Origin: Candidatus Aphodousia faecigallinarum
GTDB lineage: Bacteria; Pseudomonadota; Gammaproteobacteria; Burkholderiales; Burkholderiaceae_F
Direction of reading: 5' to 3'
Length of the DNA: 36,734 nt
Assembly (NCBI GenBank): GCA_018714755.1
Contig: DVMY01000046.1
Location: 1-36,734, forward strand
Shown here piece by piece: positions 1 to 36,734 of the stretch. The translations under genes and the position numbers were made by a program. Each line of letters begins with the position of its first letter. Positions within the stretch are counted from its first letter, which is position 1. The notes under the pieces are model-generated. The model ran no database searches, had not been told where the DNA came from, and was given only the letters and a program-made list of their open reading frames with translations.

Positions 1-1132
1 ACGCGAAAAAGTACCACCCAATAATCGTCGAATAAGCAAAAAAGAATAAACAAATAGCGACAAATCCTTTGCCATACTGTCCCAAACCGACATCGTAGGC
101 TCGCTGCGTTAATTCAATACCCGTACTTTGATAATCCAATACCCCTGTGACCAAAATAACGATTCCGGTAAACGTTACGATTAAAACCGTCGCAAATACC
201 CCAAAAATAGCCACCAGTCCCTGCTGTGCCGGATGTTCTACTTTCGCAATGGCATGAGCATGCGGCGTAGATCCCATTCCAGCCTCATTTGAAAAAAGGC
301 CCCGAGCAACACCATACTGCATGGCTTTGGCTACAGTAAAACCTAGGGCACCACCCCCGACGGCTTGAGGATTAAAGGCTGCAGTGAAAATTAATTCAAA
401 CGCCGGAAGAACTTGATCCCAATGACAGAGAATTACAAAGGAGCCGCCGAGCAAATAAGTCGCAGCCATCAAGGGGACTAGTTTTTCCGTAACAGAGGCC
501 AGACGACCTATCCCACCGAAAAATACAGAGCCAGCCAACACAGCTGTGATAAGCCCGGATATCCAAAGCGGGATATCGAAAGCCGATTGCATCGCCAAAG
601 AGATGGAGTTGGATTGGACCATGTTTCCGATACAGCCCAAGGCAACGATGATAGCCACTGCAAAAAAGTACGACAGAAAACGGTACTTTTCTCCCATACC
701 CAGCGTAATGTAGTAAGCGGGGCCTCCTACGATGTGTCCTGACGCGTCGCGAGTGCGAAAAGTCAACGCCAAAACGGCTTCCGCAAAAATAGTGGCCATG
801 CCGAAAAACGCCGCAAGCCACAGCCAAAATAGCGCTCCGGGACCACCAGAAACAATGGCGGTAGCGGTCCCGGCCACATTTCCGGTACCAACCTGGGCCG
901 CAACGGCGGTAGCCAACGCCTGAAAAGAACTCATGCCGGATTGATCCGCCTTTTTCCCAAAAAGTGAAGCGCCGCCAAATAAATAACGCGCGGCCAAACC
1001 AAAGTATCGAACTTGAACGAGGCGAAGACGAATGGTGTAAAAAATGCCCGTTCCACACAATAAGGGAATCAGGAAGAACACACCCCAAAGATAACGATTG
1101 GCGTCATTGACAAAAGTATTCAATAGCTCCAT
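1..1132 (-). CDS. Sodium:alanine/glycine symporter, AGCS family (3' end truncated by window edge)
   Basis: Manual minus-strand translation from ATG at 1132: MELLNTFVNDANRYLWGVFFLIPLLCGTGIFYTIRLRLVQVRYFG...AAQVGTGNVAGTATAIVSGGPGALFWLW...SNEAGMGSTPHAHA...AYSTIIGWYFFA. Open to base 1 with AGCS hallmark motifs. Missing from the ORF track because no stop lies in the window. Confidence 0.93.
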   Translation of the reverse strand, partial: MELLNTFVNDANRYLWGVFFLIPLLCGTGIFYTIRLRLVQVRYFGLAARYLFGGASLFGKKADQSGMSSFQALATAVAAQVGTGNVAGTATAIVSGGPGALFWLWLAAFFGMATIFAEAVLALTFRTRDASGHIVGGPAYYITLGMGEKYRFLSYFFAVAIIVALGCIGNMVQSNSISLAMQSAFDIPLWISGLITAVLAGSVFFGGIGRLASVTEKLVPLMAATYLLGGSFVILCHWDQVLPAFELIFTAAFNPQAVGGGALGFTVAKAMQYGVARGLFSNEAGMGSTPHAHAIAKVEHPAQQGLVAIFGVFATVLIVTFTGIVILVTGVLDYQSTGIELTQRAYDVGLGQYGKGFVAICLFFFAYSTIIGWYFFA

Positions 1133-1407
1133 TTTGCTTGTCTCTAAAAAGATTAAACAAACGAGAGGAGCTCTTTATTCTATGGCGCCGCAAATCGGAA
1201 AATGTCAATAAATTCCAGAAATCTACTCAATTTTCACTAAATAAGATCGATCACTCTGCGGATATGTTCTTAAGTACATTCGGTTAGAACGAAGTGCGAG
1301 TTTTGTTCCAAAATTACCTGCGAAATAGCAGAAAAATCTCTGTTAAATGCTTACAATGTTTGAGTTGATATGCTTCAAAAGCAGCTTGTTTTTCAGAGGT
1401 TTTTAGC

Positions 1408-4080
1408 ATGGCGTCGGCAACCGTTTACCGTAAAGATTACATTCCGCCCACCCATTGGGTTGATTCAGTTTATTTGGAGTTCGATCTCCATCCCCAGCAA
1501 ACCCACGTGCACAGTACCATGATCATTCGCCCCAATGAGGATCGGATCAACAATGATTTGGTACTCAATGGGCGGGATTTAGATTTAATTCGCATCGCTG
1601 TCGAAGGTCGCGAATTAGATCGAAGCGAATACACGCTTTTACCAAACGGGGACCTTGTTCTTCGAGGCATCACCGAAGAAATTAAGTTAGAGATTGAAAA
1701 CGTCATCAATCCACAAGCCAATACTTCCTTGCTCGGGCTGTACCTTTCTAAAGGCAACTTCATGACGCAATGTGAGGCAGAAGGTTTCAGGCGCATCACC
1801 TATTACCCTGATCGACCGGACGTTTCTGCGAAATTTACTGTACGCATTAATGCCCCCAAGTCCGTTTGTCCGGTTTTGCTCTCTAACGGTAATTTAATCG
1901 AAGAGGGTGAGTTGGATGGAAATTGGCACTATACCTGTTGGGAAGATCCCTTCCCGAAGCCCTGCTATTTATTTGCATTGGTCGCAGGCAATTTGAAATG
2001 CCGAGAAGAAAAGTTCCAACTGAAAAACGGCAAAAAAGCTTTATTGCAAATTTGGGTTGAGCCCCGTAATTTAGATAAAACAGAATTCGCGCTGGAAAGT
2101 TTAAAACGAGCCATCGCGTGGGACGAGGAACGTTTCGGACTTGAACTTGACCTCGAGCGCTTCATGATCGTAGCCACTGATGACTTCACCATGGGCGCGA
2201 TGGAAAACAAAGGCTTAAACATCTTCAATTCGCGCTGCATCTTGGCGACGCCTGAAGTGGCCACCGACAAAGATTTTGCCCGCATTGAAAGCGTGATCGC
2301 CCACGAATATTTTCATAATTGGACCGGCGACCGTGTCACTTGCCGGGACTGGTTCCAACTTACCCTTAAAGAAGGGTTAACTGTTTTTCGCGAGCAGGAA
2401 TTCGCCGCGGACATGCTTGGAGACAATACCGCTCGAGCGGTTAAGCGAATTGAAGATGTTCGCTATCTGAGAGACCGGCAATTCACTGAGGACGCTGGTC
2501 CCATGGCGCACCCGATTCGACCTGAATCGTACGAAGAAATCAATAACTTCTACACCACAACAGTCTATGAAAAAGGTGCTGAAGTGATTCGTATGCTTCA
2601 AACGCTTTTAGGTAAAGATGGCTTCAAACGAGGCCTTGACCAGTACATTCGCGAGCATGACGGAGGTTCCGCCACGTGCGATGATTTTGTTGACGCCATG
2701 GCAGAAGCTAACATGCGCAACCTTACGCAGTTCAAACGTTGGTACTCGCAGGCCGGCACGCCCCATGTCAGAGTCCGCACGCATTGGGATGCACAAAGCG
2801 CGTCCTACAGGGTGACACTTTCTCAATTCTGCCCGCCTTCTCCCGGTCAAAATAAGAAAGAACCTTTCTTTATTCCCTTTGACATCGCCCTCTTTAACAG
2901 CAAGGGTAATCCCATTCCCTTGCAACTTCAGGAGGAGACTTCCGCCAAGGGGACTTCTAGAGTGTTGGAATTAACCGAGGAAGAGCACACTTGGGTCTTT
3001 ATTGGAGTGAAGGAGCAACCGATTCCCTCCTTAGCTCGTAATTTCTCAGCGCCGATCATTGTGGATTACAACTACTCTCCTGAGGAACTCGTCTTTTTAA
3101 GTCAGTGTGACAACGACGCGTTTAATCGAGCTCAGGCAATGGAAGAACTTTCGTTGTTGTGCATCAACGAAATGGTGACTGATTATGAGCGTGGGACACG
3201 GATGGTCATGAATCCGCATTATCGCAATGCCTTTGAGTCGATGCTAACCGATAAGAGTCTGTCGCCAGCATTCAAAGCTATTGCGCTGACCCTTCCGAGC
3301 GAAATACGTGTCGCCGAAGAGCAACCGATGATTAACCCGATTGCCATTCGAGCCGCCATTCGCTCGTTGCGTGAACAGTTGGGACGCCAATTCTCTCATG
3401 TGATCATGAGAGTGTTTGACGACAATGCGCCCAATCCTGTTTATACGCCGTCGGCTACAGAAGCGGGCAAAAGAGCAATGCGTGCGTTCTGCTTCGAACT
3501 GCTTCTTGCCGGCGGCAACGCTAAGTCGCTGCTTCGCGCTCGCCAAATCTTTGAAACCAGCAAGAATTTAACGGAACGGTTGGATGCACTTCGTATCATC
3601 GTCAATAGCGCCTCGCCAACCAAGTTCACCTTACTCGAGGCGGCAGAAGCGGAGTGGAGAAACGAGCCCTTGTTAATCAACAAATGGTTCACGCTTCAAG
3701 CGACCGCCACGATCGCCATGGACGAGTGCCCCATCGTTGATGTGGTGCAAAACCTGATTGAGCGCTATCCGGGCTACAACGCTCACAATCCCAACAATGT
3801 GTACTCTCTTGTTCTCGCATTCTGCCAAAACAATTTGGCTGAATTCCATAGACCCGACGGGGTTGGCTACAAACTTTGGGTTGAACAAGTGCTGAAGCTG
3901 GATCGTATCAACCCTCAGGTATCCAGCCGTTTGGCTCGGTGCCTTGATAACTGGCGCCGGTACACACCCGAATGCTCAAAATTGATGTTCAGCGCCCTAA
4001 AATACGTCTATTCTCAACCGAATCTGTCGGCTGATTTAAAAGAAGTCGTAGGTAAAGCGCTCAACAATGCTACCCATTAA
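1408..4080 (+). CDS. pepN: Aminopeptidase N (M1 family)
   Basis: GAMENKGLNIFNS and HEYFHNWTGDRVTCRDWFQLTLKEGLTVFREQEF (HExxH-x18-E zinc site); length 890 aa typical of PepN. Confidence 0.97.
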   Translation: MASATVYRKDYIPPTHWVDSVYLEFDLHPQQTHVHSTMIIRPNEDRINNDLVLNGRDLDLIRIAVEGRELDRSEYTLLPNGDLVLRGITEEIKLEIENVINPQANTSLLGLYLSKGNFMTQCEAEGFRRITYYPDRPDVSAKFTVRINAPKSVCPVLLSNGNLIEEGELDGNWHYTCWEDPFPKPCYLFALVAGNLKCREEKFQLKNGKKALLQIWVEPRNLDKTEFALESLKRAIAWDEERFGLELDLERFMIVATDDFTMGAMENKGLNIFNSRCILATPEVATDKDFARIESVIAHEYFHNWTGDRVTCRDWFQLTLKEGLTVFREQEFAADMLGDNTARAVKRIEDVRYLRDRQFTEDAGPMAHPIRPESYEEINNFYTTTVYEKGAEVIRMLQTLLGKDGFKRGLDQYIREHDGGSATCDDFVDAMAEANMRNLTQFKRWYSQAGTPHVRVRTHWDAQSASYRVTLSQFCPPSPGQNKKEPFFIPFDIALFNSKGNPIPLQLQEETSAKGTSRVLELTEEEHTWVFIGVKEQPIPSLARNFSAPIIVDYNYSPEELVFLSQCDNDAFNRAQAMEELSLLCINEMVTDYERGTRMVMNPHYRNAFESMLTDKSLSPAFKAIALTLPSEIRVAEEQPMINPIAIRAAIRSLREQLGRQFSHVIMRVFDDNAPNPVYTPSATEAGKRAMRAFCFELLLAGGNAKSLLRARQIFETSKNLTERLDALRIIVNSASPTKFTLLEAAEAEWRNEPLLINKWFTLQATATIAMDECPIVDVVQNLIERYPGYNAHNPNNVYSLVLAFCQNNLAEFHRPDGVGYKLWVEQVLKLDRINPQVSSRLARCLDNWRRYTPECSKLMFSALKYVYSQPNLSADLKEVVGKALNNATH

Positions 4081-4100
4081 TTTCATGAAGGATCATTAAG

Positions 4101-5093
4101 ATGGCAAAAACCTTAGATTTGTATTTGCATGACTTGGAAGTTCATCATCACGTTGATCCACGCTTAACCGCTTTGATCAATCATTTGGCATGTACCTGCA
4201 AGGAAATTAGCTTCAAGGTGAGTCAAGGAGCTTTGGCCGGAGTTTTAGGCTCAGCAGGAAGCGAAAATGTTCAAGGCGAGACGCAAAAAAAATTAGATAT
4301 CATCGCCAATGACATCATGTGCCGAGCCTGCACGGAAAGTGGCTTTGTCAGTGGTGTCGCCAGCGAAGAGATGGATCATGCGCTTCAAGTGCCCGAAGAT
4401 TGTCAGATTGGCCCTTACTTAGTTTTATTCGATCCTTTGGATGGTTCAAGCAATATCGACATTAATGTTTCCATCGGCACGATTTTCTCGATTCTTCCGG
4501 CCGGAGAACCTCACAGAAATGTCAAAGACGAGGAGTTTTTGCAAGCAGGCAGAAACCAGTTGGCCGCCGGTTACGTCATTTACGGTCCTCAAACACAACT
4601 TGTTTTCACACTAGGATTCGGCACGACACTCTTTACGTTGGATTTGGGTACAGGAAATTTTTACCAAACCACCGAAAAATTGGAAATCGCGCCGCAAGCC
4701 AAAGAATTCGCCATTAACTGCTCCAACATGCGTCACTGGGAAGCACCCGTGCAACGCTACATCACAGAGCTGTTGGCAGGCGCCACCGGCCCTCGCGGGA
4801 AGGATTTCAATATGCGTTGGGTCGCAGCCATGGTGGCGGAAGTGCACCGCATTCTCAATCGAGGCGGCATCTTCATGTACCCGAAGGATAATCGAGATCC
4901 TTCCAAACCCGGGAAACTTCGCTTGATGTATGAGGCCAATCCGATGAGCTGGCTGATTGAGCAAGCCGGCGGCCGCTCCACCAATGGCAGACAAGACATC
5001 CTCGATATTGTGCCGGAAGGCTTGCATCAGCGTGTCGCTGTTTTCTTAGGCGCTAAGGAAGAAGTTGACTTGGTTACTTCATACCACGACTAA
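4101..5093 (+). CDS. fbp: Class 1 fructose-1,6-bisphosphatase
   Basis: [58 protein letters not shown] motifs. Confidence 0.97.
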
Positions 5094-5102
5094 GAGCCAC
5101 TT

Positions 5103-5270
5103 ATGGTGATCATTGATTTTTTGATCAATTGGGTGCTCCTGCCCGGCATTATCATTTACGGTTTTGTTAGCTGGAGCAAGGAGCACTCAGACACCAAATT
5201 CTTTATTGATCCCGATGACAATAAGGAAAAAGAAACTCAAAAGAATGAGAACAAAAAATCAAGCTCTTAG
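5103..5270 (+). CDS. Small putative single-pass membrane protein (55 aa)
   Basis: ATG 5103 to TAG 5270: MVIIDFLINWVLLPGIIIYGFVSWSKEHSDTKFFIDPDDNKEKETQKNENKKSSS. N-terminal hydrophobic helix and charged tail, 9 nt after fbp stop. Below ORF-track size cutoff; RBS is weak. Confidence 0.5.
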   Translation: MVIIDFLINWVLLPGIIIYGFVSWSKEHSDTKFFIDPDDNKEKETQKNENKKSSS

Positions 5271-5353
5271 ACCAAAAGCGTTTCTGATAGACAAAAACAA
5301 TAGAAAACGCTTTTTCGATATATAAAAACTATCAATTCATTGCCCAAGTTAAA

Positions 5354-5382
5354 TTGAGTTTTGAATGGGTCGTTCTTATACT
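5354..5382 (+). promoter_or_regulatory. Putative sigma70 promoter for the hydrogenase fusion gene
   Basis: TTGAGT (5354-5359) - 17 nt - TATACT (5377-5382), upstream of ATG at 5429. The ORF-track TTG start coincides with this -35. Confidence 0.6.
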
Positions 5383-5428
5383 CACATCAAACCCCTTTTT
5401 TCCATGGCCTCATCAATTCGGAGAGTCT

Positions 5429-7477
5429 ATGTCTAAACATGAATCATTGGATGTCCGCGTCGCGGTGGAAGCGGATAACCCTGCACTGGTTCGCAATGAA
5501 GCTTTGTGTGTTAACTGCTCAATGTGCCGCCAAGTCTGCGAGGATTATATTGGTGTGCACGGGCATTACGACTTAACCAAAACTGGTGATAAAGCGATCT
5601 GCATCCATTGTGGACAATGCATCAACGTCTGCCCTACGGGTAGCCTTTTTGGACGTAATGAATACGAACAGGTCCAACAGGCCATTGACGATAAGGATAG
5701 TATTGTCGTCATCTCCACATCACCGGCTGTTCGTGTGGCTTTAGCGGAGGCGTTTGGTCTTGAAGCCGGCCGCTTTGAAGAAGACAAAATGGTCGGGCTA
5801 CTGCGTCAGCTCGGCGCTGACTACGTTTTGGATACTAACTTTGCCGCTGACCTCACGATTATGGAGGAAGCCTCTGAGCTGGTTGAACGAATCACAAAAA
5901 AGAGCGCTCCCCTGCCGCAATTTACGAGCTGCTGCCCCGCCTGGGTAAAGTACGCAGAGACATTCCATCCGGAAATTATTGCCAACATCTCCAGTGCTAA
6001 GAGCCCGATCGGCATGCAAGGTGCAACGGTGAAGACTTATTTTGCCCGAGAAAACAATCTTGATCCTAAAAAGATTGTTCACGTCGCCTTGGCTCCGTGC
6101 ACAGCAAAGAAATTCGAGATTCGTCGTGAAGAATTCAATAGCAGCGGCCGTTTCCATAACGAGCCGTCTATCCGTGACACCGATTTTGTGATCACCACCG
6201 TGGAACTGGCCGAATGGGCTCAATCCAAAGGAATTTCCTTTGATGATATCAAGCCTTCTCATTATGACCGCTTGATGGGTGAAGGATCCGGCGCGGGAGT
6301 CATTTTCGGCAACACGGGCGGCGTCATGGAAGCCGCGTTGCGCACGGCTCACTTCTTAGTGACCGGTCAAGCGGCGCCTGCGGAGTTTTTTGATCTGCAA
6401 CCTGTCAGAGGCCTTACAGACGTCAAAGAAGCGCAAGCACGAATCGGCGATTTAACGCTCAATGTGGCTGTCGTTTACGGGACGGCTAACACAGGAAAGC
6501 TGATTGAACAAATCAATAAAGGTGAAAAACATTACCACTTTGTTGAAGTCATGACGTGCCCGGGCGGCTGCATCTCCGGCGGTGGTCAACCTAAATTGAA
6601 TTGGGGTCAAGAGGACCTCACCCGACAACAACGCATTGATGCGCTCTACAACCGTGACCGCTCGATGGCTAGGTCCCATCGCACGAGTTACGAAAATGAA
6701 GAAATTAGACGCATCTATGAACAATTCTATGGCCATCCTTTGTCCGACTTGGCCGAACAGCTTTTACATACGCGCTACACGGACCGTAGCGCATCTTTAG
6801 GAGAAAAGAAGATGAAATACCGTTGCAAAGTATGCGGTTATATCCACGAATGTGACGGCGAATTGCCCGCCGACTATATTTGCCCAATCTGCAAAAAGGG
6901 GGTTGAATTTTTCGAACCCGTTGAAGAAGCCAAGCAAGCCTGCGGAAAATTAGCCGGAACCAAAACTGAAAAGAATTTGATGACGGCTTTTGCCGGTGAA
7001 TCTCAAGCCAGAAATAAGTACACGTACTTTGCAGAAGTGGCTAAACGTGAAGGGTATGAACAAATCGCCGCCATTTTCCTTCAAACGGCCAGAAACGAAC
7101 AAGAACACGCCCGCTTGTGGTGTGATGCCTTGGGTTGGATTCAAGATACAGCTAAGAACCTTGGCGCTGCCGCCGAAGGCGAAAACTACGAGTGGACGGA
7201 TATGTACGACGGTTTTGCCAAAGATGCCGAGGAAGAAGGCTTTAGCGAATTGGCCGCCAAGTTCCGTGCCGTTGCCGCCATCGAAAAAGCTCATGAAGAA
7301 CGTTATCGCAAGTTATTGAAAAACGTAGAAATGAAGCAGGTTTTTGAAAAAGCCGGGCAAACGATGTGGGAATGCCGCATCTGCGGTCACCTTGTAATGG
7401 GTGTCAAGGCTCCGGAAGCCTGCCCCGTTTGCGGTTACGCTCAAAGCTACTTTGAAGTGCGCGCGGAAAACTACTAA
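5429..7477 (+). CDS. [FeFe]-hydrogenase fused to rubredoxin-rubrerythrin-rubredoxin (putative H2-linked peroxide reductase)
   Basis: Start re-assigned to ATG 5429 after GGAGAG. Two 4Fe4S motifs ([23 protein letters not shown]); H-cluster motifs [50 protein letters not shown]; rubredoxin YRCKVCGY...YICPICKK; rubrerythrin [32 protein letters not shown]; second rubredoxin WECRICGH...ACPVCGY. Confidence 0.93.
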
Positions 7478-7520
7478 TCGATCTTTGTATCTCAGCTAGA
7501 TGCGGCAAACGCACCTACTA

Positions 7521-7558
7521 AAAGAGGACCTAACCAATTGGAAAGGTCCTCTTTTTTT
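7521..7558 (+). terminator. Rho-independent terminator
   Basis: AAAGAGGACCT...AGGTCCTCTTTTTTT inverted repeat with T-run after the hydrogenase fusion. Confidence 0.85.
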
Positions 7559-7578
7559 GCAACCAATAAACAGTTGAT

Positions 7579-8064
7579 TTATTTATTCGCTTGCTGTTGC
7601 TTCAACAAATCGCGAATTTCTTGCAACAAAGCAATATCAGCGGGGGTCGGAGCGGGAGCGGCAGCGGCTTCCTTCTTTTCCTCTTCCTTCTTAGCAAGCA
7701 GCTTAGCTTCAGCCGCGGCGCGAACCTTATTGACCAAACGCACCAAACTGAAAACAACCAATGCCATTAAAAGGAAGTGAAAGACAGCCGTGAAGAACGC
7801 ACCGTAACCAAAAACCGCAGCACCGGCTTTAGTCAAAGCGTCATAGGACATCGGGCCCGTGTAGTTTTCAGGCATTGACAAAACAAAAAAGAAATTAGAG
7901 AAATCTTGAGAACCAATCAAAACACCAAGAATGGGATTGATCACATCTTTGACCATCGAATTCACAATAGCCGTGAAAGCAGCGCCAACGATCACACCGA
8001 CGGCCATATCAATCACATTGCCGCGGCTGATAAACGATTGAAAATCAGAGATAAATTGTTTCAT
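7579..8064 (-). CDS. mscL: Large-conductance mechanosensitive channel
   Basis: MKQFISDFQSFISRGNVIDMAVGVIVGAAFTAIVNSMVKDVINP... and C-terminal helix LLQEIRDLLKQQ typical of MscL. Confidence 0.96.
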   Translation of the reverse strand: MKQFISDFQSFISRGNVIDMAVGVIVGAAFTAIVNSMVKDVINPILGVLIGSQDFSNFFFVLSMPENYTGPMSYDALTKAGAAVFGYGAFFTAVFHFLLMALVVFSLVRLVNKVRAAAEAKLLAKKEEEKKEAAAAPAPTPADIALLQEIRDLLKQQQANK

Positions 8065-8174
8065 ATTTGACCTAATAGAGAAAAAAGCCCGATGATTATA
8101 AATAAAAATTTATAGTCCTCAAGTTATGTATCAACATTTTTCAGAAGAAATTCAGTACAATAGCGTTTCGTTTT

Positions 8175-8248
8175 GCGGATGTAGCTCAATGGTAGAGCAG
8201 AGGCTTCCCAAGCCTATGACGGGGGTTCGATTCCCCTCATCCGCTCCA
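8175..8248 (+). tRNA. tRNA-Gly (anticodon CCC)
   Basis: GCGGATGTAGCTCAATGGTAGAGCAGAGGCTTCCCAAGCCTATGACGGGGGTTCGATTCCCCTCATCCGCTCCA: 7-bp acceptor stem, D arm, TTCCCAA anticodon loop, GGTTCGATTCC T arm, encoded CCA. Confidence 0.95.
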
Positions 8249-8288
8249 CCAATTTATTGCAGACGGACCCGAGAGTCCGTTTTTTAAT

Positions 8289-9011
8289 ATGACCGAAAGA
8301 AAAATCCTGACCGCAGAAGAAATTGAAGCGTTCAAGAGAAAACATATCCGCAGCTTCACTCTGCGCCGCGGCCATATCAGCCAAGCACAAAAACGAGCTT
8401 TAGAAGAACTGCTTCCTCGTTACGCTGTTGAATACAAGCAGTCAATTATTAACGTAGAAGAGCTTTTCGGACGACAAGCACCTTGGGTTCTTGAAATCGG
8501 CTGCGGAATGGGTGAGACAACAGCAGCCATCGCCCAAATGCATCCGGACGTGAACTTCCTCGGCTGTGAAGTTTTCTCCGCGGGAGTGGGCGCCTTGGCC
8601 AAACGCTTAGATGAAATGTCTCTTACCAACGTACGCATTATTCAGCACGATGCGGTGGAAGTGGTTAAAGACATGATCGCGCCTGATAGTCTGGATGGTG
8701 TGCACATCTATTTTCCTGACCCATGGAGAAAAGCCAGGCACCACAAACGTCGTTTAGTGGCGCAACCTTTTATTCACGAGTTGGTTCAGCGCATTAAACC
8801 GGGCGGTTACATTCACTGCGCGACTGACTGGGAAAACTACGCAGAGCAAATGCTGGAAGTTCTTCAAGCCGAACCGCTCTTGCGTAATCTTTATGACGGT
8901 TATTCTCCGGTCATGGCCAATCCAATTACCGAGCGCCCCATGACAAAATTCCACGCCAGAGGCGAACGCCTGGGTCATGGTGTTTGGGATCTCGTATTTA
9001 AACGCCAATAA
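8289..9011 (+). CDS. trmB: tRNA (guanine-N7-)-methyltransferase
   Basis: [18 protein letters not shown]-binding motif; [20 protein letters not shown] signature of TrmB. Confidence 0.96.
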
Positions 9012-9026
9012 CAAGATTTATTCGCT

Positions 9027-9878
9027 ATGGATTTCATCTATCAAATCAAAGCTTTTATTCTCGGTATTGTCGAAGGGCTGACGGAATTTCTTCCTATTTC
9101 TTCAACCGGACACTTGATCATTGCCGGTGATTTGCTGAATTTCAACGGGCCGGAAGTCAACACCTTCAGCATTGCCATTCAAGCCGGAGCCATTTTTGCA
9201 GTCTGCTGGTTCTACCGCGTTAAGCTTTGGAATATTCTCAAACACTTATTGGTGCCTGGCAAAGATCAGCAACTGGCAATCAATATTGTCACGGCCTTTT
9301 TGCCCGCTGCCGTTTTAGGCGTTTTATTGGCTGATCTCATCGAAGAATTGCTTTTTAATCCTGTTACTGTCGCTGCGGCGTTGGTCGTTGGCGGTTTTAT
9401 TATCTTCTGGATTGAAAATCTGCACGCCAAGCGAACCTATGCGCCGCGTGTCATGGCAATGGAAGATATGACCGTCAAAGACGCTTTTTTAGTTGGATGC
9501 ATGCAATGCATTGCCATGATCCCCGGCACGAGCCGCTCCGGCGCAACCATTATTGGCGGGCTCGTGCTTGGCTTATCAAGAAAAGCCGCCACAGAATTTT
9601 CTTTCTTCCTGGCGATTCCGACGATTTTCGGCGCAACGGTTTATTCGTTAGCCAAAATTTTCCTTCGCGTCTCTAACGAACATAGTTTCGTTTGGACAAC
9701 AGACATGACCGTCGGCTTCATTGTTGGCTTCATCGTCTCCTTTATTAGCGCCCTTATTGTCGTGAAGTGGCTTCTTCGCTATGTTTCCACCAATGACTTC
9801 AAGTCTTTTGGATGGTACCGAATCATTTTCGGACTAGTTATCCTTATCACGCATTTCACTGGTTTAGTCCAGTGGTAA
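9027..9878 (+). CDS. uppP: Undecaprenyl-diphosphatase
   Basis: GIVEGLTEFLPISSTGHLIIAGDLL and IPGTSRSGATIIGGLVLGLSRKAATEFSFFLAIPTIFGA (BacA/UppP motifs). Confidence 0.96.
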   Translation: MDFIYQIKAFILGIVEGLTEFLPISSTGHLIIAGDLLNFNGPEVNTFSIAIQAGAIFAVCWFYRVKLWNILKHLLVPGKDQQLAINIVTAFLPAAVLGVLLADLIEELLFNPVTVAAALVVGGFIIFWIENLHAKRTYAPRVMAMEDMTVKDAFLVGCMQCIAMIPGTSRSGATIIGGLVLGLSRKAATEFSFFLAIPTIFGATVYSLAKIFLRVSNEHSFVWTTDMTVGFIVGFIVSFISALIVVKWLLRYVSTNDFKSFGWYRIIFGLVILITHFTGLVQW

Positions 9879-9883
9879 TCTCA

Positions 9884-9928
9884 AAAGGCGGTTCGACAAT
9901 AGTCTTTTTCAATCGAACCGCCTTTCTC
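9884..9928 (+). terminator. Rho-independent terminator
   Basis: AAGGCGGTTCGA...TCGAACCGCCTTTCT inverted repeat after uppP. Confidence 0.75.
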
Positions 9929-9962
9929 ATTTGTATTTTCCCGCAATCTGCTCCACAATTAT

Positions 9963-10143
9963 CTTGTTCCCGGTAAGCGAACAGTTGCTTTAAGATTCCT
10001 TGTTCCAATGCTTAACCCAACCGGTTGCTGGGCTTGGGGCCGGCTGTGGGAGGCACGTGATGCTTCCCCGAAACCCGTCTCAGAGGCGACCACTCTTGAT
10101 TCTTCGGACTCAGGATGCAAGGCAACCCTTATCGGGAACTTTC
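9963..10143 (+). ncRNA. ssrS: Likely 6S RNA
   Basis: About 175-nt element closed by GTTCCCGGTAAG (9966-9977) and CTTATCGGGAAC (10128-10139), 12 bp with one G-U; GC-rich internal arms; immediately 5' of an EVE-domain gene, an arrangement I recall from other Burkholderiales. Not verified with a covariance model. Confidence 0.75.
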
Positions 10144-10172
10144 CGTTTTCCTCCGTTTTCTCGAAATTCCCT

Positions 10173-10646
10173 ATGAAAAAGTACTGGCTAATGAAATCCG
10201 AACCATCCGAATGTTCGTTTGAAAGCGTCCTCAATCATCCTGATCGAACAGTAGATTGGTTTGGCATAAGAAACTATCAGGCCAGAAATTTTATGCGAGA
10301 CGAAATGCAGGTTGGAGACCCAGTTCTTTTTTACCATTCTTCTTGTGCCGAGCCTGGCATTGTTGGCTTGGCTCATGTTGCTTCGGAAGCCAAACCGGAC
10401 CGAACTCAGTTTGATCCCAAGAGCGACTATTACGATCCAAAGTCGGATAAAAACAATCCGCGCTGGGTTTGCGTCGATGTTATGGCTGACACTCCCATAG
10501 AGCTGATTTCCATTGCTGCGCTCAGACAATACCCAGAATTGACGGACATGAAAATTCTGCAAAAAGGCAATCGCCTCTCCATCACCCCTGTAACAAAAGA
10601 CGAGTACGATTTTATTCTCACTCACTTGGTGAGAAACAAAAAATAA
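10173..10646 (+). CDS. EVE domain-containing protein
   Basis: MKKYWLMKSEPSECSFESV...VDWFGIRNYQARNFMRDEMQVGDPVLFYHSSCAEPGIVGLAHV: EVE fold signature. ORF-track start at 10008 lies in the 6S RNA; start moved to ATG 10173. Confidence 0.92.
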   Translation: MKKYWLMKSEPSECSFESVLNHPDRTVDWFGIRNYQARNFMRDEMQVGDPVLFYHSSCAEPGIVGLAHVASEAKPDRTQFDPKSDYYDPKSDKNNPRWVCVDVMADTPIELISIAALRQYPELTDMKILQKGNRLSITPVTKDEYDFILTHLVRNKK

Positions 10647-10665
10647 ACAGACGTCAAAAAATAGT

Positions 10666-10694
10666 TTGCAAATAAAACAAAACTTCGGCATAAT
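10666..10694 (+). promoter_or_regulatory. Putative sigma70 promoter for tRNA-Thr
   Basis: TTGCAA (10666-10671) - 17 nt - CATAAT (10689-10694), about 36 nt upstream of tRNA-Thr. Confidence 0.65.
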
Positions 10695-10730
10695 TCTGCT
10701 TCTCCTGAAACGGGAGGCCAAAAATGGAAA

Positions 10731-10806
10731 GCCGGTTTAGCTCAGTTGGTAGAGCAGCTCATTCGTAATGAGAAGGTCGGGAGTTCAAGTCTTCTAACCG
10801 GCACCA
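10731..10806 (+). tRNA. tRNA-Thr (anticodon CGT)
   Basis: GCCGGTTTAGCTCAGTTGGTAGAGCAGCTCATTCGTAATGAGAAGGTCGGGAGTTCAAGTCTTCTAACCGGCACCA; paired acceptor, TTCGTAA anticodon loop, encoded CCA. Confidence 0.95.
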
Positions 10807-10813
10807 TCACTCG

Positions 10814-10839
10814 AAACTCGTCAATCGACGAGTTTTTTT
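10814..10839 (+). terminator. Rho-independent terminator after tRNA-Thr
   Basis: AAACTCGTCAATCGACGAGTTTTTTT. Confidence 0.8.
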
Positions 10840-10898
10840 GTTTCTGCGCCCCGCCTTTCTGTGCTAGGCTTGAAGTTTATTTTTTCTCGGGGTTAATA

Positions 10899-11948
10899 AT
10901 GATTGATATCAGGCACCTTTCACAAGCGTTCACCTCCCCTGACGGTAAAACAGTGCATGCTGTCAAAGATGTATCGCTACATATCAATAAAGGCGAAATT
11001 TTCGGCATCATTGGACGTTCGGGCGCCGGCAAGTCAACATTAGTGAGAACCATCAATTACCTCAATAAACCGACTGAAGGCACCGTTAAGGTCAACGGGC
11101 AGTGTCTTAATGAATTAAGCGCTGACGAACTACGCACCATCCGATCCAAAATCGGCATGATTTTCCAGCACTTCAATCTGTTGAGTTCGCGCACAGTCTT
11201 TGACAATATTGCGCTGCCATTGGAACTGCATAATGTTCCCAGAGAGGCAATCAATCAAAAAGTCTCCCGTCTGATTGACCTGGTCGGGTTGACTGATCAT
11301 AAAGACAAATATCCCAAACAACTGTCTGGTGGACAAAAGCAACGAGTGGGCATTGCACGAGCTCTGGCCAATGATCCCATTGTGTTGCTTTCCGATGAAG
11401 CAACAAGTGCATTGGACCCAGAAACAACGAGATCGACACTCGATTTACTCTTAAAAATTAACCAAACACTCGGAGTCACAATTGTGCTCATCACCCACGA
11501 AATGGAAGTGGTCAAGCAAATTTGTGATCGAGTGGTCGTTATGGATAAAGGCGAGATTGTAGAAAGCGGCACTGTTCTTGAAGTCTTTCGCCATCCCCGC
11601 CATCCCACGACTCGAGCCATGCTCGCTGATGTCGTGGTCCACGACATGCCCCAACGAATTTATGACACGGTACGCAAACGCATTGAAGCGGCTCTTGAAA
11701 ATGGACGCTTTGCCAAATTGCTCCGTCTGACGTTTGTGGGATCTGAGGTGACACTGCCGGTCTTATCCATCATCACACGTCGCTACAAAATTGATTTCAA
11801 CATCTTGCAAGGTCAAGTTGAAGAGTTGAAAGGAACCAGTTTCGGGATGCTCACCATTTTGGCTGAGAGCCCCAATCAAGAAAACTACCGCGCCGCGTTG
11901 AAATTCTTAAATGACAATCAAGTGGAATATGAAGAGGTTGCATTATGA
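10899..11948 (+). CDS. metN: Methionine ABC transporter ATP-binding protein
   Basis: MIDIRHLSQAF...GRSGAGKSTLVRTINYLNKPTEG, LSGGQKQRVGIARALA, C-terminal NIL/ACT-like domain (LRLTFVGSEVTLPVLSIITRRYKIDFNILQGQVEELKGTSFGMLTI). ORF-track start 10746 lies in tRNA-Thr; start moved to ATG 10899. Confidence 0.94.
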   Translation: MIDIRHLSQAFTSPDGKTVHAVKDVSLHINKGEIFGIIGRSGAGKSTLVRTINYLNKPTEGTVKVNGQCLNELSADELRTIRSKIGMIFQHFNLLSSRTVFDNIALPLELHNVPREAINQKVSRLIDLVGLTDHKDKYPKQLSGGQKQRVGIARALANDPIVLLSDEATSALDPETTRSTLDLLLKINQTLGVTIVLITHEMEVVKQICDRVVVMDKGEIVESGTVLEVFRHPRHPTTRAMLADVVVHDMPQRIYDTVRKRIEAALENGRFAKLLRLTFVGSEVTLPVLSIITRRYKIDFNILQGQVEELKGTSFGMLTILAESPNQENYRAALKFLNDNQVEYEEVAL

Positions 11949-12598
11949 ACGCCGATATTTTCGCACTGTTAGGTAAAGGTTTTATTGAAACCGTCATTAT
12001 GGTGATTGGTAGCGGTGTGCTAGGCAGCATTATCGGCATTCCTCTCGGAGTGTTGTTGCACGTCACTGACAAGGGCGGTCTGATGCCGAAGTTAGCCACC
12101 AACACTGTTGTCGGTGTTTTTGTCAACGCCGTTCGATCAACTCCTTTTATCATTTTGCTAGTGGCCATATACCCGTTGACCCGTTTGATTGTGGGCACCA
12201 CAATCGGCACCTCTGCAACACTTGTCCCGCTTGTGATCGGAGTGGCCCCATTCATTGCCCGTTTGGTAGAAACGAGTCTTCGTGAAGTCGATCGCGGCTT
12301 GATTGAAGCGGCCCAATCCATGGGGGCAACTAATATGCAAATTATCTCTAAAGTGCTGATTCCTGAAGCTATGCCCGGTATCGTTGCCGGTGTCACCATT
12401 GCCATTGTGACACTAGTCGGTTACTCAGCCATGGCCGGCGCCATCGGCGGCGGCGGTCTCGGCGACATCGGCATTCGCTATGGCCACAATCGCTATATGC
12501 CGGATGTGATGTGGACGGTAGTTTTAATTCTGGTTGTCTTCGTTCAAGTTATTCAAAGTTTCGGAGATTGGTGCGTCAGAAAGGTTTCTAAACGGTGA
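11945..12598 (+). CDS. metI: Methionine ABC transporter permease
   Basis: ETVIMVIGSGVLGSIIGIPLGVLL...NAVRSTPFIILLVAIYPLTR...SLREVDRGLIEAAQSMGATNMQIISKVLIPEAMPGI; 4-nt overlap with metN. Confidence 0.95.
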   Translation: MNADIFALLGKGFIETVIMVIGSGVLGSIIGIPLGVLLHVTDKGGLMPKLATNTVVGVFVNAVRSTPFIILLVAIYPLTRLIVGTTIGTSATLVPLVIGVAPFIARLVETSLREVDRGLIEAAQSMGATNMQIISKVLIPEAMPGIVAGVTIAIVTLVGYSAMAGAIGGGGLGDIGIRYGHNRYMPDVMWTVVLILVVFVQVIQSFGDWCVRKVSKR

Positions 12599-12626
12599 AA
12601 ATGCGGGCTCAAAGCCCGCATTTTTG
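12598..12626 (+). terminator. Rho-independent terminator (probably bidirectional)
   Basis: AAAATGCGGGCTCAAAGCCCGCATTTTT between convergent metI and the LapA-like gene. Confidence 0.85.
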
Positions 12627-12634
12627 TCCTTGGA

Positions 12635-13207
12635 TTATTCGTCTTTATTCTCAGACGTCGGGACCTGTTTCTTTTCTCGAATATCGATTTCCTTTCCAAC
12701 TGCCATCTCAACAAGTTGACTTAATCGATCTTCCACCTCTCCCACACTTGCAGAGAGCGAATTAACGGTCTCTTGAGCGCTTTCATCAACCGCAGACTGC
12801 AAACCATTGACAGCCGCCATCAAAGAAGAGTGACGAGAAGCGCTTTGGTTTTGCAAATCCAAAATCTGTTTTTGCATCTCGTTTTTCAACTCGGTAAAAC
12901 GTGACTGCTCCGCCTTTTGCGCCAAATCCCTCGCTTGCTGCAATTGCTTATTGACGCGACGCAACTCCATTGACAATGCGGCCTGCTGAACAAAGCCATA
13001 AACTAAGCAAATAAGAATAACTAGACCAGGCCCAAGAAGCAGAATAAGCCCCAGCGGAGCTTGAATCTCCGTGTAGAGTAAATTGACATTGACTTCCGCC
13101 ATCACGCCTTCCCAATTCACAATCAGAAAAACGGAGCAAAGGACAAAAAGCAATAATAGAAATACCGTTCGTAAATGCATGACTGATCTCGTTAAATTAT
13201 TTGTCAA
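12635..13207 (-). CDS. LapA/DUF1049-like membrane protein with coiled-coil tail
   Basis: Two hydrophobic segments (VFLLLLFVLCSVFLIVNWEGV; LGLILLLGPGLVILICLVYGFV) then a long heptad-rich region; start may be Met at about 13180. Family assignment by topology only. Confidence 0.6.
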   Translation of the reverse strand: MTNNLTRSVMHLRTVFLLLLFVLCSVFLIVNWEGVMAEVNVNLLYTEIQAPLGLILLLGPGLVILICLVYGFVQQAALSMELRRVNKQLQQARDLAQKAEQSRFTELKNEMQKQILDLQNQSASRHSSLMAAVNGLQSAVDESAQETVNSLSASVGEVEDRLSQLVEMAVGKEIDIREKKQVPTSENKDE

Positions 13208-13322
13208 CTTCTTAACTGTATCACGAGCTATCGAACTGCGAGTCTAATTTTTGAAAAAGAACTTTTCTATTATCAAAGAAAACGTCTAAGATGGTGAAGG
13301 TATTTTCCAAGGAGTGTATTTC

Positions 13323-13970
13323 ATGCGACAAGATCCACGTTTCCCGCACCTTCACATTGTTGACCATCCGTTAATTCAGCATAAGCTGAGCATCATGCGT
13401 GATAAAAACACTTGCACGAAAGATTTCCGCGCTCTGCTACGCGAGATTGCTCTTTTGATGGGCTATGAAGTTACCCGTAACTTACCGTTAACCACTCACA
13501 GCATTGAGACTCCATTGTGCCGCTTTGACGCGCCAGTACTCGCTGACAAAAAACCTGTTATTGTGCCAATTCTTCGCGCGGGTCTTGGCATGGCCGATGG
13601 TTTTTTGGAATTAATGCCTTCTGCCCGCGTGGGTCATATCGGCATGTATCGTGACGAAAACAAACGCCCTGTCGAGTATTTAGTCAAACTTCCGGATTTG
13701 GAAGGACGTACTTTCTTCCTCGTTGATCCAATGCTAGCAACGGGTTACTCTGCCGCTCACGGCGTGGATGTTTTAAAGAAACGCGGTGTTAAAGGCAAAG
13801 ACATTATTTTCATGTCCTTGCTTTGCGCTCCAGAAGGAGTGGAAACTTTCCAGCAACTGCACCCTGATGTGGAAGTCTATACTGCCAGTCTTGACGATCA
13901 TTTAAATGAAAAAGCGTATATCGTCCCTGGTTTGGGTGATGCGGGCGATCGTTTATACGGGACCCTCTAA
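13323..13970 (+). CDS. upp: Uracil phosphoribosyltransferase
   Basis: [80 protein letters not shown] 13323 preceded by AAGGAG. Confidence 0.96.
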
Positions 13971-13997
13971 CTCAAAATTAGTCAAACCATAAAATTA

Positions 13998-14009
13998 AGG
14001 GTTAACCCT
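13998..14009. repeat. Perfect 12-bp palindrome AGGGTTAACCCT, copy 1
   Basis: Read directly in upp/cytochrome b intergenic region. Confidence 0.9.
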
Positions 14010-14050
14010 GATTTTTTAATAAAACTCAGCCTCCAGACTAAGTTTTTATA

Positions 14051-14062
14051 AGGGTTAACCCT
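14051..14062. repeat. Perfect 12-bp palindrome AGGGTTAACCCT, copy 2
   Basis: Identical to 13998-14009, centre-to-centre 53 bp. Confidence 0.9.
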
Positions 14063-14273
14063 ATATTTTTGTTTAATGAAACTTAAATTTATCTGAAAAA
14101 ACCATCCAACATCTGACATAACTCAAACCTTTTTACCAAAAAATGGTAGATCATACGCATGTCGGAATGCTAAAGCGTTCTGTCTTTTTGTGTTTTTATA
14201 AAACGTCATCAAAGCGCTTGGACCGCGTTTTGAATTTAGGACATAACTTCTTAATAAAAGGTTAAATTTCATC

Positions 14274-15065
14274 ATGTCGATGTATACCTCTGATCAAGAA
14301 AAATATTCCAACACCCCGACTTCTGAAGAAGTCATCGCTGGTGTGGAATTGCGCAACGCCAAGCGTAAGAGCAGATGGCCGGCATACTGCGACGTAGCCC
14401 AATCTGTTACGGGCTTGTTGCTCGGCTTGTTCTTGTTCTGCCACATGGCTTTCACGAGCTCCATTCAATTGGGCAAGGATGTGTTCTGGAACTTAGTCGC
14501 TTTCTCTGGCGGCTATGTGTTTGACGGCGAAGAACATGCTTGGATGCACGTCGCTTTGATCGGCGCCATCACCCTCTTGGTGATCATCCACGCTTTGATG
14601 GCTTTGCGTCGTTTCCCGACGAGCTATCGTATGTTCCACAACATTAAGAGCCAATACCAATTCATCGCTCACCGCGACACCACCCTTTGGATTGTCCAAA
14701 TCGTGACCGCTGTGATCTTGACGGGTATGGTCTTCCCGCACGTCACCCCGATGATTCTCGATCCGGAAGCTATCGGCCCGAACTTCTCCTCTGTGCACAC
14801 CTATCATAACGGTTTGCTCTGGACGTTCATCTTCTTGGTGGCTACCGAATTGCACGGTATGATCGGTTTGTATCGTTTGGCTGTTAAGTGGGACGTTCTC
14901 GCTGGCAACCGCGAAGCTCTCCGCAAGATCATGTACTGCGTGGTCGTTTTGATGATCGCCTGCGGTTCTATGACGATGTGGACGTACTACAGCAACGGTA
15001 AAGCCCTTGTTGAAAGCGGCGAACCGATCGTGAAGTACGAACCGGTTAACAACTGGTGGAAGTAA
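14274..15065 (+). CDS. frdC: Fumarate reductase / succinate dehydrogenase cytochrome b subunit (Wolinella FrdC type)
   Basis: SVTGLLLGLFLFCHMAFTSSIQLGKDVFW, HALMALRRFPTSYR, TGMVFPHV, NGLLWTFIFLVATELHGMIGLYRLAVKW: diheme cytochrome b fold of epsilon-type fumarate reductases. Confidence 0.88.
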   Translation: MSMYTSDQEKYSNTPTSEEVIAGVELRNAKRKSRWPAYCDVAQSVTGLLLGLFLFCHMAFTSSIQLGKDVFWNLVAFSGGYVFDGEEHAWMHVALIGAITLLVIIHALMALRRFPTSYRMFHNIKSQYQFIAHRDTTLWIVQIVTAVILTGMVFPHVTPMILDPEAIGPNFSSVHTYHNGLLWTFIFLVATELHGMIGLYRLAVKWDVLAGNREALRKIMYCVVVLMIACGSMTMWTYYSNGKALVESGEPIVKYEPVNNWWK

Positions 15066-15092
15066 TCTTCAACATAATCGTTGACTGATTTT

Positions 15093-15127
15093 ACAAACGC
15101 GGCCCTCGGGTCGCGTTTGTTATTTTT
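15093..15127 (+). terminator. Rho-independent terminator after frdC
   Basis: ACAAACGCGGCCCTCGGGTCGCGTTTGTTATTTTT. Confidence 0.8.
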
Positions 15128-15186
15128 AACGCTCCCAACCCAGTTTCTGTAAACTTGCAGCTATATCGCTTTTTAAGGATGTTAAT

Positions 15187-15534
15187 ATGCGTTCCCCATT
15201 AATTGTTATGGCGGCATGTAGCCTAGGGATACTTTCCGGCTGTATGGCCAATTCTGTTTCGCCGCAAGGGCAACAAGTGGTGATTGTTCAGTCTTTGCCC
15301 TCTCAATACCAATGCACTTACAAAGGCGAAGTGGTCGGTTCACAAGGGAACTGGTTAACGGGGGGATGGACTCCCAATAAGAATCTCGCGCTTGGCGCCA
15401 GAAATGATCTCAGGAATGAAGCTGCTAAACTCGGAGCAAATGTAGTCGTCATCACGGAAACAATCAATTCCACGGATGACGAAAATTCTCTTGAAAATAT
15501 TACCCACGTCGGCCGGGCTTATATTTGCCGTTAG
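15187..15534 (+). CDS. DUF4156-like lipoprotein
   Basis: Lipoprotein signal MRSPLIVMAACSLGILSGC; GARNDLRNEAAKLGANVVVI characteristic region. Confidence 0.75.
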   Translation: MRSPLIVMAACSLGILSGCMANSVSPQGQQVVIVQSLPSQYQCTYKGEVVGSQGNWLTGGWTPNKNLALGARNDLRNEAAKLGANVVVITETINSTDDENSLENITHVGRAYICR

Positions 15535-16196
15535 ATCGTAACTCCTCGGTCACGTGCCCACAACGCAGCCTGTGTGCGTGAAGCAAACCCCATTTTCTTC
15601 AAAATATGCTTCACGTGCACTTTGACAGTCCCCAATTGAATAGCGAGATATTCGCCTGTCTGTTGGTTGCTCATTCCGATCGATAAACACTTGAGCACAT
15701 CTTTTTCCCTGCTTGTCAAGCAGTTCAAATCTCTATCGACTTCCCCTGTATCGTCTCTAAAGGCACGAGTGAGCGCGGCCATCAGGCGATTACTGACCAC
15801 CACTTTCCCACTGCAAACACGTTTGATTTGAGATAGTAATTCAGGCACTTCGATCAGTTTAGACAAATACCCCTCAGCTTGCAGTTGCACCGTAGCCATC
15901 AACTCTTCACTATCGTCACGATCGGTGAGCATCACAACACGGGCCGGTCGAAGAAGATTCTTTGCATAACGCAACAGTTCAATGGCTGCACCTTTTTTCA
16001 TGTGCATATCAACAATGACCAAATCCGGTTGAAGCCTGTCTATATAAAACATTCCCAGTTGCTTATCACCGGTTTCCGCGACATTGCCAAAGGTTTCATC
16101 ATCGTGCAAAAGCCTGGCCAACGCTTCTCTAAATAAGGGAGAACCGTCAACAATGACCACTCCGCTTTTTTTATTGTTGTCATTGATCTGAGTCAT
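15531..16196 (-). CDS. NarL/FixJ-family response regulator (orphan)
   Basis: Receiver: VVIVDGSPLFREALARLL, LVIVDMHMKKG, VVMLTDRDD, GYLSKLI; LuxR-type HTH LTSREKDVLKCLSIGMSNQQTGEYLAIQLGTVKVHVKHILKKMG. Likely ATG at 16196. Confidence 0.92.
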   Translation of the reverse strand: MTQINDNNKKSGVVIVDGSPLFREALARLLHDDETFGNVAETGDKQLGMFYIDRLQPDLVIVDMHMKKGAAIELLRYAKNLLRPARVVMLTDRDDSEELMATVQLQAEGYLSKLIEVPELLSQIKRVCSGKVVVSNRLMAALTRAFRDDTGEVDRDLNCLTSREKDVLKCLSIGMSNQQTGEYLAIQLGTVKVHVKHILKKMGFASRTQAALWARDRGVTI

Positions 16197-16213
16197 GGCG
16201 TCTTCTCTAAATA

Positions 16214-16235
16214 GGCGTGCCGAAAACGGCACGCC
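16214..16235 (-). terminator. Stem-loop GGCGTGCC-GAAAAC-GGCACGCC, possible terminator of the downstream-most M20 gene
   Basis: Perfect 8-bp stem 3' of the minus-strand hydrolase gene; T-run is poor in the minus direction. Confidence 0.45.
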
Positions 16236-16247
16236 CTTTGTTTTCAA

Positions 16248-17513
16248 CTAGTCATCGAAATGAGAAACTGCTGCCCACAAAATATCGGTTCCCTGCATGA
16301 AGTCTTCCATCTTCATCGCTTCATGAGGATTGTGGGAGCCCAACTGATTGGCCACAAAAATCATAGCGACCGGAATATCGTTGTTGCCTAAAACGGCTGA
16401 ATCATGACCGGCTCCGGAAGCCAGTCGCATACAGGGGATCCCTTCGGCTTTTGCGCTAGACTCAAGCCGCTCGCTTAATGCGGCGTCCACTCCGGAAGGA
16501 GCTGTCAAAAGAGCCGCGTCATACTCAATTTTGACTCCGCGCTCCTCGGCCACTTCTTCTCCGTATTTTTGCATCAGTTCATGGAAACGCTTCGCCGTAT
16601 CCGCACTCAAGCTGCGAATGTCGACTGAAAAAGTCACTTCGCCTGGAATCACAGAAATGGCTGCGCTAGAGGCCATTTTCAAAACCCCAACGGTAAAGAC
16701 CAAATCCTCTCCTTTAACAAGCCAACGATCCCAAGCACGATCCACGCGCTGAATCCAGTCAGTGAAAGCCATTAAAGCATCATGGCGGTAGGGCTTGTCA
16801 GTAGCCCCCGAGTGCGCGGCTTCACCAATGATGCGCACAGCCTTGTGTCGAATATTGCCCCGAATACCCGTCACAATACCCGCGCGAGCCTCTTTTTGAG
16901 CATCCAAAGTCGGACCTTGCTCAATATGCAATTCGACAAAAGCGGCAATGCGACTAGTATCCACTAAAGCTTTGCCTGAGCTCACTGCTTCTGTGTCGAT
17001 CCCACAAGACTGCATGGCTTGAGCCAATGTGCAGGAACCGTCACGAATTTTTAAAGCGAGATCTTTAGCCGTTAATTTACCCAACATACCGAGCGAGCCC
17101 ATATAAGCCTTGCCGAAAAACGAGCTCTCTTCCCCACGCATCATCAACACCGTGTAATCACGGGTGGGCTGAAATTGCGTCTCGCGCATCCACCAAGCCA
17201 CTGTCAAAGCGGCGGTGACGCCGGCCAAACCGTCATAGTTACCGCCTTGGGGAACGCTATCGACGTGGGAGCCCGCTACGAAAGCCGGTAATGTTCTATT
17301 TTTCCCTGGCAAGGTCATCCATACGTTGCCGGCGCGATCCTCGTTAATCTCGAGTTGCAGATCCTGACCGATTGCCTTCAAATAGTTCAAAACTTCTGTT
17401 TCTTTAGCCGAAAATGCCTGACGCGTCACACCTTGTACATCCCGGCTCATTTCCCTGATGTCGTCAAAGATTTTTTTCGCAAATTCCAATCCTTTATTTT
17501 GTATTTCAGACAT
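16248..17513 (-). CDS. M20-family Zn hydrolase (N-carbamoyl-L-amino acid hydrolase / allantoate amidohydrolase type)
   Basis: AGSHVDSVPQGGNYDGLAGVTAAL, RGEESSFFGKAYMGS, ELHIEQGPTLD, SGAGHDSAVL, SHNPHEAMKMEDF motifs of HyuC/AllC-type amidases. Confidence 0.9.
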   Translation of the reverse strand: MSEIQNKGLEFAKKIFDDIREMSRDVQGVTRQAFSAKETEVLNYLKAIGQDLQLEINEDRAGNVWMTLPGKNRTLPAFVAGSHVDSVPQGGNYDGLAGVTAALTVAWWMRETQFQPTRDYTVLMMRGEESSFFGKAYMGSLGMLGKLTAKDLALKIRDGSCTLAQAMQSCGIDTEAVSSGKALVDTSRIAAFVELHIEQGPTLDAQKEARAGIVTGIRGNIRHKAVRIIGEAAHSGATDKPYRHDALMAFTDWIQRVDRAWDRWLVKGEDLVFTVGVLKMASSAAISVIPGEVTFSVDIRSLSADTAKRFHELMQKYGEEVAEERGVKIEYDAALLTAPSGVDAALSERLESSAKAEGIPCMRLASGAGHDSAVLGNNDIPVAMIFVANQLGSHNPHEAMKMEDFMQGTDILWAAVSHFDD

Positions 17514-17720
17514 TTCTAGTCTCCAAGAATTAAATAAACACGATAATTGTATGGATTTTTATAATGAACGACTTAGCTTAATTTCAAATTAAACTCTTTA
17601 CATATCAATAAGTTATAGGTTTTCCCCATCTCTTTTGTTTTTGTCTTTTGCTTTGAATCAAACGCCTTTTGAAGTTTAACCTTCCAGACAGAGGTCCTGA
17701 TGAAAGATTTCAAAGGCGAA

Positions 17721-17751
17721 GTGGGGGATTTCCCTGTGGGGGATTTCCCCC
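17721..17751. repeat. Tandem GTGGGGGATTTCCC(T/C) repeat, near-palindromic units
   Basis: gtgggggatttccct gtgggggatttcccc c; second unit is GGGGG-ATTT-CCCCC (17738-17751). Confidence 0.85.
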
Positions 17752-17851
17752 TGGGCAGAACATCAAAAGTGTAGGATACTTGACTCAGTGAGAAAACCGC
17801 CTCTAAGAGCGGCAATTTCTCGTATCTTTAACCTTTTACAGGGAATTTCTC

Positions 17852-19120
17852 ATGTCGTTGCTTGAATGGTTGGCCGTAGCCGTTACGATTTTAACGGTAT
17901 ACGCCTTAATCAAACGATTGGAAACGCGTCTCGTGCTTTTCACGGCCGGCTTTGTGCTCTGCTTGGTGTCCATGGATCCGCTGAGCGCGTTGGATTCGTT
18001 TGCCAAGTCCATGACCAATAACTCCTTGGTGATGGCAATCTGCTCGTCAATGGGTTTTGCATTTATTGCCAACTATACCCAATGCGACCGCAGTCTCGTT
18101 CACTATTTGGCCGCTCCGATTCGCGGTTTGGGCGTCTTCCTGATCCCGATCTGCACGGCGGTGACCTTCTTCATTAACATCGCCATTCCGTCTGCCGCCG
18201 GCTGCGCCGCCGCCGTGGGCTCCACGTTGATTCCGGTGATGTTGCGCGCTGGCATTAAGCCTGCTGCCGCCGCCGCTGCCGTGATGGGCGGTACGATTGG
18301 TTCTTACCTCTCTCCGGGTACATCTCACAACCCGTTCGTTGCTGAAATGGCCGGCATTGATGTAATGGAATTCATCGGTTATCACGCTGTCTGGTCATTG
18401 CTCTGCGGCGCCATTTTGGTGGTTGGTTTGCTGATCGTCTGCATTTTCTTGGGCGACGATAAGGGCGAAAAGGTTGACGTTGAAGCCCAAGCCAACGATG
18501 GCTTCAAACCCAATCCTCTTAAGGCTATCATGCCGCTCGTGCCGATCACGATCCTCGTTGTCGGTAACGTTTGGATTCCCGCCATCAAGATGGGCGTGGC
18601 TCAAGCCATGGTCTTGGGCGCGGTCGTCACCTTGTTGGTTGGCTACGCTTTTGACCGCACCAATCCGCAAGAATTCTCTAAGCAATTCTTCAACGGCATG
18701 GGCAAGGGTTACGCTGACGTGATGGGTATCATCATCGCCGCCGGTGTGTTTGCCGCAGGTTTACGCGCGACCGGTTTGATCGATACGTTCGTTGACGTCT
18801 TGAAGCATTCCAACGACATCGCTCGTTGGGGTGGTTCGCTTGGCCCGTGGATCATGGGTACGATCACCGGTTCCGGTGACGCCGCCACAATGGCCTTCAA
18901 CGAAGCCGTCACGCCTCATGCTCCGGAATTCGGCATGGAAATCAAGTCCCTGGGTGCTTTGGCCTTCTTGACCGGTGCCTTGGGCCGTACGATGAGCCCG
19001 ATCGCAGGCGCCATGGTTGTTGTATCCGGTATCGCCATGGCCAACCCGATGGACGTTGCCAAGCGCACCGCCCTGCCTTGCACGATCGCCGTGTTCATGT
19101 TGGCCTTGTTCATGGTCTAG
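17852..19120 (+). CDS. dcuC: C4-dicarboxylate transporter, DcuC family
   Basis: Polytopic; FFINIAIPSAAGCAAAVGSTLIPVMLRAGIKPAAAAAAVMGGTIGSYLSPGTSHNPFVAEMAG and TITGSGDAATMAFNEAVTPHAPEFGM...LGRTMSPIAGAMVV. Confidence 0.88.
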   Translation: MSLLEWLAVAVTILTVYALIKRLETRLVLFTAGFVLCLVSMDPLSALDSFAKSMTNNSLVMAICSSMGFAFIANYTQCDRSLVHYLAAPIRGLGVFLIPICTAVTFFINIAIPSAAGCAAAVGSTLIPVMLRAGIKPAAAAAAVMGGTIGSYLSPGTSHNPFVAEMAGIDVMEFIGYHAVWSLLCGAILVVGLLIVCIFLGDDKGEKVDVEAQANDGFKPNPLKAIMPLVPITILVVGNVWIPAIKMGVAQAMVLGAVVTLLVGYAFDRTNPQEFSKQFFNGMGKGYADVMGIIIAAGVFAAGLRATGLIDTFVDVLKHSNDIARWGGSLGPWIMGTITGSGDAATMAFNEAVTPHAPEFGMEIKSLGALAFLTGALGRTMSPIAGAMVVVSGIAMANPMDVAKRTALPCTIAVFMLALFMV

Positions 19121-19147
19121 TTTGAATACTCAAACTTAACCAATCTC

Positions 19148-19183
19148 AAAAGAGGGGTAGATTCAGTTCTTCCCCTCTTTTTT
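19148..19183 (+). terminator. Rho-independent terminator after dcuC
   Basis: AAAAGAGGGG...CCCCTCTTTTTT. Confidence 0.85.
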
Positions 19184-19254
19184 CAGGACTACAATTTTTC
19201 TTGAAAGAGAGAATTGACTCTCTCATTTTCTGATTTTTGCGTTGGAGAAAAACC

Positions 19255-20529
19255 ATGACTCAATGTGCCTACCATGATCAATTAGTTAGCATTCGTCGTG
19301 AATTGCACCAATTCCCGGAAGAAGGCTGGACGGAATTCTGCACGACTGCCTTCATTGTCGAGCATCTTCGGAAGCTTGGCTATGAAGTTTTAATGGGAGA
19401 GAAGGTTATATCGCGCAAAGATTGTCTTGGCCGCGATCCCAAATTGGTGGCGCAAGCCATTGAAACCGCCAAGGCCCGAGGAGTCAGCCAAGCACTTTTG
19501 GATGAAATGCAAGAATTGACCGGATGCGTTGCCGTTCTCGATACCGGGCGGCCCGGTCCTACTGTTGCCTTGCGCTTTGATATCGACTGCAACAACGTCA
19601 CGGAAAATCCCTCGCCGGAACACCGTGCCAGCAAAGAAGGCTGGGCCTCAAAGCGTCCGGGTCTCATGCATGCCTGCGGGCACGACTCTCACATTTCGTC
19701 CGGTCTTGCCATAGCTCGCTGGGCGATGGAAAACAAGGACCAATTAAACGGTAAGTTAAAGATTGTTTTCCAACCTGCCGAAGAAGGTGTGCGTGGCGCA
19801 GCGGCCGTTGCCGCCAGCGGCATCGTGGATGACTGCGATTACTTCCTCTCAAGCCATATCGCCATGATGGCTAAAACGGGTGAAATTATCACAAGCCCGA
19901 TAGGTTTCCTTTGCACCACCAAATACGATATTTCTTTCAAGGGACGTCCAGCTCATGCTGGTATTGAACCGAACGCTGGCCGCAATGCATTGGCAGCCGC
20001 TTGCCACTGCGTCACACAACTTTTAGGCATTCCGCGCCATGGCGCCGGTATGACACGTGTCAATGTCGGCAAGATCACAGCCGGTGAAGGCCGCAATGTG
20101 ATTCCTGTCAACGCCAAATTGGTGATGGAAGTTCGCGGTGAAACCGGTGAAATCAATCAATTTATGGCTAGCGAAACCGAAAATATCGTCGAAGGTGTTG
20201 CCAAGAGCTTCTCGGTTGAATACCACATCGAAAAAATGGGTGAAGCGGTTGACCTTTTCAATGACAAGGAATTGGTCGATATGCTCGATGACGTTTGCGC
20301 ACATACCGAAGGCGTCAAGAAGGTTTTGCACGAAGTCAATTTCGGCGGATCTGAAGATGCCACAATCCTTGCTCGTCGCGTGCAGGCCCACGGTGGCAAG
20401 GCCGCCTACTTCGTGTTGGGTTCCGACCGTACCGGCGGACACCACACCTCTGACTTCGACATCGACGAAAATTCTTTGGATACCGGTTTGAGAATTTATT
20501 CTCAAATGCTCACACGTTTGATGAAGTAG
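19255..20529 (+). CDS. M20 amidohydrolase, AbgA-like (p-aminobenzoyl-glutamate hydrolase subunit A homologue)
   Basis: RRELHQFPEEGWTEF, LDTGRPGPTVALRFDID, MHACGHDSHISSGLAIA, FQPAEEGVRGAAAV, SRVNVG-like TRVNVGKITAGEGRNVIP, GSEDATILARRVQAHGGKAAYFVLGS; strong resemblance to recalled E. coli AbgA. Start moved to ATG 19255. Confidence 0.88.
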   Translation: MTQCAYHDQLVSIRRELHQFPEEGWTEFCTTAFIVEHLRKLGYEVLMGEKVISRKDCLGRDPKLVAQAIETAKARGVSQALLDEMQELTGCVAVLDTGRPGPTVALRFDIDCNNVTENPSPEHRASKEGWASKRPGLMHACGHDSHISSGLAIARWAMENKDQLNGKLKIVFQPAEEGVRGAAAVAASGIVDDCDYFLSSHIAMMAKTGEIITSPIGFLCTTKYDISFKGRPAHAGIEPNAGRNALAAACHCVTQLLGIPRHGAGMTRVNVGKITAGEGRNVIPVNAKLVMEVRGETGEINQFMASETENIVEGVAKSFSVEYHIEKMGEAVDLFNDKELVDMLDDVCAHTEGVKKVLHEVNFGGSEDATILARRVQAHGGKAAYFVLGSDRTGGHHTSDFDIDENSLDTGLRIYSQMLTRLMK

Positions 20530-20548
20530 TCCTTCAATAGCTGGTATT

Positions 20549-20585
20549 AAGATCCGCGGCGCTGAGGTGCCGCGGATCTTTTTGT
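20549..20585 (+). terminator. Rho-independent terminator
   Basis: AAGATCCGCGGC-GCTGAGGT-GCCGCGGATCTTTTTG. Confidence 0.9.
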
Positions 20586-20645
20586 CTTTGGTTTGGCATC
20601 CGACTTTTTTGCCACCATAATTGACAAGAAGAGGAAAAAATTAAA

Positions 20646-23120
20646 ATGGTCGATCGCATCAAAGTTCGGGGCGCCCGAGTTCACAATCTCAAAAATATCA
20701 ATGTTGATGTCCCGCTTAATAAAATCGTGGGGATCGCGGGCGTGTCTGGATCCGGCAAATCTTCTCTTGCTTTAGGTGTTCTTTATGCGGAGGGATCCAG
20801 GCGTTATCTGGATGCATTGTCAACCTACACGCGACGGCGCATGACCCAAACTGCCAAAGCCCAAGTCGATGAAGTTCTGTATGTTCCCGCCGCTCTCGCT
20901 CTTCATCAAAGGCCGTCTATTCCCGGAATTCGAAGTACATTCGGAACCGGAACAGAATTGCTCAATAGCCTGAGATTAATGTTTTCTCGTCTGGCCCAAC
21001 ACAGGTGCCCAAACGGCCACTATATCGAGCCATCATTGAATGTCGCCGCGGGGGAAAAATTGCACTGTCCGGTGTGCGGTGCCGAGTTTTACGCACCTTC
21101 CGCTGAAGAACTCGCTTTCAATAGCTTGGGAGCCTGCAGAACATGCTCGGGCACCGGCATCGTACAGAGCGTTGACCGCTCCACACTTGTGCCTGACGAA
21201 TCCCTTACGATTGACGAAGGCGCTGTGGCTCCTTGGAATTCGCTTATGTGGTCCCTGATGAGCGATGTCTGCAGAGCAATGGGCGTAAGAACAAACATCC
21301 CATTTAGAGATCTGACGGATAAAGAAAAAGACATTGTCTACAACGGCCCGGCTGTCAAAAAACATATTTTCTACAAACCCAAAAACGGTCTGCAAGCCGG
21401 AGAGCTCGATTTCACATACTACAACGCGGTCTACACCGTCGAAAATGCACTCAGTAAAGTTAAAGACGAAAAAGGCATGAAGCGGGTGGAGAAATTTCTC
21501 AAACAGGATATCTGCCCGGATTGTCACGGCTCACGATTAAATCCCGCCGCCCGCGCACCCAAACTGCTTGGTATTTCGCTTGATGAAGCTACACGCATGA
21601 CGCTCTCCGATCTCGTTGTCTGGGTACGCTCTATACCAGATTCGCTTCCCGAGAATATGCGCCCGATGGCACAAAGCATTATTGAGTCGTTTGAAGATGT
21701 CGCAAGAAGACTTCTGGAGTTAGGGCTTGGCTACCTGACACTTGATCGTGCAAGCAATACGCTCTCGACCGGTGAACGCCAGCGCATGCAGCTTGCGCGT
21801 GCTGTGCGCAACCGCACAACCGGCGTGCTCTACGTGCTTGACGAACCCTCTATCGGCTTGCATCCGAGCAACATAGAAGGTTTAATCGGTGTCATGCAGG
21901 ATCTCGTCAAAGATGGCAATTCTGTCATTTTGGTAGACCACGACACGCAAATTCTTTCATGTGCCGATTGGGTGATCGAAATGGGACCGGTTGCAGGCGC
22001 CCAAGGCGGGAAAGTCATCGCAGAAGGACCGATAAAGAAAGTTATTGCAAACTCTAAGTCACAAATCGGTCCGTTCCTAGCAACGAAAAGGAGTCCTCGA
22101 ATTCGACCGCAAGTCCCTGACTCTCAGCTCTTTGATCTTGGCACCATTGTCATGAATACGCGTGCCATCCATACAGTTAAACCGCTTGAAGTCAAAATTC
22201 CAAAAGGCCGCTTAACCGTTGTCACAGGCGTCTCCGGCTCCGGCAAAACCACCTTGGTTCTTGAAAGCCTTGTGCCTGCCATCGACGCTTTGACTAAACA
22301 GCAAAAACTACCCCAACACGTCAAGAAAATTAAAGCCGACGACATCACGGACGTGAAATTAATTGATGCCACACCGATCGGAATTAATATCCGCTCGACA
22401 GTGGCAACCTATGCCAACGTTCATGACGAATTAAGAAAGATTTACGCAAAAATACCGGCCAGCAAGGCTCTTGGATTAAAAGCGGGAGACTTTTCCTACA
22501 ACACTGGCAAACTTCGCTGTTCGTTATGCGACGGAACCGGAGAAATCAGTCTGGACGTACAGTTTTTGCCCGACGTCGACATCCCCTGTCCGCAATGCCA
22601 AGGCAGCCGCTACAGTGAAGAGGCGCAAGAGATCTCATCTGAGGCTGTTTTTGCCAGCCACTCTTTGCCGGAATTAATGTCGATGGATGTCAACAGCGTG
22701 CTTGCCATCTGCGGAAAAGAAAAATTAATCGCTCAGCGTCTAAAGGTTCTGCAAGAACTGGGCTTAGGTTATTTAACACTAGGCGAGCAAACGCCCAGCC
22801 TCTCGGGCGGCGAAGCGCAGCGTTTGAAATTAGCAAGCGAAATGGGCAAAGCGCAATTGCAAAACGTTTTTGTTTTTGATGAGCCAACGATTGGTTTGCA
22901 TCCGCTGGATGTCAAAGTGCTCTTAAATGTTTTTGAAAATCTGATCGCCCAAGGCGCAACGGTGATTGTCATCGAACATGATTTGGACATTATCCGCAAC
23001 GCCGACTACATCATTGACATGGGCCCTGGTGGCGGTGAGTCGGGTGGGAAAATTGTGGCCGCAGGCTCACCCACTGCAATACAAAAGTCTTCGGAAAGCA
23101 TTACCGGACACTACCTGTAG
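20646..23120 (+). CDS. UvrA-like ABC ATPase (UvrA paralogue, 824 aa)
   Basis: Two Walker A (GVSGSGKSSLA; GVSGSGKTTLV), two signature regions (LSTGERQRMQLARA; LSGGEAQRLKLASE), UvrA zinc motifs CSLCDGTGEISLDVQFLPDVDIPCPQCQGSRY and CPDCHGSRLN. Shorter than canonical UvrA. Confidence 0.9.
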   Translation: MVDRIKVRGARVHNLKNINVDVPLNKIVGIAGVSGSGKSSLALGVLYAEGSRRYLDALSTYTRRRMTQTAKAQVDEVLYVPAALALHQRPSIPGIRSTFGTGTELLNSLRLMFSRLAQHRCPNGHYIEPSLNVAAGEKLHCPVCGAEFYAPSAEELAFNSLGACRTCSGTGIVQSVDRSTLVPDESLTIDEGAVAPWNSLMWSLMSDVCRAMGVRTNIPFRDLTDKEKDIVYNGPAVKKHIFYKPKNGLQAGELDFTYYNAVYTVENALSKVKDEKGMKRVEKFLKQDICPDCHGSRLNPAARAPKLLGISLDEATRMTLSDLVVWVRSIPDSLPENMRPMAQSIIESFEDVARRLLELGLGYLTLDRASNTLSTGERQRMQLARAVRNRTTGVLYVLDEPSIGLHPSNIEGLIGVMQDLVKDGNSVILVDHDTQILSCADWVIEMGPVAGAQGGKVIAEGPIKKVIANSKSQIGPFLATKRSPRIRPQVPDSQLFDLGTIVMNTRAIHTVKPLEVKIPKGRLTVVTGVSGSGKTTLVLESLVPAIDALTKQQKLPQHVKKIKADDITDVKLIDATPIGINIRSTVATYANVHDELRKIYAKIPASKALGLKAGDFSYNTGKLRCSLCDGTGEISLDVQFLPDVDIPCPQCQGSRYSEEAQEISSEAVFASHSLPELMSMDVNSVLAICGKEKLIAQRLKVLQELGLGYLTLGEQTPSLSGGEAQRLKLASEMGKAQLQNVFVFDEPTIGLHPLDVKVLLNVFENLIAQGATVIVIEHDLDIIRNADYIIDMGPGGGESGGKIVAAGSPTAIQKSSESITGHYL

Positions 23121-23238
23121 TTCGCATTTTTGGCAGACAAAAGGTCAACACACGGGTAAAATAATACAGTTTTACATTTTGTCGCTCAGCTTATCGAGCG
23201 TATTTACATGATTTATTGTTTTTGAAAGGAAATTTCCA

Positions 23239-23964
23239 ATGTCCGGACACTCTAAGTGGGCCAATATTCAACACCGCAAAGGCCGTCAAGATGCCAAGCG
23301 TTCCAATTTGTGGACGAAACTCGTCCGTGAAATTATGGTGGCTGCCCGCAACGGCGCCGACCCCGATGGCAACTCGCGCCTTCGTCTCGCTCTTTTGAAG
23401 GCTCGCGCTGGCAACGTGCCCAAAGACACCATTAAAAACGCCATTTTGAAGGGCTCCGGCCAATTAGAAGGTGTCAAATTTGAAGAAGCTCGTTATGAAG
23501 GCTATGGTGTCGGCGGCGCCGCGTTGATTATCGATGCAGCAACTGATAACCGCACGCGCACCGTGGCCGATGTGCGTCACATTTTGAGTAAAAACGGCGG
23601 CAACCTCGGCGCTGAAGGCTCCGTGTCCTTTATGTTTAAACACTGCGGTCAATTCCTCTTTGCACCCGGCACGGCCACAGAAGACGATGTCATGGCTATC
23701 GCGCTTGACGCAGGCGCCGATGACGTAATTGTGGACGATGAAGGCGGCATTGAAGTGACGTGTGATCCGCAAGCTTTTGAAGCGGTCAACGAGGCTTTTG
23801 AAAAGGCCGGCATGAAGCCTGAAATGGCAGAAGTCACGATGAAGGCTTTAAACGAAACCTCTTTGAGCGGCGAAGATGCTGAACGCATGCAACGTCTGAT
23901 TGACGCTCTTGAAGATTTGGACGACGTCCAACAGGTTTACACGACGGCTGTATTTGAAGACTAA
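23239..23964 (+). CDS. yebC: YebC/PmpR-family regulator
   Basis: [65 protein letters not shown]-like C-terminus. Confidence 0.96.
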
Positions 23965-23986
23965 AAACTTTCTCCAGGAGCTCTCC

Positions 23987-25264
23987 ATGAAGATTCTCGT
24001 TGTTGGCAGCGGTGGTCGCGAACATGCTATCGCGTGGCGTTTGGCGCAGGACGCTCGAGTGGAAACCGTTTATGTGGCGCCGGGTAATGCCGGCACCGCC
24101 TTGACGAAAAAACTGATCAATGTGCCGGAATCCGATATTGCCCGCCTAGCGGATTTTGTTAAAACCAACGACATTCGCTTCACGGTCGTCGGTCCTGAAG
24201 CTCCTCTTGCCGCGGGTATTGTGGATCACTTCCGAGCTTGTGGTCTAAAAATTTTCGGTCCGACGAAAGCTGCGGCTCAACTGGAAAGCTCCAAGGACTT
24301 CGCCAAAGCTTTCATGAAGCGCCACGGCATACCAACCGCCGATTACGAAACCTTCACGGATGCGGCTGCCGCCCACGCTTACATTGATAAAAAAGGCGCT
24401 CCCATTGTCATCAAAGCTGATGGACTGGCTGCCGGCAAAGGCGTCATTGTCGCCATGGATTTAGCGCAAGCTCACGAAGCCGTCGATGACATGCTTGAAG
24501 GCAATGCGTTTGGAGCCGCAGGTGCCCGCGTCGTCATTGAGGACTTCTTAAAAGGTGAGGAAGCGAGTTTCATTGTCATGGTTGACGGTGAACATATTCT
24601 GCCCATGGCTTCCAGCCAAGATCATAAGCGGTTGCTCGACCATGACATGGGACCGAATACAGGTGGCATGGGGGCCTACTCCCCCGCTCCGATCGTCACC
24701 GATGCCATTCATGAACAAGTCATGCGTGAAATCATTCGACCGACCGTTGAAGGCATGGCCGCTGATGGTATTCCTTTCACGGGCTTTCTTTACGCCGGCT
24801 TAATGATTGATCGTGACGATCAAGGCAAAAGTGTTGTAAAGACTCTCGAATTTAATTGCCGCATGGGTGATCCGGAAACACAGCCCATCATGAGCCGTCT
24901 GTCTTCTTCTTTGGTTGACATGGTAGAGGCCGCTATCGAAGGAAGATTGGATACTGTGCAAGCCAAATGGGACGAGCGTGTGGCGCTCGGCGTTGTATGC
25001 GCGGCGCGCGGCTATCCGGAAAAACCGGAAAAAGGCGCTCAAATCACTATGTTGCCGGCCGAAAATGACTCGCTGCACGTTTTTCACGCCGGTACAAAGG
25101 CTCATGAAGGACAAACCGTTGTTTCCGGCGGCCGTGTTCTTTGTGTCGTTGGCTTGGGCGAAACGGTCAAGGATGCGGCTCAAAAGGCTTATGACGGCGT
25201 CAAAAAAGTTCGTTTTGATGGTATGCAATATCGCACCGATATCGGCTACCGAGCGATGAAATAA
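23987..25264 (+). CDS. purD: Phosphoribosylamine-glycine ligase
   Basis: MKILVVGSGGREHAIAWRLAQD, GPEAPLAAGIVD, DHDMGPNTGGMGAYSPAP, LEFNCRMGDPETQ. Start moved from 23900 to ATG 23987 (AGGAG upstream). Confidence 0.96.
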   Translation: MKILVVGSGGREHAIAWRLAQDARVETVYVAPGNAGTALTKKLINVPESDIARLADFVKTNDIRFTVVGPEAPLAAGIVDHFRACGLKIFGPTKAAAQLESSKDFAKAFMKRHGIPTADYETFTDAAAAHAYIDKKGAPIVIKADGLAAGKGVIVAMDLAQAHEAVDDMLEGNAFGAAGARVVIEDFLKGEEASFIVMVDGEHILPMASSQDHKRLLDHDMGPNTGGMGAYSPAPIVTDAIHEQVMREIIRPTVEGMAADGIPFTGFLYAGLMIDRDDQGKSVVKTLEFNCRMGDPETQPIMSRLSSSLVDMVEAAIEGRLDTVQAKWDERVALGVVCAARGYPEKPEKGAQITMLPAENDSLHVFHAGTKAHEGQTVVSGGRVLCVVGLGETVKDAAQKAYDGVKKVRFDGMQYRTDIGYRAMK

Positions 25265-25275
25265 GTCGTTTTAAT

Positions 25276-25302
25276 GCGGGAAAGGCCACTTTCCCGCTTT
25301 TT
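25276..25302 (+). terminator. Rho-independent terminator after purD
   Basis: GCGGGAAAG-GCCA-CTTTCCCGCTTTTT. Confidence 0.8.
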
Positions 25303-25306
25303 GTTT

Positions 25307-25915
25307 ATGCGTTTTGGATTTTTCGGCGGAACATTCAATCCCGTACATTTAGGGCATCTGACCTTAGCCAATGAGGCCATTGAATCTCTTCAACTGGATC
25401 ATCTTTGGTGGTTACCGGCCAATCCTTGGCAGAAAGACGCCGCCGATTTAATGCCGGTTGATGATCGACTTGAAATGCTCAAAAGAGCGATCGCTGATCA
25501 GACAAAAATGTCGATTGACACTCGTGAGCTGGATCGACACACATCCTCCTACTCCATTGACACGGTTAAAGAACTCGCACAACTTTATCCTAAAGACGAT
25601 CGCTTTTATCTGATCGGTTCTGATCAGTGGGAAAATTTTCATACATGGAAAAACTGGCGGGATATCTTTGATTACGTCACTATCGTTGTCTTTTCTAGAA
25701 ACGGGCAACACAATGTGCCTGCCACTGAGGTCTCTCGCTTTTTGTCGCAACATGCCATCGAAGTAAAAATGCTCACCATGCCCGCACTTGATATTGAATC
25801 AAGCCAAATCCGGAAAATGCTCGCTCAACAACCTTGCAATTACTCGCTTTTGAAAAACAAACTTCCATCAAACGTTCTTAATTACTTGCAAGCAAAAGAG
25901 CTAAGAAAAGATTGA
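25307..25915 (+). CDS. nadD: Nicotinate-nucleotide adenylyltransferase
   Basis: MRFGFFGGTFNPVHLGHL...LWWLPANPWQK...FYLIGSDQWENFHTWKNW...IESSQIRKML. ORF-track start lies in the purD terminator. Confidence 0.95.
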   Translation: MRFGFFGGTFNPVHLGHLTLANEAIESLQLDHLWWLPANPWQKDAADLMPVDDRLEMLKRAIADQTKMSIDTRELDRHTSSYSIDTVKELAQLYPKDDRFYLIGSDQWENFHTWKNWRDIFDYVTIVVFSRNGQHNVPATEVSRFLSQHAIEVKMLTMPALDIESSQIRKMLAQQPCNYSLLKNKLPSNVLNYLQAKELRKD

Positions 25916-25956
25916 TACAATCTCTCCTATAAACCAAACAAATAAGAGATTAATTT

Positions 25957-26388
25957 ATGGATATTCGTAAACTGCAACGTGTGATTGTTGACGCCCTCGA
26001 AGACGTGAAAGCACAAGACATCGTTGTTTATAACACAAAGCATCTTACTTCCGAATTTGAGCGTGTCATTATTGCCACCGGTTCGTCAAATCGTCAAACG
26101 CGCGCCTTGGGCTATAACGTTAGCCATGAAGTCAAACAAGCCGGCGGTGAAGTCATTGGCATGGAAGGCACGGATACCGGCGAGTGGGTGCTTGTGGACT
26201 GCGGACAGGCTATCGTACACATTCTGCAGCCCGCCATGCGTGAGTACTACAACCTCGAAGAGGTTTGGGGCGGAAAAAAAGTCAATATCAAACTGAGTTC
26301 TGAAAAGGAAAAAGAACAAGAAAAGCAACCCGCTGCTCGCCGTCGTCATATCGTCCGCGGAAAAACCATTAAAATCGTGGAAGACTAG
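25957..26388 (+). CDS. rsfS: Ribosomal silencing factor
   Basis: ALEDVKAQDIVVYNTKHLT...GTDTGEWVLVDCGQAIVHILQPAMREYYNLEEVWG. Confidence 0.95.
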   Translation: MDIRKLQRVIVDALEDVKAQDIVVYNTKHLTSEFERVIIATGSSNRQTRALGYNVSHEVKQAGGEVIGMEGTDTGEWVLVDCGQAIVHILQPAMREYYNLEEVWGGKKVNIKLSSEKEKEQEKQPAARRRHIVRGKTIKIVED

Positions 26389-26399
26389 TTCAAACACGG

Positions 26400-26422
26400 A
26401 GGCTGCTTAGGCAGCCTTTTTT
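26400..26422 (+). terminator. Rho-independent terminator
   Basis: AGGCTGCTTAGGCAGCCTTTTTT, only 8 nt before rlmH start. Confidence 0.75.
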
Positions 26423-26429
26423 AAATTTT

Positions 26430-26897
26430 ATGAAAATCACCATTGTCGCCGTTGGTCTAAGACAGCCCGCCTGGGCTGACGCTGCTGTTGAAGACTATTT
26501 AGGACGCTTTCCAAAAGATTGGAGCGTGACTATCAAGGCCGTGAAGCCCGAGCAAAGAGCCGGGCAAAGCACGACCAATATCATGCGCATTGAAGCCGAG
26601 CGTATTCGGGCGGCCATTCCTCACAACAGTCTCATCATCGCCATGGATGAAAGGGGAAAAGACTTAACAACCATGGACTTTGCTAAAAAAATCCGTTCGT
26701 GGCGAGACTCCGGTGAATCCCTTTGCTTTGTCATTGGCGGCGCTGATGGCTTAGATTCTGAACTGAAAGCGCAAGCGCAAATGCTGCTGAGGCTTTCTTC
26801 CATGACACTGCCTCACGCCATGGCTCGAGTGATGCTCACCGAACAGATTTACCGCGCCTTCAGCATCCTCACCAATCATCCTTATCACCGAGCATAA
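26430..26897 (+). CDS. rlmH: 23S rRNA pseudouridine1915 N3-methyltransferase
   Basis: MDERGKDLTTMDFAKKI, FVIGGADGLDSE, MTLPHAMARVMLTEQIYRAFSILTNHPYHRA. Confidence 0.97.
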   Translation: MKITIVAVGLRQPAWADAAVEDYLGRFPKDWSVTIKAVKPEQRAGQSTTNIMRIEAERIRAAIPHNSLIIAMDERGKDLTTMDFAKKIRSWRDSGESLCFVIGGADGLDSELKAQAQMLLRLSSMTLPHAMARVMLTEQIYRAFSILTNHPYHRA

Positions 26898-26898
26898 A

Positions 26899-27549
26899 GT
26901 GCAAACGATGAACTCCCCTCTTTCCCTTTATTTAGCGTCCAAAAGTCCTCGCCGCAGGGAAATTTTGCTGCAACTGGGTTTTTCTCCCATTGTTGTCGCC
27001 AGCAATGCTCACACGTTGCGTAATTTTCAAGGCGATGAGGTTCAACTCCCTGGGGAATCGCCCCAAGACTATGTCGTACGGATTGCGAAAGAAAAGGCGC
27101 TGATTGCTTTTGAAAAACTTAGGCGTGAAAACCAACCGGTTTTACCCCTTCTGTCAGCGGATACAACGGTCATTATCGATGACTTGATTTTGGGCAAGCC
27201 GGACGACGAATCACAGGCCAAGGCTTTCTTGCGGCGCCTATCGGGGCGATCGCATGAAGTTAGAACCGCTGTTTGCGTCGGAACAGAACCTGATAACCTG
27301 AAACTAGCTGTTAGCGTCTCCAAAGTTCGGTTTAAAACGCTCTCGGAAGATGAAATTTCCGCATACGTGCGTTTGGCCGAACCGTATGACAAAGCGGGAG
27401 GCTATGGCATTCAGGGATTGGCCGGCGCGTTTATTTGTGACATTCAGGGATCTTATAGTGGCATCATGGGATTACCCGTTTTTGAAACCTGTGAACTTTT
27501 AAAATCATTCGGACTTGATCTCTTTACCGGTGAAAGTCCGCTAAAATAA
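26899..27549 (+). CDS. Maf-family nucleoside triphosphate pyrophosphatase
   Basis: LYLASKSPRRREILLQLGF, LSADTTVIIDDLILGKP, AGGYGIQGLAGAFI, GSYSGIMGLPVFET. GTG 26899 or ATG 26908 start. Confidence 0.94.
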   Translation: MQTMNSPLSLYLASKSPRRREILLQLGFSPIVVASNAHTLRNFQGDEVQLPGESPQDYVVRIAKEKALIAFEKLRRENQPVLPLLSADTTVIIDDLILGKPDDESQAKAFLRRLSGRSHEVRTAVCVGTEPDNLKLAVSVSKVRFKTLSEDEISAYVRLAEPYDKAGGYGIQGLAGAFICDIQGSYSGIMGLPVFETCELLKSFGLDLFTGESPLK

Positions 27550-27571
27550 TCAGGTTGACTGGAGGCTATCC

Positions 27572-28204
27572 ATGTTAGATCAGAAAGCAGGTCGTTTATT
27601 TTTAGTTACCGCTCCCTCTGGAGCCGGCAAGTCGTCATTGGTAGCCGCTTTATTAAAAGCGGACCCCACTGTCCACTTGTCCATTTCCCACACCACACGC
27701 TCGCCTCGTCCCGGCGAAGTCAATGGCCGAGAATATCACTTTGTCTCCGTAGAGGAATTTGAACAACTAAAAGAAAACAACGCCTTCCTTGAGTGGGCGT
27801 ACGTTCATGGGAACTATTACGGAACCTCAAAACAATGGATCGCCGAAGAGCTTGAAAAGGGGCATGACGTCTTGCTCGAGATTGACTGGCAAGGCGCTTT
27901 GCAAGTTAAACGCTTATTCCCTGACGTGGTCGGCGTATTCATCCTTCCGCCCTCGGTCGAAGCGCTTCGTGCCCGGCTTAACAAACGCGGCACGGACTCC
28001 GATGAGGTTATCGCGCGACGTTTGGCGGGAGCCGGCGCTGAAATGGTTCACGCGGGAGAATTTGACTACGTTATAATTAACGATGATTTTGATCGCGCAA
28101 CAGGTGATTTGATTGCCATTGTCCGCGCATCTCGCTTGAGCTTTAAAACTCAGGCGATTCGTGAACGCGAAACGTTCAAACATTTAGGTATTCCGCTTTT
28201 GTAA
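27572..28204 (+). CDS. gmk: Guanylate kinase
   Basis: FLVTAPSGAGKSSLVAALL, SISHTTRSPRPGEVNGREYHFVS, VLLEIDWQGALQVK, DYVIINDDFDRA. Confidence 0.97.
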   Translation: MLDQKAGRLFLVTAPSGAGKSSLVAALLKADPTVHLSISHTTRSPRPGEVNGREYHFVSVEEFEQLKENNAFLEWAYVHGNYYGTSKQWIAEELEKGHDVLLEIDWQGALQVKRLFPDVVGVFILPPSVEALRARLNKRGTDSDEVIARRLAGAGAEMVHAGEFDYVIINDDFDRATGDLIAIVRASRLSFKTQAIRERETFKHLGIPLL

Positions 28205-28252
28205 CATAAAGCGGAGTGCGTGTTGTTTTTTTCCTTTTTAGAATGAATCAAT

Positions 28253-28456
28253 ATGGCTCGTGTAACTGTTGAAGATTGCTTGAAAAAAATTCACAATCGT
28301 TTTGAATTAGTCTTAGCCGCCGCTCAGCGCGCCCGCCAATTGTCCTCCGGCGCGGTTGCTCGAGTGGACGCTAAGGACAAACCCACCGTCTTGGCGCTCA
28401 GAGAGATCGCCGCCGGTGAGATCACCAGGGACGAAATGTTCAAGCGCATTTCTTAA
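28253..28456 (+). CDS. rpoZ: RNA polymerase omega subunit
   Basis: [34 protein letters not shown]; between gmk and spoT. Confidence 0.97.
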
Positions 28457-28467
28457 TGCGACTGGAG

Positions 28468-28505
28468 AAAGCGAAGGGAAAGCCGCGGCTGAACTTCGCT
28501 TTTTT
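28468..28505 (+). terminator. Rho-independent terminator after rpoZ
   Basis: AAAGCGAAG...CTTCGCTTTTTT. Confidence 0.75.
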
Positions 28506-28583
28506 GTTTTCTAAACTTCTGCTTGCCGCGCATCAATAGTTCAACCTATTGCGGGCAGAGGCGAGTTAACCAAGAGGTGCTGC

Positions 28584-30851
28584 ATGGTACCCAAATACTT
28601 ACAAACTGGTTCAACCGATATTCTCGCCTCGATTCGTCAGTCCATTCTTAAGGGCGAATCGAAACCTGCGCAACCGCCTGCAATAAAAGAAGACCAAACC
28701 GAACTTCCGCTTATGACAGCTCCCAAAAAAGCTGGCATAGCAACTGCGGCCTCTTTAATAGAAATTTGCTCAAAATATATGAGCAATTCTGATATCGAAA
28801 AAATTAAAGAAGCCTACCGATACGCCGATGACGCCCATTTGGGACAGTTTAGAAAATCCGGCGAGCCCTATATCACCCACCCCATTTCGGTGGCCTGCAT
28901 TTTGGCCGAATGGCACTTAGACTGCGCGGCCATTCAAGCCGGTTTGATGCATGATGTGCTTGAAGATACCGGCCATACGAAAAACGAAATGGCTAAAAAA
29001 TTCGGCACAGTGACCGCTGAAATTGTCGATGGTGTCTCAAAACTCGATAAACTCAAGTTTTCCTCCAATGAAATCGCTCAGGCCGAAAGCTTCAAGAAAA
29101 TGCTTTTAGCGATGAGCAAAGACGTTCGAGTTATCCTAGTAAAACTAGCTGACCGATTGCATAACTTGAGGACGCTGGGTGTGATGCGTCCCGAAAAGCG
29201 CCGCCGCATCGCCAAAGAGACGTTGGACATTTATGTTCCCATGGCTCACCATTTGGGCATCAATCACGCCTTCAGAGAACTGCAGGAGTTGTGTCTTCAA
29301 AACTACTACCCAAGACGCTATGAAGTTCTCTACAAGGAATTGATCGCCGCTCGGAAAAATCGCCGTCCGGCGCTTGAAGAAATCTTAAACGACACCAAAC
29401 GCATGTTGGAGCGAGCCAACATTAAGGGACGAGTACTGGGACGCGAAAAAACCTGCTACGGCATTTACAACCAAATGCGGATAAAAAAATTGTCCTTCTC
29501 GGAAGTTTTCGACATTTACGGCTTTCGGGTCATTGTGACAACGCGTGAAGATTGCTATCGAACACTGGGCGCTTTGCACATGATGTACAAGCCCGTTCAA
29601 TCTCGTTTCAAAGATTTTATCGCCATCCCTAAAAGCAACGGTTATCAGGGGTTGCACACGACCGTCATAGGCCCACAGGGCACTCCCGTAGAATTTCAGA
29701 TTCGTACGGAAAAGATGAATGACATTGCCGAACAAGGCATTCTCACTCACTGGCTCAACCGTGGCAGCGAAAGCGATATTCAAACTCTGACTCACGCCTG
29801 GCTGCAGTCACTTTTGGACTTGCAACAAAAGTCATCCGACACGAGCGAATTTTACGAAAACATCAAAGCCGATCTCTTCCCCGACCGCATCTACGTATTC
29901 ACGCCAAAAGGCAAAATTATTTCGCTTCCCCAAGACTGCACACCGATCGATTTTGCTTACCAAATTCACTCCGATGTGGGCAATCATGTCCGCGAGTGTC
30001 GAATCAATGGTCAAGTGAGTGACATTGACACAAAACTAGCCAATGGAGACATGGTTGAAATAGCGACCAGTTCGCTCTCTCACCCGGATCCTCGCTGGCT
30101 GGGATTTGTCAAAAGCGGAAAAGCGCGCGCCGAAGTTCGTCAATACCTGCGATCATTGGACTTTGACAGCGCCGTGCAAATTGGCCGAAAAGTGCTCGAA
30201 GAAGAAGCCCAAAAAGCTCATTTTTCACTTGACGATGTTTCCGATGACATTTGGAACGTCGTCACTAAAGAACACGATGTGGATTCTCGGGCGTCCCTTT
30301 ACTCGTTAGTCGGTTCAGGAAAGGCTAGTTTTGTTGTGGTGTTGCACCGCTTGCAGTCTTTGGTGGATGAGGAAAAAGAGCCTGACAATGAAGCCGGAGA
30401 CATCGAAGTGGTTGTGGGAGGAAAACGCCACCCCGCACAAATCGCTCACTGCTGTCACCCGGTTTGGGGTGATGACATCTGCGTGTTTGAGCGCGCGGGC
30501 CATGGCATTACCGTGCACCGTTCGACCTGCGTTCATGCGCAACAAGGACGAAACAATAACGCGGACCGTTGGGAAAACGCCGTTTGGGCAGATAACAACA
30601 ACCATCACTTCACGGTCCCCATTGATATCAAAGTCAACGATATCCGCCCGGCTATTTTACAAGCCACTCAAGCAGTGGCTCAAGAGGGATCTTCCATTGT
30701 CGGCATGAACATTCCGGACGATCTTAATGATCCGGAGCTTCAATTGCTTATACAGGTCGATAACCGTATTCAACTGATGCGAGTGATGCGAAGCCTAAGA
30801 CAAGTTCCTAATGTTAAGGACGTTAAGCGCCGCTTTGAATCATCGTTTTAG
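28584..30851 (+). CDS. spoT: Bifunctional (p)ppGpp synthetase/hydrolase (RelA/SpoT family)
   Basis: HD site AIQAGLMHDVLEDTGHT, synthetase YGFRVIV...SNGYQGLHTTVIGPQGTPVEFQIRT, TGS domain VFTPKGKIISLPQDCTPIDFAYQIHSDVG, C-terminal ACT. Confidence 0.96.
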   Translation: MVPKYLQTGSTDILASIRQSILKGESKPAQPPAIKEDQTELPLMTAPKKAGIATAASLIEICSKYMSNSDIEKIKEAYRYADDAHLGQFRKSGEPYITHPISVACILAEWHLDCAAIQAGLMHDVLEDTGHTKNEMAKKFGTVTAEIVDGVSKLDKLKFSSNEIAQAESFKKMLLAMSKDVRVILVKLADRLHNLRTLGVMRPEKRRRIAKETLDIYVPMAHHLGINHAFRELQELCLQNYYPRRYEVLYKELIAARKNRRPALEEILNDTKRMLERANIKGRVLGREKTCYGIYNQMRIKKLSFSEVFDIYGFRVIVTTREDCYRTLGALHMMYKPVQSRFKDFIAIPKSNGYQGLHTTVIGPQGTPVEFQIRTEKMNDIAEQGILTHWLNRGSESDIQTLTHAWLQSLLDLQQKSSDTSEFYENIKADLFPDRIYVFTPKGKIISLPQDCTPIDFAYQIHSDVGNHVRECRINGQVSDIDTKLANGDMVEIATSSLSHPDPRWLGFVKSGKARAEVRQYLRSLDFDSAVQIGRKVLEEEAQKAHFSLDDVSDDIWNVVTKEHDVDSRASLYSLVGSGKASFVVVLHRLQSLVDEEKEPDNEAGDIEVVVGGKRHPAQIAHCCHPVWGDDICVFERAGHGITVHRSTCVHAQQGRNNNADRWENAVWADNNNHHFTVPIDIKVNDIRPAILQATQAVAQEGSSIVGMNIPDDLNDPELQLLIQVDNRIQLMRVMRSLRQVPNVKDVKRRFESSF

Positions 30852-30876
30852 ACTAAAATGGTCTCTGTGTCCTGAA

Positions 30877-30911
30877 GCGCCCGCACCTCACAGGTCCGGG
30901 CGCGTTCTTTT
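30877..30911 (+). terminator. Probable terminator after spoT
   Basis: GCGCCCGCACCTCACAGGTCCGGGCGCGTTCTTTT, imperfect stem with T-rich tail. Confidence 0.6.
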
Positions 30912-30921
30912 AGGTTAGGCT

Positions 30922-32256
30922 ATGAGTAATCGTTCTACTTGGGGTTCCCGTCTAGGTTTCGTTTTGGCTAGCGCCGGCGCGGCGGTTGGGTTGGGAGCCA
31001 TCTGGAAATTTCCTTATCTGGTTGGATCAAACGGCGGATCGGCATTTCTTTTCCCGTTTATTGTGCTCACCTTCACAATTGGACTGGTGCTGCTGATTGC
31101 TGAGTTGACCGTCGGACGCGCGGGCGCGGGTTGCATCGTGACCGCGTTTAGAAAACTTGGCGGCAAGCATTGGGGATGGGCCGGTTACCTTGGCGTGGTT
31201 ACAGGTTTTTTAATTCTGAGTTTTTACTCCGCTATCGGCGGCTGGACAATCGCCTACTTTGTCAACGCCTGCTTAGGCTCTGGCCTTGTTTCTGATCAGG
31301 CGGCCCTGGGTGCGCACTTTGCCTCCATTTCAGGCGATCCCGTTTTAGCTATCGGCTATCAAGCGCTCTTTCTAATCATTACTGCCTGGGTTGTCGCTTA
31401 CGGCGTGAGTAGCGGCATTGAGCGCCTGTCCAAAGTTCTCATGCCTCTTTTGTTTGTTCTGATGCTCATTATCATCGTTCGCTCGCTTTTCTTACCGGGC
31501 GCTTTTGAAGGTATTGAGTATCTCTTTAAGTGGAACCCTGAGGCTTTCACATTTGATGCGCTCTTGTCCACAATGGGCTTTACGTTTTTTTCTTTGTGCC
31601 TGGGCAGCGGCTGCATGCTCACATACGGAAGCTATCTTGACAGCAAAGTGGATCTTATCGGCTCTTCAGCTTGGATAGCCTTTTTGACCATTGTCAGTTC
31701 ACTTCTGGGCGCTTTGATGGTGATGCCTTCTGTTTTCGCTTTTGGATTGGATCCAAGCGCCGGCCCCGGTCTAACGTTTGTCACCATGCCGGCCATCTTT
31801 GCTCAAATGCCTTTAGGCAGCCTTTTTGCCATCTCGTTTTATGCCTGTCTTTTGGTCGCCGCTATCACCAGCTCCGTTTCCATGCTGGAAATTGACGTGG
31901 CGTTTTTGCATGACGAGTGGAAGTGGTCCCGTCCCAAAGCGGTTGTGGTGACTACTTTCGCCCTTATGTTTGTCGGCGCCTTCAGCGCCTTGTCATTTGG
32001 CCCTCTAGCGGACGATAAATGGCTTGGGAAAACATTCTTTGACTGGATTGATTACCTCACGAGCAACATCAGCCTGCCCATCGGCGGCTTAATGATTGCC
32101 GTACTCTCTAGCTGGGTGGCCTGGCCTCAAATTAAACCGTTTATCTCCGGCGACAAATCTCATCTACACTCTGAGAGTACTTATTCCGTGCTGCGCTGGA
32201 GCATCGCCATTTTTGCCCCGATTTTAGTGCTGACCGTTTTGATTTCCGGACTCTAA
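30922..32256 (+). CDS. Sodium-dependent amino acid transporter, NSS family
   Basis: WGSRLGFVLASAGAAVGLGAIWKFPYLVGSNGGSAFL, STMGFTFFSLCLGSGCMLTYGSYL, AAITSSVSMLEI: LeuT/TnaT-type NSS motifs. Confidence 0.95.
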   Translation: MSNRSTWGSRLGFVLASAGAAVGLGAIWKFPYLVGSNGGSAFLFPFIVLTFTIGLVLLIAELTVGRAGAGCIVTAFRKLGGKHWGWAGYLGVVTGFLILSFYSAIGGWTIAYFVNACLGSGLVSDQAALGAHFASISGDPVLAIGYQALFLIITAWVVAYGVSSGIERLSKVLMPLLFVLMLIIIVRSLFLPGAFEGIEYLFKWNPEAFTFDALLSTMGFTFFSLCLGSGCMLTYGSYLDSKVDLIGSSAWIAFLTIVSSLLGALMVMPSVFAFGLDPSAGPGLTFVTMPAIFAQMPLGSLFAISFYACLLVAAITSSVSMLEIDVAFLHDEWKWSRPKAVVVTTFALMFVGAFSALSFGPLADDKWLGKTFFDWIDYLTSNISLPIGGLMIAVLSSWVAWPQIKPFISGDKSHLHSESTYSVLRWSIAIFAPILVLTVLISGL

Positions 32257-32259
32257 AAA

Positions 32260-32291
32260 CAATTAGCCGGCAAACTCTCGCCGGCTAATTG
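32260..32291. terminator. Bidirectional terminator between NSS and CapA genes
   Basis: CAATTAGCCGGC-AAACTCTC-GCCGGCTAATTG perfect 12-bp stem, convergent genes. Confidence 0.8.
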
Positions 32292-32311
32292 TTCATGTCC
32301 TCTTCGTTGAA

Positions 32312-33610
32312 TTATTCAGGTATTTCAACGTATCCGACACCATTGTCAATCCTGACAACCGTGTTGAGCTTTTCACTCAATGCACGGATCTTTTCCAACG
32401 TTTGAGTCGATCCGGACAACTGTGGCCAGCCTCGTTGAGCGCGGCTGCTGTGCTGTCCCAAGTCAACGGGGTAGAGCTTCACATCCTTCACCTTCCCGTC
32501 TTCAATGGCCCAAGAAGCAGCGAAAGCATCCCAAATGTCGGGCATCGCAGGATAACCTACTTTTCCGCCCTTGCTGCGATTGTCCATATACTCACCGACT
32601 CGCGTATCTTGTGACAGGCGCATCTTCACAAAAGCGTCATGAGGCTGAGCAGCGATTGTTTCGGTTTGGAAAATAAAATTGCCGAGACTATGGAAAATCA
32701 CGCCACCGTTGTAAACCTCAACTCCGCGAAGCATGTGGGGACCATGTCCGATCACCACATTGGCGCCGGCGTCAATCACTTTGTGCGTAATGGAGGAGAC
32801 AAACTCAGGAATACTGAAGAAATCCTTTCCGATCATCTCATGCGTATGCAGACTAAACAGCACCACATCGGCCTGCTTCTTGGCTTCACGGATTTCACCG
32901 AGAATCCGTTCCTCATCAATGGGGTCCGGAATGGTTTCAATAAAATTGCGATCATCCAAAACAAATTGATAGGAACCGAAATGCGCGATATTGTCGGGCA
33001 GTGGAGCCGCATACCCCAATTCAACAGTCAATTCCTGCATGTCGTTGATATGAAGTGATTTGGCAAGACGATTAACCGTGCTGAATGTTTCCTGGTCAAC
33101 GTGATAAATCGTTTTGTAGCGCAGAGGATTCAAACCGGGACGTCCACCCATTCTGAACCCTTGACCGCCCGCGGCTGCCGCCGGGTCGAAATTAGAAGTC
33201 GCGCCGATTAATGCGATGCGAGCGCCATTGGTTTCCAGGTAACATGCGTTGCTTGCTTCCTGAAGCGTCGCCCCTGTTCCGGCAAAAACCATGCTGCGTT
33301 CTTTTAAGTGCTTAATGGTTGCCAAGACACCTAAAGGACCAAAATCGCCTGAGTGATTGTTAGCGGTATTAAACAGGTTGAAGCCATAGCGCTTCATGTC
33401 ATCGAGCATCTCCGGATCCGTCATGGCCCATGTGCCACCGCTTGCCGCGGCAGGGAAACCTTCACTATTGTGGAAAGTCATTTCCAAATTGGCAAAGCGC
33501 ACATCATGAGATTCAATAAGCTGCTTTAACGGCTCAAACCCTGGATGCCCCTGATCGGGTAAACGGCGAGTAATAAAGCTGTCACCGGTGGCAATAAAAG
33601 TTGTCTTCAT
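32312..33610 (-). CDS. CapA-family protein (PGA_cap metallophosphatase-like)
   Basis: TTFIATGDSFITRR, FANLEMTF, NLFNTANNHSGDFG, VVLFSLHTHEM, GANVVIGHGPHMLRGVEVYNGGVIFHSLGNFIFQ. Confidence 0.9.
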   Translation of the reverse strand: MKTTFIATGDSFITRRLPDQGHPGFEPLKQLIESHDVRFANLEMTFHNSEGFPAAASGGTWAMTDPEMLDDMKRYGFNLFNTANNHSGDFGPLGVLATIKHLKERSMVFAGTGATLQEASNACYLETNGARIALIGATSNFDPAAAAGGQGFRMGGRPGLNPLRYKTIYHVDQETFSTVNRLAKSLHINDMQELTVELGYAAPLPDNIAHFGSYQFVLDDRNFIETIPDPIDEERILGEIREAKKQADVVLFSLHTHEMIGKDFFSIPEFVSSITHKVIDAGANVVIGHGPHMLRGVEVYNGGVIFHSLGNFIFQTETIAAQPHDAFVKMRLSQDTRVGEYMDNRSKGGKVGYPAMPDIWDAFAASWAIEDGKVKDVKLYPVDLGQHSSRAQRGWPQLSGSTQTLEKIRALSEKLNTVVRIDNGVGYVEIPE

Positions 33611-33750
33611 GGCAGGATCTCCTATAACACCACATTTATTATCCTCTGTTTCTGGCGCAGTGCAATAGTTATTTTCGCCGAGCGTTATATAGATAAAGTT
33701 GACTAGTTAAAACCTACGAAAAAAACAGAAAATGATATGAGCGTGATAAC

Positions 33751-33894
33751 ATGATCAAATGCGGTCGCCTTACAAAGGGTGGCTGACCGCGCCTAGGTTG
33801 CCGCTTAAGCAACCAACCGTAAAAATCGGGCTGCGCTCCCTTTCCTTTTCATTTATTTGCGCAGAATCGAACCTAAAACAAAGGAAAAGGCAAT
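33751..33894 (+). promoter_or_regulatory. Structured 5' leader of ABC operon; candidate cis-regulatory RNA
   Basis: Hairpin 33761-33790 (GCGGTCGCC...GGCTGACCGC), hairpin 33796-33814 (GGTTGC-CGCTTAA-GCAACC), helix CTGCGC 33831-33836 / GCGCAG 33859-33864, and CCTTTCCTTT 33839-33848 complementary (1-nt bulge) to the Shine-Dalgarno AAAGGAAAAGG 33880-33890. Confidence 0.5.
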
Positions 33895-34881
33895 ATGAAA
33901 TTCGGCAAACTCACTTTGGCTGCCGCCGCGGCAGCTACCCTCTTGGCATTGAGCGGTTGTGGAGAACAATCAGACAGTGCCGCCCCTCAATCAAAAGATG
34001 TGCCTGTATTGGGCATTGTTCAACTAGTGGAACACCCCGCGCTGGATGAGGCCAATCGTGGCATCGTGGACGCCATTAAGGCTCGAGGTCTCAAAGTTGA
34101 GTTTGACCAACAAAACGCGCAAGCAGATCAATCCAATCTCGGCAACATTGCTCAGCGTTTTGTCAGCCAACAGTATCCTTTGATTTTCGCAATCGCGACA
34201 CCCGCCGCACAAGTAGTCGCCAACGCTACGGATAAAACACCTATTGTCGCCACGGCTGTGACCGATTTTGAAGTGGCTAAACTTGTCAAGTCCAATAAAA
34301 AACCTCAAACCAACGTCACAGGTTCCTCTGATCTCAATCCCGTCGCTGAACAAGTTAAGCTTATGCTTGAGCTCGTTCCCAATGCGAAACGCATCGGCAC
34401 GATTTACAACAGCTCCGAGATTAACTCCCAATTTCAAGCTCAGATTCTGAAAGAAGAATTGCAAAAACGCGGACTGACCTTAGTTGAACTGACCGTGTCT
34501 TCTGTCAATGACGTTCAACAAACCGCGCAAAGCATGATCGGTAAAGTGGATGTCATTTACGTCCCCACTGACAACATTATCGCATCAGCGATGCCTGTTC
34601 TCACCAAAATCACCACGCCCGCCGGCATCGGTGTCATCACCGGTGAAGAAGGCATGCTCAAAGGTGGCGGCTTAGCCACTGTCGGAGTGGATTACTACAA
34701 CCTTGGTCAAATCGCGGGTAATATGGGAGCCGATATTTTGGAAGGTAAAGCCAAGCCTCAAGACATGGCGATTCGATATCAAACAGAATTCAAATCAAAG
34801 ATAAACGCGACGGTCGCCGAACAATTAGAAATTAAGGTTCCTGAATCCTTGGCTAAAATTGCTGAACTCGTGCGTTATTAA
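33895..34881 (+). CDS. ABC transporter substrate-binding lipoprotein (PF04392, TrpX-like)
   Basis: Signal and lipobox MKFGKLTLAAAAAATLLALSGC; VLGIVQLVEHPALDEANRGIVDAI, VYVPTDNIIASAMPVL-like motifs. Confidence 0.92.
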   Translation: MKFGKLTLAAAAAATLLALSGCGEQSDSAAPQSKDVPVLGIVQLVEHPALDEANRGIVDAIKARGLKVEFDQQNAQADQSNLGNIAQRFVSQQYPLIFAIATPAAQVVANATDKTPIVATAVTDFEVAKLVKSNKKPQTNVTGSSDLNPVAEQVKLMLELVPNAKRIGTIYNSSEINSQFQAQILKEELQKRGLTLVELTVSSVNDVQQTAQSMIGKVDVIYVPTDNIIASAMPVLTKITTPAGIGVITGEEGMLKGGGLATVGVDYYNLGQIAGNMGADILEGKAKPQDMAIRYQTEFKSKINATVAEQLEIKVPESLAKIAELVRY

Positions 34882-34939
34882 CTTATAGAAGCGAACTCCC
34901 GGCGTCTAATAAATGGCGCCGGGACAAAATCAGATAAAA

Positions 34940-35821
34940 ATGATTGATATTTTGATTCCCACCGTTGCCCAGGGACTTTTGTGGGCGCTTTTGGCTTTGG
35001 GCGTATATATAACCTTTCGCGTGCTCGACATCGCCGATCTGTCCGTGGAAGGTAGTTTCCCTCTGGGAGCGGCTGTTGCCGCTACCGCCCTTGTTAACGG
35101 TTACGGTATGATCCCCGCCTTTTTATTGGCTGCCGCTGCCGGTGCGTTAGCGGGCATAGTGACCGGTTTTTTCACCACCCAATTGCGCATTCCCGCGCTT
35201 TTAGCCGGCATTCTGACCATGATCGGGCTGTACTCAGTCAACCTGCATGTCATGGGAAAAGCCAACATTGCCCTATTGCGAGTCGAAACCATCTTTACCT
35301 ACACGGAATCTTTTGGGCTTAATTCCGCCTCTGCCATGCTGATTGTGGGTATTCTGGCTGCGCTTTTAGTCGGCGGTGTCATGTATTGGTTTTTTGGCAC
35401 AGAAATCGGCACGGCGATTCGTGCCACGGGATGCAATCCCCAAATGGCGCGAGCCCAAGGCGTCAACACCAATAAAATGATTCTGTTTGGCTTACTTATC
35501 AGCAACGCATTGGTGGCGCTTTCCGGCGCTTTGGTCGCGCAATCCAATGGTTTTGCCGATGTCGGCATGGGAACGGGCACCATTGTGATTGGCCTGGCCT
35601 CTGTAATTATCGGCGAGGTTCTTTTTGGAACAAAGAGCTTTAAAAATTGCCTTATTTCGGTGATTTTAGGCTCAATTGTGTATCGGCTGGTGATTGCCAT
35701 CGTGCTTCAACTCGGCATGCCGCCCAACGACCTGAAATTATTTACCGCCCTTTTAGTGGCCCTGGCCTTGTCCATGCCCCTTATTCGGGAAAAAATGCGG
35801 CAACGCCGCTCTCGCATTTAA
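34940..35821 (+). CDS. ABC transporter permease (TrpY-like)
   Basis: MIDILIPTVAQGLLWALLALGVYITFRVLDIADLSVEGSFPLGAAVAA...GTAIRATGCNPQMARAQGVNT. Start moved from 34913 to ATG 34940. Confidence 0.92.
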   Translation: MIDILIPTVAQGLLWALLALGVYITFRVLDIADLSVEGSFPLGAAVAATALVNGYGMIPAFLLAAAAGALAGIVTGFFTTQLRIPALLAGILTMIGLYSVNLHVMGKANIALLRVETIFTYTESFGLNSASAMLIVGILAALLVGGVMYWFFGTEIGTAIRATGCNPQMARAQGVNTNKMILFGLLISNALVALSGALVAQSNGFADVGMGTGTIVIGLASVIIGEVLFGTKSFKNCLISVILGSIVYRLVIAIVLQLGMPPNDLKLFTALLVALALSMPLIREKMRQRRSRI

Positions 35822-35838
35822 TCACTCGGGAGAACGTT

Positions 35839-36627
35839 ATGCTTAAGATCGAAAATATTCATAAAACGTTTTTCCCCGGCAGTGTCAACGAAAAGCGTGC
35901 TCTTCAAGGGGTCTCTTTGACACTTAATGACGGTGATTTCGCTACGGTCATCGGTTCAAACGGCGCAGGGAAATCCACTTTGTTAAACGCGATCGCCGGA
36001 GCATTCCCCATTGATCAAGGGCGAATCAGCATTGACGGCGTTGATGTATCCCACATGCCGGAATATGAACGAGCGAAATATATTGGCCGCGTTTTCCAAG
36101 ACCCGATGAAGGGAACAGCAGGCAAAATGATGATTGAAGAAAATCTGGCGCTTGCCAGTTGGAGAGGACGGCGTCTTGGTTTAAATTGGAGTTTTAAGGC
36201 AGAAAGAACCGCTCAGTTTAAAGAAGCGCTCAAAGAGCTCGACCTGGGGCTTGAGGATCGTATGAGCGCTCATGTCGGCTTGTTGTCCGGCGGTCAAAGA
36301 CAAGCCGTCACACTTCTGATGGCGACACTGGTCAAACCCAAACTGTTGCTTTTGGATGAACACACGGCCGCCTTGGATCCTAAAACAGCGGAAAAGGTTT
36401 TACGACTGACAGAACGGTTGGTTAACGCGGATCGCCTCACAACACTTATGATCACGCACAACATGAGAGACGCCTTGCGTTTTGGCAATCGCCTCATCAT
36501 GATGCATCAAGGACGAATCGTGGTTGATGTCAAAGCTGAAGAGAAAGCCAATCTCACCGTGCCCGATCTACTAGGACTATTTGAAAAGGGCGCTGGCGTT
36601 GTTACAGACGAAATGCTTCTGTCTTAA
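35839..36627 (+). CDS. ABC transporter ATP-binding protein (TrpZ-like)
   Basis: MLKIENIHKTFFPGSVNEKRALQGVSL, GSNGAGKSTLLNAIAG, LLSGGQRQAVTLLMATLVKPKLLLLDEHTAALDP. Start moved to ATG 35839 (GGGAG upstream). Confidence 0.94.
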   Translation: MLKIENIHKTFFPGSVNEKRALQGVSLTLNDGDFATVIGSNGAGKSTLLNAIAGAFPIDQGRISIDGVDVSHMPEYERAKYIGRVFQDPMKGTAGKMMIEENLALASWRGRRLGLNWSFKAERTAQFKEALKELDLGLEDRMSAHVGLLSGGQRQAVTLLMATLVKPKLLLLDEHTAALDPKTAEKVLRLTERLVNADRLTTLMITHNMRDALRFGNRLIMMHQGRIVVDVKAEEKANLTVPDLLGLFEKGAGVVTDEMLLS

Positions 36628-36636
36628 TTGGGGTTG

Positions 36637-36670
36637 AGGGACAAAAATCGTCATCATTTTTTGTCCCTTT
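36637..36670 (+). terminator. Rho-independent terminator after ABC operon
   Basis: GGGACAAAAA...TTTTTGTCCCTTT. Confidence 0.8.
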
Positions 36671-36734
36671 CCCTTACGAAATGTTTTGAGTTTGATTTTT
36701 GTCAGATTTCATGGGGTGTTTGCCTCATTGTTCT

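Follow-up and report, generated by a model that had tools for sequence, protein, structure and literature searches.

A structured leader RNA of 132 nt (positions 33761-33892) was found 5' of the substrate-binding-protein gene of an ABC importer operon in Candidatus Aphodousia faecigallinarum, and there is very little doubt that it is a genuine cis-regulatory RNA. On balance we favor the view that it acts as a cis-acting translational switch on this importer, which is predicted to transport an aromatic amino acid, most likely tyrosine. All coordinates refer to the window, i.e. the whole stretch of DNA that was analyzed (positions 1 to 36,734 of the forward strand of contig DVMY01000046.1, from the 1.5-Mb draft genome G000). 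The genus of this genome is referred to as g1 and the second leader-bearing genus as g16.

Distribution and architecture of the leader

The leader is present in 12 genomes from two Sutterellaceae genera, always before the same substrate-binding-protein gene, and the leader-bearing relatives comprise Parasutterella secunda, Candidatus Aphodousia and uncultured Duodenibacillus/Sutterellaceae. Within g1 it was found in all six genomes that have this gene. Mean identity within g1 is 71% for the -10 element plus leader and 64% for the early coding sequence, while the 140 nt further upstream reach 50%, about the value of shuffled sequence (49%). A covariance model made from the six g1 leaders alone recovered five g16 leaders (E 3e-7 to 2e-13), all of them 5' of the same gene, and the twelfth leader (G068), which was not used in model building, was recovered by the core model (E 1.5e-6). 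At this last locus (L090, G068:C109:360-2630) two substrate-binding-protein genes lie in tandem and the leader core is located between them, before the second.

The gene occurs without the leader in other genera of the family as well as in the g16 genomes G023 and G066. Beyond the family, no convincing leader was detected among 399 genomes of the order and 369 of the class (samples partly overlapping), and no copies were found before other genes. When 84,980 species were scanned for the exact pattern, ten Sutterellaceae loci and one Paenibacillus match were returned; the latter and a match in G676 were judged to be due to chance. The same applies to weak model matches before leuS, efp and sodB-like genes (L054, L055, L056; E above 1e-3) and in G217, where only the Shine-Dalgarno (SD) sequence is alike and a consistent leader is lacking. 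At the efp-like gene (elongation factor P by eye; L055/L085, G001:C58), weak matches of both models coincide with a P4-like stem and ACAAAGGA, which is probably chance, though it was found twice.

The elements of the leader are as follows (all on the + strand):

33744-33752, +, probable extended -10 element TGATAACAT, with the ATG of a mini-ORF (33751) inside
33761-33790, +, P1 hairpin of 9 bp, 100% paired in the six g1 leaders, with both sides changed in 4 pairs
33774-33779, +, AAAGGG in the loop of P1, a look-alike of the SD (decoy), fully complementary to CCCUUU of the P4 loop
33791-33794, +, GCCU, proposed 5' strand of the closing helix P0, directly after P1 in 11 of 12 leaders
33796-33814, +, P2 hairpin, whose sequence varies while its structure is retained
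33817-33829, +, P3 (CCG/CGG), 100% paired in 11 leaders, 3' strand shared with the P4 extension
33826-33870, +, P4 (33831-33836/33859-33864) with its extension UCGG/UCGA (33826-33829/33867-33870)
33837-33843, +, P4 loop tract UCCCUUU, able to pair with the SD or with the decoy in the P1 loop
33867-33885, +, near-invariant tail UCGAACCUAAAACAAAGGA, containing the SD AAAGGA, conserved in 11 aligned leaders
33888-33891, +, AGGC, located between SD and start codon and present in 11 of 12 leaders, proposed as the 3' strand of P0

Single-sequence folding of the window leader (-45.9 kcal/mol, z = -1.2) was not decisive, and the case for structure therefore rests on comparison. In the six g1 leaders, 100% of the cells of P1, P4, its extension and the pseudoknot are paired, six pairs are changed on both sides, and the covariation score was reached by none of 500 shuffles, while every slid register falls to 34-44% paired. 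Covariation was seen in P1, P2 and P4. P1 (strands 33761-33769/33781-33790, loop of 11 nt) is likely located at the 5' end of the transcript. In P2 (strands 33796-33801/33809-33814) the helix sequence is almost wholly replaced between genomes with pairing retained, and P3 changes from CCG/CGG in g1 to CCA/UGG in g16. P4, formed by CTGCGC and GCGCAG, is maintained across 11 leaders via UA, GC and CG exchanges, and its extension is 100% paired in the same number. As P3 and the P4 extension use one common strand, they cannot form together. The original prediction had described the two hairpins at 33761-33790 and 33796-33814 and the CTGCGC/GCGCAG stem and had proposed a comparative alignment as a check: every element was found where it had been placed, and both conservation and covariation of the helices were detected, but the mutually exclusive pair of P3 and P4 extension had been overlooked.

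The GCCU/AGGC helix was found in most single-sequence minimum-energy folds. AGGC is kept despite variable spacing, compared to a background of 3 in 32 open reading frames of the window. Since both strands are invariant, covariation lends no support to P0. This pairing could close the ribosome site further, an element that had been missing from the predicted SD-hiding pseudoknot.

Because the motif precedes one gene in two genera, a protein regulator could also explain it. The leader would then be bound by an autoregulator, or by an RNA-binding protein responsive to amino acids, which would lock or open the SD structure, and no small molecule would touch the RNA. Such a site would fit the very narrow distribution and the single target gene, and the invariant single-stranded stretches suit protein recognition as well as an aptamer. 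However, no candidate regulator gene lies at a conserved position beside the operon, and exclusive helices are typical of self-contained switches. We regard a protein site as somewhat unlikely.

Probable promoter, mini-ORF and likely mode of control

In nine leaders (six g1, G034, G065 and G063), the sequence TGWTAACAT precedes P1 by exactly 8 nt. A variant, TGTTAAGAT, is found at 7 nt in G067 and at about 8 nt in G068, and G061 has no -10 element of the TGWTAACAT type. A promoter consensus scanner did not list a sigma-70 pair at this site. Judged by its conserved sequence and spacing, this is a probable extended -10 element with transcription starting at P1; the promoter had been missed in the earlier description of the leader. 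No terminator-like site was found in the leader, which makes control at translation the natural reading, and we hold translational control to be quite likely.

Control coupled to an upstream open reading frame, or attenuation via a leader peptide, had been proposed on the basis of an 11-codon mini-ORF. The frame exists in this genome, but it carries no Tyr, Phe or Trp codon and is not conserved in length or sequence (the G004 version consists of two codons, Met-Thr-stop). Moreover, its ATG lies inside the conserved -10 element and thus upstream of the probable start site. A conserved leader peptide with regulatory codons was not found among the leaders, and the lack of a terminator-like site likewise speaks against attenuation. 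The mini-ORF is best regarded as an accident and this mode of control as highly improbable; of the earlier suggestion of a translational riboswitch or uORF-coupled control of amino-acid uptake, the translational part is supported and the other part is abandoned.

A T-box reading uncharged tRNA, as described for trpXYZ in Streptococcus, was considered as well. P1 of g1 contains AAAGGGUGGN..ACCGCG, similar to the T-box string, and AAAGGGUGGCUGACCGCG (33774-33791, P1) resembles this string, AGGGUGGNACCGCG; however, this resemblance is explained by the covariation of P1 and is absent from g16. Relatives of TrpX do use Trp T-boxes (PMC9382623). Nevertheless, a search of the window leader with E values up to 10 returned no T-box from Rfam, and a Stem I with a specifier would have no space if transcription starts at P1. 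Such a Stem I with a specifier codon was not found, the sequence upstream of the -10 element being unconserved. A T-box identity was therefore rejected, and we give it almost no credence.

Two possible partners for the P4 loop

The tract UCCCUUU at the start of the P4 loop is invariant in g1, G034 and G065 and reads UCCUUU in G067 (nine leaders in total), while the remainder of the loop is divergent. Its core CCCUUU (33838-33843) is complementary to the SD AAAGGA (33880-33885), and the tract can pair with AAAGG of the SD over 5-7 bp, with only 5 bp in g1. In single sequences, this pairing mostly does not stand out from what composition alone would give, because the loop is pyrimidine-rich. Stronger evidence for SD pairing comes from the invariance of the tract and from a compensatory exchange in G061, where loop CCUUCU stands opposite SD AGAAGG (p about 0.02). 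The complementarity between P4 loop and SD that had been predicted for this genome is thus retained, whereas the longer duplex with a 1-nt bulge is specific to it.

The prediction had identified the anti-SD tract but not the SD look-alike further upstream, which can compete for the same loop. All six g1 leaders carry this decoy, AAAGGG, in the loop of P1. In G034 and G065 it has moved to the apical loop of P2, where AAAAAGGG can form 8 bp with CCCUUUUU (shuffle p 0.005-0.007), and in G067 the P2 apical loop harbors GAAAGG with the compensated complement CCUUUC. In each of the nine leaders that have both, the decoy forms a more stable duplex with the tract than the SD does. These patterns suggest that decoy and SD are two competing partners of one loop. 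Neither partner is universal, as G063 and G068 have no tract and no look-alike and G061 keeps the SD pairing only, with no usable decoy.

The higher stability of the decoy pairing in 9 of 9 leaders and the short SD pairing in g1 would also suit a loop-loop kiss that is a structural element of the fold, with SD pairing incidental and expression set by GCCU/AGGC or by RNA stability. Against this stands G061, in which loop and SD compensate each other where no decoy can be used, and we consider an incidental role of the SD pairing unlikely.

In the switch that we propose, kissing of the P4 loop with the look-alike loop would leave the SD free and the importer would be made. Upon binding of the signal, the SD would be paired with the P4 loop and a GCCU/AGGC helix would form, so that the ribosome site is closed. 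This signal, probably the amino acid that is imported or a metabolite related to it, would probably be bound via the near-invariant core AAAUYGGAC...GAYCGAACCUANAA.

The predicted importer, its likely substrate and known systems

The operon downstream of the leader consists of three genes:

33895-34881, +, ABC substrate-binding protein, predicted tyrosine-type (PF04392, E 1.2e-75; CD0873, E 5.9e-64; Glu251, Tyr267)
34913-35821, +, ABC permease (PF02653, E 1e-28)
35839-36627, +, ABC ATPase (PF00005, E 6.8e-29)

The closest solved relative of the binding protein is CD0873, followed by proteins of S. pneumoniae (Trp-bound) and V. cholerae (Phe-bound). CD0873, a lipoprotein of Clostridioides difficile (PDB 6hni), binds tyrosine; its Glu263 touches the tyrosine hydroxyl and its Tyr279 excludes tryptophan (PMC6816091). 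The window protein belongs to the same substrate-binding-protein family and shares these specificity residues as Glu251 and Tyr267, which are the same in all family homologues examined. With 319 bits it stays below the 390-bit cut-off of the TrpX equivalog NF041285. Hence the transporter looks tyrosine-type rather than TrpXYZ, and the operon most likely encodes an aromatic amino-acid ABC importer for tyrosine. The earlier designation as a TrpXYZ-like operon holds as far as an aromatic amino-acid ABC system is concerned, but the two residues and the score argue against tryptophan as the likely substrate.

Genes of the sodium:neurotransmitter symporter (SNF) family are found beside the ABC operon in several species (window 30922-32256, L061, L066 and L071); up to three surround one operon and g1 operons are often SNF-flanked. 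These transporters are likely further amino-acid importers. Divergent from the ABC operon, a CapA/PGA_cap-like protein is encoded at 32312-33610 on the minus strand; among NCBIfam models it matches best MslH, the lasso-peptide C-terminal Trp epimerase (E 4.8e-70, but 236 bits vs. a cut-off of 700 bits).

Neither TyrA (PF02153) nor PheA (PF00800) was detected in any of the six g1 genomes that have both leader and transporter (completeness of G003, G004 and G008: 97-98%), G001 showing a sub-threshold TyrA match only. Conversely, tyrA and pheA are both present in the g1 genomes G002 and G005, in which the transporter is absent. AroA occurs in all of these genomes, and G003 and G008 also have TrpB. 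With tyrA/pheA undetected and aroA present, the leader carriers of g1 look like tyrosine/phenylalanine auxotrophs, and synthesis has apparently been swapped for import within the genus (G000-G008), a contrast that may reflect a single loss event. This loss had not been part of the earlier idea of amino-acid uptake. In the g16 genomes G034, G065 and G067, a distance of about 10-15 kb separates the operon from tyrA/pheA, and since leader-bearing g16 genomes mostly retain tyrA, leader and auxotrophy are not tightly linked.

As in riboswitches, a conserved and covarying structure is found in a 5' leader. The sequences contain complementarities, partly compensated, through which mutually exclusive structures affecting the SD could form. 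Rfam 15 placed no RNA family over the window leader or its 11 relatives at the gathering threshold, and relaxed searches of three leaders gave chance matches only, in agreement with the initial impression that no known riboswitch class applies. Whether the leader senses a small molecule directly we judge to be an even question. That the ligand is an aromatic amino acid is possible but doubtful, and it is a rather unlikely, tentative proposal that the leader represents a natural riboswitch class sensing tyrosine or phenylalanine directly and acting through competition between the true SD and an SD look-alike, in an upstream hairpin loop, for a single anti-SD loop.

Amino acids other than glycine, lysine and glutamine are monitored via T-boxes, attenuation or proteins. 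According to a 2022 review, validated amino-acid riboswitches exist only for these three, with none for aromatic amino acids (PMC9971707). Our literature search found no tyrosine, phenylalanine or aromatic amino acid riboswitch and nothing joining Sutterella with a riboswitch and structured RNA. A positive ligand test would therefore be notable, and a compact leader on a tyrosine-type importer in apparent auxotrophs makes direct RNA sensing of an aromatic amino acid testable. If true, a look-alike that vies with the real SD for a single loop would make an economical switch, and it would also be explained how common gut bacteria regulate their uptake of aromatic amino acids.

The leader resembles the Trp T-box of Streptococcus trpXYZ in being a candidate leader control of a related ABC importer, but it has neither the specifier nor the terminator of that 461-nt tRNA-sensing transcription attenuator (PMC9382623). 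With the lysine, glycine and glutamine riboswitches it would have in common RNA control of amino-acid genes, from which it differs in having no Rfam match. Translational riboswitches of the preQ1-II and SAM-II type have an H-type pseudoknot at the SD, formed by a stem whose loop reaches the SD over an A-rich stretch of a short UTR, and they switch translation initiation on or off. The leader is similar in that pairing of this kind is possible for its P4 loop, likewise over an A-rich stretch of a short UTR, and in the proposed ON/OFF control of translation initiation; unlike these classes, it has no Rfam match and a different conserved sequence, and carries the additional hairpins P1 and P2 and a competing SD look-alike.
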